NCBI GenBank assembly: GCA_022841915.1
Contig: JALHQN010000008.1
Coordinates: forward strand, 14,713 to 78,712
Reading direction: 5' to 3'
DNA from: Burkholderiales bacterium
GTDB taxonomy: Bacteria > Pseudomonadota > Gammaproteobacteria > Burkholderiales > WYBJ01
DNA: 64,000 bases
Shown: positions 1 to 64,000 of the stretch, one piece after another
How positions within the stretch are numbered: the first letter of the stretch is position 1
How the letters are laid out: each line of letters begins with the position of its first letter
Position numbers and translations under genes: made by a program
Notes under the pieces: model-generated
Databases searched by the model: none
Told to the model about the DNA's origin: nothing
Seen by the model: the letters and a program-made list of their open reading frames with translations, nothing else

Positions 1-995
1 CCCATCATGCGCGCGGCGGGCGTGCTCGCGTAGAAGTGTGCGCCCGCCGCGGCTTCGAGTTGCGACTGAACCGCAAGCCCGCCGCAGTTCAACTGGATGT
101 TCGCCGCCTCGGCGACCGCCGCGATCTTCTTGCCCGCAGTCAGGCCGCCGACCTTGTACAGCTTGATGCAGAATGCATCGACGGCGCGCGCCTCGGCTAG
201 CGCCAGGGCGTCCTGCAGCGTGAACAGGCCTTCGTCCGCCATCACCGGAATCCCGCCCGCCGCACGGCGGATCTGCGCCATGCCGTGCAGATCCCGGCGC
301 GCGATCGGCTGCTCGATGTAGCCTAGCCCCATCGGCTTGATCGCTTCGATGGCGAGCAGCGCATCGCTCAGACTCCAGCCGCAATTCGGATCGATGCCGA
401 TCATCACCTGGTCGCCGAGCGCGGCACGCACCGCCTGGAAGTTCTCGACGTCCCGCCGCCAGCCACGCCGATCGGCCATCTTCAAGCACAACACCTTGAT
501 GCCGAACTTCTCGACCGCACGGCGGCTCTCGGCGATCATCACCTGGACGTCGTCGGCCATGCTGACCGACCACTCCAGCGGAATGCGCGGCTGACAGCGC
601 CCGCCGATGAGTTCGTGCACCGGTTTGCCCAGCGCCTTGCCCTGCGCGTCGCGCAGCGCGATGTCGAGCACCGCCCGGGCGGCCGGATTGTTCGCCAGCC
701 GGTTGTCGAACATCTCGTTGATCGACTCGCTGTCGAAGATGGACCGCCCCAGCAGCGCCGGCCCGTAGATCTCCTTGATCGCGGCCACCATGCTCTGCGT
801 GGTATCGGCCACGAAGTGCCCCGGACTGATGGGGCGGATCTGGCCGATCCCCACGACACCGTCGGCGTGGATCTTGACCAGCACCGGCTTGCTGGTGATG
901 CTGTCGGCTGGCCCGGTATCGTACGTTCCGCTGGAGAAAATGCGCTTCAGGCGAGCCGACAGCGCCGTGACGTGGATGTCGATGCGATCGATCAT
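1..995 (-). CDS. Mandelate racemase/muconate lactonizing enzyme family protein (3' end outside window)
   Basis: Enolase-superfamily enzyme, expected to abstract a proton alpha to a carboxylate with help from Mg2+. The visible 331 residues start MIDRIDIHVTALSARL and carry the N-terminal capping domain followed by most of the barrel. Likely metal ligands are the Asp of GIDPNC, the Glu of YIEQP and the Glu of MADEG. The lysine in IKLYKVGG is typical of the muconate-cycloisomerase subgroup, and a KxxxxK stretch (IKVLCLK) supplies the other base. The frame runs off position 1, so the C-terminus is missing. It is last in a minus-strand operon after a dioxygenase and a Bug receptor, 35 bp behind the latter. 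The substrate is unknown, but a carboxylic acid delivered through the receptor is a fair inference. Confidence 0.9.
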   Translation of the reverse strand, partial: MIDRIDIHVTALSARLKRIFSSGTYDTGPADSITSKPVLVKIHADGVVGIGQIRPISPGHFVADTTQSMVAAIKEIYGPALLGRSIFDSESINEMFDNRLANNPAARAVLDIALRDAQGKALGKPVHELIGGRCQPRIPLEWSVSMADDVQVMIAESRRAVEKFGIKVLCLKMADRRGWRRDVENFQAVRAALGDQVMIGIDPNCGWSLSDALLAIEAIKPMGLGYIEQPIARRDLHGMAQIRRAAGGIPVMADEGLFTLQDALALAEARAVDAFCIKLYKVGGLTAGKKIAAVAEAANIQLNCGGLAVQSQLEAAAGAHFYASTPAARMM

Positions 996-1030
996 GCGGT
1001 TACCTCGATTCTCGTTGAATATGCAGCACG

Positions 1031-2023
1031 TTATTCCGGCTTGATGCCGGCCGCCTTCACCACTTTCTCCCAACGCGGAATTTCCTCGGCCAGGAACGCC
1101 CTGAACTGCGCCGGCGTGTTGCCGACAGGCTCGAACCCTTGCCGGATCATGCCGTCTCGAATGGCTGGCACCTCCATCGCGGCCACGATCTCCCGCGAAA
1201 GCGCGCCGACGACGGGCTGCGGGACGCCGGCCGGAAACAACAGGCCGTACCAGGAAGCGGCGTAGTAGCCGGGAACACCCGCTTCGGCGATCGTCGGCAC
1301 ATTGGGCAAGGCCGGACTGCGCTTGGCGATCGACACGCCGATCGCCCGCATGCGACCTGCCGTGATCTGCGGCAACGCGGTGGGAATGGAGGTGAAGAGC
1401 GCGGTGACTTCGCCGCTGATGAGCCCCACCACCGAGGGTGCGCCCCCTTTGTAGGGCACGTGAATCATCTGGATTCCCGTCGATGCCATCAGCAACTCCA
1501 TCGCAAGATGAGTGACATTGCCCACGCCGCCCGAACCGTAGGCGATCTGCTTGGGCTTGGCCTTCGCCAGGGCGACCAGCCCCTTCACGTCGGCAGCTGC
1601 TGCACCGGGATGGACGACCAGCACCGACGGCCCAAGAGCGACGAGGCTCAAGGGCAGAAAATCCTTGCGGATGTCGAACGTGAGCTTGGCCGAAAGACTG
1701 GGAATGGCGATGGTCGAATTGGCCATGAGCAGGGTATAGCCGTCGGGGGTGGCTCGAGCCACGATATCGCCGGCCAGATTGCCCGCGGCACCGGGCCGAT
1801 TGTCGACGACGAAGGACGTGCCGAAGGCGTCGGCAAGCCTCTGAGCGATCGCACGCGCGGCAAGATCGGTGCCGCCGCCGGCGCCGAAGCCGACCACGAT
1901 GCGAACCGGCTTGCTTGGATACTTCTGCGCGACGACGCTGCCCGGCAGCGCAACGGCACACCCCGCCCACAGACACGCTGCGACGCGCAGCGCCGCCCGA
2001 TAGCCGACCCGACGATGGCTCAT
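1031..2023 (-). CDS. Bug family (TctC) tripartite tricarboxylate transporter receptor
   Basis: Periplasmic solute-binding protein of 330 residues. A hydrophobic signal peptide ends near SVVAQ, followed by the family motifs YPSKPVRIVV, GFGAGGGTD, DNRPGAAG, PDGYTLL and VPYKGG. The start at 2023 is chosen because a CAGGAGGGG ribosome-binding sequence lies just upstream, although the frame stays open further 5'. Bug proteins bind carboxylates and hand them to TctA/TctB; no such membrane subunit is encoded here. The gene sits between a TauD-like dioxygenase and a muconate-cycloisomerase-like gene on the same strand, so it probably binds a substrate or product of that pathway. The ligand cannot be told from sequence. 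Confidence 0.95.
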   Translation of the reverse strand: MSHRRVGYRAALRVAACLWAGCAVALPGSVVAQKYPSKPVRIVVGFGAGGGTDLAARAIAQRLADAFGTSFVVDNRPGAAGNLAGDIVARATPDGYTLLMANSTIAIPSLSAKLTFDIRKDFLPLSLVALGPSVLVVHPGAAAADVKGLVALAKAKPKQIAYGSGGVGNVTHLAMELLMASTGIQMIHVPYKGGAPSVVGLISGEVTALFTSIPTALPQITAGRMRAIGVSIAKRSPALPNVPTIAEAGVPGYYAASWYGLLFPAGVPQPVVGALSREIVAAMEVPAIRDGMIRQGFEPVGNTPAQFRAFLAEEIPRWEKVVKAAGIKPE

Positions 2024-2085
2024 GCAATCCCCTCCTGATTTACGAGTGATCGGGGCGAACGGCATGCTGCCGTCCGCGATGCGGC

Positions 2086-3027
2086 TCACGCAGTGCCAAA
2101 ACGCTCGTGCCGGGGCAAATCGAGCGCGTTGGGCGCCTCGAAAGGCCGATGCCCTTCGACCTGCGCGGCATAGAGCACGCGCCGGCTCACCGATTCGAAG
2201 GCATCGCGCTTGTGCAAGGTCGCCCGATTGTCCCAGACGACGACATCGCCCGGCTGCCAGACATGCTCGTAGACGAACCGTGCCTGCGTGGCATGCGCCC
2301 AAAGCTCGTTCAACAGCTCCTCCGACTCCTCCAGCGACATGCCGTTGACGTAGGCGCCATGCCGGCGCCCGAGAAACAGCATGTTGCGTCCGGTTTCCGG
2401 ATGCGTCGAGATGATGGGATGGCTGGGCCCGGGCACGGTGCGAATATCCGCATCGAGGGATGCGCCCGGACGCAGCTTCATGGCGGTATCGATAATGTCG
2501 GCCTGCTTGATCGTCTGGCCGCTGATGCGCCGCTTCATTGCGGCGGACAGCGTGTCGTAGGCCGCGTAGGCATTGAGAAAATACGTGTGCCCGCCCGCGG
2601 GCGGAATCTCGATCGCCAGCAGCATGCGCGCTGCCGTCGGCCGCTCCTTGAAGGTGAAGTCGGCGTGCCAGACGACCTCGCCGTCACCCAGGATGCCGAC
2701 GGGCTTGCCGTCCTCCTTCAGGTTGGTGACGACCGTGACCTCGGGCGGCAGGTTGAACAGCTTGTTGGCGGTGCGCTCGGAGAGATCGCGCTTGTGCAGG
2801 TTCGAGGAGGTCACCGGCGTGCCGAAGCGCTTCACCAGGATCACCAGGTCTTCCGCCGTCAGCGTCTGGCCGCGAAACACCAGCAGCAGGTGATCCAGCC
2901 ACGTCGAGTACAGCGACTTGAACGTCGCGTCGTCGATGCGGGTCAAGTCGATGTCGTGAATCTCGGCGCCCAACGCGGCGCCGGTGGGAGCGACGGTGTA
3001 ATCCGCGCTTGCAGTTGCTGTAACCAT
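2086..3027 (-). CDS. TauD/TfdA-type Fe(II)/2-oxoglutarate dioxygenase
   Basis: A 313-residue member of the taurine/2,4-D dioxygenase family, which couples 2-oxoglutarate decarboxylation to substrate hydroxylation in the cytoplasm. The HxD iron motif is visible in VVWHADFTF, and the distal His and 2-oxoglutarate-binding Arg region in VVWDNRATLHKRD. The length fits the family (about 280-320 residues). The start at 3027 is preceded by GAGGAGGACTGGC. It is the first gene of a minus-strand operon with a Bug receptor and an enolase-superfamily enzyme, 62 bp from the next gene. Substrates in this family range from taurine to aryloxyalkanoates and carnitine-like acids, and nothing here picks one. Confidence 0.92.
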   Translation of the reverse strand: MVTATASADYTVAPTGAALGAEIHDIDLTRIDDATFKSLYSTWLDHLLLVFRGQTLTAEDLVILVKRFGTPVTSSNLHKRDLSERTANKLFNLPPEVTVVTNLKEDGKPVGILGDGEVVWHADFTFKERPTAARMLLAIEIPPAGGHTYFLNAYAAYDTLSAAMKRRISGQTIKQADIIDTAMKLRPGASLDADIRTVPGPSHPIISTHPETGRNMLFLGRRHGAYVNGMSLEESEELLNELWAHATQARFVYEHVWQPGDVVVWDNRATLHKRDAFESVSRRVLYAAQVEGHRPFEAPNALDLPRHERFGTA

Positions 3028-3324
3028 GCCAGTCCTCCTCGGGTAATCCCGCTGCGCATAGCCGTTCGGGCACACGCAGCAGATGTTCCTCCAGCCCACT
3101 TTCTCGCGGTCATGCTCGCGCAGTGGCGCTCGTGCCGGCCCGACCATCTCCCCCGCCGTGCCCGGCCGGCAATCGTACCGCTCCTGCCGGGCAGGCGCCA
3201 CCTATCGTGCCGCCACGACTTGCTCGGCGACGACGACGCGTGCCTTGCGATGAGCGAAGGTATGATTGGTGTATCGCGGAGCGCCCGTGCGCGTGCCGCC
3301 CAATCGCTGCAGGAGGAACACGGC

Positions 3325-4242
3325 TTGGCCATCGATTACGTTAAGCGCGACGGCGTCGCATACATCACCCTGAACAACCCCGCCAAGGCGAACATTCTCG
3401 ACAAGCCGACCTCGGACGAGATCTCCGAGGCCTGGACCGACCTGTGGGAAGATCCCGCGATCCGCTGCGCCATCCTGACCGGGGCGGGCGACAAGCATTT
3501 CTGCGGCGGCCACAATCTCGCCAAGCGCGAGAACATCACCGAGGAGGAGCGCGAGTACCTGCGCACCAAGCGGCTCTTCTGGCCGCTGGGCGGCTCGGTC
3601 AACGGCCAGAAGACGGGCGTCGACGGCCGCTTCGGCGACCACTATCCGCGCGTCTGGAAGCCCGTGATCGCCGCCGTGAACGGCTGGGCGGCCGGTGCGG
3701 GCCTGTACATCCTGCTCTCCTCGACCGACATCCGCATCGCCAGCGCCGAGAACGCCAAGTTCAAGTTCTCCCTGCTCACGCAGGGCTGGCTGGGCCACGG
3801 CCCGGGGGCGAGCCTGCTGATCAAGCAACTGCGCTACATCGACGCGATGAAGGTGCTGCTCACCGACGAGCCTTTCGACGCGCCCGAGGCGCTGCGCATC
3901 GGGCTCATCAACGAGGTGGTGCCGCATGCGCAATTGCTGGAGCGTGCGGAGAAGATCGCCCGCCACATCTGCACCTTGCCGCCCGTCGCGGTGCGCATGA
4001 TGAAGGAATTCCTGGTGCGCTTCGGCGATCTGCCCACGGATCAGGCGTGGCAGGTGCAAACACTCATGAACTCCCTGCTCATCCAGACGACGATAGACGG
4101 CGAAGAGGGCCGCCAAGCCTTCCAGGAAAAGCGCAAACCGAACTTCACCGGTGCGCTGCGCAAGCGCGGCGAAGCCTGGCCGGAGTTCTCGGAAGAAGAT
4201 GCCAAGCGCTTGGACGACGCTTATCGCAGCGGAGAGTTCTAA
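3325..4242 (+). CDS. Enoyl-CoA hydratase/isomerase family protein
   Basis: Crotonase-fold protein of about 305 residues. The oxyanion-hole region is seen in FCGGHNLAKRE and in the AAVNGWAAGAGLYILLSS segment, followed by the usual C-terminal helices. A TTG start at 3325 is preferred because AGGAGG lies eight bases upstream and the protein then begins LAIDYVKRDGVAYITLN, matching the usual crotonase N-terminus; ATG codons at 3250 and 3262 would add residues without a good ribosome-binding site. It likely hydrates or isomerises a CoA thioester. It runs divergently from the dioxygenase operon and converges on a CoA-transferase gene, suggesting one CoA-linked catabolic locus. An insertion rich in charged residues after FCGGHN is longer than in short-chain hydratases. 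Confidence 0.88.
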   Translation: MAIDYVKRDGVAYITLNNPAKANILDKPTSDEISEAWTDLWEDPAIRCAILTGAGDKHFCGGHNLAKRENITEEEREYLRTKRLFWPLGGSVNGQKTGVDGRFGDHYPRVWKPVIAAVNGWAAGAGLYILLSSTDIRIASAENAKFKFSLLTQGWLGHGPGASLLIKQLRYIDAMKVLLTDEPFDAPEALRIGLINEVVPHAQLLERAEKIARHICTLPPVAVRMMKEFLVRFGDLPTDQAWQVQTLMNSLLIQTTIDGEEGRQAFQEKRKPNFTGALRKRGEAWPEFSEEDAKRLDDAYRSGEF

Positions 4243-4302
4243 CGCATCCCGGGAGACGCTCCCGACCGCGACCGGCGCGCGGGCGTACCCGGGGCCACCT
4301 CG

Positions 4303-6471
4303 CTAACCCAGCGCCCCGGCGCCGCGCAACGCGGCGATCCTCTCCTGCGTATAGCCGAGCACTTGCGCCAACACGCGCTCGGTGTCCGCCCCCAGCGCAG
4401 GCGCGGGACCGTTGACGCGGCCGAAACTCGCCCGCCAGGGCAATCCTGGCAGCACGCCTCGCGCGTGCTGGTCCCAGAACCCGCGCGCAGCCAGATGTTC
4501 GCTGCGAACCAGATCGCCCGAGCGTGCCAGTGCTGCGGCCGGCACGCCGACTCGAAGCATCGCCTGGGCCGCATCGCCTGCCGAACGCGACCCGGCCCAA
4601 GCCGCCAATGCGGCATCGATGGTCGGGTGCGCGGCGAATCGACCATCCCGGTCGCAGGCGGACATCTGCGCCAAGGCAGGCACCACCTCGCACAGCGCGC
4701 GCCAGTCGTGATCGTCGCGAGCGACGATGCTGACCCAATCGTCCTCGCCCAGACAACGCCACACGCCATGCGGCGCATAGCGCTTGGAGGCATTGCCCAT
4801 CGGCTGAGGCGGACCTTCCAGTTGCGTGGCCAGCACCGGCTCGGCCATGGTCCAGAGCATGGCTTCGATCATGGAGAAGTCGACCCGTGCGACGCCGCCG
4901 TGCTGGCGCCTGTGCCACAGTGCGGCCGCGGCAATGAACGCGAGCATGAGCGCGCACATCGGGTCCAGCCATGCGAAGCCTATGCGTGGCGGGACCCCGG
5001 GATGACGGTTCAGACCCGCGAACCCGGTGTAACTCTGCAGCAGCGTCCCATAAGCGACCGCACGCGCATCGGGCCCCGTCCTGCCCATGCCCGAAGCTGA
5101 GATGTAGATCAGATCCGGGTTCACGGCCTTGAGCGCGTCGGCGCCCAACCCGAGCCTATCCATCACGCCGCCGGCATAGTTCTCGATCAGGATGTCGCAC
5201 TTGGCCGCCAGCGCTCGCGCAACCTCGATGCCCTCGGGTTTCTTCAGATCGAGCACGATGCCCTGCTTGCCCTGGCCCAGCACCGTATGCAATTCGGACT
5301 GACGCCCAGGGTCGCCAGGACCGGGCGCCTCCACCTTGATGACTTCGGCACCCATGGCCGCCAGATAGCGGGTGGTCGTCGGCCCGGCGATTACCCAGCT
5401 GAAATCGAGCACGCGCACGCCGCTCAGCGGCATGGGGTTCTGCAATGCTCCCGCCTTGCGCTCGGATGCGGCGAGCGTCAAGCCGAAGGGTGTGCCCGGC
5501 GCCTTCACGACTTTGCCGTCGAGCTCGAGCGGCCGGTAATAGCGCCGATGCGTCATCTGGGGCGTGTCGAGATGCTCGGCCACCTCGCGCAACGGAAAAC
5601 TCGGCACATGGGCCCTCTGCGCCGTATCGGCGATCCACTGCTTGTCGTGCTGCCGGCTCCATGTCGACATCAAGGCATGCAACGCATCCCAGTGGGCCAC
5701 TCGATCGGGCTTGGTGACGAAGCGCGGGTCGCTGCCCCATGCGGGAGAACCCATCGCCACCAGCCAGGATGCCCATTGCTTGTCTTCGCGCGGCGAGATG
5801 GCTGCGTAGCCGTCCTGGGCAGGAAGGATCGTGACCGTCGCGCCGTTGCCGTCGGCCACACGCTTGCGGCTCCAGCTCTTGCCCGTCACGCCCGCTCGCG
5901 TGAGTTCGGTCATCGCCAGGGTGGCCAGCGTCTCGTGGATCGACACATCGACAAGCGCACCGGGTTCATTCGACTGGACCGCGTGCATGCCCGCGCAGGC
6001 GGCCGCCAACCCGGCGATGAACGCCGACTGCTCGCCCACCGGGCGCACCGGCGGCTCCGACAAGTCGTCCACCTGCCCCGTCAGCAGTCTCGACATGCCG
6101 CTGTCGAAAAAGAGCGTGAGGTCGGTTCCCGGATCCTCGGCCTTGGGACCGGTCTGCCCATAGGGTGAAATCACCACCAGCGCCGCACTTGCATTGATGC
6201 GGCGGATCGCAGCGACATCGTACTGCGAGGCGGCCAACTCGCTCGGCCGCCCCTGCAACACGATCAGATCGGCATCTGCGAGCGCCTTTCGCTTCGACGG
6301 CGCATCGGTTGCAATCGCCTTGGCATGGTTGAGATAGGCCAGCAGCGGTGACGCCGTGTCGGGATCGATGCACGTCACGTGCGCCGCGACGTCCGCCAGC
6401 ATGCGACCGCACACGGCTGCGGCCCAGTCGGGCCCGATCTGGACCACGTTGAATCCGGTCAATAAGGCCAT
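4303..6471 (-). CDS. Two-domain CaiB/BaiF family CoA-transferase
   Basis: A 722-residue class III CoA-transferase built from two tandem CaiB/BaiF-like halves, against about 400 residues for single-domain members. The first half (about 1-345) begins LLTGFNVVQIGPDWAA and contains DVSIHE. The second (about 350-722) begins GVRVLDFSWVIAGPTTTRYLAAMGAEVIKVE, the canonical N-terminal signature, and contains ARVDFSMIEAM around the expected catalytic Asp. The N-terminal half has a weaker CoA-binding signature and may be partly degenerate. Such enzymes move CoA between carboxylic acids. It follows the alpha/beta hydrolase gene on the same strand with a 132-bp gap, and converges on the enoyl-CoA hydratase gene. 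Confidence 0.9.
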   Translation of the reverse strand: MALLTGFNVVQIGPDWAAAVCGRMLADVAAHVTCIDPDTASPLLAYLNHAKAIATDAPSKRKALADADLIVLQGRPSELAASQYDVAAIRRINASAALVVISPYGQTGPKAEDPGTDLTLFFDSGMSRLLTGQVDDLSEPPVRPVGEQSAFIAGLAAACAGMHAVQSNEPGALVDVSIHETLATLAMTELTRAGVTGKSWSRKRVADGNGATVTILPAQDGYAAISPREDKQWASWLVAMGSPAWGSDPRFVTKPDRVAHWDALHALMSTWSRQHDKQWIADTAQRAHVPSFPLREVAEHLDTPQMTHRRYYRPLELDGKVVKAPGTPFGLTLAASERKAGALQNPMPLSGVRVLDFSWVIAGPTTTRYLAAMGAEVIKVEAPGPGDPGRQSELHTVLGQGKQGIVLDLKKPEGIEVARALAAKCDILIENYAGGVMDRLGLGADALKAVNPDLIYISASGMGRTGPDARAVAYGTLLQSYTGFAGLNRHPGVPPRIGFAWLDPMCALMLAFIAAAALWHRRQHGGVARVDFSMIEAMLWTMAEPVLATQLEGPPQPMGNASKRYAPHGVWRCLGEDDWVSIVARDDHDWRALCEVVPALAQMSACDRDGRFAAHPTIDAALAAWAGSRSAGDAAQAMLRVGVPAAALARSGDLVRSEHLAARGFWDQHARGVLPGLPWRASFGRVNGPAPALGADTERVLAQVLGYTQERIAALRGAGALG

Positions 6472-6603
6472 GAGATGTTCACTCGAAATGAATTGGGGAG
6501 TCGACGACTGTGCTGGTGCGCGTTCGATCCGTCCAAGGCCGACCCGGCGCTCGAATCCCGCTGCTGCACCCGCCGTCCGCCGCGAATGACCCGCTTGTCA
6601 CCA

Positions 6604-7350
6604 TCACCGAAGATGCCCATGCAAAAACGCAGCCGTCACCTCGAAGGCCTCGGGGCCGTCCTGCGAATGCGGCCCGGGATAGGCATGCAGCCGCTTGTCC
6701 TTAGAGGGCAGCAGGTCGAAGAGCTCGAGCTGCCCGTCGCGATCGAAGCGCTCGTCGTCCCACTGCATCGTGAAGAGCAACGGGATCGCGACCTTGGGGG
6801 CATGAGCCTTGAAATGCGCATCGATCCCGCTGCGCCGAACGCTCGATCCGCGCATGCCGGCCTTGCCGAGAACTGCAGCGCGTATCCGAGGCTCGCTCGC
6901 CACCAGGGGGATGCCGAACATCGTACCCATCGAGACTCCCCAGTAGCCGACACGGGTCTCGTCGATCTCCGGCAGCGCGCACAATGCGTCGAGCGCTGAG
7001 CGCCAGTCGTCGAGCATATCCTGCACGACGCCCGCTCGCTGCCACATCTGAGCATACGTCGGGTCCGCGGCATCGTTCACGCCGCCGCGGGCACCATGGA
7101 CCGGGCCATCGATCGCTGCGGCCCACCAACCGTACTCGCCCGCCAGAATCTTGCCCATGCGCAGCATCTTGGCGCTGCGCTTGTGACCACTGCCGCCGTG
7201 TCCGAGCAGTACCAGCGGCACGGCGGCCGAAGTCTGCGCGGGATGCCAGACCACGCCCGGAATCGAATGGCCCTGGCGTTGCAGCGAAAACTCGCGCTCG
7301 CATACCGGCCCGTCGCGGACGGCATCGGTCGTCCAGTTCATCTGCGCCAT
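6604..7350 (-). CDS. Dienelactone hydrolase-like alpha/beta hydrolase
   Basis: Cytoplasmic alpha/beta hydrolase of 248 residues starting MAQMNWTTDAVRDG; the GAGGAGATAGCC ribosome-binding region fixes the start at 7350. The oxyanion strand PLVLLGHGGSGHKR and a nucleophile-elbow segment YWGVSMGTMFGIPL (GxSxG) are visible. The acid and His regions lie near WDDERFDRDGQLELFDLL and PGPHSQDGPEAF. It resembles small esterases of the dienelactone-hydrolase clan, but the substrate is not evident. It heads a two-gene minus-strand unit with the CoA-transferase. Confidence 0.85.
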   Translation of the reverse strand: MAQMNWTTDAVRDGPVCEREFSLQRQGHSIPGVVWHPAQTSAAVPLVLLGHGGSGHKRSAKMLRMGKILAGEYGWWAAAIDGPVHGARGGVNDAADPTYAQMWQRAGVVQDMLDDWRSALDALCALPEIDETRVGYWGVSMGTMFGIPLVASEPRIRAAVLGKAGMRGSSVRRSGIDAHFKAHAPKVAIPLLFTMQWDDERFDRDGQLELFDLLPSKDKRLHAYPGPHSQDGPEAFEVTAAFLHGHLR

Positions 7351-7517
7351 GGCTATCTCCTCTCTTCTGGGCACGGGGATGCGGCCGTCCGACCGTGCGA
7401 CGACTTGGGCCGACCCGCAATCCGATGATGTTACCGCGTGTTCGATCGCCATGCTGCGGGTTCGCGGCCGCAGACGGACCGCCCCATGACGGGCATCGGG
7501 CTTGAGGAAGCGATGTG

Positions 7518-7554
7518 ATAGCCCCTGCATATCGATGCGATTGGAACAAACAAT
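7518..7554 (+). promoter_or_regulatory. OxyR-type operator upstream of ahpC
   Basis: Four tetranucleotides ATAG, ATAT, ATTG and CAAT are separated by exactly 7 bp each. This is the spacing known for the four major-groove contacts of an OxyR tetramer (consensus ATAG-N7-CTAT-N7-ATAG-N7-CTAT). The outer pair ATTG-N7-CAAT is a perfect inverted repeat. The site ends 23 bp upstream of a candidate -10 (TAAGAT, 7578-7583), as expected for OxyR activation next to a weak -35. No oxyR gene lies in the window. Confidence 0.7.
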
Positions 7555-7583
7555 TTTCCTAATTGACCCGACCAGCCTAAGAT
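7555..7583 (+). promoter_or_regulatory. Candidate ahpC promoter
   Basis: TAAGAT at 7578-7583 is a good -10 hexamer. The sequence 17 bp upstream (TTTCCT, 7555-7560) is a poor -35, consistent with an activator-dependent promoter abutting the OxyR box. An alternative TTGACC (7563-7568) has no good -10 at the right distance. The AAGGAG ribosome-binding site at 7617-7622 precedes the GTG start. Confidence 0.45.
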
Positions 7584-7630
7584 CCGCTTCACCTTATCGC
7601 ATCGACCCACTCTCTGAAGGAGAAAACACA

Positions 7631-8200
7631 GTGAACACGACCCTCATCAATACCGAGATCCTCCCGTTCAAGGCGACCGCATTCCACAACGGCAAATTCG
7701 TCGACGTGACCGACGCAGCCCTCAAAGGCAAGTGGTCGGTGGTGTTCTTCTACCCGGCCGATTTCACGTTCGTCTGCCCGACCGAACTGGGCGATCTGGC
7801 GGACAACTACGCCGAATTCCAGAAGCTCGGCGTCGAGATCTACGGCGTATCGACCGACACGCACTTCACCCACAAGGCCTGGCACGACACCTCGGACACG
7901 ATCCGCAAGATCAAATTTCCGATGATCGGCGACCCGACCGGTGTCGTGACCCGCAACTTCGGCGTGATGATCGAGGAAGCCGGCCTGGCCGAACGCGGCA
8001 CGTTCGTGATCGACCCCGAGGGCAAGATCCAGATCATCGAGATCAACGCCGGCGGTATCGGCCGCGACGCCTCGGAGCTACTGCGCAAGGTGAAGGCTGC
8101 GCAATACGTGGCCAGCCACCCCGGCGAGGTCTGCCCGGCCAAGTGGAAGGAGGGCGACACCACCCTGGCCCCCTCGCTCGATCTGGTCGGCAAGATCTAG
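7631..8200 (+). CDS. ahpC: Alkyl hydroperoxide reductase peroxidase subunit AhpC
   Basis: Typical 2-Cys peroxiredoxin of 189 residues that reduces H2O2 and organic peroxides and is itself reduced by AhpF. The peroxidatic Cys49 sits in [10 protein letters not shown] and the resolving Cys168 in GEVCPAKW. The C-terminus [11 protein letters not shown] matches the enterobacterial protein, as does [12 protein letters not shown]. Translation starts at GTG 7631, eight bases after AAGGAG; no ATG fits the expected length of about 187 residues. It is followed by a hairpin and ahpF, and preceded by an OxyR-like operator, so peroxide induction is likely. Confidence 0.98.
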
Positions 8201-8210
8201 GCAGCGCCCT

Positions 8211-8252
8211 CCGCTCGGGACGGATCCCGTCCCAGACGTCCCGAGCGGTTTC
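8211..8252 (+). terminator. Hairpin between ahpC and ahpF
   Basis: A 12-bp perfect stem (CCGCTCGGGACG at 8211-8222 pairs with 8237-8248), 14-base loop, then TTTCTCC. It lies 10 bp after the ahpC stop and 59 bp before the ahpF start. It could act as a partial terminator or 3' stabiliser that keeps AhpC in excess over AhpF. Confidence 0.65.
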
Positions 8253-8307
8253 TCCACCCATCGACCGTCCAATGACCCGACCCGAACGCACCACGCAGGA
8301 GATCGCC

Positions 8308-9909
8308 ATGCTCGACTCGAATCTCACGACCCAGCTTCGCACCTATCTCGCTCATCTTCGTCATCCGATCGAATTGATCGCCTCGCTCGACGACGGCGAA
8401 AAGTCGCGGGAGCTGCGCGAACTGCTGCACGAGATTGCCGCGCTCTCTTCGCTCATCAGGGTACGGGAAGACGGCGCCGATGCGCGCAAGCCCTCCTTCG
8501 CCATCGCTCGCGCCGGCGAACAGTCCGGAGTGCGCTTCGCCGGCATTCCGCTCGGCCACGAGTTCACCTCGCTCGTGCTGGCCCTGCTGCACGTCGGCGG
8601 CCATCCCCCCAAAGCGGACGCCGAACTCATCAAGCAGATTCGCGCCATCGACGCCGCACAGCCGCTGCGGTTCGAGACCTACATATCGCTCTCGTGCCAC
8701 AACTGTCCGGACGTGGTGCAGGCCTTGAACTTGATGGCGGCCCTGAACCCGAGCATCGAACACGTGATGATCGACGGCGCCTTGTTCCAGAGCGAAGTGG
8801 ACGAGCGCAAGATCATGGCGGTGCCTGCGGTGTTCCTCAACGGCCAGGTGTTCGGCCACGGCCGCATGACGCTGGAAGAAATCGTTGCCAAGGTCGACGT
8901 CGGCGCAAGTGCCCGCGAAGCAGAGAAGCTCGATGCTCGGGCACCCTACGACGTGCTCGTCGTGGGCGGCGGCCCTGCGGGCGCCTCGGCTGCGATCTAT
9001 GCTGCCCGCAAAGGCATCCGGACCGGCATCGTCGCCGAGCGCTTCGGCGGCCAGGTCATGGACACGATGGGTATCGAGAATCTCATATCGGTGCCTCACA
9101 CCGAGGGACCGAAACTCGTCGCTGCCCTCGAGCAGCACGTCAAGGAATACGACGTCGACATCATGAACATGCAGCGCGCAGAGGCGCTGGTGGCGCCCGG
9201 CGCCGATGGACTGGCGGCTGTCCGCCTCGCGAACGGCGCGACGCTGCGAGCGAGATCGATCGTCCTCGCCACCGGTGCGCGCTGGCGCGAGATGAACGTC
9301 CCCGGCGAGAAAGACTACAAGGCCAAGGGCGTGTGCTTCTGTCCGCACTGCGACGGGCCGCTCTTCAAGGGCAAGCGCGTGGCCGTCATCGGCGGCGGCA
9401 ACTCCGGCGTCGAAGCCGCGATCGATCTGGCGGGCATCGTGAGCCACGTGACCTTGCTCGAGTTCGACGACAAACTGCGCGCCGATGCGGTGCTGCAAGC
9501 GAAGCTCAACAGCCTTGCCAATGTCACGGTGATCACCAGCGCGCAGACGACCGAAGTCACCGGCAACGGCGAGAAGCTCGACGGGATCGTCTACCAGGAT
9601 CGCAAGAGCGGGCAGACGCATCGGATCGAACTCGAAGGCGTGTTCGTGCAGATCGGCCTGCTGCCCAACACCGATTGGCTCAAGGGCACGATCGCCCTCA
9701 CGCCGCGCGGCGAAATCGAGATCGACGCTCGCGGTCAGACATCGGTGCCGGGCATCTTCGCGGCCGGCGACGCCACCACGGTGCCGTACAAGCAGATCGT
9801 GATCGCGATGGGCGAGGGATCGAAGGCGAGCCTGAGCGCATTCGATCACCTGATTCGCAGCTCGGCCCCCGCTGCGAAGCCTCCCGCCGAGGTCGCCATC
9901 GCCGCCTAG
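8308..9909 (+). CDS. ahpF: Alkyl hydroperoxide reductase flavoprotein subunit AhpF
   Basis: NAD(P)H-dependent disulfide reductase of 533 residues that recycles AhpC. The N-terminal double thioredoxin-fold domain (about 1-195) carries CHNCPD. The FAD domain starts at [21 protein letters not shown], the active-site pair is in [13 protein letters not shown], and the NAD domain has [19 protein letters not shown]. The C-terminal FAD motif [17 protein letters not shown] is intact. The length fits AhpF (about 520) rather than thioredoxin reductase (about 320). The start at 8308 follows CAGGAGATCGCC. It is downstream of ahpC with a hairpin between, so probably co-transcribed at lower level. Confidence 0.97.
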
Positions 9910-9976
9910 GCGCGCCTTGGGGACGCTCGACGGCACGGCCTTCCCGAGCGTTCCTGGAAGCTCCCTCCCGGCCAGA

Positions 9977-10010
9977 CCTGCACCCCGTCACAAGCGGGGC
10001 GCAGGCTTTC
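9977..10010 (+). terminator. Putative terminator after ahpF
   Basis: CCTGC-A-CCCCG (9977-9987) pairs with CGGGG-C-GCAGG (9995-10005) with one internal mismatch and a 7-base loop. A short CTTTC follows instead of a strong T-run. It sits 67 bp beyond the ahpF stop and upstream of the next Bug gene. Confidence 0.5.
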
Positions 10011-10072
10011 CCGGCTGCCCGGGATACAATCGGGTCGCATCAGATCCGCGGCTAGAACATCAGGAGGAGCCA

Positions 10073-11065
10073 ATGAACCGGAGCTCAAGCGCCGCCCGGC
10101 GTGTCGCCATCGCGCGCATTGCACTGACCGGCGCATTGCTTGCGCTCGGCTGCCCGGCCGCTGCCCAACCCGCCTATCCCAGCAAGCCGATCCGATTGAT
10201 TCTGCCCTACGCCCCCGGTGGCAGCACATCGACGATCGCCCGCCTCATCGGCCAGAAGATGACCGAACACTGGGGACAACAGGTACTGATCGACAACCGG
10301 CCCGGCGGCGGCACCGTGATCGGCTCCGAACTGCTGGTGAGATCGCCGCCCGACGGCTACACCCTGCTGATGGTGACGAGCACGCATACCATCAATCCCA
10401 GTCTGATGAAGCTGCCCTACGATGCCGTCCGGGACTTCACCCCGGTATCGACACTGAGCACCACGGGCTACGTGCTCGTCGTGCACCCGGTATTGCCGGT
10501 GAAGAACCTGCGCGAATTCATCGCGCTCGCGAAGGCGCGGCCTGGACAACTGGACTACGCCTCCTCGGGCACCGGCACCGCCAACCATCTGGCGACCGAA
10601 CTCTTCAGCATGCTGACCGGCATCAAGATGCAGCATATCCCCTACCGTGGCGGCGGCCCCGCCATCATCGACATCATGGGGGGCCAGGTGCAGGTGCACA
10701 TCAACGTGCCCACCAACCTGATTCCGAATATCCAAACCGGCAAGCTGCGCGGCATCGCCGTGACCGGCACATCGCGCCTGCTCGCCCTGCCTGAAATGCC
10801 CACCTTCGCGCAAGCCGGACTGCCCCAGTTCACCTCGGGCAACTGGAACGGCCTGCTCGCGCCGGCCGGCACGCCGAAGCCGGTCGTGGATGCACTCGCC
10901 AGCGAGATCGGCAGGGTTTTGCAGTTGCCGGACATCCGCGAGAAGCTCTTGAGCCAGGGTGTTTCGACCTGGTTCAATCCGCCGGATCGCTTCGCCGATC
11001 TCATCCGGAGCGAGATGACGACTTTCGACAAGGTGATCAAGTCGGCCAACATCAAGCTCCAATGA
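10073..11065 (+). CDS. Bug family (TctC) tripartite tricarboxylate transporter receptor
   Basis: Secreted solute-binding protein of 330 residues. The signal peptide ALTGALLALGCPAAAQ precedes YPSKPIRLILPYAPGGSTS, DNRPGGGTVIG, PDGYTLL and IPYRGGGPA. The start at 10073 has CAGGAGGAG upstream. It is the first gene of a plus-strand operon with a fumarylacetoacetase-like and an amidohydrolase-like gene, 58 bp before the next start. That arrangement suggests it binds a dicarboxylate or acylpyruvate-like substrate of those enzymes, which is inference only. Confidence 0.95.
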   Translation: MNRSSSAARRVAIARIALTGALLALGCPAAAQPAYPSKPIRLILPYAPGGSTSTIARLIGQKMTEHWGQQVLIDNRPGGGTVIGSELLVRSPPDGYTLLMVTSTHTINPSLMKLPYDAVRDFTPVSTLSTTGYVLVVHPVLPVKNLREFIALAKARPGQLDYASSGTGTANHLATELFSMLTGIKMQHIPYRGGGPAIIDIMGGQVQVHINVPTNLIPNIQTGKLRGIAVTGTSRLLALPEMPTFAQAGLPQFTSGNWNGLLAPAGTPKPVVDALASEIGRVLQLPDIREKLLSQGVSTWFNPPDRFADLIRSEMTTFDKVIKSANIKLQ

Positions 11066-11123
11066 TTCGATCGCGCCGCCTGCAACCAGCGCGGCTCACA
11101 TAACGCATGCATGGGAGACTGCC

Positions 11124-12008
11124 TTGAAGCTATGTCACTACAACGCCAACCAGGCCGGCATCATCGAAGGCGATCAGGTCTATCCCTTGGGTGATGCGCT
11201 GAAGCAGGCGGGCATACTGCGCGATCGCTACACCATGCTCGAAGTCATCGAGGCGCTCATCGAAGACCGGCGAGCGCAGCAGATCGCTGGCGACGCGAGC
11301 GGCACCGGCCAGCCGCTGCCGCTCGCCTCTGTAAAGCTGCTTGCACCCATCACCAATCCGCCGTCCATCTGGGCAGCCGCGATGAACTATCGCGCCCACC
11401 AGAACGAGATGGTCGAGCGGGTCGGCGCCAGCGGGCGCGCGAACCTGTCCAAGGACGAACTGATGGCCGAGTTCTTCCTCAAGCCGAGTTCTTCGCTGAT
11501 CGGTCCGGGCGGCACGGTGATCCTGCCCAAGGTGGCGAGGCACGTCGATCACGAATGCGAACTGTGCGCGGTGATCGGTGTTCCTGGCAAGAAGATCCCG
11601 GAGGCGAGCGCGCTCGATCACGTCTTCGGCTACACGACGCTGTGGGATTTCAGCATTCGCGATCCGTGGGTGAAGCAGCAGAACACCCGCAACATCCGCA
11701 AAGGCTGCGACACCTTCACGGGGCTCGGGCCATGCATCGTGACGCGCGATGAAATCGCCGAGCCGCAAGACCTGCACATCCGGGTCGAGCAAAACGGCAA
11801 GCTGGTCATGACCGCGCACACGGCGGACATGATCTGCGGCCTGCGCGAGCACATCCGCTTCCTGAGCGAACGCATCACGCTGCGCACAGGCGATCTGATC
11901 ACCACCGGCACGCCCGCCGGCGTGTCGCGCCTGGCTGATGGCGACACGCTCGAAGGCGGCATCGCCGGCATCGGCAACATGCGATTCAGCGTGCGAGCCG
12001 AGGCCTGA
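11124..12008 (+). CDS. Fumarylacetoacetate hydrolase family protein
   Basis: Cytoplasmic enzyme of 294 residues from the FAH superfamily, whose members cleave C-C bonds of acylpyruvates or hydrate and decarboxylate 2-oxo acids with Mg2+. Visible motifs are NPPSIWAAAMNYRAH, HECELCAVIGVPGKKI, the FGYTTLWDFSIRD region, and the C-terminal LRTGDLITTGTPAGVS signature. The start is TTG at 11124, placed by GGGAGACTGCC just upstream; no ATG in frame gives the expected N-terminus. It lies between the Bug receptor and an amidohydrolase in one operon. Confidence 0.92.
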   Translation: MKLCHYNANQAGIIEGDQVYPLGDALKQAGILRDRYTMLEVIEALIEDRRAQQIAGDASGTGQPLPLASVKLLAPITNPPSIWAAAMNYRAHQNEMVERVGASGRANLSKDELMAEFFLKPSSSLIGPGGTVILPKVARHVDHECELCAVIGVPGKKIPEASALDHVFGYTTLWDFSIRDPWVKQQNTRNIRKGCDTFTGLGPCIVTRDEIAEPQDLHIRVEQNGKLVMTAHTADMICGLREHIRFLSERITLRTGDLITTGTPAGVSRLADGDTLEGGIAGIGNMRFSVRAEA

Positions 12009-12039
12009 AGACACACGATCGAACTCGGGAGAACTCAAC

Positions 12040-12885
12040 ATGCTGATCGTCGATGCGCAAGTCCACGTCTGGGCCGCCGACCGCCCCGATCGCCCCTGGC
12101 CGCGCCCGCTGATGGCGCCGCAGCGCGCCGAACCGCTGCTGCCGGACGAACTCCTGGTCGAGATGGAGCAGGCCGGTGTCGATGCCACCGTGCTGGTGCC
12201 GCCGATCTGGGAGGGCGGACGCAACGATATCGCGCTGCAAGCCGCGCAAGCGCGTCCGGATCGATACGCCGTGATGGGCCGTATCGATCAAATGGATCCT
12301 GCGACGGCGAACCTCTTTCCCCGCTGGCTCGAGCAGCCCGGCATGCTTGGGATCCGGCTGGCATTCGGCCATGCCGATCTGTGGCCGTTGCTGAGCGCCG
12401 GTCATTTCAACTGGCTCTGGGCCGCCGCCGAGAAGGCGAGTATCCCGCTGATGGTGCTGGTGCCGCACCTGCTGGTGCCCGAGATCGACAAGGTCGCCGA
12501 GCGTCATCCGGGTTTGAAGATCGTGATGGATCACTTGTCGGTGCCCAGCGGCCTGAAGGACGCCGCGGCCTTCAAGGACATCGATCAGGTGTACGCGATT
12601 GCCAAGCGACCGAATGTCGCGGCGAAGGTGAGCGCCCTGCCGAGCTACTCGACCGACCGCTATCCGTACCCATCGCTGCACCAGTACATCCGGCGGGCCT
12701 ACGATGCCTTCGGACCGAAGCGATGCTTCTGGGGCACGGACATCTCGCGCTCGCCCATCACGCTGCGCGAGCATGTGACGCTTTTCACCGAGGCGTTGCC
12801 TTGGCTGACCGGTCAAGACCTCGAGTGGGTCATGGGCCGCGGGGTGTGCCAGTGGCTGGGATGGAAGCTGCCCGGCGCCTACTGA
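12040..12885 (+). CDS. Amidohydrolase-2 family metal-dependent hydrolase
   Basis: TIM-barrel amidohydrolase of 281 residues. It starts MLIVDAQVHVW with the first-strand HxW metal motif, continues through VMDHLSVPSG, and ends with a late-barrel FWGTDIS segment that carries the conserved Asp. This group includes 2-pyrone-4,6-dicarboxylate lactonases and decarboxylases, so lactone hydrolysis or decarboxylation of a ring-cleavage product is plausible. The start at 12040 follows GGGAGAACTCAAC. It closes the plus-strand operon and is followed by a strong hairpin at 12928-12958. Confidence 0.88.
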   Translation: MLIVDAQVHVWAADRPDRPWPRPLMAPQRAEPLLPDELLVEMEQAGVDATVLVPPIWEGGRNDIALQAAQARPDRYAVMGRIDQMDPATANLFPRWLEQPGMLGIRLAFGHADLWPLLSAGHFNWLWAAAEKASIPLMVLVPHLLVPEIDKVAERHPGLKIVMDHLSVPSGLKDAAAFKDIDQVYAIAKRPNVAAKVSALPSYSTDRYPYPSLHQYIRRAYDAFGPKRCFWGTDISRSPITLREHVTLFTEALPWLTGQDLEWVMGRGVCQWLGWKLPGAY

Positions 12886-12927
12886 CCGGGTGCATGCCGC
12901 ATCGGATGTCGCGCGGCGCGACCCGAA

Positions 12928-12958
12928 CGAAGGCTTGCCGCGTCACGGCAAGCCTTCG
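12928..12958. terminator. Bidirectional hairpin terminator between convergent operons
   Basis: A perfect 13-bp stem (CGAAGGCTTGCCG) with loop CGTCA lies between the amidohydrolase stop (12885, plus) and the end of the molybdoenzyme membrane subunit (12967, minus). It could end both transcripts. Confidence 0.75.
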
Positions 12959-12966
12959 CCGCCGCC

Positions 12967-13899
12967 TCAGGAAACGACCTGGTAGTACAGGTTCTGCGGA
13001 TGCCGCGCCTGGGCGAAGAAGAACCAGCGCTCGGCGATGAGCCCGACGTACTGCACGACGAAAGCAAGCAGCAGCCACGCCGAGGCGCCTGTACTGAGCG
13101 CAAGCGCAAGCAGCAGCACGGGCACCACGAAGGCAAGCACCAGGAACGCATGCTTGATGCGCTTCACGAGCCACAGCGGCTTGCCGTGGAAGAACTCGCG
13201 CGTGTTGAAGGCGCCGGCGCTCATCCCCATCGAAGTCTGCCGCAGATTGTTGCCGCGGATGCCGGTCGCGCTTTGCAGCGTGGATGCATGCCGGATGCCG
13301 GCATTGCGCACGAGCGAGGCGATGCGCGTGATCGCGCCGAGCACGGTGAAGCCCAGGCCCCATTGCGCAGCCGCCAAAGCGAACGCGCCCGCGCCGGTGA
13401 GCGAGCCGAGTGCCGCAGCCAGCAGCAGGCCGGAGGCCAAGCCCAGCAGGACGTAGTTCACGAGCGTCAGCGGATGTGCCCACTCCTGGATGAACTTCAG
13501 GCAGGCATAGATCATGGCCGTACAAACCCACAGCAGGGCCGAGAGGACCAACGCGGCAATCATCAGCAGCGGCACCAAGCCTTGCGCCGCCCCTGTCCAG
13601 GCGAGCAGCAGCCACAGGGCCACGACGGCAATGAAGGCCGGCAACACGATGACTTCGCGCGAGAGCCAGGAGGTGCGCCACATGAGCACGGCGCGCCAGG
13701 CTCTCTCCGGCCGCCCCAGGTGAAACGTGGAAGCCACCAACCCGAGCATCAGGACGACGAAGGCGACACCGAGCGAAGTCAGCACGAAGGTCGGAGGAAG
13801 CACGGCGCCCGCAAGACCGGCGACGGCAATCGCCACGACCAGCCCCTGTGCGGCACCGGCCAGGGTAGTGAACAGAATGACGGAAAATGCAGGATGCAC
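12967..13899 (-). CDS. soeC: DmsC-type quinone-interacting membrane subunit, probable SoeC
   Basis: Integral membrane protein of 310 residues with about eight hydrophobic helices, starting MHPAFSVILFTTLAGAAQG, of the DmsC anchor family. It would pass electrons between the quinone pool and the iron-sulfur subunit. It is the last of three minus-strand genes. The set of molybdenum subunit of about 970 residues, ferredoxin of about 235 and DmsC-like anchor of about 310, with no Tat signal on the large subunit, matches the cytoplasmic sulfite dehydrogenase SoeABC known from Allochromatium. Function as a DMSO- or other S/N-oxide reductase anchor remains possible. Confidence 0.8.
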   Translation of the reverse strand: MHPAFSVILFTTLAGAAQGLVVAIAVAGLAGAVLPPTFVLTSLGVAFVVLMLGLVASTFHLGRPERAWRAVLMWRTSWLSREVIVLPAFIAVVALWLLLAWTGAAQGLVPLLMIAALVLSALLWVCTAMIYACLKFIQEWAHPLTLVNYVLLGLASGLLLAAALGSLTGAGAFALAAAQWGLGFTVLGAITRIASLVRNAGIRHASTLQSATGIRGNNLRQTSMGMSAGAFNTREFFHGKPLWLVKRIKHAFLVLAFVVPVLLLALALSTGASAWLLLAFVVQYVGLIAERWFFFAQARHPQNLYYQVVS

Positions 13900-13905
13900 G
13901 AGTGA

Positions 13906-14613
13906 TCAGCTTTCGCGTTCGACCTGCGCGATGATCTCGGTGATCTTGCGCGGCAGGTAATGGTTGGCCGGCTGAGTTTCCCACTCCGGCATCAAGGCAT
14001 AGCCGCCGCGCTCGCGTATGGCCACCGCTGCTTCGGACGACGGATCGTGAATGTCGCCGAACAGCCGGGCGTTGGTCGGGCAGGCTTTGACGCAGGCGGG
14101 CTTGCGGTCTTCCGGCGCGAGGTTCTTGTCGTAGATGCGATCGACGCACAGCGTGCACTTGGTCATGACCTTGCGGTCTTCGTCGATCTCGCGCGCGCCG
14201 TAAGGACAAGCCCAGGCGCAATACTTGCAGCCGATGCACTTGTCGTAGTCGACCAGCACGATGCCGTCTTCCGGGCGCTTGTAGCTCGCCCCGGTCGGAC
14301 ATACCGGCACGCAGGGCGGATCCTCGCAGTGCAGACAGCTCTTCGGAAAGTGCACCGTCTGCGTATTCGGGAACGTGCCGACCTCGAAGGTCTGCACCCG
14401 ATTGAAGAACGTGCCGGTCGGGTTGGCGCCGTAGGCGTTCTGGTCGACCAGCGGCCCTGCGCTGCCGGAGGTGTTCCATTCCTTGCAGCTGGTCACGCAA
14501 GCGTGACAGCCGACACACACGTTCAGATCGATGACCAGCGCGAGCTGCTTCTTGCGCGCTGGTGCGTTGTTCGCGGCAACCCGCGGGGAGGCTGACATGT
14601 CGTCTACTTTCAT
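13906..14613 (-). CDS. soeB: 4Fe-4S ferredoxin-type subunit, probable SoeB
   Basis: Electron-transfer subunit of 235 residues with four [4Fe-4S] cysteine clusters, visible as CVGCHACVTSCKEWN, CLHCEDPPCVPVCPTGA, CIGCKYCAWACPYGAR and CTLCVDRI with a distal CVKACPTNA. The start at 14613 overlaps the stop of the upstream catalytic gene as ATGA, which implies translational coupling; an internal Met (14598) gives MSASPRV but loses the overlap. It links the molybdenum subunit to the membrane anchor. DmsB-family relatives also serve DMSO, thiosulfate and polysulfide reductases. Confidence 0.85.
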   Translation of the reverse strand: MKVDDMSASPRVAANNAPARKKQLALVIDLNVCVGCHACVTSCKEWNTSGSAGPLVDQNAYGANPTGTFFNRVQTFEVGTFPNTQTVHFPKSCLHCEDPPCVPVCPTGASYKRPEDGIVLVDYDKCIGCKYCAWACPYGAREIDEDRKVMTKCTLCVDRIYDKNLAPEDRKPACVKACPTNARLFGDIHDPSSEAAVAIRERGGYALMPEWETQPANHYLPRKITEIIAQVERES

Positions 14614-17528
14614 TTCTTGCCACGCGCGAAGAACATGACGGCCTCGGCGACGCGACCGAACACGCCGGGCGCGGCCGGGACGGCGTCGATCTGCGGCGAG
14701 CTTTCGGCCGGTTCGTCGGGGGCCGCCGGACGGATGCGCACGCGCACGTCGTACCAGCCGGCCTGGCCGGTGATGGGATCGGAGTTGCTGATGCGACGTC
14801 CGGCGAAGGGCAGATCCTCGCTTATCAGGTGATTGAGCAGGAAGCCCTTGCGCGATTCGTCGGCGGCGGCGTCGAGCTGCCAGGCGCTCTTGCCCTTGCC
14901 GATGGCATTCCAGGTCCAAACGGTGCCCGGATCCACCGCCTCGGAGTAGCGGGCCATGCAGCGCACGCTGCCCCACTGGCTCTCCACCCACATCCAGCCC
15001 CCGTCGGCAACGCCGGCAGCCTGTGCAGTACCTGGATTAACGAACAGATAGTTGTGACTGTGGATCTGGCGCAGCCACGCATTCTGCGAATCCCAGGAGT
15101 GATACATCGCCATCGGGCGCTGGGTGATGGCATGCAGCGGAAACGAAGTAGTGTCGCTGACCGCGTCTTCGAGCGGCGCATACCAGAACGGCAAGGGATC
15201 GAAGTAGGTGTCGATGCGCTCGCGCAACTCCGCCGGCGGCAGGCGCTTGGTGCCCTTGCCGCGCGCCGCCAGACGGAAGCTTTGCAACGCATCCGAATAG
15301 ATGGCCAGCTGAATCGCGTCGCTCTTCTGGCGAAAGCCCATCTCCAGCGAGAACTCGAGGTAGTCGCGATTCCAGTTGCGCATGTACTGCATGCTCTCCG
15401 GCATCGTGTGGTGGAAGACGCAGTTGTTCTTCGCGTACATCTCCCATTGCTTCGGATTGGGCTCGCCCTTGAGCGACTTGCTGCCGTCGGCGCCGCGCCA
15501 GCCCATGAGAAAACCGATACCCGGCTTGGCTTCGAAGTTGACGATGAAGTCCGGATAGTCGCGGTACTTGGGCGTGCCCTCGGGCGTAATGAAGGCCGGC
15601 AGTTTGAGCCGCGCGGCCAAATCGACAAGCACTTCCTGGAACGCGCGCGTGTCGCCCGTGGGCGGCACCACCGGCACGCGCACCGAATCGCACGGACCGT
15701 CGAACTCGCTGATGGGCCGATCGAGCATGCTCAAGGCATCGTGACGCTCGAGATAGGTGGTGTCCGGCAGCACGAGATCGGCGAACGCGACCATTTCGCT
15801 CTGGAAGGCATCGCACACGACCAGGAAGGGCAGCTTGTATTCGCCCGCTTCATCGCGCTCGTTCATCATCGCGCGCACCTGCATGGTGTTCATGGTCGAG
15901 TTCCAGGCCATGTTCGCCATGAAGATGAGCAACGTATCGATGCGATACGGGTCGCCGCGCACCGCGTTGGTGATGACGTTGTGCATCATCCCGTGCGCCG
16001 ACAGCGGGTGCTCCCAGGAGAAGGCCTTGTCGATGCGGATCGGCGTGCCGTCGTCGTGGATCGCCAGTTCGTCCGGGTGCGCGGGAAAACCCAGCGGCCC
16101 CGCCGGCAGGGGCGTGTTGGGCTGCACCTGCTCGGGCGAATGAATGGTGCGATAGTTGGGCACGATGTGGCGCGGATACGGTGCCTTGTGGCGGAAGCCG
16201 CCGGGCCGGTCGATGGTGCCGATCAGCGACATCAGCACCGAGAGCGCTCGCACCGTCTGGAAACCGTTGGAGTGCGCCGCCAAGCCGCGCATGGCATGAA
16301 ACGCGACGGGACGCCCGGTCACGGACGAATGCTGCGTGCCCCAGACGTCGGTCCAGGCGATCGGCAGCTCGAATGCCTGATGCATCGCCGTCTCGCCGAT
16401 CTCGCGCGCGAGTTTGCGGATGCGCTGCGCCGAGATGCCGGTGATCTGCTCCGCCCACTCCGGCGTGCATTCCTTGACGCGGTCTTTCAGCAGTTCGAAA
16501 GCGGTGGCGACCGGGGTGCCGTCGGCCAACGTGTAGCGACCTTCCAGGACCGGATCGACATCGCGCGCCGCATCGGTTTGGGCGCGCTGGGCGGCGTTGG
16601 TCTTGCGATCCCAAACCAGCTTGTTGTGGGGGTTGCGACCGTCGGGCAGCGCCCCCGCTTCCGGATCGAAGGCAAACAAGCCGTCGCGCTCCCCGCCATC
16701 GAGCACGACCAGATTCGGGGCGTTGGTGTAGCGCGCGAGAAACTCGCGATCGATGAGATCGGCGGCGATGAGTTCGTGGATGAGTGCCATGAACAAGGCG
16801 CCGTCGCTGCCCGGCCGCACCGGAATCCATTCGTCGGCAATCGCCGAATAACCCGTGCGCACCGGATTGATCGAGATGAACCGTCCGCCGTCGCGCTTGA
16901 ACTTGGAGAGCGCGATCTTCAGCGGATTGGAGTGATGGTCCTCCGCGGTGCCGATCATGATGAAGAGCTTGGCTCGGTCGAGATCGGGGCCGCCGAACTC
17001 CCAGAAGCTGCCACCGATGGAGTAGATCATGCCGGCGGCCATGTTCACCGAGCAGAAGCCGCCGTGGGCCGCATAGTTGGGCGTGCCGAACTGCCGCGCG
17101 AAGAGGCCCGTCAGGGCCTGCATCTGGTCGCGGCCGGTGAAGAGCGCGAATTTCTTGGGATCAGTGGCGCGCAGCTTGGCGAGGCGCTCTGTCAGGATAT
17201 CGAGCGCGCGTTCCCAACTGATCGGTTCGAACTCGCCGGCGCCGCGCTCGCTGCCTTGTTTGCGCAGCAGCGGCTGTGTGAGTCGGGCCGGGGAGTGCTG
17301 CTTCATGATGCCCGATGCACCCTTGGCGCAGATCACTCCACGATTGATGGGGTGCTCGGGATTGCCGTCGATGTAGCGCACCTGACCATCGCGCAAGTGC
17401 ACACGTATGCCGCAGCGACAGGCGCACATGTAGCAGGTCGTGGTCTTGACCTCGTTGTTCGTTCCAGGCGCAGGATCGGCAAGCGGGTCGTGCAAAGGAG
17501 CCGAAGACAACAGTTTACCGAGACTCAT
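14610..17528 (-). CDS. soeA: Molybdopterin oxidoreductase catalytic subunit, probable sulfite dehydrogenase SoeA
   Basis: Bis-molybdopterin guanine dinucleotide enzyme of about 972 residues. The N-terminal [4Fe-4S] motif has Cys32, Cys35, Cys39 and distal Cys67 in CYMCACRCG and GVICAKG. No twin-arginine signal is present, so the enzyme should stay in the cytoplasm, unlike DmsA, PhsA or TtrA. The C-terminal molydopterin-dinucleotide-binding domain covers roughly the last 150 residues. The frame is open to 17579, but MSLGKLLSS at 17528 gives a more natural start; neither has a strong ribosome-binding site. Size, location and partners fit SoeA. Oxidation of sulfite from sulfonate catabolism is the likely role; another cytoplasmic CISM-type function cannot be excluded. 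Confidence 0.78.
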   Translation of the reverse strand: MSLGKLLSSAPLHDPLADPAPGTNNEVKTTTCYMCACRCGIRVHLRDGQVRYIDGNPEHPINRGVICAKGASGIMKQHSPARLTQPLLRKQGSERGAGEFEPISWERALDILTERLAKLRATDPKKFALFTGRDQMQALTGLFARQFGTPNYAAHGGFCSVNMAAGMIYSIGGSFWEFGGPDLDRAKLFIMIGTAEDHHSNPLKIALSKFKRDGGRFISINPVRTGYSAIADEWIPVRPGSDGALFMALIHELIAADLIDREFLARYTNAPNLVVLDGGERDGLFAFDPEAGALPDGRNPHNKLVWDRKTNAAQRAQTDAARDVDPVLEGRYTLADGTPVATAFELLKDRVKECTPEWAEQITGISAQRIRKLAREIGETAMHQAFELPIAWTDVWGTQHSSVTGRPVAFHAMRGLAAHSNGFQTVRALSVLMSLIGTIDRPGGFRHKAPYPRHIVPNYRTIHSPEQVQPNTPLPAGPLGFPAHPDELAIHDDGTPIRIDKAFSWEHPLSAHGMMHNVITNAVRGDPYRIDTLLIFMANMAWNSTMNTMQVRAMMNERDEAGEYKLPFLVVCDAFQSEMVAFADLVLPDTTYLERHDALSMLDRPISEFDGPCDSVRVPVVPPTGDTRAFQEVLVDLAARLKLPAFITPEGTPKYRDYPDFIVNFEAKPGIGFLMGWRGADGSKSLKGEPNPKQWEMYAKNNCVFHHTMPESMQYMRNWNRDYLEFSLEMGFRQKSDAIQLAIYSDALQSFRLAARGKGTKRLPPAELRERIDTYFDPLPFWYAPLEDAVSDTTSFPLHAITQRPMAMYHSWDSQNAWLRQIHSHNYLFVNPGTAQAAGVADGGWMWVESQWGSVRCMARYSEAVDPGTVWTWNAIGKGKSAWQLDAAADESRKGFLLNHLISEDLPFAGRRISNSDPITGQAGWYDVRVRIRPAAPDEPAESSPQIDAVPAAPGVFGRVAEAVMFFARGKK

Positions 17529-18014
17529 CAATGGCCCCGCCCCGTAAACTCCACGCCGCGCGCGTCGCAGGCATCCCATCTAGGTGAACGACATCGCGAC
17601 GATCCCGTCACCCCGAGCCAAGCAGACCTTAAACGAAACACCGGTGCACCCCGCGATAGCATTTTCAAGTGTGTGTGATGTCCGCAGCCGTCTCTGTCGC
17701 ACCAAGCCCCGAACAGAAAGCACGCGCACGCAACGTTCAATGATAAACGTCCGCACGGCATGTGGAAACCGCGCCGTACGGCGCGGCACCCGTTCGGGCG
17801 AGCCGGCAAGACTCCCGGACCGTATCGACGATGCAACACCTCTTCTCGGAGCGATGCGATCGTCGCCCTCGTCTCAGCGACCTCCCGCACTCGACGGCGC
17901 ATCGCTTATCATGCACATGCTGACGCGCGCCGACCAGCATCGCACTGGCAGGTCGCCCTTGCTCCATTCGGACGCGAACATCAGCCACACAACGAGCGCA
18001 GGAGGAGATCAGCC
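17529..18014. other. Intergenic region between divergent soe and Bug genes
   Basis: About 490 bp without a convincing gene. It must hold promoters for the minus-strand soe genes and the plus-strand Bug gene. No clear sigma-70 pair, sigma-54 element or long palindrome was recognised; short open frames here lack family resemblance and ribosome-binding sites. Confidence 0.6.
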
Positions 18015-18989
18015 ATGGCGTATCGGTGCCTCGTCGCCATCGGGTCGATGGCATTGTGGATCGCGACCCATCCAGTCTCGGCCGCACAGTCCCCGGATTG
18101 GCCCGCGCGCCCCGTTCGGGTCATCGTCCCCATGGGGCCAGGCGGCGGCAGCGACATCGTCGCACGGCTGATGTCGGCGAAACTCACGGAGTCCCTCGGC
18201 CAGCAGTTCGTCGTCGACAATCGAGGCGGCGGGGGCGGCCTGATCGGAATCGGCATGGCCGTCAGGTCTGCGCCGGATGGCTACTCGCTGATGCTGATTT
18301 CAGGCAGCGTGCCGGCAGCGATCGCTGCGCACAAACCGAACTACGATGCGATCGGCGGTTTGAGCGGAATTGCCCGCGTCGCCTACTCGCCGCTCATCCT
18401 CGTCGTGCATCCGTCCCTGCCAGTCAAGACCACGCAGGAGTTCATCGGCTATGCCCGCGAGCGCCCGGGGCAACTATCGTTCGTCGTACCCGGCGTGGGT
18501 AGTCTTACCCATCTGGCGACCGAGTACATGATGACGTTGACGCGCATCCAGATGCAGCATGTGCCCTACAAGAGCACCGGGCTGGGCATGAACGATCTGT
18601 TGAGTGGGCAGATCCAGGTCATGATGACCGGCCTGTCGCCCGTCGTGCCCCATCTGCAATCGGGCAAGCTGCGAGGCCTCGCAGTCACCACCGCGGCACG
18701 GTGGCCGGCGCAATCCCACATCCCTGCGATGGCCGAGACCTTGCCTGGCTTCGCCGTCGAATCGTGGTTCGCCTTCGTCGCACCGAAGGGAACGCCGGCC
18801 ACGATCGTCTCGCGCTTGAACGCCGAACTGAATCAGCACCTGCGAGAGCCCGAATTGCGCAAGACGCTCGAAAGGCAGGGACTGGCGGCTGCCGGCGGCC
18901 CGACAGCAGATGTCGACCGACGCATGAGCAGCGAAACCGAGCGCTGGAGCAAGATCATCCAGGACGCGAACATCCGCGTGGGGGCCTAG
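18015..18989 (+). CDS. Bug family (TctC) tripartite tricarboxylate transporter receptor
   Basis: Secreted binding protein of 324 residues with signal peptide ending near HPVSAAQ and the motifs PVRVIVPMGPGGGSD, DNRGGGGGLIG and PDGYSL. The usual VPYKGxGP loop reads VPYKSTGLGMND, a departure near the ligand cleft that may alter specificity. GGAGGAGATCAGCC precedes the start. The stop codon TAG (18987-18989) is formed by the TA target site and first base of an inverted-repeat element inserted there. It is monocistronic in appearance. Confidence 0.94.
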   Translation: MAYRCLVAIGSMALWIATHPVSAAQSPDWPARPVRVIVPMGPGGGSDIVARLMSAKLTESLGQQFVVDNRGGGGGLIGIGMAVRSAPDGYSLMLISGSVPAAIAAHKPNYDAIGGLSGIARVAYSPLILVVHPSLPVKTTQEFIGYARERPGQLSFVVPGVGSLTHLATEYMMTLTRIQMQHVPYKSTGLGMNDLLSGQIQVMMTGLSPVVPHLQSGKLRGLAVTTAARWPAQSHIPAMAETLPGFAVESWFAFVAPKGTPATIVSRLNAELNQHLREPELRKTLERQGLAAAGGPTADVDRRMSSETERWSKIIQDANIRVGA

Positions 18990-19179
18990 TGTCCTGAGTC
19001 AGAAATTCGCTGAACAAAAGCGCCGAGAATCGACGCCATACTTTGTCGGAAATCCTCGCCAGGTGTCCAACCTGGCTGCGGTTTCCTTCGCGTCTGACGC
19101 CGATTTCGACCCTTTTGTACCGTCTGCATCATCGATACCATTCAGCCACTCGTCAACGAATCTCTGACTCAGGACACTA
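18987..19179. mobile_element. MITE-like inverted-repeat element with TA target duplication
   Basis: GTGTCCTGAGTCAG begins the left end at 18989, and its reverse complement ends the element at 19177. The terminal inverted repeats extend about 25 bp with two mismatches, and TA dinucleotides flank both ends (18987-18988 and 19178-19179). The 189-bp core encodes no transposase. TA duplications are characteristic of IS630/Tc1-mariner transposition, so this is probably a non-autonomous derivative of such an element. Only one copy was seen in this window. Confidence 0.75.
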
Positions 19180-19319
19180 GGAAGATCTGAGATCGACTGC
19201 GTCCGCCGCACTGCAATCATCCATGAGGCTCGTGAGGAATATAGCGGCCTCCGTAATTGGTCGAAGTTAGCTCGACCGCGTTTGAAGCAAATCCTTCTCT
19301 ACTTAGGGAGTACTTCGTG

Positions 19320-20312
19320 ATGAGAATTGCCAGAGCCTTTGCGCGCACTGTCACCTTGGGAGCGCTGGTCGCGTTCACGACCTCGGCATCCGCGCAGCAG
19401 GACTATCCGAACAAACCCGTGCGCCTGGTGAGTGGATACGCCCCCGGCGGCACGACGAGCCTGGTCGGGCGCATCATCGGGCAAAAATTGAGCGAGAGCC
19501 TGGGCCAGCAGTTCATCCTGGACAACCGGCCCGGCGGCGGCACCCTGATCGGAGGCGAGATCGTCGCCCGCGCCGCACCCGACGGCTACACGCTGATGCT
19601 GGTCGACAGCGTGCATGTGCTGGCCCCCGTGCTGCTCAAGGCGCCCTTCGATCCGATCAAGGATTTCACGCCGATCGGCACCGTCGCGGCGACCGAACTC
19701 GTGCTGCTGCTGCACCCCTCCCTGCCGCCCAACAACTTGAGCGAGTTCCTCGCCTACGCCAAGGCGCGGCCGGGCAAGATCAACTATGCCACGCCGGCGC
19801 TGGGCGGCTCCCAGCATCTGGCCACCGAGATCTTCAACATCACCACCGGCATCCAGACCCAGCATATTCCCTACAAGGGCGCGGGACCGGCGCTGATCGC
19901 GTTGGTCGCCGGCGAAGTGAACATGTTTTTCGCAACGACATCCACCGGCGCGCCCCACGTGCAAGCCGGCAAGCTCAAGGCCATCGCGATCACGGGCACG
20001 CAGCGCTCGGCGCTCCTGCCGCAGACGCCGACCTTCGAGGAATCGGGCGTGAAGAACTTCTACAATCACAAGCGTCCGCCCTTCGGCATCATCGGGCCGG
20101 CCGGGATCCCCAAGCCGATCGTCGACAAGCTCGCCGGCGAAATGGCCAAGCACCTTGCCACGCCGGAGTTTCGCGACTCGCTCACGAAGATCGGACTCGA
20201 TCCGGTGACGAACACACCGGCGCAGTATGCGGATCTGCTGAAGTCCGGTCATGCCTGGAATATCAACACCATCGCCTTGCTGAAAAAGCGCGGCGTGAAG
20301 TTCGACTTCTGA
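19320..20312 (+). CDS. Bug family (TctC) tripartite tricarboxylate transporter receptor
   Basis: Secreted receptor of 330 residues: signal peptide MRIARAFARTVTLGALVAF ending near SASAQ, then YPNKPVRLVSGYAPGGTTS, DNRPGGGTLIGG, PDGYTLM and IPYKGAGPAL. AGGGAG at 19305-19310 supports ATG at 19320; a GTG three bases earlier is also possible. It lies downstream of the inverted-repeat element and converges on another Bug gene. A short inverted repeat GGTCGA-N7-TCGACC (19259-19277) in its leader could be an operator but is unproven. Confidence 0.94.
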   Translation: MRIARAFARTVTLGALVAFTTSASAQQDYPNKPVRLVSGYAPGGTTSLVGRIIGQKLSESLGQQFILDNRPGGGTLIGGEIVARAAPDGYTLMLVDSVHVLAPVLLKAPFDPIKDFTPIGTVAATELVLLLHPSLPPNNLSEFLAYAKARPGKINYATPALGGSQHLATEIFNITTGIQTQHIPYKGAGPALIALVAGEVNMFFATTSTGAPHVQAGKLKAIAITGTQRSALLPQTPTFEESGVKNFYNHKRPPFGIIGPAGIPKPIVDKLAGEMAKHLATPEFRDSLTKIGLDPVTNTPAQYADLLKSGHAWNINTIALLKKRGVKFDF

Positions 20313-20329
20313 CGGTTGCACACCGGCGC

Positions 20330-20353
20330 ACCCGAGCACGCCGTTGCTCGGGT
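20330..20353. terminator. Bidirectional hairpin between convergent Bug genes
   Basis: A 9-bp perfect stem (ACCCGAGCA / TGCTCGGGT) with loop CGCCGT lies between the plus-strand Bug stop at 20312 and the minus-strand Bug stop at 20370. Confidence 0.6.
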
Positions 20354-20369
20354 ACGCCGCAGCGCCGCA

Positions 20370-21341
20370 CTATTCCACGCGGATATCCGCTTTCTTCACG
20401 ACTTCGGCCCAGCGTCTGGCCTCGGCCGCGATGAAGTCGGCAAACTGCGCCGGCGTACCGCCGACGACATCCACACCTTCCCTTGCGATGCGCGTCTTGA
20501 CGTCGTCGAGCTGCAGAATGCCCTCGATCTCGACGTTGAGCCGCTGCACGATGCTGCGCGGCGTCTTCGCCGGCACCAGCACGCCGAACCAAGGCCCTGC
20601 CTCGAATGCGATCCCCGCTTCCTTGAACGTGATCACCTGCGGCAAGGCCTGAGAGCGCCTGGCAGCAGCGAGGCCGATCGGCACCAGGCGCTGCGCCTTG
20701 ACGTGCGAGATCACGGGCAACAGGCTCGCGAAGACCATCTGCACCTCGCCGCCCAGCAGGGCCACGATGCCGGGCCCGCCGCCCTTGTAGGGCACATGCA
20801 CGATATCGGTTCCGGTGACGAGCTTGAAGTACTCGGCAACCAGATGCGCCCCGCTGCCGGCCCCGAAGGAACCGTAATTGATGCGACCCGGCCGCGCCTT
20901 GAGCAGCGACACCAGATCCTGCGGCGTCTTGGCCGGCACCGAGGGATGCGTCACCAGGATCGACGGCGCGATGGCGACCAGACTGATCGGCTGCAGATCG
21001 CGCACCGGATCGAAGCGCATGTTCTTGTAGAGCGACGGATTGGTGGCGACGCCGATGCTGCCCATCAGCAGCGTGTGGCCATCGGGCTGCGCGCGCGCAA
21101 CGATCTCCGTCCCGATGTTGGTGCCGGCACCCGGCCGGTTGTCGACTACCACTTGCACGCCGAGTCTTTCTCCCAGGCGCTCGCCGAGCAGACGCGCCAG
21201 GATGTCGGTACCGCCGCCGGGCGGGAAAGGTACGACGAAGCGCAGAGGTTTGGTCGGATAATTTTCGGCCGAGTACGCGCCGGGACTACCCAGGGAACAT
21301 AACGCCGCCACGGCCAGGCCGGCTGTGCGCATTGCCTTCAT
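20370..21341 (-). CDS. Bug family (TctC) tripartite tricarboxylate transporter receptor
   Basis: Receptor of 323 residues: signal peptide MKAMRTAGLAVAALCSLG, then YPTKPLRFVVPFPPGGGTD, DNRPGAGTNIG, PDGHTL and VPYKGGGPGI. The start at 21341 follows GGAGATGAATCG. It is divergent from the GMC-dehydrogenase genes across a 309-bp gap, so a shared regulatory region with that sugar- or alcohol-oxidising pair is possible. No other enzyme gene is on the same strand nearby. Confidence 0.95.
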   Translation of the reverse strand: MKAMRTAGLAVAALCSLGSPGAYSAENYPTKPLRFVVPFPPGGGTDILARLLGERLGERLGVQVVVDNRPGAGTNIGTEIVARAQPDGHTLLMGSIGVATNPSLYKNMRFDPVRDLQPISLVAIAPSILVTHPSVPAKTPQDLVSLLKARPGRINYGSFGAGSGAHLVAEYFKLVTGTDIVHVPYKGGGPGIVALLGGEVQMVFASLLPVISHVKAQRLVPIGLAAARRSQALPQVITFKEAGIAFEAGPWFGVLVPAKTPRSIVQRLNVEIEGILQLDDVKTRIAREGVDVVGGTPAQFADFIAAEARRWAEVVKKADIRVE

Positions 21342-21650
21342 CGATTCATCTCCTCCGTTTGACCACCATGTGGTCCTGCCGCCTGCGCGACGGCCCATGC
21401 TCGTGCGTATAGCGCGCTCGCCCTGGCGACGCAACCCGCCTGTGCATCCGCGCCTGTCCGACCGCAGAAGTCGCGCGGTCCAGCGCGGCATCTCGACGCC
21501 GAGCAAGGCCGGGGCGCGGCCGTGCGGTTTGTGCGCAGAGTCCGCACCACGCAGCCGGCTCCATGGGTAGAATGCGGGAGCCGCGGAGGAGGAGCCGTCC
21601 GTCGTGACGCCGGTGCCTGCCGCTCATTTCCACAGCCGGGAGAATCGAGG
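21342..21650. other. Intergenic region between divergent Bug and GMC-dehydrogenase genes
   Basis: 309 bp with no supported gene. It should contain two divergent promoters, but no clear consensus elements or strong palindromes were recognised. Confidence 0.55.
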
Positions 21651-22316
21651 ATGGCGGAGTCGCAAGTTCCATATGCCTACAACTATCTGACGGGGGCCGA
21701 GGCTCGGTTCCTCGACGCAGCCGTCGAGCGCCTCATCCCGACCGACGAACTCGGCCCCGGCGCCAAAGATGCCGGCGTCACCTACTACATCGACCAGCAA
21801 CTGCGCGGCATGTGGGGCACGCATGGCCGCCAGTACCGCTCCGGCCCCTGGCACGAAGGCACGCCGCAGCAAGGCTTCCAGTCGCGCCTGACGCCGCAGG
21901 AAATCTATCGCGTCGGCATTCACGAGATCAACGAATACTGCAACCAGAAGCACGGCAAGAACTTCGAGTTCCTCGCCGCCGACCTGCAAGACCAAGTCCT
22001 CCACGCCCTGGAGGAAGGCGGCGTTTCCCTGCCCTCGCTCTCCTCCAAGCTCTTCTTCGACATCCTGTGGCGCAACACCGAAGAGGGCTTCTTCGCCGAC
22101 CCGATCTATGGCGGCAACCGCGACAAGATCGGCTGGAAGCTGCTCGGCTTCCCCGGCGTGGGCGGCTCCGAATACAACGCCCGTCTCGACAACCCGGAGC
22201 CCTACCGCGTCAAGGAGCCCGTGAGCATCGTCGACATCGAGCAGCTGCGGGCGAAACTGGATGCACAAGGCTTTCCGAAGCACGAGAAGCTCGATCAACA
22301 AGGCGGGAGGAAGTAG
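21651..22316 (+). CDS. Gluconate 2-dehydrogenase subunit 3 family protein
   Basis: Small subunit of 221 residues (MAESQVPYAYNYLTGAEARFLDAAVERLIPTDELGPG), matching the family that accompanies GMC-type membrane dehydrogenases. Conserved features include AGVTYYIDQQLRGMWG, the TPQEIYRVGI region, and DPIYGGNRDKIGWKLLGFPG near the C-terminus. Unlike most family members it has no twin-arginine signal peptide, and no in-frame upstream extension would supply one. It directly precedes the flavoprotein subunit, separated by 2 bp. It probably stabilises or matures the large subunit. Confidence 0.9.
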   Translation: MAESQVPYAYNYLTGAEARFLDAAVERLIPTDELGPGAKDAGVTYYIDQQLRGMWGTHGRQYRSGPWHEGTPQQGFQSRLTPQEIYRVGIHEINEYCNQKHGKNFEFLAADLQDQVLHALEEGGVSLPSLSSKLFFDILWRNTEEGFFADPIYGGNRDKIGWKLLGFPGVGGSEYNARLDNPEPYRVKEPVSIVDIEQLRAKLDAQGFPKHEKLDQQGGRK

Positions 22317-22318
22317 AC

Positions 22319-24085
22319 GTGACGACGACCAAGATGAAACATGTCGACGCTGTCGTGGTGGGCAGCGGCGTGGTGGGCTCCATCATGTGCATGGAGCTGG
22401 CCAACGCGGGCCTCAGCGTGGTGTGCCTGGAGCGCGGTCGCATGTCCGACCCGCAGAAAGACTTCACCATGCCCTACGTGCACGACGAACTGAAGTACGA
22501 TCGTCACAGCGACATCTTCCAGAACCTGTCGCGCGAGACCATCACCGTGCGCAACAACATGGGCGAGATGGCGCTGCCTATGCGCGAACTGGGATCGTTC
22601 AAGCCGGGCGAACTCGTCGGCGGCACGGCCGTCCACTGGGGCACCAACGCCCGCCGCTTCCTGCCGCACGACTTCGAACTGCGCAGCCAGAGCGAGGCGC
22701 GCTACGGCAAGGACTACTTCCCGCAGGACTGCACCAGCCAGGACTGGGGCGTGACCTACGATGACGTCGAGCCTTACTACGACATGTTCGAGCACATCTA
22801 CGGCGTGGGCGGCAAGGCGGGCAACCTCGACGGCCAAATCCAGCCGGGCGGCAACCCGCACGAAGGCCCGCGCTCGCGCGAGTATCCGAATCCTCCGACC
22901 CGCCGCACGCCGCAAGGCGAAATCTTCGCCAAGGCCGTGTCGGAACTGGGCTACACCCCCTTCCAGGGGCCCGCTGCGGCCATGACGCAGGAGTACACCA
23001 ACCTCTACAAGGTGCACCTGGGCGAGTGTCAGCGCGGCGGCTTCTGCAGCAGCCATGCCTGCTCGCAGGGCGCGAAGGCCAACCCGCTGACCACGGTGAT
23101 GCCCGCCCTGTACAAGCAGCCCACGTTCGAGATGCGCCCGTTGTGCAACGTGATCAAGGTCAACACCGACTCGACCGGCAAGAAAGCCACCGGCGTGACC
23201 TACATCGACGCACGCGGCAACACCGTCGAGCAGACAGCCGACATCGTGATACTGGCGACGTACTGCTTCAACAACACGCGCCTGCTGCTGCTCTCAGACA
23301 TCGGCACGCCCTATGATCCGACGACCGGCAAAGGGGTGGTCGGCCGCAACTACTCCTACCAGACCGGTGGACGCATCCACGTCTTCTTCGACGACAAGGA
23401 ATTCAATCCCTTCATCGGCGGCGGCATGGTGAACACGTCGATCGACGACCTCAACGGCGACGTCATCGATCGTTCCGGCCTGGGCTTCGTCGGCGGCGCC
23501 TACATCGGCTGCGCGCAACCGGGCGCCACCCCGATCAAGTCCAAGCCTGTACCGCACGGCACGCCGCGCTGGGGTGCGGCCTGGAAGAAGGCGGTCGCGG
23601 AGAACTATCACCACTGCCTGACCGTCAGCATCCACGGCTCCTGCCAAAGCTATCGCGGCCATTACCTCGACCTCGATCCCACCTACAAGGACGCGAATGG
23701 CCTGCCGCTGCTGCGCATGACCTACGACTGGCATCAGAACGAGCAGAAGATGCTCAAGTGGATGTACGAAAAAATCACCCAGATCGTGAAGGTGATGAAT
23801 CCGTCGAAGTACCACGCCCACCCGATCGCCTCCAAGTACAGCATCGTGCCGTATCAGAGCACGCACAACATGGGCGGCGTGGCCATGGGCGCGGATCCCG
23901 CCACGAGCGCGGTGAACAAGCACCTTCAGTCCTGGGACATCCCGAACCTCTTCGTGGTGGGCGGCAGCGCCTTCCCGCAGAACCCGGCGCAAGGGCCGAC
24001 GGAGACCATCGGCATGCTGGCCTGCTGGGCGGCCGACGGCATCAAGGACATCTATCTGAAGCGTCCCGGCCAGTCGATGGTCTGA
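22319..24085 (+). CDS. GMC-type FAD-dependent dehydrogenase (gluconate 2-dehydrogenase large-subunit family)
   Basis: Flavoprotein of about 588 residues. The N-terminal dinucleotide-binding motif is VVVGSGVVGSIMCMELANAG, followed by VGGTAVHWGTNARRFLP, and the C-terminal GMC region has THNMGGVAMG and FPQNPAQGPTETIGMLACWAADG. GTG at 22319 is the start favoured by GGGAGG eight bases upstream; ATG at 22334 is the alternative. Family members oxidise gluconate, sorbitol, fructose or other polyols. The usual third subunit, a triheme cytochrome c, is not encoded nearby, and neither subunit shows an export signal, so the electron acceptor and location are uncertain. Confidence 0.9.
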   Translation: MTTTKMKHVDAVVVGSGVVGSIMCMELANAGLSVVCLERGRMSDPQKDFTMPYVHDELKYDRHSDIFQNLSRETITVRNNMGEMALPMRELGSFKPGELVGGTAVHWGTNARRFLPHDFELRSQSEARYGKDYFPQDCTSQDWGVTYDDVEPYYDMFEHIYGVGGKAGNLDGQIQPGGNPHEGPRSREYPNPPTRRTPQGEIFAKAVSELGYTPFQGPAAAMTQEYTNLYKVHLGECQRGGFCSSHACSQGAKANPLTTVMPALYKQPTFEMRPLCNVIKVNTDSTGKKATGVTYIDARGNTVEQTADIVILATYCFNNTRLLLLSDIGTPYDPTTGKGVVGRNYSYQTGGRIHVFFDDKEFNPFIGGGMVNTSIDDLNGDVIDRSGLGFVGGAYIGCAQPGATPIKSKPVPHGTPRWGAAWKKAVAENYHHCLTVSIHGSCQSYRGHYLDLDPTYKDANGLPLLRMTYDWHQNEQKMLKWMYEKITQIVKVMNPSKYHAHPIASKYSIVPYQSTHNMGGVAMGADPATSAVNKHLQSWDIPNLFVVGGSAFPQNPAQGPTETIGMLACWAADGIKDIYLKRPGQSMV

Positions 24086-24109
24086 GCGCCTAAAGTAGCG
24101 TCCTGCCCC

Positions 24110-24137
24110 GAAAAGCCACCGCACGCGGTGGCTTTTC
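24110..24137 (+). terminator. Rho-independent terminator after the GMC dehydrogenase
   Basis: A 13-bp perfect inverted repeat (GAAAAGCCACCGC, AC, GCGGTGGCTTTTC) with an A-rich left and T-rich right arm, 24 bp after the stop codon. It separates the dehydrogenase pair from the following MmgE/PrpD gene. Confidence 0.8.
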
Positions 24138-24195
24138 GTTCAATGCGACGCGCCCGCGTCCAAGCCTGAACATCGAGCGCCTCAGAGGAACATCC

Positions 24196-25617
24196 ATGCC
24201 GGTCTCGCCCTCGAGCGACCCCGCCCATCCCGACGGCCCGGCCCGCGCAGCGGCACGCTGGCTCGCCGACGCTGGCGATTTGACGCTGCCCGACGAAGTC
24301 ATCGATGCCGCACGCACCTGCCTCATCGACTGGTTCGCCTGCGTCATCGGCGGGCTGAGAGAACCCGTATCGACGCTCCTGCTGCCACGCATCCGCACGT
24401 GGTCGCCGACGGGAAGTGCTCCGCTGCTCGTCGGCGGCCGTGCCGCACCCTGCTTCGCCGCGCTCCTGCACGGCACAGCGGTGCATACCACCGACTTCGA
24501 CGATACGCATATCTGGACCGACGCCCACTTCAGCGGCCCCACCTGGGCGGCACTACTTGCCCGCATGAGTGGGGAGCAGCCGATCGACGACATGCGACTC
24601 GCTCGCGCATTCGTCGCCGGTTTCGAGACCGGCGCCAAACTCGGCGGACGCCGTCTCGGCCATGCCATGGTGCATCGAGGCTTCCAGGCCACGGCGATGC
24701 TCGGACGCCTCGCGGGCGCAGCCGCCTGTTCCGCGCTTGCCGGCCTCGATGCCGAGCGCATTGCCATGGCCTTGGCCCTGGCCGGCTGCCAGACGGCCGG
24801 GCTCTCGTCGGCCGCCGGGAGCATGATGAAGCCCTTCCAGGGCGGCAAGACGGCATTCGACGCCGTGATGGCCGCTGAACTGGCCGAGGACGGCTTCGAG
24901 GCCGATCCGCGCCTGTTCGAACCGGGCGGCGGCGCGGTGGGTGCACAACGCATCGGCGGCCTCGCACGCGCTTTCGTCCAGGACGGCTACGCCGAATTCG
25001 CGCAGCCGGACTACGCCGCCGGATGGGAGATCCTGCGCAATTCCACCAAGGCTTATCCCTGCCTGCACGGCCTCGGCCCGGTGATCGATGCCGCCCGCGA
25101 TCTGCATCCGCAAATCGCGGGCAGGCGCATCGCCCGGGTACGCGCCTTCGTCGGGCCGAGCATACCGAAGATCGCGCGCTACGATCGGCCGCGCACGTCG
25201 CACGAAGGGCGCTTCAGCGTGCAATACGTCGCTGCCCTCGGCTTGCTCGGGCATCGCTTCACGCCGGAAAACTTCGACCCGGCCGTCATGCACTCGTCAT
25301 CGGTCGATGACTTGGTGCGCAAGATCGAAATCGTCCCGACCGAAGGACGCAAGATGTACAACGCCGCCGTCGAGGTCACGCTGGACAGCGGTGCAGTGCT
25401 GCTCGCCGATGTCCCGCTCGGACGCGGCCACCCGGGACGCCCGCTCACGGCCGCCGAGATGGAAGAGAAGTTCCGCATGCTCGCCGAACCCGTGCTGCAC
25501 GCGCGCACTACGCAAGTGCTGAACGTGCTCGGTGAGTTTCCGGCCCGCGGCAGTATCGAAAAGGCGTTCGAGATCGTTCGCAGCGAACCGCTGCCGCTGT
25601 CCGGGCCGCTGGCCTGA
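24196..25617 (+). CDS. MmgE/PrpD family protein
   Basis: Protein of 473 residues of the 2-methylcitrate dehydratase/cis-aconitate decarboxylase superfamily, whose helical domain 1 and smaller domain 2 act on di- and tricarboxylates without an iron-sulfur cluster. Recognisable segments are DEVIDAARTCLIDWFACVIGG, TTDFDDTHIWTDAHFSGP (DD motif), HRGFQATAMLGRLAGAAA and STKAYPCLHGLGPVIDA. It is one of three such genes here and is followed 69 bp later by an enolase-superfamily gene, suggesting a joint acid-catabolic unit. The family is broad, so the substrate cannot be stated. Confidence 0.92.
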   Translation: MPVSPSSDPAHPDGPARAAARWLADAGDLTLPDEVIDAARTCLIDWFACVIGGLREPVSTLLLPRIRTWSPTGSAPLLVGGRAAPCFAALLHGTAVHTTDFDDTHIWTDAHFSGPTWAALLARMSGEQPIDDMRLARAFVAGFETGAKLGGRRLGHAMVHRGFQATAMLGRLAGAAACSALAGLDAERIAMALALAGCQTAGLSSAAGSMMKPFQGGKTAFDAVMAAELAEDGFEADPRLFEPGGGAVGAQRIGGLARAFVQDGYAEFAQPDYAAGWEILRNSTKAYPCLHGLGPVIDAARDLHPQIAGRRIARVRAFVGPSIPKIARYDRPRTSHEGRFSVQYVAALGLLGHRFTPENFDPAVMHSSSVDDLVRKIEIVPTEGRKMYNAAVEVTLDSGAVLLADVPLGRGHPGRPLTAAEMEEKFRMLAEPVLHARTTQVLNVLGEFPARGSIEKAFEIVRSEPLPLSGPLA

Positions 25618-25686
25618 AGCGGCCGCGAAACACGCGACGAGCATGCATGCCCCCACTTCTTCAACCCCCTCCCGACGGAGCCATCG

Positions 25687-26781
25687 ATGAAAATCACCCG
25701 AGTCGAACCCATACTCATACGCACGCCGATGTTGCTCGACGCCGCCAAGCCGCAAGCCGGCGGCGCGCCGAAGACCGACATCCATACGGTGCTGGTGAAA
25801 GTGGAAACCGACCAAGGCATTACCGGCTGGGGCGAAGCGTTCTCCAACGCAGGCTGGCAGAGCACGATCACGGCGATCGCACAGATCGTCGAACCTCGTG
25901 TGCTCGGAAAAGACCCGTGCAACATCGCGCAGATCCAGGCCGATCTGCACCGTGCGCTGTACAACACCGGCCGCAGCGGGCCCACGGTATTCGCGATTTC
26001 CGGGCTGGATATCGCCCTTTGGGATATCGCCGCCAAGCGCGCTGACATGCCGCTCTATCAGTTGCTCGGCGGCAGTGCGCGCACCACCTTGCCGGCGTAC
26101 GCGAGCCTGTTGCGCTACGGCGTGGCCGACGTCGTCGAACGCAAGACCCACGAAGCGATCGAGCGCGGCTATCGCTTCATCAAGCTGCACGAGAACAAGC
26201 CCGACATCATCCGCGCAGCCAAGCGAGCATGCGGCAACAAGGCCGCACTCATGGTGGATTGCTCCTGCCCCTGGACGGTCGACGAGGCGATCGCGGCAGC
26301 ACGGCAGCTTTCCGACCAAGACCTGGCGTGGCTGGAGGAACCGATCTACCCCCCCGACGACCATGCCGGTCTGGCACGCCTGCGCGCGGTGGCATCGATG
26401 CCTATCGCCGCAGGCGAGAACTGCTCCAACCTGATGGAGTTCAAGCGTCTGATGGAGGTGGGTGCCATCGGCATCGCGCAGCCGAGCATTACCAAAGTCG
26501 GCGGCGTCACCGAGATACGCAAGGTCTTTGCGCTGGGCGAAGCGCACGGCGTGGTGGTCGTGCCCCATTCCCCTTACTTCGGACCAGGCTTGATGGCATC
26601 GATACACGTGTGTGCCGCCGCGGCGCGGGAAATCCCGATCGAGCGCTACTACTGCGACTTCGCCGAAACCCCGTTCGGCACCCAGATCGACCCGGTCAAA
26701 GGCGAGTTCGCGGTACCGCAGAGTCCTGGCTTGGGAATGGATCCCGATGAAGCGATCGTGGCCCGCATGCGCGTCGCTTGA
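25687..26781 (+). CDS. Mandelate racemase/muconate lactonizing enzyme family protein
   Basis: Enolase-superfamily enzyme of 364 residues. Metal ligands are visible as Asp191 (MVDCS), Glu217 (WLEEP) and Glu244 (AGENC). The barrel also has FIKLHE (a KxH pair on strand 2) and a C-terminal VVPHSPYFGPG His region, pointing to the mandelate-racemase/acid-sugar-dehydratase branch rather than the cycloisomerase branch. GACGGAG precedes the start. It follows the MmgE/PrpD gene on the same strand and converges on the PAS-sensor gene. Likely role: dehydration or epimerisation of a hydroxy acid. Confidence 0.92.
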   Translation: MKITRVEPILIRTPMLLDAAKPQAGGAPKTDIHTVLVKVETDQGITGWGEAFSNAGWQSTITAIAQIVEPRVLGKDPCNIAQIQADLHRALYNTGRSGPTVFAISGLDIALWDIAAKRADMPLYQLLGGSARTTLPAYASLLRYGVADVVERKTHEAIERGYRFIKLHENKPDIIRAAKRACGNKAALMVDCSCPWTVDEAIAAARQLSDQDLAWLEEPIYPPDDHAGLARLRAVASMPIAAGENCSNLMEFKRLMEVGAIGIAQPSITKVGGVTEIRKVFALGEAHGVVVVPHSPYFGPGLMASIHVCAAAAREIPIERYYCDFAETPFGTQIDPVKGEFAVPQSPGLGMDPDEAIVARMRVA

Positions 26782-26925
26782 CGTCCAAGCAGCCGGTAGA
26801 GCGCCGCCCCTTGCGTACCCGCGGTGAGCACGATCGCCTGCAACTTGCCGCTGGTCCGCTCGCATCGGCGCGTAGCGGATCGGCGAGGCCGAAGCCCGCT
26901 GGACCTGCGCTGCGGTCTGCCGAGT

Positions 26926-29900
26926 TCAGCCGCTGCCGCGATGATCTTCCACCGCGCCGGCTGCGGCCTGAGAGCGCAGCGGCACGAGCATCTCGTCCAT
27001 CAGATGCTCCAGGCGCTGCGCTTGAACAAGAACCGTCGCGGAGACTTGCTGCATTTTCGGTTCCTCCGGAAACATCACGCGGACCAGTTCCGCCGTATGG
27101 CGCACCTGCGCGAGCCCGTCGGCATTCGCCGCTCCCAGCAGCCCGATGATCTGCGCACGACGTTGCTCCGCGATGACGAGCGCTTGCGCGGCATCGCGGC
27201 TTGCCGAGACATCTTCGAGACACCCGATCCGGCGCAAACGTGTTTCCCCGGCCGCCGGAACAAGGACGGCGGCGAAGCGCACGTAGCGGTACACGCCATC
27301 GGCGCGGCGCATGCGGAATTCCTCGTCGATGGGAACAGCCTCGCTCACCAGGCCTTCGTGTGCATGCCTCCAGGCGGTGCGATCTTCGGGATGGACGTAT
27401 TGGCTCAGGTCGAGATCCGAGCTTGCCGATCGATCGGCACCGAGCCACGCAAGACAAGCCCGATTGGCATACCCGTTGCCCGCCGCAGTCGAGACCCACA
27501 CCGGCGCCGGACAACGGTCGAGCAAGGCAGCGACGTCGTCGCAATGCGCTCGCAGTTCGACCTCCAGGCGCTTGCGCTCGTTGATGTCGATCGCACTGCT
27601 GAGGCTGCCTGACCATCTGCCTTGGTCATCGTATCGGGGCAGCACGGCATCCAGGATCCAGCGCTCGTGCCCGGCGGCGTCCCGCAGCCGATACTCGACG
27701 CAGGTCGGTTCGTCGCGCGGCGCCGTGGCTTCGAAGCGCCGACGCACCTCCTCCCTGTCGGCAGGATGCACATGCTCGAACCAGTCCGCCCCCACGCCCG
27801 TGCCGGCGAGGACTTCCCAGGCCGGACTTGCGAAGACACATCGACCGTTACCATCGAGCAGCCGCAGTGCGACCGGGGTGGCATCGCAGAGACCGCGAAA
27901 GAACGCCTCGGCCTCGCGCAGGGCGCCGATCTTCGCGTTGCGCTCGCCGACGTCCTGAAGGACGAATTGCACCGCACGCTCCGTCGCGGTTTCGTAGACT
28001 GCGACGCTCGCCTCCGCCTCCACCTCGCGCCCGTCGCAGGCCTTGAGTCGAGTGGTGAACCGCCGTGTTCCGGCCCCATCCTGCGCAAGCGCCCGCGCCG
28101 CGACCGTCATGGCCACGTCGGAATTCGCCGCAATCTGCAACAGGGGGATGCCGACGAGGGCGTCGGGATCCGTTGCAGCCAGCATGCTCGCTGCCGCCGC
28201 ATTGGCGAAAACGATCTTGTTCTCGCGTGCGATCAACAAGGGATACGGCAAGCTTGCCACGATCGCACGGTGGCGGCTTTCTTCGGCGCGCAGGGCGTCT
28301 TCGCCGCGCCGTCGCGCAGTGACGTCGACGGCGACACCGCACAGCGCCATACCTGCAGCGCCCGAATCCCGCGTGGCACACTTGAGCGCGACGAAGTGAT
28401 GCAGGCCGTCGTTGAGCTGCAGTGTCTCCTCGAACTGACGCACGCCCTCGGCGGCGAGCGCACGGGCATCGTTCTCGCGCATGCGCTCGGCAGCCGCCCG
28501 CGGGAACACCTGGAAATCGGTCTTGCCGTGCAATTGCTCGGGCGAAAAGCCGGTGAGGTCTGCGTACTCCCGGTTGGCGTAAAGGTAGCGTCCCTGGTCG
28601 TCCTTGAGCCAGAGGATCGCGGGTGCGTGATCCACGAGAGTGCTCAATGTCGCGAGCGCGCTGCGCATCGCATCATCGGCGCTCTTGCGCACGGTGACGT
28701 CGGCCGTGATGCCTGCGAGGTAACGCATGCGTTCGTGGCCATCGCATACCGCGATGCCACGATCACGCAACCATGCGATGCTGCCGTCTTCGCGCACGAC
28801 GCGATACTCCAGTTCGTACCCGCCTTCGGTACCTGCCGCGAGGAAGGCCTGGCGGACGCGCTCGCGGTCATCAGGGTGAACCGCCGCGATCCATTGTGCG
28901 AAATCTTCCAGCGGGATCGCGGGCGACAGACCGCGCAACATGCCCGCCTGCGGCGTCGCGTAGATGACGCGCGGCACACGCGGGTCGACGATCCACAGCC
29001 CTTCTTCCAGATGCTCCGCGAATACCTGAAGGCGCTCCGCGGCCTCCTGCAAGCGCGCCGTCCGGGCCGTTTGCTCCGTGACATCGTCCACGGTCAAGGC
29101 AAGCGCCGTCGCCGGCCCCGTGCCCGGGGCGATAGCCCGGCAGTCGATGCTCCAGATTCGCTCGGCCCCGCTTGCGTCGCGAACGCGGACATGGGCGTCT
29201 CGCGTTCCGCTGCGAAAGCGCAGGGTTTCTCGGGCGAGCGGTTCGATCGCAGCGAGCACGGCATGCACGCCCCCCGCGTCCCGCACCATCGCCTGCCAGC
29301 GGTCATTGGCGTTCACCACCCCGAGATCGGCGTCGAGCACGCACAGGCCTGCTGCCGCTGTACGGTACGCCTCGTCGAGCACCGCCGCCGTCTGCTGGCG
29401 CTCGTCCTGCGCTTGCTCGGCACAGCGGGCGAATTCGCGCTCTCGCAGCGCCGCGCTCTGCGCCTGCTCTGCGCTCAAGCGCTCGGTCAAGGCGTCGCGC
29501 TGCGCCCGCATTCGCTCGAATTCGATCTCCAGGCCTGCCGGATCGGCAGCAAGTTCCGCTTCCCTGCCCGATACGTCCTGAGCCGCAGCGCTTGCCAAGC
29601 CGCTCGCCTCGTCCAGGCTGGCTCGCAACGCGTCCGCTTCGACGCGCGCGGCGCGGACGGCCTCGGCTTGCGCCGTCACGTCGATGGCGCGGTCGACCAG
29701 GAGCAGCGCATCGCCCTCGAGCGGCCAGACTTCGAGCGGCTGACACATCCAGGTGCGCTGCTCGCCGGAGCGCGTCCATATCGTCCGCGTCTCGATGTCG
29801 CCGCCGTGCACCTTGTTGCGAAACGCCTTCAGCGCTGCGTCGAGTTCTCTCTCGGGTGTGCGCAGAACCTTGGTGAACCAAGTCTCGACGTCGGGAATGT

Positions 29901-30531
29901 CGGCACGCGAATACCCCGTGATCCGGGCGAACCCCTCGCTGACCTCCAGGACCCGAGCATCGAGATCGTAGGCGATCATCGGCACGGTGCTGGTGCGTAC
30001 CATCCTCAACGCTACTTCCTGCCACGGCGGCGCCGGCCGACCGTTGGACGAACTCGAGAAGGCCCGCAGGTTCCCCAGTTCCCGCGCGAGACGGTCCCGC
30101 TCGTGCTTGACGTTCGCGCCCTGCTTGGCGAGTCGATAGGTGCTGCCGGCGAAACCGAATGCAGCGACTGCGGCGAGCAGCAGCCCGCTTGCCAGAAGCG
30201 CGCTGCCGCGACCCTCGAAGAAACTCGGGCGCGCCCTCTGCGCGGGCGATGCTGTCGCCGGATCTGCGAGCGAAGCTCGCGGCTCCGCGGTCGCCCCCGG
30301 AAGCGAGCTTGCGGCCAGATCGCGCTGCTCCTGGGCCTCCCACACCTCGGCCGGTGTCATCGGCGCGGGCATGCGGCCGTCCTTGTATTCCTGCAGATAA
30401 CCCCGTGCAGCCTGCTGCAGCGTGTGCTGCTTGTTCGCCTCGCTGTGAAGGTAGGCATACCACCCGACCCCGGCAACCAATGCAAGGGCGATGATGATGC
30501 TGAACAAGACCCAACCTTCGTTGCGCCGCAT
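26926..30531 (-). CDS. Membrane-anchored multi-PAS sensor protein lacking an intact output domain
   Basis: Protein of 1201 residues. Two membrane helices (about 8-30 and 110-135) enclose a short periplasmic segment. A first PAS is followed by a coiled coil (about 300-390), then six more PAS/PAC modules to about residue 1120, recognisable by repeated GxxxYANRxYxxLTG-like and DVTxRKxx endings. The last 80 residues (RRAQIIGLLGAANADGL, then a QAQRLEHLMDEML helix) resemble a histidine-kinase dimerisation domain in which the His is absent, and no ATPase, GGDEF, EAL or methyl-accepting domain follows. Only 144 bp separate its stop from the converging gene. The start at 30531 gives MRRNEGWVLF. Possibly a scaffold or inhibitor of other kinases. 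Confidence 0.85.
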   Translation of the reverse strand: MRRNEGWVLFSIIIALALVAGVGWYAYLHSEANKQHTLQQAARGYLQEYKDGRMPAPMTPAEVWEAQEQRDLAASSLPGATAEPRASLADPATASPAQRARPSFFEGRGSALLASGLLLAAVAAFGFAGSTYRLAKQGANVKHERDRLARELGNLRAFSSSSNGRPAPPWQEVALRMVRTSTVPMIAYDLDARVLEVSEGFARITGYSRADIPDVETWFTKVLRTPERELDAALKAFRNKVHGGDIETRTIWTRSGEQRTWMCQPLEVWPLEGDALLLVDRAIDVTAQAEAVRAARVEADALRASLDEASGLASAAAQDVSGREAELAADPAGLEIEFERMRAQRDALTERLSAEQAQSAALREREFARCAEQAQDERQQTAAVLDEAYRTAAAGLCVLDADLGVVNANDRWQAMVRDAGGVHAVLAAIEPLARETLRFRSGTRDAHVRVRDASGAERIWSIDCRAIAPGTGPATALALTVDDVTEQTARTARLQEAAERLQVFAEHLEEGLWIVDPRVPRVIYATPQAGMLRGLSPAIPLEDFAQWIAAVHPDDRERVRQAFLAAGTEGGYELEYRVVREDGSIAWLRDRGIAVCDGHERMRYLAGITADVTVRKSADDAMRSALATLSTLVDHAPAILWLKDDQGRYLYANREYADLTGFSPEQLHGKTDFQVFPRAAAERMRENDARALAAEGVRQFEETLQLNDGLHHFVALKCATRDSGAAGMALCGVAVDVTARRRGEDALRAEESRHRAIVASLPYPLLIARENKIVFANAAAASMLAATDPDALVGIPLLQIAANSDVAMTVAARALAQDGAGTRRFTTRLKACDGREVEAEASVAVYETATERAVQFVLQDVGERNAKIGALREAEAFFRGLCDATPVALRLLDGNGRCVFASPAWEVLAGTGVGADWFEHVHPADREEVRRRFEATAPRDEPTCVEYRLRDAAGHERWILDAVLPRYDDQGRWSGSLSSAIDINERKRLEVELRAHCDDVAALLDRCPAPVWVSTAAGNGYANRACLAWLGADRSASSDLDLSQYVHPEDRTAWRHAHEGLVSEAVPIDEEFRMRRADGVYRYVRFAAVLVPAAGETRLRRIGCLEDVSASRDAAQALVIAEQRRAQIIGLLGAANADGLAQVRHTAELVRVMFPEEPKMQQVSATVLVQAQRLEHLMDEMLVPLRSQAAAGAVEDHRGSG

Positions 30532-30976
30532 GGAGGCTCTCCCAATGCATGAAGGATACTCGCCCGACGGCGGGAAGATCCGTGGCGCCAGACGGGCTGC
30601 GCGAATTCCACACGGGGCCGGGCCGGCGGAAGTCGTAGGCAAGCAAATCCCAATCCCGATAGGACGATCCCGCCCGACAACCTAATACCCAATATCTGGA
30701 AGCGCGCCCGTTCGGGAGTGACTTATTCCACGGATCCTCACCCCATCCAAAGAGAGCTTCCTTTAATCCAGGCCGCATTCGCCGGGTGCCGTCATATCGG
30801 CATCGCGACCCACCCCCTCAACACCGTACGGCGCTCACCCTTGCGATGCGAAAACATGGGCGTTATGTTACTTTCCCCGGCCGTCGGCGACAGCGCTGCG
30901 TCATCGAAAACGCAGCCCATGCACACTGCATCGCCGAAGAATTTCTCTGAATTCGACTCGATTAAGGAACGCCTTC
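30532..30976. other. Intergenic region upstream of a Bug gene and the PAS sensor
   Basis: 445 bp with no supported gene and locally higher A+T than the neighbours. It separates divergent transcription units. A candidate plus-strand promoter is listed separately; nothing clear was found for the PAS-sensor gene. Confidence 0.55.
30841..30869 (+). promoter_or_regulatory. Candidate sigma-70 promoter for the downstream Bug gene
   Basis: TTGCGA (30841-30846) and TATGTT (30864-30869) are 17 bp apart, each matching four of six consensus bases, about 105 bp before the ATG at 30977. It is the best pair seen in this leader. Confidence 0.4.
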
Positions 30977-31945
30977 ATGAACACATCACGATGGACCCGA
31001 TGGACGACACTGGGACTGCTTGCGGCGTCTTGCACCATGGCAAATGCGCAAGACTGGCCTCTCAAACCGGTGCGAATCATCGTGCCCTTCGGCGCCGGCG
31101 GCGGCACCGACATTCAGGCCCGCTTGCTTGCCAAGAACTTCTACGAAAGCATGAACCAGACGTTCCTGGTGGACAACCGCTCGGGTGCCGGCGGGATCAT
31201 CGGAGCCGAGCTCGCCGTGCGATCGCCCGCCGACGGCTACACCATACTCTTCACCACCGCATCGATCGCCGTCAACGTCACCCTCTATGGCAAGCGGGTG
31301 AAGTTCGATCCCCTCAAAGATCTCACGCCCGTGAGCTGGATCTCCTCGACACCACTGGTCCTGGTCACCCATCCGAGCGTGCCGGTGAAATCGGTGCAGG
31401 AACTCGTGGCCCTTGCCAAGCGCACCGGCAAGATGACCGCTGCCTCGAACGGGCCGGGGACGACGAGCCATCTCTCCATCGAGATGCTCAAGCAGGCGAC
31501 CGGCATCGATATCGTGCACGTCCCGTACAAGGGCGGCGGGCCGTCGATTGCGGCGCTCGTCGGCGGCGAAACCGACTTCCTGTTCTCGACCGGCCCCGTG
31601 GCTGCGGCCCAGAGAAAAGCCGGCCGGGTGCGCGCGCACGCGGTCACGACCGCGAAGAAGTCTTCCGCCTTCCCGGATCTGCCGACGATGAGTTCGATCT
31701 ACCCCGGATTCGAATCGGACAACTGGTATGCCATGTTCTTTCCCGCCGGCACGCCAAAGCCGATCGCGGACAAGCTCAATGCCGAGATCAAGAAGGCGGT
31801 CAAGTCCAAGGACATCGCCGAGTTCATGGCGCGTGAGGCGCTCGATGTCGTCGTGAGTTCACCCGAGGAACTGCAAGCCAACTTCAAGCGCGAAATCGCG
31901 CGTTACGAGAAAGTCATCAGGGCAGGCAACATCACGCTGCAATAG
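30977..31945 (+). CDS. Bug family (TctC) tripartite tricarboxylate transporter receptor
   Basis: Receptor of 322 residues: signal peptide ending near CTMANAQ, then WPLKPVRIIVPFGAGGGTD, DNRSGAGGIIG, ADGYTILF and VPYKGGGPS. AAGGA at 30964-30968 precedes the ATG. It stands alone on the plus strand and is followed by a GC-rich hairpin. The neighbouring enolase-superfamily gene is on the opposite strand, converging on it. Confidence 0.95.
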   Translation: MNTSRWTRWTTLGLLAASCTMANAQDWPLKPVRIIVPFGAGGGTDIQARLLAKNFYESMNQTFLVDNRSGAGGIIGAELAVRSPADGYTILFTTASIAVNVTLYGKRVKFDPLKDLTPVSWISSTPLVLVTHPSVPVKSVQELVALAKRTGKMTAASNGPGTTSHLSIEMLKQATGIDIVHVPYKGGGPSIAALVGGETDFLFSTGPVAAAQRKAGRVRAHAVTTAKKSSAFPDLPTMSSIYPGFESDNWYAMFFPAGTPKPIADKLNAEIKKAVKSKDIAEFMAREALDVVVSSPEELQANFKREIARYEKVIRAGNITLQ

Positions 31946-31965
31946 GTCGCGCGAGCGACTGTCCG

Positions 31966-31995
31966 CGGCGGCACCGGCTCGCTCCGGTGCCGCCG
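31966..31995 (+). terminator. Hairpin after Bug gene
   Basis: A perfect 12-bp stem (CGGCGGCACCGG / CCGGTGCCGCCG) with loop CTCGCT lies 20 bp after the Bug stop. There is no T-run, so it may be a Rho-independent terminator of the weaker type or a 3' stabiliser. Confidence 0.55.
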
Positions 31996-32052
31996 ACGGC
32001 GCCATCCCCCTGCGCACGCTGCGGCTCATGAGCGAGCCGGTCTTCCCCCCTT

Positions 32053-32355
32053 TCACTGCAGCGTGATGTGGTGCCGCGTCTGGTCGTAGTGCCTCAGCGA
32101 AGACCTCACGTCGGGCGCGATCGTGGTCGCGTCGCGGATCACCCGGCGCGCATCCTCGCGACGAACTGTGGCTAGCCCTCCACGATTGCCCTCGCCTTCG
32201 CTTCGAACTCGGGATCCTCGAGCATGTGACATGCGCGCACGCCGGCTCCGTGCTTCGTGGCGATCACGCAAACGCCAGTACGTTCTCGGATCGACGCGTC
32301 GTGCGTCGATCGCAGCGTGCTTCCGGTGCTTCTGGCGTCCGGGGAACGGCACGTA
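32053..32355 (-). pseudogene. Possible degraded coding remnant
   Basis: The stretch of about 410 bp between the Bug gene and the next enolase-superfamily gene has no intact gene. On the minus strand two short pieces look protein-like: a fragment ending YDQTRHHITLQ before a stop at 32053, and a segment MLEDPEFEAKARAIVEG (32172-32225) in another frame. They may be leftovers of a decayed gene whose family is not recognised. The alternative is chance open frame in GC-rich DNA. Confidence 0.25.
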
Positions 32356-33477
32356 CTACACGGCCAAATCCAGGATGCCCGCCTTCGGGGTCAAGCCCAG
32401 ACCCGGCCCCTGCGGCAGCGCAACCCAACCTTGCGCCGGCGCCGCCGCGCCGTCGAACAGCGTCTCGCAGATGCGCCATCCGCCGAGGTGGAACTCCACG
32501 CGGCCCCCGTTCGGCACGCCCGCATGCAGATGCATGTTGAGGTGCGGATAGTTGCCGCCCATTTCGAGCTGGATGTTGAAGGCCTGGGCCAGCGCCGCTG
32601 CACGCAACCCGCCGGTGAATCCGCCGATGTCGCGCACGTTGGGCTGCGCGATGTCGATCGACTCGTTGAGGAGGTACTCGCGCAAGTTCGAGATGTCGGA
32701 AGTCCCCATGCTGCCCGCGGCGATGGGGATGCTCGTCGCGCGGCGCAACTGTGCCATCAGGCGCGGGTCGGCCTGCAGGATGGGATCTTCGAACCAGGCG
32801 AGACCATAGGGCTCGACGAGCTTCGCCAACCGGATCGCCTGGGTGAGCTTCGCGTTCTTGTTCGCGTCCATCATCAACGTGAGCGTGTCGCCCAGCGCCT
32901 CACGCACATGCCGCACGCGCGCCGCATCCTCCCGGATGTCCTCATCGGTGGGCTCGCCGTACATGTAGTTGCTCGGGTTCGCTCCGGAGGCGACCACCAT
33001 CTTGAGCTGCGTATGTCCCTCGGCCATCAGTTGCCGACCGACCTCGACGAGTTCCTCGCGGCTGTAGCGGGGCAGACCGAACGTGATGTAGGTCGGACAT
33101 TTGTCGCGTGCGCCGCCGAGCAGTTTCCAGATCGGCTGTCCGAACAGCTTGCCCTTGATGTCCCAGAGCGCGATGTCGATCAGACTTGCGGCACAGGACC
33201 ACACCCCCATGTAGAGCTTGTTGGCGAGTTTCACGGCGAGCATCGTGCGCGCGGCGTCTGTGCGCAAGGGATCCATGCCGGCGAGCACATCCTTCGCTTC
33301 GCGATTGATGAACTCTGCGATGCTGTAGCGCAGCGGATAGGCTGCGAACGCATGCCCCTTCAACCCGTCGTCGGTCTCGATCTCGACGAAGGTCACGAGC
33401 GCGTGCTGCGTCTCGCGAATCAACGGAAACTCGTAGGGCACGCGCAGCGTCCAGGCGGTCGTCTTGGCGATTTTCAT
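32356..33477 (-). CDS. Mandelate racemase/muconate lactonizing enzyme family protein with altered third metal ligand
   Basis: Enolase-superfamily enzyme of 373 residues starting MKIAKTTAWTLRVPYEFPL. The first two ligands are visible as the Asp of LMMDANK and the Glu of WFEDP, but the third position, normally AAGE, reads IAAGSMGTSD, so Glu is replaced by Ser unless a neighbouring Asp compensates. The strand-2 lysine is in QLKMVVASG and no second lysine is two residues away. The substrate is unknown. The gene is in line with a Bug gene upstream on the same strand (125-bp gap), so the two may be co-expressed. Confidence 0.88.
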   Translation of the reverse strand: MKIAKTTAWTLRVPYEFPLIRETQHALVTFVEIETDDGLKGHAFAAYPLRYSIAEFINREAKDVLAGMDPLRTDAARTMLAVKLANKLYMGVWSCAASLIDIALWDIKGKLFGQPIWKLLGGARDKCPTYITFGLPRYSREELVEVGRQLMAEGHTQLKMVVASGANPSNYMYGEPTDEDIREDAARVRHVREALGDTLTLMMDANKNAKLTQAIRLAKLVEPYGLAWFEDPILQADPRLMAQLRRATSIPIAAGSMGTSDISNLREYLLNESIDIAQPNVRDIGGFTGGLRAAALAQAFNIQLEMGGNYPHLNMHLHAGVPNGGRVEFHLGGWRICETLFDGAAAPAQGWVALPQGPGLGLTPKAGILDLAV

Positions 33478-33602
33478 GGCTTTACCTCGAAGTCGTTGCG
33501 AAGCATCGTGGGGCGCCGAGGGGAACCCAGGCTGGCCTCGGCTTGGTCATGCACAGCGCATGGCACGGTGTATCGGCAAGCGCAGCCAGCGCGCACCCGA
33601 CT

Positions 33603-34580
33603 TCACATCTTCTGCAATCCCATGCTCTTGAGCACTTTCGCGAAGCGCGCCACCTCGCTCTCGACGTAGTCCGCAAGCGCCTGCGGGGTGCTCGGCTCGG
33701 GATCGAAGCCGACCGGCACGAGGCGCGCTCGAATCTCCGGTGAGCGCAGGGCAGCGGCCACCTCCACGTTGAGCCGGTCGATGATGGCCGCAGGCGTTCC
33801 TTTCGGAACCACCAGCGTGTTCCACGAATTCGCCTCGTAACCCGGATAGCCCGACTCGGCGATCGTCGGCGTGCCGGGCAACGCGTCGCTGCGTTTGGCC
33901 GTGGTGACCGCGATCGCGCGCACCTTGCCGGCCTTTGCCGGCCCCTGTATCCCCGGTATGGTCGAGAACAGGAACGAGATGTGGCCTCCTAGCAGATCGC
34001 TCGTGGCCGGCCCCGACCCCTTGTAGGTGATGTGCGTCATCTCGATGCCGGTCATCTGCTTGAACATCTCTCCCGCGATATGGCCGCCGGAGGCCACGCC
34101 TGGAGAACCGTAATCGACCTTGCCCGGATTCGCCTTCACGAAGGCGACCACATCGCGCGCCGTCTTCACCGGAATCGAGGGATGTGCGCTAAGCGCATAA
34201 GGTTGCTTCGCCAGCATCGACACCGGCGCGAAGTCGCGCTTGAAGTCGTAGGGCAGCTTCGCGCGCACGTTGGGAATCACCGCGAGCGTGGTGACGGTGG
34301 CCAAGAACAACGTATAGCCGTCGGCAGGCGCTTTTGCAGCGATGTCCGCGCCGATGGTGGTGCTCGCTCCGGCACGATTATCGACGATCACCTGCTGCCC
34401 CAAGCGCTGCGACAAGGCTTCGGCCACGACGCGCCCGATCACGTCGCTGCCACCGCCGGGGGGATACGGCACGATCAGCCGAATCGGTTTCGTCGGATAA
34501 ACGCTCTGCGCGTAAGCGGGCGCACCGCACAGGCAGCAAGCGGCGGCAACGGCCACCACGGTCTCGAGTTTCCTGGACAA
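33603..34580 (-). CDS. Bug family (TctC) tripartite tricarboxylate transporter receptor
   Basis: Receptor of 325 residues. TTG at 34580 is the likely start, with AGGAGGAG seven bases upstream, giving a compact signal peptide (LETVVAVAAACCLCGAPAYAQ); a longer frame to 34688 would bury the signal behind a basic tail. Motifs: YPTKPIRLIVPYPPGGGSD, DNRAGASTTIG, ADGYTLF and ITYKGSGPA. It precedes the enolase-superfamily gene on the same strand, which supports a substrate-uptake role for that pathway, and is divergent from a small lipoprotein gene. Confidence 0.93.
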   Translation of the reverse strand: MSRKLETVVAVAAACCLCGAPAYAQSVYPTKPIRLIVPYPPGGGSDVIGRVVAEALSQRLGQQVIVDNRAGASTTIGADIAAKAPADGYTLFLATVTTLAVIPNVRAKLPYDFKRDFAPVSMLAKQPYALSAHPSIPVKTARDVVAFVKANPGKVDYGSPGVASGGHIAGEMFKQMTGIEMTHITYKGSGPATSDLLGGHISFLFSTIPGIQGPAKAGKVRAIAVTTAKRSDALPGTPTIAESGYPGYEANSWNTLVVPKGTPAAIIDRLNVEVAAALRSPEIRARLVPVGFDPEPSTPQALADYVESEVARFAKVLKSMGLQKM

Positions 34581-34785
34581 TTTTCCACTCCTCCTTGGCT
34601 TGGATCCTGTCCGCTTCGCACCGACAGGCCTTCTTCGAGCCGCTCTTTTACCTCGAAACTGGCGATTCGCACAATTTTGGTGGAACATGAAGGCCGGCTG
34701 TACCTACGCAGTGCCTCCCTGAACCTGTGTACGTAGCCGACCGTGCCAACCCGTGGTTCCCCATACACGCATTCCGGATCGAACG

Positions 34786-35160
34786 ATGCAGGTGCTCGAC
34801 GCCAAACCGAGGAATTCGGCCCTCTGCGCGCTGCTCATGCTGCTGTCGGCAGGATGCACGTTCATGCAAGCGGACCCGGGCGCCACGACGGTCCGACACC
34901 GCTTCTCTCTCGCTCCGGAAGGTGCAGCCGCCTGTTTCGCACGCAACGCCGAGAAGCGCAGCTCCGCGCTCGTCGCCGAAGTCGGCCCGCGCGATGCGCG
35001 AGGCCAAGTCGAAGTCATCGTGCGCGTCAAGAACGGCGTGACGTACGCAACAGCCGAGATGCGGCCTGCCGGCCTGGGCGCCGAAGGCACGATCGTGTTG
35101 ATGGTGACATCCCCGCAAGGCATCCAGCATATCGTGCAGTCCCTGGTTGAAGGTTGCTGA
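34786..35160 (+). CDS. Small predicted lipoprotein of unknown function
   Basis: Protein of 124 residues with a lipoprotein signal: a hydrophobic segment ALCALLMLLSAG followed by Cys24 in the lipobox LSAGC. The mature part has no recognised domain; it contains two further cysteines (one in AACFARN, one as the final residue) that could pair, and a central strand-rich region (VEVIVRVKNGVTYATAEM). The start at 34786 is chosen because it places the signal near the N-terminus; no strong ribosome-binding site is seen. It sits alone between two Bug genes. Location is probably the inner leaflet of the outer membrane. Confidence 0.65.
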   Translation: MQVLDAKPRNSALCALLMLLSAGCTFMQADPGATTVRHRFSLAPEGAAACFARNAEKRSSALVAEVGPRDARGQVEVIVRVKNGVTYATAEMRPAGLGAEGTIVLMVTSPQGIQHIVQSLVEGC

Positions 35161-35404
35161 CGTCCCAACGCTCGACGCCCGCTTCGAGTGCCGCGGTCGC
35201 GCCCCCGAAGGAAGCACGCCCGATATCTTCGGCTACTCGAGAACCCCTACCCCGTCCAGGCTAGCCATCGGCGCCACACGGCCATCGCACGCCACGTCTG
35301 CGCAAAGACCGGGTTCAGAGCGAGGCATGCATGGATTGGGTGGCGGTCGGTCGTCCACCACTAACATGCCCGCTTTGCTAAGCTACCCCTCGCCGAAGAA
35401 ACGG

Positions 35405-35416
35405 CCTTACGTAAGG
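35405..35416 (+). promoter_or_regulatory. Palindrome overlapping a ribosome-binding site
   Basis: CCTTACGTAAGG is a perfect 12-bp palindrome, and its right half provides the AAGGA ribosome-binding sequence for the Bug gene starting at 35425. It could be an operator half-hidden in the leader, or chance. Confidence 0.35.
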
Positions 35417-35424
35417 AAGCAGTC

Positions 35425-36420
35425 ATGACAAAAGCAGTGTTCGTCCCCGTACTACTCGCCAGTCTGGGCATTGCCGCATCGAATGCGTACGCCCAAGCCG
35501 GAGCGGCAGCGAAGTTTCCCGAACGCCCGATCCGCCTGGTGGTCGGCTTCCCTCCCGGCGGCGCAACCGACATCCTCGCGCGCATACTCTCCCAGCACAT
35601 GCCCGAATCGATCGGCCAGCCGGTGGTCGTCGACAATCGAGGCGGCGCGAGCGGCACGATCGCAGCGGGGCTGGTCGCCAAAGCCCCCGGCGACGGCTAC
35701 ACGATCATGATGGTCCCGAGCGGCCCGTTCACGATCAGCGTCAGCACGTACAGCAATCTCCCGTACGATGCCGTGCGCGATTTCAAGGGCGTGTCCTTGT
35801 TGGCTTGGGTGACCAATGTCGTCGTCGTACCTCAGGCCTCGCCGGTCAAGTCGCTGCAGGATCTCATCCGCATGGCCAAGGAGAAGCCCGGGCAGACCAC
35901 GTTCTCCTCGTCGGGATCCGGCTCCCTGCACCATCTGGCCGGTGAAGTGCTCAAGCGCCTGACGGTCACCGAGATGATTCATGTCCCCTTCAAGGGCGCC
36001 GGCCCCGCGCTCGGCGCACTGGCGAGCAGCGAAGTGACCTTCGGCTTCACGTCCATGCCATCCGCGGTGCCGCTCATTCAAGCCAAGCGCCTGCGGCCGA
36101 TCGCCGTCACCAGCGAAAAGCGCCTCTCGGCGCTGCCCGACACACCCACGATGACCGAAGCCGGCGTACCGCCGCCCCCCGGGCTGGACATCCGGGAATG
36201 GTATGGCGTCATCATGCCCGCCGCGACCCCGGCAGCCATCGTAAACAAGCTCAACGAAGAGATGGTGAAGGCGTTCAAGCGTCCGGACGTACAAACGCGA
36301 CTCACCCAGATGGGGGCGGAATTCGTCGGCAGTTCGCCCCGGGCCCTGGACACTCAACTCGCCAACGACGTCAAGACGTGGGCAAAGTGGGTGAAGGAAG
36401 CGGGCGTGCGCGTCGACTGA
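35425..36420 (+). CDS. Bug family (TctC) tripartite tricarboxylate transporter receptor
   Basis: Receptor of 331 residues: signal peptide MTKAVFVPVLLASLGIAASNAYAQ, then FPERPIRLVVGFPPGGATD, DNRGGASGTIA, GDGYTIM and VPFKGAGPAL. AAGGA lies seven bases before the ATG, inside a 12-bp palindrome. It converges on the NrtA-like gene at the end of the sigma-54-controlled operon and has no obvious enzyme partner. Confidence 0.95.
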   Translation: MTKAVFVPVLLASLGIAASNAYAQAGAAAKFPERPIRLVVGFPPGGATDILARILSQHMPESIGQPVVVDNRGGASGTIAAGLVAKAPGDGYTIMMVPSGPFTISVSTYSNLPYDAVRDFKGVSLLAWVTNVVVVPQASPVKSLQDLIRMAKEKPGQTTFSSSGSGSLHHLAGEVLKRLTVTEMIHVPFKGAGPALGALASSEVTFGFTSMPSAVPLIQAKRLRPIAVTSEKRLSALPDTPTMTEAGVPPPPGLDIREWYGVIMPAATPAAIVNKLNEEMVKAFKRPDVQTRLTQMGAEFVGSSPRALDTQLANDVKTWAKWVKEAGVRVD

Positions 36421-36441
36421 CCCGCACGATTCGGATCGCGC

Positions 36442-36469
36442 AAAGGGACGACCTCGAGCGTCGCCCTTT
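36442..36469. terminator. Weak hairpin between convergent genes
   Basis: AAAGGG-A-CGAC pairs with GTCGCCCTTT with one bulged base, between the Bug stop (36420) and the end of the NrtA-like gene (36564). The A-rich and T-rich arms would suit bidirectional termination, but the stem is short. Confidence 0.4.
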
Positions 36470-36563
36470 CGCGACGACGTCCCCGAGCGCCGGACTCGCG
36501 GCATCCCGGAGCCCGACAGCCCGCTACCCGATCAGCATTGAAGGAATCGGCCCTCGCCGTCGC

Positions 36564-37886
36564 TCACCGCTGGGCTACCATCACGCTCTCCGCATCGAAC
36601 ACCTTGCCCATGATGGTGTGCTTGCGGTAGTTGACCTTCGGCGCCTCCATGCCGATCTCGGCCATGCGACGCCGCGCATCCGAAGCCAGAAACACCTTCT
36701 CCGAGATTTCGCGGTAATTCACGTCCTGCTTGAGGTAGCCCCAGCGCTTCATCTGCGTGAGCATCCAAACCGCCATCGAGTTCCAAGGGAAAGGATCGAA
36801 GTCGATCCGGTTCGGCACGTTGCGCACGCCACCGAGCCCATCGGCGAAACGTCCGGTGAGCACCTGCTCGACCACCGTGAGCGGCTGATTGAGGTACGCG
36901 GTCGGCGCGATCATCTGCGCGACGTTCTTGCGGTTGTCGGGACTGGACGAGAAGCGCGTGGCCGTCAGAAGGGCACGAACGACGGCGGCAAAGGTGTTGG
37001 GATTCTGGCGCGCGAACTCCGCGGTCGACGCGAAAGCGCAACACGGATGCCCCTCCCACATCTCGTTCGTCAGCATGTGGATGAAGCCCACGCCCTCGTA
37101 GACAGCGCGCTGGTTGAATGGCTCGGCGACGATGAAGCCGTCGATGTTGCCCGACGTGAGGTTGGCCACCATGTCCGGGGGCGCCATCACTCGCAGTTGC
37201 ACATCGCGATCGGGGTCGAGTCCATGTTCGGCCAGATAATGACGCAGCAGGAAGTTGTGCATCGAATAGTCGAACGGCACGCCGAAGCGCATGCCCTTCC
37301 ACTGCTTCGGGTCGCGACGTTCGCGATGCTTCATCGCCAACGTGATGGCGTTGCCGTTCACGTTCTCGATCGCGGGCATGACCATCGGCACCGGATTCGA
37401 GCCGGTACCCAGGCTGATGGCGAGCGGCATCGGCGAGAGCATGTGGGATGCGTCGTATTCGCCCGAGAGCGTCTTGTCGCGGACGACGGCCCAGCCTGCG
37501 GTCTTCATCAGGGAGACGTTCAATCCCTCGCGCGAATACATCCCGGCGGCATGGGCGAAGATGATCGGGGTCGCACAGGTGATGGGCAGAAAGCCGATGC
37601 GCAGATCGCGCTTCTCCGGCTTGCCGCGATCGCCCGCCAAGGCTGCGATCGCCCCCTGGGGCAAGGCGGCTCCGAGGGCGGCCAGCGCGCTGCCGGTGCC
37701 CAGCGCCTGAAGGAAGCCTCGGCGCGTGGCTGCGTTCGGCACGATGGCGCGCAACAGTGCTGCCTCGACGAGGCGCCGCGAAGCCGATTCCTCGTCGACG
37801 GCGGCGAGGTGCGCCGCCTCGTCCGCGTGGCGCCCACAACTGCACCGGCCGATGGTCGCAGGCTGTCCGGGTGTCTCTTCATGCAT
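36564..37886 (-). CDS. CmpA/NrtA family ABC transporter substrate-binding protein
   Basis: Protein of 440 residues. A 54-residue N-terminal stretch containing CSCGRHADEAAH precedes a twin-arginine signal (TRRGFLQALGTGSALAALGA, RR at 55-56), then the type-2 periplasmic fold beginning KRDLRIGFLPITCATPIIFAHAAGMYSREGL. GEYDASHMLSPMPLAISLG and the FIVAEPFNQRAV region match nitrate- and bicarbonate-binding NrtA/CmpA proteins. AGGAGCTTGGCC supports the start at 37886. No permease or ATPase gene is adjacent. It is the last gene in the operon downstream of the sigma-54 promoter at 40368-40384, 57 bp after the rubredoxin gene. A signalling or accessory role is as likely as transport. Confidence 0.88.
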   Translation of the reverse strand: MHEETPGQPATIGRCSCGRHADEAAHLAAVDEESASRRLVEAALLRAIVPNAATRRGFLQALGTGSALAALGAALPQGAIAALAGDRGKPEKRDLRIGFLPITCATPIIFAHAAGMYSREGLNVSLMKTAGWAVVRDKTLSGEYDASHMLSPMPLAISLGTGSNPVPMVMPAIENVNGNAITLAMKHRERRDPKQWKGMRFGVPFDYSMHNFLLRHYLAEHGLDPDRDVQLRVMAPPDMVANLTSGNIDGFIVAEPFNQRAVYEGVGFIHMLTNEMWEGHPCCAFASTAEFARQNPNTFAAVVRALLTATRFSSSPDNRKNVAQMIAPTAYLNQPLTVVEQVLTGRFADGLGGVRNVPNRIDFDPFPWNSMAVWMLTQMKRWGYLKQDVNYREISEKVFLASDARRRMAEIGMEAPKVNYRKHTIMGKVFDAESVMVAQR

Positions 37887-37943
37887 GGCCAAGCTCCTGT
37901 ATCTTCGTGTCCGCACTCGTCGGCGACGAGCCGCGGCATGTCT

Positions 37944-38147
37944 TCACATCGGGCTGAAGTCGGCCTTGCCGACCCCGCACTCGGGACAGAACCAGTCCTC
38001 CGGGAGATCCTGCAGGCGGGTGCCCGGCGCGATACCTTCGTCCGGAATACCCAGCGCCTCGTCGTATACGTAGCCGCACACCAGACAGATCCAGCGTGCC
38101 GTGGCGAGCGATGTTCCATTGGCGTCCACGATGGCGCCCCCCATCAT
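37944..38147 (-). CDS. Rubredoxin
   Basis: Protein of 67 residues with both iron-binding knuckles: Cys21-x2-Cys24-Gly-Tyr and Cys54-Pro-x-Cys57-Gly, plus the conserved [16 protein letters not shown] loop and [12 protein letters not shown]. Start and upstream stop overlap as ATGA (38144-38147), so translation is probably coupled to the DUF302-like gene. Rubredoxins pass single electrons to oxygenases, reductases or peroxide-reducing enzymes; here the obvious partner is the acyl-CoA-dehydrogenase-fold protein in the same operon. No rubredoxin reductase is in the window. Confidence 0.95.
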
Positions 38148-38536
38148 TGCGTAAGCTGCACCGACTGCAGCGAAGCGAACACGCGTCCGAACAGTGGCGC
38201 CAGATCGGCGGCTACCGCGTCGAGCGCGGGATTCGCGTAGGGCCGGAAGACTTCGCTCGGCGGACGATGCGCCACGACCGTGATGCCCTCGGCATCGTAG
38301 ACGTGGATGCGCAGCGGGATGTCGATGCCCGCGCGCTTGTCGGCGGCCCACACCCGCGCGGCAAAGTCCGGCCGGAACACTTCGAGCACCTGATCGGCGG
38401 GCACCTCGATCCCGCGCCGCGCCGCATTGGCCTGCCCGTTGATATGAGCAACCAAAGCCAGCGGCGCTTCGGCGATCGATGCCAGCAACCGGGCGACCGC
38501 TTCGTCGACGCCGATCGACAGGCGCTGGGCGATCAC
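38144..38536 (-). CDS. DUF302-like protein
   Basis: Protein of 130 residues whose features fit the DUF302 fold: an N-terminal helix-strand unit ([23 protein letters not shown]), [13 protein letters not shown], and a central [26 protein letters not shown] segment that corresponds to the family's LPLKVLVWED region. No cysteines or signal peptide. The start overlaps the stop of the acyl-CoA-dehydrogenase-fold gene by 4 bp and its own stop overlaps the rubredoxin start, giving a tightly coupled trio. The biochemical role of DUF302 proteins is not established; a small-ligand or redox-adaptor function is guesswork. Confidence 0.7.
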
Positions 38537-39696
38537 GCAGCGACCCCGCTCGCCGCGCAGGCATCGAGTTCGGCCAACTCCTTGCGCAAGTGCTTGAGCG
38601 CCGGTGTGACGATCGCCACGAAGATCGCCTCACGCACGCGTCGCTGCGCCGGATTGCGAATGAGATAGCCCTTGGCGCCCGAGTGCAGCATGGCCGCCAT
38701 CGATGCCTTCAACGCCAGCTCGGAGCCTGCGGCGCGCAAGCTCAATACCTCGCGGACCTCGAACGGCTGTCGCGCGTCGATGCGCGCGGCCAGATTCAGG
38801 ATGGCGCTTCTCGCCGCATCGAGCTGCGCCTGCAAATCCGCCGGCTGATCGTCGAGGAAGCCGTTGACATGGCCGAGGGTGCGGCCCGCGTCGCGCATGA
38901 TGGCGATGCAGTCCTCGATCAAGCCCAGCGCGATACCTGTCTGCATGAGCACGAAGCCGGGCTTGATCCGGCGCACGAAGGCGTCGAATTCCGCCGGCTG
39001 CGCAAGGATGTCCGAGTCCGCAACGAACAAGCGCCGAAACTGGCAGGAAAAGGTGCGTGTGCCTTCCAGGGCCACGAAGTGCGCGCTGGTATTGAGTCGT
39101 GCGCCTTGTTCGCCGGCTCTCGCCAACGCGAGCAGCGTGCCGCCGTCCTCGGCGCGTGCACCGACCGCGAACAGATGACCTTCGCCCAAGTTCGACACCC
39201 ACGGCAGGGTGCCGTCGATTTCGTACCCGCCTTCGACCCGCTTGGCCGTCAGGCACAACGGCTCGATGGCAGCACAGCTCTTCATCAAGTTCGACAGGCC
39301 CGTCCCGCCCAGCACCTCGCCCGCCATGACCGGGCGTTGCAGACGCTCGCGCAGGGCGGCGTTGTCCGTATTCTGCAAGTACCACACGAGCGCCGACTGG
39401 CACCAGCTCAGAAAGGCGGTGGAGCCGCATACTTTCGAGACTTCGCTCATGCACTCGATCAGCGTCCGCAGCCCGAGCCCGGTGCCGCCGCGTGAAGGCT
39501 CGACGGCGCAACCGAACATGCCCAGTTCACCGAGATGGCGCAGGAACTGCTCCGGATACTCGGCCTTGACGTCGATGTCGACGACTTTGGGCGCAAGTTC
39601 TTCGCGCGTGATCTGCGCGACGCGCCCGACCAGTTCGAAGGCAGCATTGCCCCCTGTTTCGGCGACAGAGGGTTGGACTTGCAAGACTGCGGACAT
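38533..39696 (-). CDS. Acyl-CoA dehydrogenase-fold flavoprotein lacking the usual catalytic Glu
   Basis: Protein of 387 residues with the three-domain acyl-CoA dehydrogenase layout: N-terminal helices, the [23 protein letters not shown] segment, a middle beta domain, and a C-terminal helical bundle. In the C-terminal motif, where dehydrogenases have GYxxExPxER, this protein reads [10 protein letters not shown] (343-352), so the Glu position is Arg347. It may therefore be a flavin monooxygenase of the DszC/SfnB type or another non-dehydrogenase. It follows the OsmC gene by 38 bp and is translationally coupled to DUF302-like and rubredoxin genes, which could supply electrons. Confidence 0.85.
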
Positions 39697-39734
39697 GGGA
39701 CTCTCCCGGTAGACGAGGAATTCGAGACGTCGGC

Positions 39735-40280
39735 CTAAGCCAGCTCGACTTTCATCGGGATCGGATTGCGGAAGCTGTTGGCGACGGGCGAGAAGAAATT
39801 GGCATGCCGGACGATCTCGTCGAGCGTCTCCCTCGGCGCGTCACCCTCGATGACCACTTTCGCCCGAACCTCACGGAAGCCCATCTCGTTCGCCTGCTTC
39901 TGCGCACCACCCGCCCCCCAGGCCGCCGGGTTGCCGATGTCGCCTTCGAGCAGCACTTCGAGTCGGGTCAGTTCGACTTGCTTCCAAGTCGCGACCGCCT
40001 GGATGCCTACGGACAGGCACGCACCCAGCGCGGCGAGCATGGTCTCCGAAGGCGCGGGCGCGGTGTCCTGCCCGAACAGGTGCAGCGGCTCGTCGACCAC
40101 GACCGGCGCATGCTTGCCGATGTAGGTGAGATTGCGGAATTGCCCGTCGGCGATCGTGTGCGACTTCATCGTGCCCTGCGAAGCGGGATTCGCGCAGCCC
40201 TTGGCTGCGAAGGCGAGCAAGCCGTCGCGGTCGATCGGCTTCAATTGGACCTGGGCTGCAGGCGGTGACACGTCGTTCAT
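39735..40280 (-). CDS. OsmC family protein
   Basis: Protein of 181 residues of the OsmC/Ohr fold, which usually reduces organic hydroperoxides or hydrolyses thioesters in the cytoplasm. The central helix contains LAALGACLSVGIQAVAT with the first conserved Cys. The second family Cys is not evident in EIVRHANFFSPVANSFRN, where typical members have a HxxCPV motif; here the sequence reads FFSPV, so the disulfide chemistry may be lost. CAGGAGCTCATCGC precedes the start. It is the first gene after the sigma-54 promoter, with a leader of about 75 bases. Confidence 0.88.
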   Translation of the reverse strand: MNDVSPPAAQVQLKPIDRDGLLAFAAKGCANPASQGTMKSHTIADGQFRNLTYIGKHAPVVVDEPLHLFGQDTAPAPSETMLAALGACLSVGIQAVATWKQVELTRLEVLLEGDIGNPAAWGAGGAQKQANEMGFREVRAKVVIEGDAPRETLDEIVRHANFFSPVANSFRNPIPMKVELA

Positions 40281-40367
40281 GCGATGAGCTCCTGTGTGTT
40301 CGGGTGATGGAGAGGCTTGCTCGGGGATCGAATCGCCCCCGCTGCGCCACGCTTCCATCCTGCTCAT

Positions 40368-40384
40368 TGCAAGGCCTGTGCCGA
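40368..40384 (-). promoter_or_regulatory. Sigma-54 (-24/-12) promoter of the OsmC operon
   Basis: On the minus strand the sequence reads CGGCAC-AGGCC-TTGC, matching TGGCAC-N5-TTGC at nine of ten fixed bases, with the invariant GG and GC separated by exactly 10 bp. It lies about 88 bp upstream of the OsmC start and just downstream of a gene for a sigma-54 activator. Transcription would begin near 40357. Confidence 0.85.
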
Positions 40385-40415
40385 GATCTTCGATGACGCC
40401 GGAAGTCACGACGAT

Positions 40416-40427
40416 TCAAGCGCTTGA
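40416..40427 (-). promoter_or_regulatory. Candidate upstream activator site 1
   Basis: TCAAGCGCTTGA, a perfect 12-bp palindrome about 35 bp upstream of the -24 element. A palindrome in this place suits an enhancer-binding protein. Confidence 0.45.
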
Positions 40428-40453
40428 GCGACTAGCCGCAGGCTGCGCTCTCT

Positions 40454-40465
40454 CGCCTCGAGGCG
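40454..40465 (-). promoter_or_regulatory. Candidate upstream activator site 2
   Basis: CGCCTCGAGGCG, a second perfect 12-bp palindrome 38 bp from site 1 (centre to centre), before the 3' end of the activator gene. It could alternatively serve as the activator gene's terminator stem. Confidence 0.35.
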
Positions 40466-40504
40466 CGAATGTCGACGCGAATGTTTACAATCGCAGGCGC
40501 ATTG

Positions 40505-42109
40505 TCAGCGCGGTTTGCGGGTCACCGGGATGCCGAGCTGCCGCACGCGGTAATCGAGCTGGCGCAAAGTCATGCCGAGCGCGCGAGCCGCCGCGGTCTT
40601 GTTGCCGCCCGCCTGCGCGATCGCGGCCACGATGCGGCTGCGATCGTCTTCCATGACCAGCCCATAGCGCGGCGCACGTTGAACATCGGTCACACCCGGC
40701 TCGCCCCCTGGATCGATCGAGACTCTCGCCTCCGCCACCAGCACCCGCTCGACATCGTTGGCGCCGATGACCGGCGAGTCGCTCAACAGGACGATGCGCT
40801 CGATCACATTAGCCAACTGACGCACGTTGCCCGGCCAGGGAAAACGGCCCAGGACGTCGACAGCCTGAGCCGTGAGCGCCACATTGCGCTGGTACGTCTG
40901 GTTGAGTTGACTGATGAAGTGCCGCGCGAGCGCGCGCACGTCCTCGGGGCGCTCCCGCAGCGGCGGCAGGGTAATCGGCAGAACATTCAATCGATAGAAA
41001 AGATCGAGCCGAAAACGGCCCGCGCTGACCAATGCGTGCAGATCGCGGTTGGTCGCGGCAACGATGCGCACGTCGACCGCGCGCTCGCGCGCCGAGCCGA
41101 CGCGCTCGATGACCCGCTCCTGCAATACTCGCAGCAGCTTGGCCTGGGTGGCAATCGGCAATTCGCCGACCTCGTCGAGAAAGAGCGTGCCCCGATGCGC
41201 CAGCTCGAAACGCCCGACGCGCGCATTGGTCGCCCCGGTGAACGCGCCCTTCTCATGACCGAAGAGTTCCGACTCGAACAAATTCTCCGGCACGGCAGCG
41301 CAATTGAGTTTGACGAAGGGTGCGTCGCGCCGCCCCGACAGCAGATGCAGCGTGCGCGCGAGCAACTCCTTGCCGGTGCCCGATTCGCCGAGCAGAAGCA
41401 CCGTGGCATCGGTGCCGGCCACTCGCTCGATCTGAGCCAGTGCCGCGAGTAGCGCCTTCGATTCGCCGACGACTCCGGCCGCACGAGCCACCGCCGTCGT
41501 GCGCTCGAGTGCGCGCTTGAGCTCGCGATTCTCGGTTTCGAGCGTCGTCGTGCGCTCGGCCACGAGCCGATTGAGTTCGAGCAGTTGCCCGACCAGAATC
41601 GCCATCGTCTCGAGCACCTGCAAGTCGTCGGCGAGCGCGCGGTCGCGACGCCGCAACCGATGCACGCCCAGCACGCCGAGCGTGCGGCCTGCGACGTCGA
41701 TGGGCAATGCGATGAAGGCCACCGTTTCCTGAGGCAGGCATGCGCGCTCGACGGTCCGGCACAAGAACGCCGGTTCGGCATCGATATCCTGAACGATGGC
41801 CTTGACGCCCGAGGCGAACACCTGACCGGTGATCCCCTCGCCCGCGGCGAAGCGCCCGCGCGCCACCTCGGCTGCCGTGAGGCCGTAGGCATAGCGAATG
41901 GCGATGCTTCCGTCATCGGGATCGCGCAACAGCACGCGGCCTCGATTCAATCCCAGCAGTTCGGAGAGCAGATGGAGCATCTCGCTGATGACCACGCTGG
42001 GATCGAGGCTGCGTCCGAGCCGCTTGGTCACCTCGCGCATCAACAACCGTTCATGCTGCGCCCAATGTCGGGGCGGCGGCGGGACGCCCACTGCACCGTT
42101 CTCGGGCAT
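40505..42109 (-). CDS. NifA-like sigma-54-dependent transcriptional activator
   Basis: Enhancer-binding protein of 534 residues. GAF sensor domain (about 30-180), coiled linker, AAA+ domain with Walker A GESGTGKE (241-248), the sigma-54 contact loop GAFTGA (288-293) and [11 protein letters not shown], then a Fis-type helix-turn-helix ending [25 protein letters not shown]. The order and C-terminal helix resemble NifA/VnfA, but the linker has no cysteine motif and no nitrogenase genes are nearby. It lies immediately upstream of a sigma-54 promoter on the same strand, so it probably activates the OsmC-ACAD-DUF302-rubredoxin-NrtA operon in response to a small molecule bound by the GAF domain. Confidence 0.93.
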
Positions 42110-42253
42110 GACTTACCGATCGCTCCAGGCCAAGGTCGCTCGCGATCGGTTCAGCACGAAACATGCCACTCGCGGATCAAAGCGACACGAGGATGCCGGC
42201 GGACCGCGTGGTACGAGCCAGGGCACGCACGCCCGCTGGCCGGTCAGAAATGC

Positions 42254-42285
42254 AAAAGGGCTGTCCCTCAGAAGGAACAGCCCCT
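42254..42285 (-). terminator. Rho-independent terminator of the MmgE/PrpD gene
   Basis: On the minus strand a GGGCTGT/ACAGCCC stem (42258-42264 with 42277-42283) is extended by inner pairs across one mismatch, and is followed by TTTT. It is about 60 bp after the MmgE/PrpD stop at 42346. Confidence 0.75.
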
Positions 42286-42345
42286 TGCCGCCTGCATACC
42301 GACGCAGGCTCGACCAGCGCCCCGTCAGCAACAACCTGTTCGCGA

Positions 42346-43746
42346 TCAGCGCACCGGAATCACCGTGTCGACGATCTTGCGAATGTCGGTCGCCTTCTCC
42401 ATGCTCATGATCGCATTCAGTGCCGCATCGATCTGCGCAGGCTTCAACACCGAACCGGCGAGCAGCTTGAACTTGTCGAACACGGCTTCCTTGGTCTCCC
42501 AGCCATAGGTGTCGCCGCGACCGCCGGTCGCTTCGCTGCGAGGGGCATGCAATTTTTCCCCGTTCTTCAGGGTGACTGTCACATCCCAGTAGTGACCGCC
42601 GCCCTTCGCACGATGCGGGCGACCGACGTACTCGGGATCCTGCGTGATGTTCACTTTCGCCAACATGGCCTGCACGGCCGGGCGCATTGCTGCCTCGTCG
42701 GTGAAGCTCGACAGATCGAGCTTGCCGCCGTCGACGATCATCGACGCCACCGTGAACCAGGTGGAGAACTTGCCCTGCAGCCCGCTCTTCGGCCAGCGCA
42801 GGTTGGGCGCCATGCACGAGGGCTCATGCGTCGTGACGATGTCGACCGAAGCGACGTCCTCTGCCTTGAAGGGATGCTTCTTCAGCAACTTCGAGATGGC
42901 GGTATTGGAACCGTGGGTGCCGCCGCAGCAGGGCCAAATCTTGATGGCGATGCCGTTGGCGACTTCCTTGCCGCTGCCCATCAGCGCCCAGGGATTGCCG
43001 AGGTGCCGCGGCACGGCAGCGAGATTCATCATCTCCTCGCCGTACACGGCGGCATAGCCGAAGCGATGCTCCATCACATCGGGGCTGGCTTCGTAGCCCT
43101 TTTGCGCCATCTTCGCCGCCATCACCCCGGCGCGACATGCGTTGCCGGGATGAAAGGGCTTGGTCATCGTGCCGAAATTCGCGCGCAGGCCCGAGGCCTG
43201 GGTCGCACCGATGCCCAGCGCCATGCGGGTCTGCATCTCGTCCAGGTTGAGCATCTTGGCCGCCGCGGCAGTCGATCCCAAGGTGCCGATGCTGGAGGTG
43301 TTGTGCCAGCCCTTGCCGTAGTGATCTTCGCCCATCGCGTGAGTGACGTTCAGCGTGATATCGAAACCGACGATGTACGAGAGCAGCGCTTGCTGGCCGC
43401 TCAGGCGCAACTCTTCGCCCATGGCCAACACGACCGGCATCAGCAACACGGCCTGGTGACCGCCGGTGAAGTCGTCGAAGTCTTCGGAATGACCGAGCGT
43501 GCCGTTGGCCATCGCTGCATTGACCGCGTTGGTCTCGATGTTCGTGCCCAGCACGCGAGCGACGGGCTTGCCGCCGAGTTCGTCGACCAGACCGGTGAAG
43601 ATCTTGCCGAGCGGTCGGGTGGTGCCGTAGATCGCGCAGCCGACCGCGTCGAGCAGACACAGCTTGGCCAAATCGACGGCCGGGGTCGGAATGTCTTCGA
43701 ACTGAGCCTTGGTGATGAAGCTCGCCATACGTTGCGTGGTACCCAT
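42346..43746 (-). CDS. MmgE/PrpD family protein
   Basis: Protein of 466 residues: LAKLCLLDAVGCAIYG near the N-terminus, GHSEDFDDFTGGH with the DD motif, HYGKGWHNTSSIGTLGSTAAAAKML and KIWPCCGGTHGSNTAI. A start at 43746 (MGTTQRMASF) follows CACAGGTGCGACG. A GC-rich region upstream stays open but lacks family similarity. It is monocistronic, ends in a clear terminator, and is divergent from the CocE-type hydrolase gene. It is distinct from the copies at 24196 and 52638 by its insertion after residue 380 (GRPHRAKGGGHYWDV). Substrate unknown; likely a carboxylic acid. Confidence 0.92.
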   Translation of the reverse strand: MGTTQRMASFITKAQFEDIPTPAVDLAKLCLLDAVGCAIYGTTRPLGKIFTGLVDELGGKPVARVLGTNIETNAVNAAMANGTLGHSEDFDDFTGGHQAVLLMPVVLAMGEELRLSGQQALLSYIVGFDITLNVTHAMGEDHYGKGWHNTSSIGTLGSTAAAAKMLNLDEMQTRMALGIGATQASGLRANFGTMTKPFHPGNACRAGVMAAKMAQKGYEASPDVMEHRFGYAAVYGEEMMNLAAVPRHLGNPWALMGSGKEVANGIAIKIWPCCGGTHGSNTAISKLLKKHPFKAEDVASVDIVTTHEPSCMAPNLRWPKSGLQGKFSTWFTVASMIVDGGKLDLSSFTDEAAMRPAVQAMLAKVNITQDPEYVGRPHRAKGGGHYWDVTVTLKNGEKLHAPRSEATGGRGDTYGWETKEAVFDKFKLLAGSVLKPAQIDAALNAIMSMEKATDIRKIVDTVIPVR

Positions 43747-44115
43747 CGTCGCACCTGTGGAATGTGATTTGGAACGGTTTGATTCGGTGAATGGCGCTGC
43801 ACCCAGCCCAGGTCTCTGCGATGCGACCTCCTCCGCTCCTTGCGATGGCCCTGCTGTCGCCGCCAGACTGCGCACTGCACGCTCGCTCGATCCTATGCCC
43901 GGCCCCGGCAGGCGTCAATCGAGGATGTACGTCGTCGCATCGACGGCACCGCCTTGCGCGCTGCACCACGCATGTCGCGCACTCATCGAAGTGAAAAATA
44001 ACGGCGACCACGTCCGCATGCTGGACAGGCTCCGGTTCACCGCAATTGGCAGGCATCGACCTCGCAGGTAGGCTGGCGCATCCTCGACATTGCTCGACCG
44101 ACAGGCCCGCAGACC
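43747..44115. other. Intergenic region between divergent MmgE/PrpD and CocE-type genes
   Basis: 369 bp with no supported gene; presumably both promoters. No strong palindrome or consensus promoter was recognised. Confidence 0.5.
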
Positions 44116-45906
44116 ATGAAGACAGTCAACGGCGCACGTTGTGCGCAAGCCCTGGTGCCCATGCGCGACGGCACGCGCCTGAACACCTTCGTCTATCTCC
44201 CCGTCGGCGGCGGCACGCGCTATCCGACCCTCCTGCAGCGCACGCCCTACGGCATCACCGCGGCCGACGCGCAAGACAAGATGGACTGCACCCAGGGCTG
44301 GCTGCCGGCCATCGATACCCCGATGCGCGGCTCGATCCTGCGCGGATATCGCGCTATCGTCGCGCACGGCTATGCGGCGGTTTATCAGGACACGCGCGGA
44401 CGCCATGGCTCCGAGGGCGAAGACCGCGTCTACGCCGACGACGCGACCGACGGCTACGACACGCTCGAATGGATCTCCCGACAATCGTGGTGTAACGGGC
44501 GCATCGGCATGTCCGGATCGTCGGCCGGCGCAACGACGACGTTCGCGGCGGCATCGCAGCGCCATCCCAATCTGCGCGCCTTCTTCGCTCAAGTGGGTGG
44601 CTCGAGCATCTACGACGACGTGGTCTACGAAGGCAATGCCATCGAGATGGAACGCCTATGGCTCTGGGTGGCGCAGAACATTCCCGGCTTGTCCCGCTCG
44701 CACCGCGAAGCCGTCATGCAAAGGTTCGGCATCGGCCCCGACGAACTGCAGCACGCTGCAAACGAAGCTACCGAGCGCTGGACAAGACTGCAGGCCGCGA
44801 GCCGCATGCAACCACCCTTCGTGCATAGCGAAGACTGGTTGCGCCTGCCGCTCACCGGCTACCCCGCCTTCGCAACCTGGCAGCCTTTTCTCGACGAGAT
44901 CATCACGCATCCGGCGCCGGACAGCTTTCGCGCGGCCCATGATTTTCGCAGCAGCATCGACATCCCGGGGTTTCATGCGACGACCTGGTACGACATCTTT
45001 CAGACCAGCGTGATCGCCGCTTTCGAAGATATCCAGAAGCGCGTGGGCAATCAGCGGCTCTGGATCGGACCGAACCATCATTACTTCATCTACGAAACCC
45101 GGTTCTGGCCGCGCGATCCGTACTTCGAATGGTTCGACCACTGGCTCAAGGATGCCGACACCCGCATCATGGATGAGCCACCTGTCTACTATTCCCCGCG
45201 CGCCTGGGTCGACGATGAAGCGCACTACGTCGCCGACGACTGGCGCCCTAGCGATACCTGGCCGCCTGCGGGAGGCATCACGCGCATGTATTACCTGCGC
45301 GCGGACGGCACCCTTTCCACCGACGGCCCCGGAGGCGGCGCGCTGTGTTTCCGCTACGACCCTCGCCGTCCGATACCGACGCTCGGCGGACGCAACATGC
45401 TGATCGATGCCGGGCAACGCGACCAGCGCCCGGCCCGCTGCCTGCCCGACTATGGGCTCGTCTATCGCAGCGAGCCGCTGAGCGCCGACACCACCATCGC
45501 GGGCGAAGTACGCGTCAGCTTGCACGTCGCTTCGGATTGCCCGGACACGGACTTCGTCGCCAAGCTGGTCGAGCTCTGGCCGGACGGCCGGGCGATGCTG
45601 CTCATGGATGGCGTGGTGCGTGCGATGTACCGGGATGCCGGCGCAGCGGAAGCCCAGCCGCTGGCACCCGACGAGATCGTGCAGATCACCCTGAGCCTCG
45701 CCCACATCCATCACACGGTGCGAGCCGGCAATCGGCTCGAGATCGACATCACCAGCAGCAATTTTCCGCGACGGGCGCGCAACACCAACAGCGGGCACTC
45801 CGTGCTCGCGCGCGATGGCGAAGCCGATCTTCGCATCGCCACCAACAGCGTGCATCACGCAGCCTCGGCGCCTTCGTTCGTGGAGATTCCGATCCTCGTC
45901 GAATGA
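44116..45906 (+). CDS. CocE/NonD family (X-Pro dipeptidyl-peptidase-like) hydrolase
   Basis: Serine hydrolase of 596 residues. The alpha/beta-hydrolase domain begins with MRDGTRLNTFVYLP, YPTLLQRTPYG and the QDTRGRHGSEG oxyanion strand, and the nucleophile elbow is GMSGSSAGA after CNGRI. A helical cap follows, then the C-terminal jelly-roll (from about 380) with AGEVRVSLHVASDCPDTDFVAKLVELWPDG, ending in a RAGNRLEIDITSSNFPR motif. Such enzymes cleave esters or amides (cocaine esterase, glutaryl acylases). No export signal. The CMD gene follows 47 bp later on the same strand. Confidence 0.92.
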   Translation: MKTVNGARCAQALVPMRDGTRLNTFVYLPVGGGTRYPTLLQRTPYGITAADAQDKMDCTQGWLPAIDTPMRGSILRGYRAIVAHGYAAVYQDTRGRHGSEGEDRVYADDATDGYDTLEWISRQSWCNGRIGMSGSSAGATTTFAAASQRHPNLRAFFAQVGGSSIYDDVVYEGNAIEMERLWLWVAQNIPGLSRSHREAVMQRFGIGPDELQHAANEATERWTRLQAASRMQPPFVHSEDWLRLPLTGYPAFATWQPFLDEIITHPAPDSFRAAHDFRSSIDIPGFHATTWYDIFQTSVIAAFEDIQKRVGNQRLWIGPNHHYFIYETRFWPRDPYFEWFDHWLKDADTRIMDEPPVYYSPRAWVDDEAHYVADDWRPSDTWPPAGGITRMYYLRADGTLSTDGPGGGALCFRYDPRRPIPTLGGRNMLIDAGQRDQRPARCLPDYGLVYRSEPLSADTTIAGEVRVSLHVASDCPDTDFVAKLVELWPDGRAMLLMDGVVRAMYRDAGAAEAQPLAPDEIVQITLSLAHIHHTVRAGNRLEIDITSSNFPRRARNTNSGHSVLARDGEADLRIATNSVHHAASAPSFVEIPILVE

Positions 45907-45953
45907 TGGTAGCGTGCGGGCCACGCAACACAACCCGCCCGGAAAGGACCACG

Positions 45954-46352
45954 ATGAGCGACGACGCACACGACGAACTCACCCGACAAACCGCGAGACG
46001 CCTGTTCGGCCGGCCGAAGCGCGGCGAAGGCGCTTATGCGCAATGGCGCGCCTTCAATCCCGAACTCGCGCGCGAATTCTCGCGCTTCTTTGTCGGCAGG
46101 CTCTACTCGCGCGAAGTGATCTCGCAAAAGCAGCGCGAGTTGTGCGCCGTGGCCGCACTCGCCGTACTCAACTACCAAGAGGAACTCGCCATCCACGCCG
46201 GTGCCGCGCTCAACTGCGGCGCCACTGCCGAGGAGGTCTCGGAAGTCATCTTCCAGATGGCGACCTACGGCGGCGCCCCCTGCACGGTGGAAGGCCTGCG
46301 CACCCTGAAGAAGGTGCTGGAAGAACGCGGCGGCTGGAAACCCGCCGATTGA
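45954..46352 (+). CDS. Carboxymuconolactone decarboxylase family protein
   Basis: All-helical protein of 132 residues with the CMD core KQRELCAVAALAVLNYQEELAIHAGAALNCGATAEEVSEVIFQMATYGG. The length matches gamma-carboxymuconolactone decarboxylase (about 130), which acts in protocatechuate degradation. The AhpD-type CxxC is absent, so a peroxidase-reductase role is unlikely. GGAAAGGACCACG precedes the start; an earlier Met in frame (45903) lacks a ribosome-binding site. It appears co-transcribed with the CocE-type hydrolase. Confidence 0.88.
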   Translation: MSDDAHDELTRQTARRLFGRPKRGEGAYAQWRAFNPELAREFSRFFVGRLYSREVISQKQRELCAVAALAVLNYQEELAIHAGAALNCGATAEEVSEVIFQMATYGGAPCTVEGLRTLKKVLEERGGWKPAD

Positions 46353-46502
46353 CCGCCGGGATCGACCCTCCCCGGTTGAAACGAGCGCAATGCTTTAGTA
46401 CCGCGCCGGGCGTCTTTGGTTACTTGCCGCCGAGTGCGGCAGGAGATCAACGAGCGATCTTCGCGAGCTTCTACGTGCGCATCGGCGCCCGCCCACTCGA
46501 GC

Positions 46503-48110
46503 TCACGGCTCTCCGGCCAAGGGCGGCGTACTCCTGGGCGGCCTGCGCGGATTCGCCGCCTGCTCGTAAGCATAGGCGTACGCCAGCAGTCGATCTTCCG
46601 AGTAATCGGGGCCCAGCAACTCCGCCCCGACCGGAACACCGATCGGCGCATTCGCGGTCGGTGTCGAGAAGCCCCCGGGAAAGGTGACCGCGGGGAACCC
46701 GGTGCCGTTGGACATCGTGCCGTTGCGCTCGGTCTGATCGGGCGCGTCGATGGGCACGACGAGTATCCGCTGCAGCGGATACAGGATGGCATCGAGCTTC
46801 AGTTCGGCCATCTTGCCCGCGACGAGGATCTTCAACTTCTCGCGATTCAAGGTGCGATCCTTGTACGCGACACTGTTCATCCCATCGACCACGGCCAGCT
46901 CCGCAGCCAGCGTCTTCTGCACGACCGACTGGTTGGTCGCGACCAGATCGGCGAAGCTGCGTATGGGCGCCTGCGGGCCGAGGGTCGCGAAGTAGCGCTC
47001 CATCACCGTGCGTGCCTCGAAGCGCGAGGTCGAGACCAGACCGGCGAGCTTGGTGTACTCGGGCAGATCGAAGCGCACGATGGTCGCGCCCAGCGACTGC
47101 ATGGTCGCAATCACCCCCTCCATCACTTTGTTCACTTCCTGGTGGCGCGCCTCCTTGCCGAACATCGTGGTCATCACGCCGATGCGCGCCCCCTTGAGGG
47201 CATCCTTGGCGAGCAGATGGGTATACGACTTCGGCATGCGCCCGCTGGACAACGCCGTCACCGGATCGGCTGGATCGTAGCCCGCCATGACGTCGAGCAA
47301 GCGGGCGGCATCGGTCACCGTGCGGGTGATGGGCCCGATTTCATCCTGCGTGAGGCTGTTCGGAATCACGCCTGCCCGGCTCACCAAGCCGCGCGTCGGC
47401 CGTATGCCCACGAGATTGGACGCCGACGCCGGCGAACGGATCGACTGCCCGGTATCGCTTCCCGTGCCCAGCAGCGCGAAGTTGGCAGCCAGCGCCGCGC
47501 CCGTCCCGCCGCTGGAGCCGCCCGCCGTGCGCGTGAGATCGTAGGGATTGCGCACCTGTCCGCCCAGGCCGCTCACGGACATGCCGCCCCGGGCAAACTC
47601 CTGCAGATTCGATTTACCCAGGATGAGCGCACCCGCCTCGCGCATGCGCACGACCGTGAACGCGTCGGCCTGCGGAATCGAATTCTTCATGCTGACGTGG
47701 CCGGCGGTGGTCGGCATGTCGGCGGTGTCGAAATTGTCTTTGAGCACGATGGGCACGCAGTGCAACGGCCCGGCGCTCGATCGGTCGGCGCGGTAACGAC
47801 GGTCCAGCTCGGCCGCCTGTTCGAGCGCTTTCGGATTGACCGTGATCATCGACTGCAGCGAGGGGCCCTTGCGATCGTAGGCAGCGATGCGATCCAGATA
47901 CAACTGCACGAGCTGCACGCAAGTCAGTTCGCCCGCGGCAAGCGCGCGATGCACGCTCGCGATCGTTGCCTCTTCCAGCTTGAAAGGTCCGGTGTTCATG
48001 CCCGAAGTGTGCTCGGTGGTCGCGCATCCGGCAAGCAGACTTGCTCCGACAAGAGCTGCCACCCCCTTGCTCCTGGAAAATCTCACCCGTGCTGCCCAGT
48101 GTCCCGTCAT
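46503..48110 (-). CDS. Amidase-signature lipoprotein
   Basis: Protein of 535 residues. A lipoprotein signal ends at Cys29 (ASLLAGC). The amidase signature core follows: Lys124 in PIVLKDNFD, cis-Ser in GGSSGGTGAALAANFALLGTG, and the nucleophile Ser in SDTGQSIRSPA (usual GGSIR reads GQSIR). The catalytic triad therefore seems complete. The length suits periplasmic or outer-membrane amidases that release ammonia from amides. It lies downstream of the sensor-kinase gene on the same strand across 234 bp, and probably has its own promoter. Confidence 0.92.
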   Translation of the reverse strand: MTGHWAARVRFSRSKGVAALVGASLLAGCATTEHTSGMNTGPFKLEEATIASVHRALAAGELTCVQLVQLYLDRIAAYDRKGPSLQSMITVNPKALEQAAELDRRYRADRSSAGPLHCVPIVLKDNFDTADMPTTAGHVSMKNSIPQADAFTVVRMREAGALILGKSNLQEFARGGMSVSGLGGQVRNPYDLTRTAGGSSGGTGAALAANFALLGTGSDTGQSIRSPASASNLVGIRPTRGLVSRAGVIPNSLTQDEIGPITRTVTDAARLLDVMAGYDPADPVTALSSGRMPKSYTHLLAKDALKGARIGVMTTMFGKEARHQEVNKVMEGVIATMQSLGATIVRFDLPEYTKLAGLVSTSRFEARTVMERYFATLGPQAPIRSFADLVATNQSVVQKTLAAELAVVDGMNSVAYKDRTLNREKLKILVAGKMAELKLDAILYPLQRILVVPIDAPDQTERNGTMSNGTGFPAVTFPGGFSTPTANAPIGVPVGAELLGPDYSEDRLLAYAYAYEQAANPRRPPRSTPPLAGEP

Positions 48111-48344
48111 GATTCCTGCCCTTCCGATTCGGTCGGCGCAATGGCCGAAGCGTATAGCATGTCAGCAGCAGCAACGATCGTGCCGGCCTCGGCGGCATCC
48201 TGTTCGAATAAGCATCGGCGCCGAGGCACCCACACCGGTCAGCATGCCGCGCAATGCCGGAGACACCTAGCGTGGAATCGACGAAGTGGGCATGACTCGA
48301 TCGGTCGCCGACCAGGCGATCTGCACAAACCCCGAAGGCAAGAT

Positions 48345-50354
48345 TCAAGCGGTCTGATCGGCCTGCGGGACAAGCGTGCCCTGTGCCTCGCGTCGGTGCG
48401 CCGGCGCCCACTGTTGGAGCACGGCGATCAGCGCTGCCCGCTCGAAAGGCTTGGCGAGGTAGTCGTCCATGCCTGCCGCCAGGCAGGTTTCCCGATCGCC
48501 GGCCAGCACGCGAGCGGTCATCGCAATGATCGGCGTGCGTGCATACGGGTGACGCTGCTCGATCTCCCTGATCGCGCGTGTGGCCTGTACGCCATCCAAA
48601 CCGGGAACCGCCCAATCCATCAGGACGGCATCGAAGCGCTCGCGTTGAATGCGCTCTACGGCCAAGTCGCCGTTTCCAGCCACGACCAGTTCCCAGTCCG
48701 TATCCTCGAGGAACAGGCGCACCACGTCCTGGTTCGCTGGATTGTCCTCGACGAGGAGGATGCGCCGTTTCCGAGCATCGCTCGCTGCGCCTAAGCCACC
48801 CTGGGCCGGCGGCGAGCAATCATTCGCCGAACCGGCCGTCGAGGGTATCGTTTCCGCCGAGCTTCCCACGGTCACGTCAGCCGCAACAGGCGGGGTCCGC
48901 TCTTCCTCCAGCGGCAAGTCGACCCAGAAGGTGCTGCCCCGTCCCACGGTCGACTGCACGCCCACTTCGCCCTCGAGCAGATCGGTCAGATTCTTCACGA
49001 TCGCCAGGCCCAGACCGACGCCGCCGTAGCGCCGCGTCGACGTACCATCCGCCTGGCGAAACGCCTCGTAAAGATGCTCCATGAACGCAGGCTCGATGCC
49101 TATGCCCGTATCGCTGACGCTGAACCGGATGCGCGCGCCCATGGGCATGACCATCACCTGCACCACGCCCCGCTCGGTGAACTTGACGGCATTGCTCACC
49201 AGATTGCCGAGAATCTGGCCGATCCGTACAGGGTCGCCTATGCACCGCTGCGGCAGGGTCGGATCGACGGTCACGGCCAGTTCGTTGTTCGTGCCCGCCG
49301 CGACCTCGCTGAACAGCGCCACGGTATCCCGCACCAGACCGCGCAGATCGAAGGGCTCGGCGATCAGCTCCAACCGACCAGCCTCGATGCGCGAGAAGTC
49401 GAGAATGTCGTTGAGCAGGATCATCAGCGACTTGCCGGCCGTCTGGACCCGGTTGGCGAAGAGGCGCTGGCGGTCATTCAGGTCGGTCCTGAGCAACAGC
49501 TCGGCCATCCCGAGCACGGCATTCATGGGCGTTCTCAATTCATGGCTCATGACCGCCAGAAAATCCGACTTCGCCTTGCTGGCTGCCTGAGCCGCATCCC
49601 GCGCGGAAACGAGTTCGGCCTCGCGCTCGGCGATTCGATCCAGCAATCCGTTGAAGCCGCGGACCATCACGCCGAGTTCATCGGCGCGCGCTGCAGGCAT
49701 GCGCACCGAGTAATCCTGACGACCGCTGCGGATGGCCTCGATGGCCGTCACCAATGCGGAGAGGGGACGGATCACCTGCTGCGAAAGCGCGACGAAGAGC
49801 AGACCAAGCACAAGGAGGGTCGCGACGATGCCGACTGCAGCGGTGAGTTCCAGCAGACTGCGGCGCTCGCGCTCGATCATGGCCAGGGGAAAGCCCACGA
49901 CCACGGTGGCGACGTGATCGGCACCGGTCGCATGCACACGCGCGAGCGAAGCGTGACTCTCATCGTGCGAGTCATCCAGGGCACCGATACCGTGCGGGAT
50001 GGCAGACCTCAGCGTGTGCGACGCCACCACACCGCGCATGCGCGACGCATCGCTGTGAAACAGGATCGTGCCGTCCGGCGACGCCACCATCGCGTAGGAC
50101 AAGCCCTCGTTGCCATGCACGGCCTCGATGCATTGCTCCTCGAAACCCTGCAACTCGGTGACTGCGATCCCGAGCGCCAGGATGCGCTCGAGCTGGATTG
50201 CCAAGCCCTGGGCGATCGCATGCGAGCGCGATGCGTAGGCCTCTGTGGCGCGCTTGTTGAAGTAGTAACTGGAGACGAAGGCGATCATGCCGGTCGCGAG
50301 CATGACCAGCATCGATGCGATCAGCAGGATGCGCCCGCGCAGGCCCATCCTCAT
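48345..50354 (-). CDS. Hybrid sensor histidine kinase/response regulator
   Basis: Membrane sensor of 669 residues. Two transmembrane helices (about 9-32 and 165-192) flank a periplasmic sensor region; then HAMP (about 193-250), HisKA with the phospho-His in FLAVMSHELRTPMN, HATPase with N-box QILGNLVSNAVKF, DTGIGI and GGVGLGLAIVKNL, and a C-terminal receiver with the phospho-Asp in DAVLMDWAVPGLDG. The start overlaps the stop of the upstream substrate-binding gene as ATGA, so the two are translationally coupled. That strongly suggests the binding protein presents a ligand to this kinase. No transcription-factor partner is adjacent. Confidence 0.94.
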   Translation of the reverse strand: MRMGLRGRILLIASMLVMLATGMIAFVSSYYFNKRATEAYASRSHAIAQGLAIQLERILALGIAVTELQGFEEQCIEAVHGNEGLSYAMVASPDGTILFHSDASRMRGVVASHTLRSAIPHGIGALDDSHDESHASLARVHATGADHVATVVVGFPLAMIERERRSLLELTAAVGIVATLLVLGLLFVALSQQVIRPLSALVTAIEAIRSGRQDYSVRMPAARADELGVMVRGFNGLLDRIAEREAELVSARDAAQAASKAKSDFLAVMSHELRTPMNAVLGMAELLLRTDLNDRQRLFANRVQTAGKSLMILLNDILDFSRIEAGRLELIAEPFDLRGLVRDTVALFSEVAAGTNNELAVTVDPTLPQRCIGDPVRIGQILGNLVSNAVKFTERGVVQVMVMPMGARIRFSVSDTGIGIEPAFMEHLYEAFRQADGTSTRRYGGVGLGLAIVKNLTDLLEGEVGVQSTVGRGSTFWVDLPLEEERTPPVAADVTVGSSAETIPSTAGSANDCSPPAQGGLGAASDARKRRILLVEDNPANQDVVRLFLEDTDWELVVAGNGDLAVERIQRERFDAVLMDWAVPGLDGVQATRAIREIEQRHPYARTPIIAMTARVLAGDRETCLAAGMDDYLAKPFERAALIAVLQQWAPAHRREAQGTLVPQADQTA

Positions 50355-51409
50355 CGCGGCGGCTTCTCCCACTCGAACATGGGCACGACTTCCGCGGACA
50401 GCAGCAGCGACGACTTCACCGGGATCCCGAGCTGGCGCGCACGCGCGAGGCTGATCGCCGGATGTCCCTTGACCGTCGGCTGGACGGGCAGCGAATCAGG
50501 GCGCTTACCCTCGACCAGGATGGCACGCGCAAGTCGGCCGGCGGCGCGTCCCTGCTCTCGCTCCGATACAGTGACCGAGCCCAGCACGCCGTGATGAATC
50601 CGGTCGATCCAGAAGCTCACTTCCGGCAAGCGCGTATGCTCGACAACCCACTGCTGCACTTTCTGGTAGGGCACGTTCTTTCCGTCGGGGCCCGCCAGGG
50701 CGAAGATGCCCAGATGGACGACACCATCGGCGAGCGACGGGTACGCCTGCATCGTGCGCATGAACTCATCGAAGGTCTTGACCTGATCGACGGCCACGAG
50801 CGTGGTTCCCGGCAATTCGGCCATCGAAGCGCGGATGCGCGCGATCACCGGCGACCAGTGCGGCGACGAATCCGAGATCACGGCAATCCGCCGGGCCGAG
50901 GGCACCATGGCCTGCAACAGCCGGATCGATTCGACGAAGTGCTCGTGCTCCAGCACGCCCGTCACGTTGGCGGCCTCGTGGAGGCCGTGCGCCTTCGGCT
51001 CCCTGTTGACGCCGCTGAAGACGAACGGCAGCGGTTTGTTCGCATAGTGACGGGTGACGAAGCTCTGCGCATCGTCGTCGGTGGTATAGACGAGATCGGG
51101 CTGCCAGGCCTCGATGATGGCGCGCGCTTCCTGGCCCTTGCGCTCCTTCGCCTCGGACGTGCTGTTGCGCTTCACGTCCATCTGGAAGACGCGAAACTGC
51201 GCCTCGGGCTCGTTCAAGCCCTCCTTGAAGCCGGCGAGTTGCCCGTCGGTCCAGCGCCAGGGCGAATCGAAGCTCATGACGTGAAAGATGCGAAACGGCT
51301 TCTTGGCCGCGCTCGCCTGAGCGAGCACACCCGTACTCGCCACGGAGGCGCACGCCAGTGCACCGAGCGAGCCCAACAAGCGGCGGCGCCGCAACGTGCG
51401 AGTGGTCAT
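50351..51409 (-). CDS. ABC_sub_bind family periplasmic binding protein
   Basis: Exported protein of 352 residues. The N-terminus MTTRTLRRRRLLGSLGALACASVASTGVLAQ is a possible twin-arginine or Sec signal with a run of four arginines. The mature part begins FRIFHVMSFDSPWRWTDGQLAGFKEGL and contains ARAIIEAWQPDLVYTTDDDAQ, LPFVFSGVNREP and SARRIAVISDSSPHW, typical of the two-lobed ABC_sub_bind (TrpX-like) fold. The start at 51409 puts the basic region at the N-terminus. No permease or ATPase gene is adjacent; instead the sensor kinase gene overlaps its stop. Role: probable ligand-binding partner of that kinase. Confidence 0.88.
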   Translation of the reverse strand: MTTRTLRRRRLLGSLGALACASVASTGVLAQASAAKKPFRIFHVMSFDSPWRWTDGQLAGFKEGLNEPEAQFRVFQMDVKRNSTSEAKERKGQEARAIIEAWQPDLVYTTDDDAQSFVTRHYANKPLPFVFSGVNREPKAHGLHEAANVTGVLEHEHFVESIRLLQAMVPSARRIAVISDSSPHWSPVIARIRASMAELPGTTLVAVDQVKTFDEFMRTMQAYPSLADGVVHLGIFALAGPDGKNVPYQKVQQWVVEHTRLPEVSFWIDRIHHGVLGSVTVSEREQGRAAGRLARAILVEGKRPDSLPVQPTVKGHPAISLARARQLGIPVKSSLLLSAEVVPMFEWEKPPR

Positions 51410-51681
51410 GGATGCGGAATCCTGCGGGGCAAGCCGCACGACGATGCGCGGCGACGACCTACACGGTAACCCTGCCTGCGTCACGGCTATTTCAAGAGCA
51501 CATCGCCTTCTGCTGCGCTATTCCGGTTACTCGCTCTTTGGCGGATACCACCCACCCCCGCCGGCTCGTGCCCGACGATCACGCGATCTGCATCCCGCAG
51601 CCTGCCCCAAAAACAAATGGCCCCGGATCTCTCCGAGGCCATGCGTTCGACACTCACCGCCCTCCCGCTCCCCAGTTGCCG

Positions 51682-52116
51682 CTATTCCTCCGGCGGCAGG
51701 GAAAGACTGGGGACGATGCAGCCGCCGGTGCCGATGGCGGTCGTATCGCCTTTCTGGTTGGTGCCGGTGACTTCCACCGTGACGCGCCCGCCATTGGCCA
51801 GGCGCGTGACTGCGGTCACCTTGCCGCTCATGGTGATGGTGTCACCCGGGCGCACGGGGCGCAGGAAGCGCAAATCGACGATGCCGTTGCGATTGTAGAG
51901 ATCGGCGCCGAAATATCGGCGCAGCATCTCGCTCGCGAAGGTCAGCGACATGCGACCCGAGGCCACCGTGCCCTTGGTGCCCAGGGTTTCGCGCGCGGTC
52001 GCCTCGTCGGTGAACTGGCTCGGCCCCGTCTTGCCGCCGCTCTTCTCGAAGAGATTGATCATCTCTTGCGACATGGTCTTGCTGACCGGCGGGACCTCGT
52101 CTGCGACCTTGAACAT
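51682..52116 (-). CDS. MaoC-like hot-dog dehydratase
   Basis: Protein of 144 residues with the single hot-dog layout of MaoC-type (R)-enoyl-CoA hydratases: QFTDEATARETLGTKGTVASGRMSLTFASEML (helix region), then NRNGIVDLRFLRPVRPGDTITMSGKVTAV. The start at 52116 has GGGAG upstream inside the end of the preceding gene; a start at 52134 would overlap that gene by 13 bp. It is the last of four genes on this strand (MetC-like, MmgE/PrpD and two hot-dog proteins) and probably forms a heterodimer with its neighbour. Confidence 0.85.
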   Translation of the reverse strand: MFKVADEVPPVSKTMSQEMINLFEKSGGKTGPSQFTDEATARETLGTKGTVASGRMSLTFASEMLRRYFGADLYNRNGIVDLRFLRPVRPGDTITMSGKVTAVTRLANGGRVTVEVTGTNQKGDTTAIGTGGCIVPSLSLPPEE

Positions 52117-52121
52117 CCGCT

Positions 52122-52550
52122 TTACTTCTCCCATTTCTTGCCGACCTCCGAAGGCTGTTTGAGTTCGTGCGTGATCACGCGGTCGAGCAGACGACCATCC
52201 TCGTCGACGGACACCGCCTCGGTGCAGATGTAGTTCTTGCCGCGACGCGCGTACTTGTCGGCGATCCAAGACTGCACGGTGATCCGCTTGCCCGCAACGG
52301 GCGGGTTGTAGAACTGGAAGCAGCAGCGCGCGTTCACCGAACCGCTGTCGCGATAGCGGACGTGGTACTGCACCGTGTCGACCTTGCCGGAGATGGTCGG
52401 AAATGCCGCTTCGGGATCCTGCACGCCCTTGCGGAAATCATCGATCATCTGCTGCGTGAGCACGTAGGAGAAGGTGTCGAACATTTCACCCACCTCCAGC
52501 GCGTCCCAGTCCAGCAACTTGCGTTTGTCTTCGCCTTCCACATGCGCCAT
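52122..52550 (-). CDS. MaoC/FAS1-type hot-dog dehydratase partner
   Basis: Protein of 142 residues, starting MAHVEGEDKRKLLDWDALEVGEMFDTFSYVLTQQMIDDFRKGV, with the hot-dog strand region CCFQFYNPPVAGKRITVQSWIADKYARRGKNYICTEAVSVDEDG. It resembles the N-terminal half of two-part MaoC dehydratases. It lies 5 bp before the following hot-dog gene, and the pair is likely one enzyme acting on a CoA ester or on the acid handled by the adjacent MmgE/PrpD protein. Confidence 0.8.
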   Translation of the reverse strand: MAHVEGEDKRKLLDWDALEVGEMFDTFSYVLTQQMIDDFRKGVQDPEAAFPTISGKVDTVQYHVRYRDSGSVNARCCFQFYNPPVAGKRITVQSWIADKYARRGKNYICTEAVSVDEDGRLLDRVITHELKQPSEVGKKWEK

Positions 52551-52637
52551 ATCTGCCCCCTCTCTTTGGGATTACCGATGGCCTCCGAATTCGTCGAACC
52601 CGGATAGCTGCCTGCCGATTGTACCGCCCCGGCAGCC

Positions 52638-53993
52638 TCAGACGACGGCCGTCTGCGATGTCACGATGCGGATATCGGCGACCTGCTCCAGCGACTGCAA
52701 GAGCGCGAACAACCGTGCCGCCTGCGCAGGCGGCAACGTGCGAGCCGCACAATCCTCGAATTTGGCCTGCAGCATCTTGTCGGGCAGGGGCGATCGCGGC
52801 CCATGCCCCAGCGGGATGGCGATCGACTCGCTCAGCACGCCACCCGAGGCAAGCTGCACGGTGACTTCGGCGCCGTAATCGTTGGCATCGTCATCGTGAT
52901 CCTCGGTGCGGATCAGCGCCATGATCTCTCGCACCCGAGGCTCTTCCCAGGCATCGTTCTCGAAATGTTCGAGCGACACGCGGCCGTCGATGAGTGCGCG
53001 CGCGATCGCATAAGGGAGACTGAACTTCGCATCGAGCGCGCTTTCGGCCATCCGCCGAACATGCGGGAGCAGGCGACGCCGATGCATGCGCACCACCACA
53101 CTTCGAATGTCGGCCGCCTGCAGCGCGTGCCGTTCATGCAGCAGCACCGCGGCATCCACGGCGGCATGAACGCTGTAGACGCAGGGATACTTCTTGATCG
53201 ATATGCCCGGGTCGAGCAAGTCGTAAGGCTCGCCCCAGTTGCCCAGCATGCGCTGCGCATCGTAGTTGCCGGCGCCGTTGAACACCTCCAGAAAGCCTTG
53301 CGGGTGCTCGAATGCCGACTCGCTCGCACTGTAGCCTTCCTGTGCCAGTTGCGCCGCGAGCAAGCCGTTGCGGGCAGCCACGCCGGCATGCAGGGGCTTG
53401 ATCTGGGTGCCGAAGTTCGACTTCACGCCACACGCGAGCGACACGCACGCGGCAAGTGCCACGGCCACTTGCGATTCGCTCAACCGCAGCAGGCGACTGC
53501 ACCCGGCCGCGGCACCGAAGATGCCGAGCGTGGCGGTCGGATGCCAACCCTTCTCGTAATGATGGAAGTTGACCCCGCGGGCGATCCGGGTCGCGGTCTC
53601 GAGACCGACGACATAGGCCTCGACGACATCCTGCCCGGAGGCGCCCCGAGCCTCGGCCAACGCCAGCACCGCCGGCAGGATGATGACCGTCGGGTGACCC
53701 GCCAGAGACTTGCTGGTGTCGTCGAAATCCAGGGCATGGCCGGCGATGGCATTGACGAAGGCGGCATCCAGCGGACGCGCTTTCGCCGCGGTTCCGAGGA
53801 TCGTGCACGGCCCATCGGTCTGCCCACCGCAGGTCACTCGCAAAGCCGCGCGAGCGGTCTCTTCCGGCGCCCCTGCAATCGCGCATCCGACCGTGTCGGC
53901 GATCGCCACCTTGGCCCAGCGGACGACATCGGGGGCAAACGTTTCGTAGCGCAGCCCCACGCTGCGCCGTGCGAGTTCTAAAGCGAGACCCAT
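52638..53993 (-). CDS. MmgE/PrpD family protein
   Basis: Protein of 451 residues: VRWAKVAIADTVGCAIAG, GHALDFDDTSKSLAGHPT (DD motif), HHYEKGWHPTATLGIFGAAAGCSRLL and SIKKYPCVYSVHAAVDAA. AGGA eight bases before ATG 53993 fixes the start; an earlier Met adds 12 residues without a ribosome-binding site. It lies between the MetC-like gene and two hot-dog genes, so a sulfur-containing or keto-acid product of the lyase might be dehydrated here. That pathway is inference. Confidence 0.92.
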   Translation of the reverse strand: MGLALELARRSVGLRYETFAPDVVRWAKVAIADTVGCAIAGAPEETARAALRVTCGGQTDGPCTILGTAAKARPLDAAFVNAIAGHALDFDDTSKSLAGHPTVIILPAVLALAEARGASGQDVVEAYVVGLETATRIARGVNFHHYEKGWHPTATLGIFGAAAGCSRLLRLSESQVAVALAACVSLACGVKSNFGTQIKPLHAGVAARNGLLAAQLAQEGYSASESAFEHPQGFLEVFNGAGNYDAQRMLGNWGEPYDLLDPGISIKKYPCVYSVHAAVDAAVLLHERHALQAADIRSVVVRMHRRRLLPHVRRMAESALDAKFSLPYAIARALIDGRVSLEHFENDAWEEPRVREIMALIRTEDHDDDANDYGAEVTVQLASGGVLSESIAIPLGHGPRSPLPDKMLQAKFEDCAARTLPPAQAARLFALLQSLEQVADIRIVTSQTAVV

Positions 53994-54087
53994 GCTGCGA
54001 TTCCTGTCCTGACCGTGCCCTGCCGCCACGCTGATCGCCGACAGCGACTGCCTGCAGCTTTCTGCACCGACTGCACGCGGGACCAGA

Positions 54088-55266
54088 TCACCCGCGCGCA
54101 GCCTTCATCTTGTCGAACGCCTGCGTAAGATCCGAGATCAGATCGCGCGGCGACTCCAGCCCGATGTGCAGCCGGATCATCGGCCCCTCGGGCTTCCAGC
54201 CGGTTGCCGTGCGCAGGTTCTCCACATGCGCAATGTTGACGAGGCTTTCGTAGCCGCCCCAGCTCGAGCCTATGCCGAAAAGCTCCAGCGCATCGACGAA
54301 TGCGTTCACCGCGGCCGTCTCGACCGGCCGCAGCACGATCGAGAACAGCGATGCGGCACCGCGGAAGTCACGCTTCCAGAGCGCATGCCCCGGATGGCTC
54401 TCGAGCGCCGGATGCAGCACCCGAAAGATCTCCGGACGCCCCTGCAGCCATTGCGCCACTTCGATGCCGTTGGCCATCTGCTGCTTGAGCCGCACGCCCA
54501 TCGTGCGCAAGCCGCGCAGCGCGAGCCAGCAGTCGTCGGGGCTCACGCCGTAGCCGAAGTCGCTGACGGTCTGGCGCACCGGCGTCCACCAGCGCTCATT
54601 GGTGATGATCAGGCCCATCATGACATCCGAGTGGCCGTTGATGTACTTCGTCCCGGCCTGGATCGAGATGTCGACACCGCGCTCGAACGAGGGAAAGAAG
54701 TACGGCGTCCCCCAGGTGTTGTCCATGACCACCGGGATGTCTTTTGCATGCGCCGCCGCTGCGATGGCCGGAATGTCCTGGATCTCGAAGCTGAGCGAAC
54801 TGGGCGATTCGCAATAGACCGCCACCGTGTTCGATTTCAGCTTCGCCGCGATGCCGCCGCCGATGAGCGGGTCGTAGTACTCGATCTCGACGCCGCGCGG
54901 GCGCAACTGGCGCTCGCAGAAGTTGCGTGCCGGCGCATAAGCCGCGTCGGTCATCAGCACATGGCCGCCGTCCTTCGTCAGCGCGAGCAGTACTCCCGCG
55001 ATGGCGGCCATCCCGTTGGGCACGGCAACGGCTTGATAGCCGCCTTCGATCTTGGCCACGGCCTCTTCGAAGGCGAACGTGGTGGGCGTGCCATGACGAC
55101 CGTACTTCACCGTCTTGAAGCCTTGATCCTTGCGATCCTCGTAAGCCGCAAGATTGGGGAAGATCACCGTGGAGGTGCGAAACACCGGGGTATTGACCAT
55201 CCCCGAATGCTTGGCCGGGTCGCGGCCCAGGTGAGACAACTGCGTATCGAGATCTTTATCGTCCAT
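54088..55266 (-). CDS. metC: Cystathionine beta-lyase (PLP-dependent)
   Basis: PLP enzyme of 392 residues of the Cys/Met metabolism family. The Schiff-base Lys is in AGTKYINGHSDVMMG, and the cofactor Asp and surrounding residues in VVMDNTWGTPYFFPSF. The region LALRGLRTMGVRLKQQ closely follows enterobacterial MetC. MetC splits cystathionine to homocysteine, pyruvate and ammonia, and also has cysteine desulfhydrase activity. The start at 55266 has GGAGCTAACGACC upstream. It heads the four-gene minus-strand operon. Given those partners, a beta-lyase for some other thioether or amino acid is possible. Confidence 0.88.
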   Translation of the reverse strand: MDDKDLDTQLSHLGRDPAKHSGMVNTPVFRTSTVIFPNLAAYEDRKDQGFKTVKYGRHGTPTTFAFEEAVAKIEGGYQAVAVPNGMAAIAGVLLALTKDGGHVLMTDAAYAPARNFCERQLRPRGVEIEYYDPLIGGGIAAKLKSNTVAVYCESPSSLSFEIQDIPAIAAAAHAKDIPVVMDNTWGTPYFFPSFERGVDISIQAGTKYINGHSDVMMGLIITNERWWTPVRQTVSDFGYGVSPDDCWLALRGLRTMGVRLKQQMANGIEVAQWLQGRPEIFRVLHPALESHPGHALWKRDFRGAASLFSIVLRPVETAAVNAFVDALELFGIGSSWGGYESLVNIAHVENLRTATGWKPEGPMIRLHIGLESPRDLISDLTQAFDKMKAARG

Positions 55267-55468
55267 GGTCGTTAGCTCCAAGGCAGGCGGGGGTCACGCC
55301 CTACTTTAGCCTATCTGGCGACCTCGCTGAGCAGGAACATGCCCAGACGCTCGTTCGTCCACGCAATGGAATCACCCGCCGAATGCTGGCATGCTCGCTT
55401 CCACTGCATCGACATGTGCTCCCGTGCCGGGCGCGCCAAGCGCGCGACGGCACACGAGCCGGCATGGC

Positions 55469-56437
55469 TCAGTCGCGATCGTCGGGACGCTTGCGCGAGA
55501 CGACCAGATCGCGGGATGCACGCCGGCCATCGATGCCTCCCGCCCCAGCAGATACGATCGTCCGGCGCAGTAGCGCATGAAAGGCCTCGGCCGCCGGCGA
55601 CAAGGTGACCCCGCGCTTGACGAACTGAACGATGGTTCTGGATATCAGCGGATGCTCCAGCGTCACCCGACGCACGTCCGGGAAACTTCCGCGCAACAGC
55701 GTCGCCGCCGGCAGGACGGCCGCACCCACGCCCGCGGCCACCAGCGAGATCGCCGTCGACGGGTGCTCGACCTCGAACCGCCCTCGCAGAGCGATGCCAT
55801 GGCGCTGCAGCCGATGATCGAGCAGCGCGCGGTTCACGCTCGTGCCGCTGATCGCGATCAGATCGAACTCGGCCAACGCCTTCCAGGAGAGTGCGGCGCG
55901 GCGGCTCGCGGGATGATCCTTGTGACAGTAGAGCACGAAGGGATCGCGCAGGATCGTCTGTTCGACCAGATCGGGATTGCGCGCGAGTTTCAAGCCGATG
56001 CCCAGTTCGGCTTCGCCCGATCTCACCGCATCGACGATCTGCACGCCGCTGCGATCGAGTACGCGCACGCGATTGGCGGGGTAACGCGCCGCATAGGCGC
56101 GAATGACACCGGGCAACTGCTGATAGGCCATCGTCGGCACGCAGGCCACGACCACATCGCCCGACGATGCGCGGGACATGTCCTGCAATCGCGCGATCGA
56201 CCCTGACAAATCGTCCACGAGGCGCAAAGCGCGCGGGAAAAAATCTCGGCCGACCGAGGTCAAGGCGACCGACCGCGTCGTCCTGTCGAGCAGCTTCAGT
56301 CCCAGATAGCGCTCGAGCTTCTGCACGCGCCGGGATAGCGCGGTCTGCGAGATATGCAGCTTCTCGGCGGCCTGATGAAAGCCTCCCAGCTCCGCCACCA
56401 GTACGAAGGCCTGGATGCCGTCGATATCTATTTTCAT
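55469..56437 (-). CDS. LysR family transcriptional regulator
   Basis: Protein of 322 residues. The N-terminal winged helix has the recognition helix in HQAAEKLHISQTALSRRVQKLERYLGLKLLDRTTRSVALT. A LysR effector domain follows (about 90-300). It is divergent from the PrpF-Bug fusion gene, with 120 bp between the two starts, the standard arrangement for a LysR regulator and its target. The effector is probably a substrate of that pathway. The tail after residue 300 (GIDGRRASRDLVVSRKRPDDRD) is basic and longer than usual. Confidence 0.93.
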   Translation of the reverse strand: MKIDIDGIQAFVLVAELGGFHQAAEKLHISQTALSRRVQKLERYLGLKLLDRTTRSVALTSVGRDFFPRALRLVDDLSGSIARLQDMSRASSGDVVVACVPTMAYQQLPGVIRAYAARYPANRVRVLDRSGVQIVDAVRSGEAELGIGLKLARNPDLVEQTILRDPFVLYCHKDHPASRRAALSWKALAEFDLIAISGTSVNRALLDHRLQRHGIALRGRFEVEHPSTAISLVAAGVGAAVLPAATLLRGSFPDVRRVTLEHPLISRTIVQFVKRGVTLSPAAEAFHALLRRTIVSAGAGGIDGRRASRDLVVSRKRPDDRD

Positions 56438-56557
56438 GCGTCGTGTGCATCAATCCGGACGAATCATGCATTTCACTCTAGCACAGTCCGCTGGCAAGAT
56501 GCCTCCATCCTGCTCACTCGTCGTCGAGCAAGTCAGCCCAGCCGGAGCACAGCACTC

Positions 56558-58600
56558 ATGAGCACGTTCACCCTCCCTTGCACGCTCATGCGTGCCGGAA
56601 CCTCCCGCGGCCCGTTCTTTCTGCGTGAATGGCTGCCGGAAGATCCCGAGTCGCTGAACCAGGCCCTCATCGGCGCGATCGGCGCCTCCGACCCTCTGCA
56701 GCTCGACGGCCTGGGCGGGGGCAGCTCGCTCAACAGCAAAGTCGCGATCGTGTCGCGCTCGCGGCAGCCGGACTGCGACCTCGACTACCTGTTCGCCCAA
56801 GTCGGCGTCGGCACGCGCGCCGTCGACATGCGGCCCAACTGCGGCAACATGCTCTCGGGTGTGGTGCCGTTCGCCCTCGAGCAAGGATTGCTTCGCGCAG
56901 GCGGGGAAACGACCACGGCGCGGGTGTTCAACGTCAACACCGGCGCCAAGATCGACGTCACGGTATGCACGCCGGGCGGGCGCATCACCTACGACGGAGA
57001 CGCGCGCATCGACGGCGTCGCCGGCACCGCGGCGCCCGTGCTGTTGAACTTCCTGGATGCCTGGGGAGCGGTCACCGGAAAGCTCTTTCCCACGGGTGCG
57101 CGCATCGACGTGCTCGAAGGCATCCCGGTCACCTGCATCGATGCCGCCATGCCGCTGATGATCGTGCGTGCGAGCGCGCTCGGCATCAGCGGACGGGAGC
57201 GTCCTGCCGAACTCGATGCGAACGCGCCGCTGCTGGATGCGTTGGAACGGCTGCGGCGTGTGGCGGGCGCGCGGATGGGCCTGGGGGATGTCTCGGATAG
57301 CGTGGTGCCCAAGCCTGTGCTCGTCAGCGAGGGTGGCGATGATGACAGCATGACCTCACGCTATTTCACCCCGCGCCGATGCCACAGTTCGCATGCCGTC
57401 ACAGGCGCGATCGGGGTGGCGACGGCCTTCGCCTTGCCGGGAACCGTTGCCAGCGGCGTCGCCCGAGCGCCGGGTCTTCATCCCCTGGCCATCCTGCATC
57501 CCGAGGGGCGCATCGACGTCGAAGTGGAGATTCGCGGCGTCGCTGACGGGGCGTCGATCGAAAGAGCAGCACTCGTGCGCACCGCGCGCAAGATCATGCA
57601 AGGCGAGCTGACCTTGCCTGCGTACGTCTTCCCGAGCGCGCCGTCGGCGGCGACGGCCCCGACCCCGGCCGCTGCCAAGACGCGCAAGATCCAGACCGCC
57701 AGCCCGATGCGCATCATCGTCCCCACCAGTCCCGGCGGCGCGAACGATACGATTGCCCGGATCATCGCCGAGGCGTTCGGCAGCCTGCACGGCGTGCCGG
57801 TCAGCGTCGACTACCGCGCGGGCGCCCAAGGCAGCATCGCATGCCATCATGTGCGCGACGCGGCGCCCGATGGGCGCACCCTGTTGCTGGGCTACACCGC
57901 CACCCACGGCATCCATCCCGCCTGGCACGGCGTGGACTACGACCCGATCGCGGACTTCACCGCTATCGGCGGCATCTGTCGCTCCCCCATGGTGCTGGTC
58001 GTGCCGGCTCACCTCGCCATCGAGACAGTCCGCGATCTGGTCGATGCCGCCCGAGGCTCGCGGCGGCCGATGCGTTATGCCACTTCCGGTCGCGGAACGG
58101 CGCCGCATTTCGCAGCCGAGATGTTCGCTCACCAGGCCGGATTGACCCTGGCGAGCGCATGCTTCGACGGTGCTGCACCGGCGATGGCGGAAGTGCTGCA
58201 CGGCGGCGCCGATCTGATGTTCTCGAGCCTGTACACCGCATTGCCGCACTTGCGCAGCGGACGACTGCGCGCGCTGGCCGTTGCCGCTGCACAGACGCTG
58301 CCCGCGCTGCCCGGCGTGCCGACACTGCTGCAAACCCGCGTCGCCGATATCGACCTCGAGCAGTGGTACGCGCTGTTCGCGCCGGCAAGAACCCCGCAGG
58401 CCATCGCGACACGTCTGAACGACGATCTCGCTGCGATTCTGAGCAACCCGAGTATCGTCGCTCGCTTCCTGGCGGCTGGCGCAGAGGTCGTGGCCGGCAC
58501 GCCGCAGCAACTGAGCGACCAATTGCGCCGCGAACGCGACCGGTGGAACACAGCGATCCGGTACATGCGCGAACCGGTGCCGGCACTGGCGCTGGATTGA
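56558..58600 (+). CDS. Fusion of a PrpF-type tautomerase/isomerase and a Bug (TctC) receptor domain
   Basis: One uninterrupted frame of 680 residues. Residues 1 to about 355 are a complete PrpF-like protein (2-methylaconitate or 4-oxalomesaconate isomerase family) with Lys61 in SLNSKVAIV, the catalytic Cys95 in RPNCGNMLSG and the C-terminal HAVTGAIGVATAFALPG motif. A 25-30 residue Ala/Pro/Lys-rich linker leads to a Bug domain (about 384-680): MRIIVPTSPGGANDTIARII, DGRTLLLGY and RYATSGRGTAPHFAAEMF. The Bug part has no signal peptide and neither does the protein as a whole, so it should be cytoplasmic, unlike any standard receptor. Its VDNRPGAGG loop is changed to VDYRAGAQG. Both parts act on tricarboxylate-like ligands in known families, so substrate sensing or capture is conceivable. 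Confidence 0.9.
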   Translation: MSTFTLPCTLMRAGTSRGPFFLREWLPEDPESLNQALIGAIGASDPLQLDGLGGGSSLNSKVAIVSRSRQPDCDLDYLFAQVGVGTRAVDMRPNCGNMLSGVVPFALEQGLLRAGGETTTARVFNVNTGAKIDVTVCTPGGRITYDGDARIDGVAGTAAPVLLNFLDAWGAVTGKLFPTGARIDVLEGIPVTCIDAAMPLMIVRASALGISGRERPAELDANAPLLDALERLRRVAGARMGLGDVSDSVVPKPVLVSEGGDDDSMTSRYFTPRRCHSSHAVTGAIGVATAFALPGTVASGVARAPGLHPLAILHPEGRIDVEVEIRGVADGASIERAALVRTARKIMQGELTLPAYVFPSAPSAATAPTPAAAKTRKIQTASPMRIIVPTSPGGANDTIARIIAEAFGSLHGVPVSVDYRAGAQGSIACHHVRDAAPDGRTLLLGYTATHGIHPAWHGVDYDPIADFTAIGGICRSPMVLVVPAHLAIETVRDLVDAARGSRRPMRYATSGRGTAPHFAAEMFAHQAGLTLASACFDGAAPAMAEVLHGGADLMFSSLYTALPHLRSGRLRALAVAAAQTLPALPGVPTLLQTRVADIDLEQWYALFAPARTPQAIATRLNDDLAAILSNPSIVARFLAAGAEVVAGTPQQLSDQLRRERDRWNTAIRYMREPVPALALD

Positions 58601-58618
58601 TCGTCGACGACGAGATCG

Positions 58619-59581
58619 CTAGTCCTGCTGGATCCCGGCCGCCTTGACGATCTGTGCCCACTTGGCGATGTCGGTCCTGATTCGGGCCGCGAATTCCTCC
58701 GGGGTGCTGGTGGCCGGATCGTTGCCGGCTTTGATGTAGACATCACGCAATTCCGCCGTCCTGGCGGCCTCGGCGACGGCCATGCTCAGGCGCTGAATGA
58801 TCTCGGGGGGCGTCTTGCCGGGCGCCAGCACACCCCAGAACGTGATCGCCTCGTAACCGGGCAGGGCAGCTTCGTCGAGTGTGGGCAGTTCGGGGAAGAC
58901 CCCGGAGCGCCGCAAACCCGTCACGGCCAGCGCGCGCACGCGACCTGACTTCACGTGCGGCACCAGCGAGGACAGACCCGGAAATCCAAGATCGACTTGA
59001 CCCGCGAGCAGGTCGACCGTCATCGGCGCCGCGCCTTTGTACGGCACATGCACCATGTCGACCTTGGCCATGCGCTCGAACAGTTCGCCGGCAAGATGGC
59101 CGACGTTGCCCGTGCCCGCCGATCCGAAGCTCAAGGCGCCCGGACGAGCCCGAGCCAGCGCGACGAGCGCCTTGACGTCTTTCGCCGGCACCGAGGGATG
59201 CACGACCAGGATGAACTGGGAGGTCGCGACGATGCCGATCGGTGCGAAATCCTTCGCCGGGTCGTAGCCGAGCTTCGACAGGCTGGGCGAGATGGTCAGC
59301 GCACCGCTGCTGCCCAGAAGTAGCGTATAGCCGTCGGGAGCCGATTTTGCAGCAATGCTGGCGCCGACCACACCGCCAGCGCCGCCCCGATTGTCGAGCA
59401 CGACGCTCTGGCCCAGCAACTCGCCAAGCCGCTGGGCCAGCGGCCTGCCGATGATGTCCGCCGTGCCTCCCGGCGCGAACGGCACCACCAGCCTGATCGC
59501 TCGGTTGGGATACGTCTGCGAATGAACCGACGGCGTCGCCGCCGCCACGCCTGCGAGCGCAAGCAAAAAACGCGTCCTCAT
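58619..59581 (-). CDS. Bug family (TctC) tripartite tricarboxylate transporter receptor
   Basis: Secreted receptor of 320 residues: signal peptide MRTRFLLALAGVAAATPSVHSQ, then YPNRAIRLVVPFAPGGTAD, DNRGGAGGVVG, PDGYTLLL and VPYKGAAPM. GGAGGAGGGAGCC precedes the ATG at 59581; an upstream Met (MEEGAM) lies in the ribosome-binding region. It converges on the PrpF-Bug fusion gene with only 18 bp between their stops. The sequence differs from the fused domain, so the fusion is not a simple recent duplication of this gene. Confidence 0.95.
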   Translation of the reverse strand: MRTRFLLALAGVAAATPSVHSQTYPNRAIRLVVPFAPGGTADIIGRPLAQRLGELLGQSVVLDNRGGAGGVVGASIAAKSAPDGYTLLLGSSGALTISPSLSKLGYDPAKDFAPIGIVATSQFILVVHPSVPAKDVKALVALARARPGALSFGSAGTGNVGHLAGELFERMAKVDMVHVPYKGAAPMTVDLLAGQVDLGFPGLSSLVPHVKSGRVRALAVTGLRRSGVFPELPTLDEAALPGYEAITFWGVLAPGKTPPEIIQRLSMAVAEAARTAELRDVYIKAGNDPATSTPEEFAARIRTDIAKWAQIVKAAGIQQD

Positions 59582-59958
59582 GGCTCCCTCCTCCATTTAG
59601 CCCGTTCATCACGCGGTGCCAGCCGCGTCGGGTGCTCCAGTCGATTTATACAGGATAGAACGCGGCCCGACGCTTCGGGTGCTGCATCGGCGCCGATGCC
59701 TGCCCGTGCGCTAGAATCGCAGCGAGGCGCGAGCACCCATCAAGAGGCGCCCTCGATCGCCGACAAGGCGCGGACCACCCCATGCGTCAATGAGAGCGAG
59801 GAGGCACATGCCGCTGAATGCCCCTGTCTTTGCACGTATCCGCCAGGATCGCAGGCAGACGGCATGGCGCGCCGAGGTCGAATGTCGCCCTGGATAGACG
59901 ACCGGAGCGCCAGGTCTCGAAGTCGAATCGACACAATACACACACCAAGGAGCACACG
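59582..59958. other. Intergenic region between divergent Bug and SDR genes
   Basis: 377 bp with no supported gene or clear regulatory motif; presumably two divergent promoters. Confidence 0.5.
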
Positions 59959-60732
59959 ATGGATCTAGGACTGAAGGGTAAGGTAGTCGCGATCACCGGC
60001 GGCAGCGATGGCATTGGCAAGGCAGCGGCACTGTTGTTCGCCGCGGAAGGTGCGAAAGTCGCGATCTGCGCGCGCAAGATCGATGGCGTGAACAAGGTCG
60101 TCGAGGAAATCCGCAAGGCAGGCGGTGAGGCCTTCGGCATGTCGGCCGACATGAGCCAGGCCGACGATCCGGCGAAGTTCATCGACGGCGTGGTCAAGCA
60201 GTACGGCCGCCTCGACGTGCTCGTCAACAATGCCGGTTCCTCCATCCGCGGCCCCTTCCTCGAGCAGAGCGACGATGCCTTCAAGGGCGACATGGAGTTG
60301 AAGGTTTTCGGCGCGATTCGCTGCTCGCGCCAGGCCATCCCGCACATGAAGAAGCAAGGCGGCGGTCGCATCGTCAACATCACCACGGTCGGGGCCAAGC
60401 AGCCCGGCGCCTCCTCCATGCCGACGACGATGTCGCGCGCGGCTGGATTGGTGCTGACCAAATCGCTGTCCAAGGAGTTCGCTTCGGACAACATCCTGGT
60501 CAATACCGTGTGCATAGGCTTGATCAAGTCCGGCCAGCACGATCGGCGCGCCACGGCCGCCGGAACGCCCTCCGAAGTGCATTATGCCGGCATGGCCAAG
60601 GCGGTGCCTGTCGGGCGCGTCGGCGAGGCTTCGGAAGCGGGTAGCGTCATCGTGTTCCTCGCCTCCAACATGTCGAGCTTCGTCACCGGGACGAGCATCA
60701 ACGTCGATGGCGGCGCCTCCAACGTGCTCTGA
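59959..60732 (+). CDS. Short-chain dehydrogenase/reductase without the YxxxK motif
   Basis: Rossmann-fold protein of 257 residues. The cofactor motif ITGGSDGIGKAAA and VNNAG are intact, but where classical SDRs have YxASK the sequence reads PTTMSRAAG, so catalytic Tyr and Lys are replaced by Thr and Arg. The catalytic Ser position lies in VNITTVGAK. The C-terminus GTSINVDGGASNVL is standard. AAGGAG precedes the start. It may use other residues or act as a binding protein; it appears to be monocistronic. Confidence 0.9.
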   Translation: MDLGLKGKVVAITGGSDGIGKAAALLFAAEGAKVAICARKIDGVNKVVEEIRKAGGEAFGMSADMSQADDPAKFIDGVVKQYGRLDVLVNNAGSSIRGPFLEQSDDAFKGDMELKVFGAIRCSRQAIPHMKKQGGGRIVNITTVGAKQPGASSMPTTMSRAAGLVLTKSLSKEFASDNILVNTVCIGLIKSGQHDRRATAAGTPSEVHYAGMAKAVPVGRVGEASEAGSVIVFLASNMSSFVTGTSINVDGGASNVL

Positions 60733-60978
60733 CCCGCACCCGCTCCCGCCTCGAGTTCGAATGCCGGTACGCACTCGGGGCGGCATCGCCGCTGTCATAT
60801 TCTCGACACCGATGCCCGCACGAAAAGGCGCCACAAGCGGGGAATAGTTCACCGCGTCCTGCGCTCGCCTCGTTTACTCTCCGATGACCCGTGGGCTCCG
60901 ATTCACCGCAGTGGATCGACCCGTTCGCCAGCGATTCCGGCGAGAGGACATCCCGCATACCCTTCGGAGAGTAGCCCC

Positions 60979-61734
60979 ATGAAACACCCGAACCGCACGA
61001 CAACGGCCATCGCAGCCGCCACGACACTGCTCCTCGGAGCGAGCCTGCCGGCTCAAGCATCCTTGAGTTATGTCGGCAGTTGCGCCGACGCCGCCACGCA
61101 GGCCTGCGTCGCCACCGACGGCAGCTTCGAATACCTGACCATGGGCGGGGCCAAGGTCAAGTCCGACGCACTCCCTGCACTGCTGGCGCAAGGCTGGGAA
61201 CTGGGCTCGCGGACCGATTTCGTCGGCATGATCACGCGCAACGCCCCGGTGTTTGCAGTGACGTGGAACGACATCTTCCTTGCCAGCGGGGACATCCTGT
61301 TCGGCGTCGCGGGCACCACGCTGCAATCGAGTCTGCCCCATACCACCAACGCCCGCACCGGCAGCACCGCCATCGCAGCCAGCTTCAAGGACATCGTGCT
61401 CAAGCTCGGCGGCTCGGATGCCAATCCCGCATATTCTCTGACCCTCGGCACCGCGGAAATCGCCGACGGCGCAACGCACCGCTCCACCGTGAGCGTGCAG
61501 GCCTATTACACCGACGCCGGCACATCGCTGGCCAGAAACAACGTCTTCAGCGGGCCGCAAGGCACCGGCACTCGCCCCCTGGCGCTCGAGCCGATCTCGG
61601 CGAACAACTACTTTTTGCTGCGCCCGGTCTCGCCGGTGCCCGAACCGCAGACGTACGCGTTGTTTGCCGCCGGGCTGGGTATCGTGGGCTTGATGATCCG
61701 CCGACGCAATACGGCAGGCGGCAGCCCCAGCTAG
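60979..61734 (+). CDS. PEP-CTERM sorting domain protein
   Basis: Exported protein of 251 residues. The signal peptide ends near LPAQAS. The C-terminus carries the exosortase signal: VPEPQTYALFAAGLGIVGLMIRRRN, that is a PEP motif, a hydrophobic span and an arginine cluster. The middle is a strand-rich domain without a recognised family. Such proteins are processed by exosortase A and linked to exopolysaccharide production. No exosortase gene is in the window. The Met at 60979 follows GGAGAGTAGCCCC. Confidence 0.88.
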   Translation: MKHPNRTTTAIAAATTLLLGASLPAQASLSYVGSCADAATQACVATDGSFEYLTMGGAKVKSDALPALLAQGWELGSRTDFVGMITRNAPVFAVTWNDIFLASGDILFGVAGTTLQSSLPHTTNARTGSTAIAASFKDIVLKLGGSDANPAYSLTLGTAEIADGATHRSTVSVQAYYTDAGTSLARNNVFSGPQGTGTRPLALEPISANNYFLLRPVSPVPEPQTYALFAAGLGIVGLMIRRRNTAGGSPS

Positions 61735-61837
61735 CCGTCGCTACGCCCGTCGAGCAACGCGAAAGACGACGTATCGAACCGCCTGAGCCGTAGCCGTAGT
61801 GCGACGATGACCGGGGCGCGCACCGGCGCCCCGTCCA

Positions 61838-62383
61838 TCAGACCTTCAAGACTTCGTAATCGGCGCTCGGCGCCAACTCGCAAGCGTTGGCCGTCATGCA
61901 GAGAAGACTGTAGTAGCCGATCGTCGCGGTCAACTCGACGAACTGTTCATTGCCGAAACGCGCCTGCAGCGCTTGCGCAGTTTCGTCGCTGACCCGGTGC
62001 TTCTCGAGCAAGGTGCGAGAGAAATCGATGATTTGCGCATCCTCGGCAGGCACGCCGCGAGCGTGCTTGTCTCGAATCGCATCGATGGTCGATTCGGCGA
62101 CCCCCAGCCTGCGTGCGGAACTCGTCTGCGCACCCCAAACATAGAGGCAATCGAATTCGCGCGCGGCCACCATGGCCGCGAGCACCCGCACCCGCATGTC
62201 CAGCTTGCCCTCGAAACGGACGTAGCCGCCGAGGTTCACCAGATGCTCGGCCAAGGGCGGGCAATGCAGCGCCATCGTGAACGGACCTCTGACGCCACCC
62301 CTGCTCGCCACGACGGCATCCCAGGTTGCATGATGCTCCGGGGCCAACTGATCCTTGCGGGTGATGGAAGGAAGCCTTGCCAT
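61838..62383 (-). CDS. Carboxymuconolactone decarboxylase family protein
   Basis: Protein of 181 residues starting MARLPSITRKDQLAPEHHATWDAV, with the helical CMD core REFDCLYVWGAQTSSARRLGVAESTIDAIRD. The Cys-x-x-Cys of AhpD is absent. AGGAG seven bases before ATG 62383 selects this start over Met 62389. It follows the HpaI aldolase gene 68 bp downstream on the same strand, possibly in one catabolic operon with a VOC-family protein. Decarboxylase or isomerase activity is inferred from the fold only. Confidence 0.87.
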   Translation of the reverse strand: MARLPSITRKDQLAPEHHATWDAVVASRGGVRGPFTMALHCPPLAEHLVNLGGYVRFEGKLDMRVRVLAAMVAAREFDCLYVWGAQTSSARRLGVAESTIDAIRDKHARGVPAEDAQIIDFSRTLLEKHRVSDETAQALQARFGNEQFVELTATIGYYSLLCMTANACELAPSADYEVLKV

Positions 62384-62451
62384 GTGCATACTCCTGGCGC
62401 TTTGGAGCGCGGTGCGGTTGCGAAATGCAGCAGTTTCGCTGCCGTGACGGA

Positions 62452-63228
62452 TTACTCCCCGGCGGCTTTGCGCATGGTCTTGAGATACGACTCGCCACCG
62501 GTTTGCAGCATGCGACCGACCGTGGTGTGAAAGTATCGCGCACCGAGATCCAGGAACTTGGGCAGCAGATTGTCCGGCGTGCTGCAGCCGGCCACGATGC
62601 CGCCCGCGCGTATGCGCTTGATGCCATCGACCATCAGCGCCTGGACTTCCGGATGTGCCTGTTGGCCGGCATAGCCCATCGAGGCGGAAAGATCGCCCGA
62701 GCCGATAAAGAGCACATCGATGCCCGGCACCTTGACGATCTCGTCGATGTTCTTGATCGCCTCGACCTCTTCGAGCATCAGGCAGACGAGGACGTTCTCG
62801 TTCGCCTTGTCCACGTATTCCTGCGTCGTTCCGCCGCCCATGCCGTATTGAGCCGGACGCCCGCCGCTGAAGAGGCCGCGCTGTCCGAGCGGAAAGTACC
62901 TGCATGCCGTGACGGCCGCCTGTGCCTCTTCGGCGTTGTTCACGTGCGGGATCTGCACGCCCCACGCGCCGCGATCCAGGAAAGGCGTGATGGCGTCCAT
63001 GCGGTTGGCGATCGGCCGCACGATGGGCGCGAGCCCGGTCAGTTCCGCAGCCGCAATCATGGGCTCGGCGGCGTCGACCGTGATCGAGCCATGCTCGTTG
63101 TCGATCAATACCCAGTCGAATCCCATGTAGCCCATCATTTCGACGATGGGCGGCGAAGGAAACGTGATCATGGAGCCGAAGACCGCCTTGCCGTCGCGCA
63201 ACTTCTGCTTGAGAGTGTTCGTACGCAT
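62452..63228 (-). CDS. HpcH/HpaI family aldolase
   Basis: Class II aldolase of 258 residues of the 4-hydroxy-2-oxoheptanedioate aldolase family. Key features: the FDWVLIDNEHG strand with catalytic His, RPIANRMDAITPFLDRGAWGVQIPHVNNAEEA, the metal Glu in CLMLEEVEA and Asp in FIGSGDLSASMG. These enzymes split 4-hydroxy-2-oxo acids to pyruvate (or oxaloacetate) and an aldehyde. AGGA places the start at 63228; MHMR at 63234 is too close to it. It sits between the VOC and CMD genes, consistent with aromatic or hydroxy-acid degradation. Confidence 0.92.
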   Translation of the reverse strand: MRTNTLKQKLRDGKAVFGSMITFPSPPIVEMMGYMGFDWVLIDNEHGSITVDAAEPMIAAAELTGLAPIVRPIANRMDAITPFLDRGAWGVQIPHVNNAEEAQAAVTACRYFPLGQRGLFSGGRPAQYGMGGGTTQEYVDKANENVLVCLMLEEVEAIKNIDEIVKVPGIDVLFIGSGDLSASMGYAGQQAHPEVQALMVDGIKRIRAGGIVAGCSTPDNLLPKFLDLGARYFHTTVGRMLQTGGESYLKTMRKAAGE

Positions 63229-63361
63229 GTGCATGTCCTAGATCGGGATAAAAAGCGATGAGACTCGGATGCTGCGACTACGAAGAAATCAAGACCTGAG
63301 CCGACGAACCTGGCGGAAAAAACGCTTAGCGCCCTACCGACAGGCCGCCCGCGGTGCGCCG

Positions 63362-64000
63362 TCAATGACCCGCGATTTCGATCAATTCGATGGCCTCGCG
63401 ACTCGGCCCCTCGATCATCACCGCGCGCATGCCGCCGACGCGATAGGGCTGCTCGAGGAACGTCACGTCCTCGTGCTTGAGTTTGTCTATCCATGCATCG
63501 ATGTCGCGCACGCCCAGTCCGATATGATCGATGGCGTGGCCGCGTGTACCCGCAAGGGGCGCCTCGCCCTGACGAGGATAGCAATACAAGCCGACATCGC
63601 CGAAGCTCACGGCAGTGCGTGGCACCCGGTAGGTGCCGCGCAAATCCAGCGACGGCCAGGAAGGCTCCGGGCCTCGCGGCACGGAGCAATTCGACGCGTC
63701 CATCGGATAAGGCATGGAGCGGCCTTCCATGGGCTGCGCGTTGAGATGCTTCTGATACCAGAGCTGCGCGCAGAACAAATCATCGTGCCACATGTGCACA
63801 TGGTTGAAGCGCTCGACGGGATGGTCGCCGGCATACTCGACCATGAGCCGGTCGGGCCCGGCCATGTAGGCGAATCCGGGGCCGCCCTTGGGCTGCACGC
63901 CCGTGGCGCGCGCCTGTTCGAGTTCGGCGCGCGTGCGACCGAGCACGCCCTCGACACCCGGATACGCATCGCTGCTGATCAGCACGTAATCCCCGTGCTC
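63362..64000 (-). CDS. VOC family (glyoxalase-fold) protein (5' end outside window)
   Basis: The visible 213 residues, in frame to the window edge, show two vicinal-oxygen-chelate modules. One contains FNHVHMWHDDLFCAQLWYQKHLNAQP and the other HAIDHIGLGVRDIDAWIDKL with DVTFLEQPYRVGGMRAVMIEGPSREAIELIE. His and Glu side chains at these places usually bind a divalent metal. The size suggests an extradiol dioxygenase-like or epimerase-type member. It precedes the aldolase on the same strand with a gap of 133 bp. The N-terminus is missing, so the start cannot be given. Confidence 0.82.
   Translation of the reverse strand, partial: EHGDYVLISSDAYPGVEGVLGRTRAELEQARATGVQPKGGPGFAYMAGPDRLMVEYAGDHPVERFNHVHMWHDDLFCAQLWYQKHLNAQPMEGRSMPYPMDASNCSVPRGPEPSWPSLDLRGTYRVPRTAVSFGDVGLYCYPRQGEAPLAGTRGHAIDHIGLGVRDIDAWIDKLKHEDVTFLEQPYRVGGMRAVMIEGPSREAIELIEIAGH

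Follow-up and report, generated by a model that had tools for sequence, protein, structure and literature searches.

A PAS-array protein conserved in a Burkholderiales genus looks like a kept pseudo-histidine kinase lacking the phospho-acceptor histidine and the ATPase domain

Gene and domain layout

The window, that is, the whole stretch of 64,000 nucleotides analyzed here, belongs to a Burkholderiales genome (G000) and encodes a putative PAS-array pseudo-histidine kinase of 1201 residues on its minus strand (26926..30531; all features of the protein given below are on this strand). The gene runs from ATG to TGA with no internal stops, as the original prediction had stated for its 1201 codons, and both amino acid strings quoted there are present in the translation. 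The frame and the start are common to the orthologues found in three further genomes (G001, G002, and G003), and all four proteins begin with MRxN.

Two hydrophobic helices lie near the N-terminus, at about residues 7-27 (30451..30513, hydropathy maximum 2.30) and 112-132 (30136..30198, maximum 2.07). The loop between them (about residues 31-110, 30202..30441) is poorly conserved, with 49, 41, and 36% identity to the three orthologues, and is presumably periplasmic; the protein beyond the loop and the membrane helices is presumed to be cytoplasmic. In the whole protein, the only Pfam models above cut-off were PAS models, and PAS_8 was found in seven stretches. The description of a seven-PAS membrane sensor holds. 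When the PAS regions were scanned singly, five of the seven (PAS3 to PAS7) exceeded a Pfam cut-off. The PAS1 region (residues 171-290, 29662..30021) scored 22.5 bits against a cut-off of 22.6 for PAS, 0.1 bit short, and is followed by a variable linker (residues 291-385, 29377..29661; 47, 47, and 43% identity to the orthologues) that is probably a coiled coil. PAS2 (residues 386-490, 29062..29376) gave a sub-threshold PAS_4 match (19.1 vs. 23.1 bits). The others are PAS3 (residues 491-615, 28687..29061; PAS_3, 65.1 bits), PAS4 (616-740, 28312..28686; PAS_4, 67.5 bits), PAS5 (741-868, 27928..28311; PAS, 35.2 bits), PAS6 (869-995, 27547..27927; PAS_3, 47.1 bits), and PAS7 (996-1117, 27181..27546; PAS_3, 44 bits).

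The last 84 residues after PAS7 (1118-1201, 26929..27180) form a DHp-like two-helix tail, which no Pfam family claimed at cut-off and after which no ATPase domain occurs. When the tail was aligned without gaps to intact kinases, a degenerate H-box fell at residues 1133-1139 (27115..27135), with Ala1134 (27130-27132) at the acceptor position.

Genes of the mandelate racemase/muconate lactonizing type (enolase superfamily) flank the sensor gene at 25687-26781 (+) and 32356-33477 (-), and an MmgE/PrpD gene lies at 24196-25617, suggesting a catabolic neighbourhood. No terminator-like or promoter-like pattern was found in 26700-27000. The window also contains genes for TctC-type solute receptors at 30977-31945 (+) and 33603-34688 (-), and a TctC receptor gene occurs some kilobases from the sensor gene at each of the four loci. 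Because the 6.2 Mb genome G000 has at least 150 TctC matches (150 scored among 386 candidates), a nearby TctC gene is uninformative about a partner. The adjoining genes encode no obvious partner, and a conserved neighbour was rejected as a candidate, since the neighbours differ across all four loci.

Distribution and the shared C-terminal end

The genus sample consisted of four draft assemblies with a completeness of 87-99%. All four genomes carried the gene, and the orthologues of G001, G002, and G003 were 64, 58, and 55% identical to the window protein. The three complete C-terminal ends (window, G001, and G003) stop at the same place and lack an ATPase domain; the contig of G002 ends 50 residues into the tail. 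An orthologue with an intact HisKA/HATPase end was found in none of the genus genomes. The original prediction that no ATPase domain follows the tail was borne out both by Pfam and by the map of the locus: the convergent gene of the enolase superfamily, which ends at 26781, is only 144 bases away from the stop codon, so no ATPase remnant is possible downstream, and in G001 at most 8 bases separate the stop from the end of its convergent neighbour. In contrast, all 59 HisKA matches checked in the genome of the window (64 listed) had an in-frame HATPase_c no more than 1.2 kb away; this genome has 57 DHp domains above cut-off. The truncation goes back to the ancestor of the genus and has been kept. 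Because its same-genus relatives end alike, the sequence resembles a retained pseudo-kinase rather than a damaged gene.

When 399 genomes of the order were searched with a profile made from residues 1-300, four matched over its entire length, and all four belong to the same genus. The N-terminal half of the family was absent from the other 395, three of which showed a match to the PAS1 region only; these PAS1 relatives are one hybrid kinase and two GGDEF-EAL proteins. In a class sample of 369 genomes, the single match was the window's own genome, and residues 1-300 had no match in 72,556 plasmid records. A scan of genome contigs returned four loci with generic PAS similarity only.

The array varies by whole domains. 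G002 and G003 lack PAS2, and G003 also lacks PAS6; each absence is an in-frame, domain-sized alignment gap, and the four species have 7, 7, 6, and 5 PAS units. All four have the N-terminal portion that includes PAS1, and all end in PAS7 and the tail (in G002, as far as the contig end). These four versions constitute a natural deletion series. These changes of PAS2 and PAS6, which leave the frame unbroken, are seen when L043:1-3165 and L044:8028-10898 are compared with window positions 27547-27927 and 29062-29376.

The tail resembles a DHp domain without the phospho-histidine

Pfam gave no match to HisKA or HATPase_c in the whole protein or in the last 85 residues at E-values up to 10, and a HisKA scan of the window's own genome had no match at the place of the tail. 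With the tail alone, Pfam matched just CP_ATPgrasp_2 (E 0.021; 14.3 bits vs. a cut-off of 32), which was discarded as chance. NCBIfam gave NR(II), below its cut-off (E 0.047, residues 1138-1186). Neither the Pfam nor the NCBIfam scans thus revealed any output domain there, recognized or hidden.

The tails were also scored with a HisKA profile made from 30 DHp domains of G000. The window tail scored 18.6 bits, a value reached by none of 3000 shuffles, and the G001 tail 16.8 bits (2 of 3000 shuffles as high); the reversed tails, used as a second control, scored 3.9 and 1.1 bits. Shuffles preserve composition but not the helix pattern. The G003 tail gave 0.7 bits, which is not significant (385 of 3000 shuffles as high). 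The HisKA search that the original prediction had proposed was therefore positive for two of the three complete tails with this profile and negative with the Pfam model. In hhalign, an alignment of the four tails matched the HisKA profile with P 5e-5 and a probability of 67%.

In 300 genomes of the order, a tail profile matched eight non-orthologue genomes at E up to 0.001. The three best matches (E 3.8e-5 to 5.6e-5) fall on the DHp domains of kinases that carry the motif HELRNPLAPI. A further match, L104, appears to be an NtrB-like DHp, whereas the remaining four, L103, L105, L106, and L107, are not kinase-like and were taken as chance. The tail aligns without gaps over 72 columns (full-length tails) to the DHp domains of L100, L102, and L078; with two kinases that belong to a different family within the order the alignment reads LLRVLFANEPRIRQTSEVISRQVAHMTHLVDDLL against LVRVMFPEEPKMQQVSATVLVQAQRLEHLMDEML, and L078 is a hybrid kinase of the same genus. 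The column of the phospho-acceptor histidine holds Ala1134 in the window protein and A, S, and A in G001, G002, and G003, and most of the remaining H-box (ELRNP) is likewise replaced. The claim of a DHp-like tail that has lost its phospho-histidine agrees with these results and with the 18.6-bit score. The best non-self match of the tail profile within the genomes was an NtrB-like kinase (E 0.118 in G000, 0.05 in G001), which agrees with the NR(II) result but is too weak to name it as a partner.

AlphaFold2 with a single sequence performed poorly on 212 residues (mean pLDDT 57). The tail was folded alone afterwards and was predicted as a hairpin of helices 1109-1153 and 1158-1198, whose pLDDT averages 85.5 and reaches 95-97 across the 40 residues in the middle. 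The 19 best PDB chains found by Foldseek with this hairpin were all histidine kinases (four proteins, mostly CpxA), with E-values of 0.11 to 0.85. In VIA-align, the best Z (10.0) belonged to an Snf7 chain, ahead of CpxA (8.8), and most rows were unrelated helical hairpins, so this method gives no verdict on DHp membership. With Foldseek E-values above 0.1 and similar VIA-align Z for unrelated hairpins, the fold alone is no proof of descent.

Selection on the protein

We calculated dN/dS for 12 regions by the Nei-Gojobori method. Between G000 and G001, the values ranged from 0.12 (PAS4) to 0.57 (linker), and the tail had 0.32 in this pair, 0.26 against G002, and 0.37 against G003. Purifying selection is seen in nearly every region, the tail included. 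The first membrane helix, with just 30 codons, gave 1.0 against G003, and for the loop the value against G002 was 0.81; dS was about 0.5-1.6 (infinite for one region against G003), so single values are rough. Together with the common end of the three complete sequences, these ratios uphold the proposal that the gene is maintained, and a protein whose kinase output is lost while the gene is kept is supported. PAS1 is the most conserved region, with 80, 77, and 72% identity to the orthologues, ahead of the tail, which falls to 47% in G003.

Within the tail, the H-box diverged faster than the rest between G000 and G001 (2/7 identical vs. 52/65, p 0.009) and between G001 and G002 (1/7 vs. 31/42, p 0.005), as expected if the helices are selected and catalysis no longer is. 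G000-G002 and G002-G003 showed this as a trend only (p 0.09 and 0.10), and G000-G003 (3/7 vs. 32/65, p 1.0) and G001-G003 (3/7 vs. 35/65, p 0.70) had no faster drift; the six pairs are not mutually independent.

Comparison with known systems

Intact hybrid kinases are among the closest systems. Residues 869-1184 align colinearly (E 1.5e-26) with a PAS-HisKA-HATPase-REC kinase of the same genus, and the window protein shares with such kinases the PAS-PAS-DHp order (L078) and the DHp subtype with HELRNPLAPI. L078 and L101 have this architecture, and no PAS was reported in L100. Pfam detected HisKA, HATPase_c, and Response_reg in L100 and L101 (L102 was not among the proteins scanned). Unlike the window protein, L078, L101, and L100 keep the histidine, the ATPase domain, and the receiver domain.

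Proteins that have lost parts of the kinase core are known. As described in two papers (PMC4211667, PMC5361649), Caulobacter DivL has a DHp with Tyr in place of the phospho-histidine, and the Magnetospirillum protein has Ala; the ATPase domain of DivL is dispensable for activity, divergent orthologues often lack DHp-CA, and R553, three residues past the acceptor, is required for DivK binding. The membrane anchor, the multiple PAS domains, and the DHp-like region without histidine are all present in our protein. Judged by description only, Caulobacter DivL differs in keeping its ATPase domain and docking residues, whereas the window protein has neither ATPase domain nor H-box. The ChrS pseudokinase of Corynebacterium glutamicum also has no working ATPase domain and still influences a second kinase system; it arose by a laboratory-evolved frameshift and retains its histidine (PMC9491836), whereas the window protein is natural and has lost it. 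In the RetS-GacS pair, one sensor kinase regulates another by heterodimerization (PMC12189002), but RetS is described as a hybrid kinase that also takes phosphate from GacS and dephosphorylates it, and domains for these reactions are absent here. The archaeal non-enzymatic proteins resembling histidine kinases (PMC5847659) share the N-terminal PAS/GAF sensors and the C-terminal HisKA-like region without an ATPase domain, but keep the conserved histidine that the window protein lacks.

The protein is a lineage-specific variant of this known pseudo-histidine-kinase theme (DivL, RetS, ChrS, and the archaeal "incomplete" kinases). Less usual are the loss of both the histidine and the ATPase domain and an array of 7, 7, 6, or 5 PAS units between conserved ends. 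Full-text searches of open papers listed none recognizable as a description of the present family, and few bacterial two-component pseudokinases have been studied so far (PMC5361649). A conserved pseudokinase without histidine and ATPase domain would make it possible to ask what a DHp hairpin and a PAS array do without phosphotransfer.

Possible modes of action

Because the acceptor and the ATPase domain are both absent, kinase activity by known chemistry is impossible. The original prediction, which these results support in part, had suggested inactive heterodimers with another kinase or a scaffold; both are candidate roles. We tentatively favour, at somewhat under an even chance, a membrane-anchored pseudo-histidine kinase that retains the hairpin for dimerization and influences an intact kinase through contact. 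The sequence comparisons support that the C-terminal part descended from a PAS-PAS-HisKA module as in common hybrid kinases, and that the ATPase domain was lost and the acceptor box rewritten in what is probably a still recognizable DHp hairpin. The hairpin and PAS contacts would hold a dimer at the inner membrane, where the cytoplasmic array may sense one or more ligands. A change of shape would then reach an intact kinase by direct contact, in mixed dimers or side by side through PAS or DHp surfaces, and would raise or lower its activity with no phosphate passing through the PAS-array protein. Precedents exist for non-catalytic kinases that affect another kinase (DivL, the ChrS pseudokinase) and for heterodimers of kinases (RetS-GacS). 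Several results stand against this model: PAS1 and not the tail is most conserved, so contact may be made elsewhere than through the tail; no partner is evident nearby, and the four neighbourhoods differ; the G003 tail has no DHp score, and the two pairs G000-G003 and G001-G003 lack faster H-box drift; VIA-align ties the hairpin with unrelated ones; and the truncated form of ChrS showed no two-hybrid interaction (PMC9491836).

The chief rival, possible although rather unlikely, is a homodimeric scaffold or antenna in which the DHp remnant only dimerizes and output goes through PAS1 or the PAS array to non-kinase partners such as cyclases. The higher identity of PAS1 (72-80%, vs. 47% for the G003 tail), the variable array between conserved N- and C-terminal ends, and the occurrence of PAS1 relatives in a hybrid kinase and two GGDEF-EAL proteins all point this way, but ligand binding would explain PAS conservation equally well. 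Another proposal, which we regard as quite doubtful, is that PAS1, next to the membrane, hands the signal on to partner sensor proteins, with PAS-to-PAS contact alone as output. A hybrid kinase would then have become a purely structural PAS antenna, losing catalysis and acceptor box before the genus diversified and leaving the array free to change length by whole PAS units.

Docking of a response regulator on the DHp remnant, which would read or sequester its phosphorylated form, is improbable. The model is DivL, described as a membrane-linked multi-PAS pseudokinase that binds DivK~P by a docking module and needs its PAS domains for specificity; the position of R553, however, is A, N, G, and G in the four orthologues, and the whole H-box drifts in two pairs. 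It is this lack of conservation of the docking-box residues that makes the reading less likely.

That the tail is a new helical output or dimerization element with only the look of a DHp is very unlikely: the silence of Pfam HisKA, Foldseek E-values all above 0.1, and the four of eight genome matches that are not kinase-like would fit it, but the gap-free 72-column alignment to real DHp domains, the shuffle (0/3000) and reversed-tail controls, and the three top genome matches, all DHp, argue against it. Least credible is a recent truncation drifting toward a pseudogene, for although the DHp signal is gone from the G003 tail and whole PAS domains are absent in two orthologues, the frames are intact in four species at 55-64% protein identity (in G002 to the contig end), the domain losses preserve the frame, and the dN/dS values, which lie at 0.12-0.57 across the 12 regions in the pair G000-G001, already speak against drift.

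Elsewhere in G000, contig C7 encodes another multi-PAS membrane protein (L046:5678-9103; 1142 residues) with MASE4. It has HisKA_2 above cut-off and an ATPase match under the HATPase_c cut-off (21.1 bits), and may be an ordinary HisKA_2 kinase.
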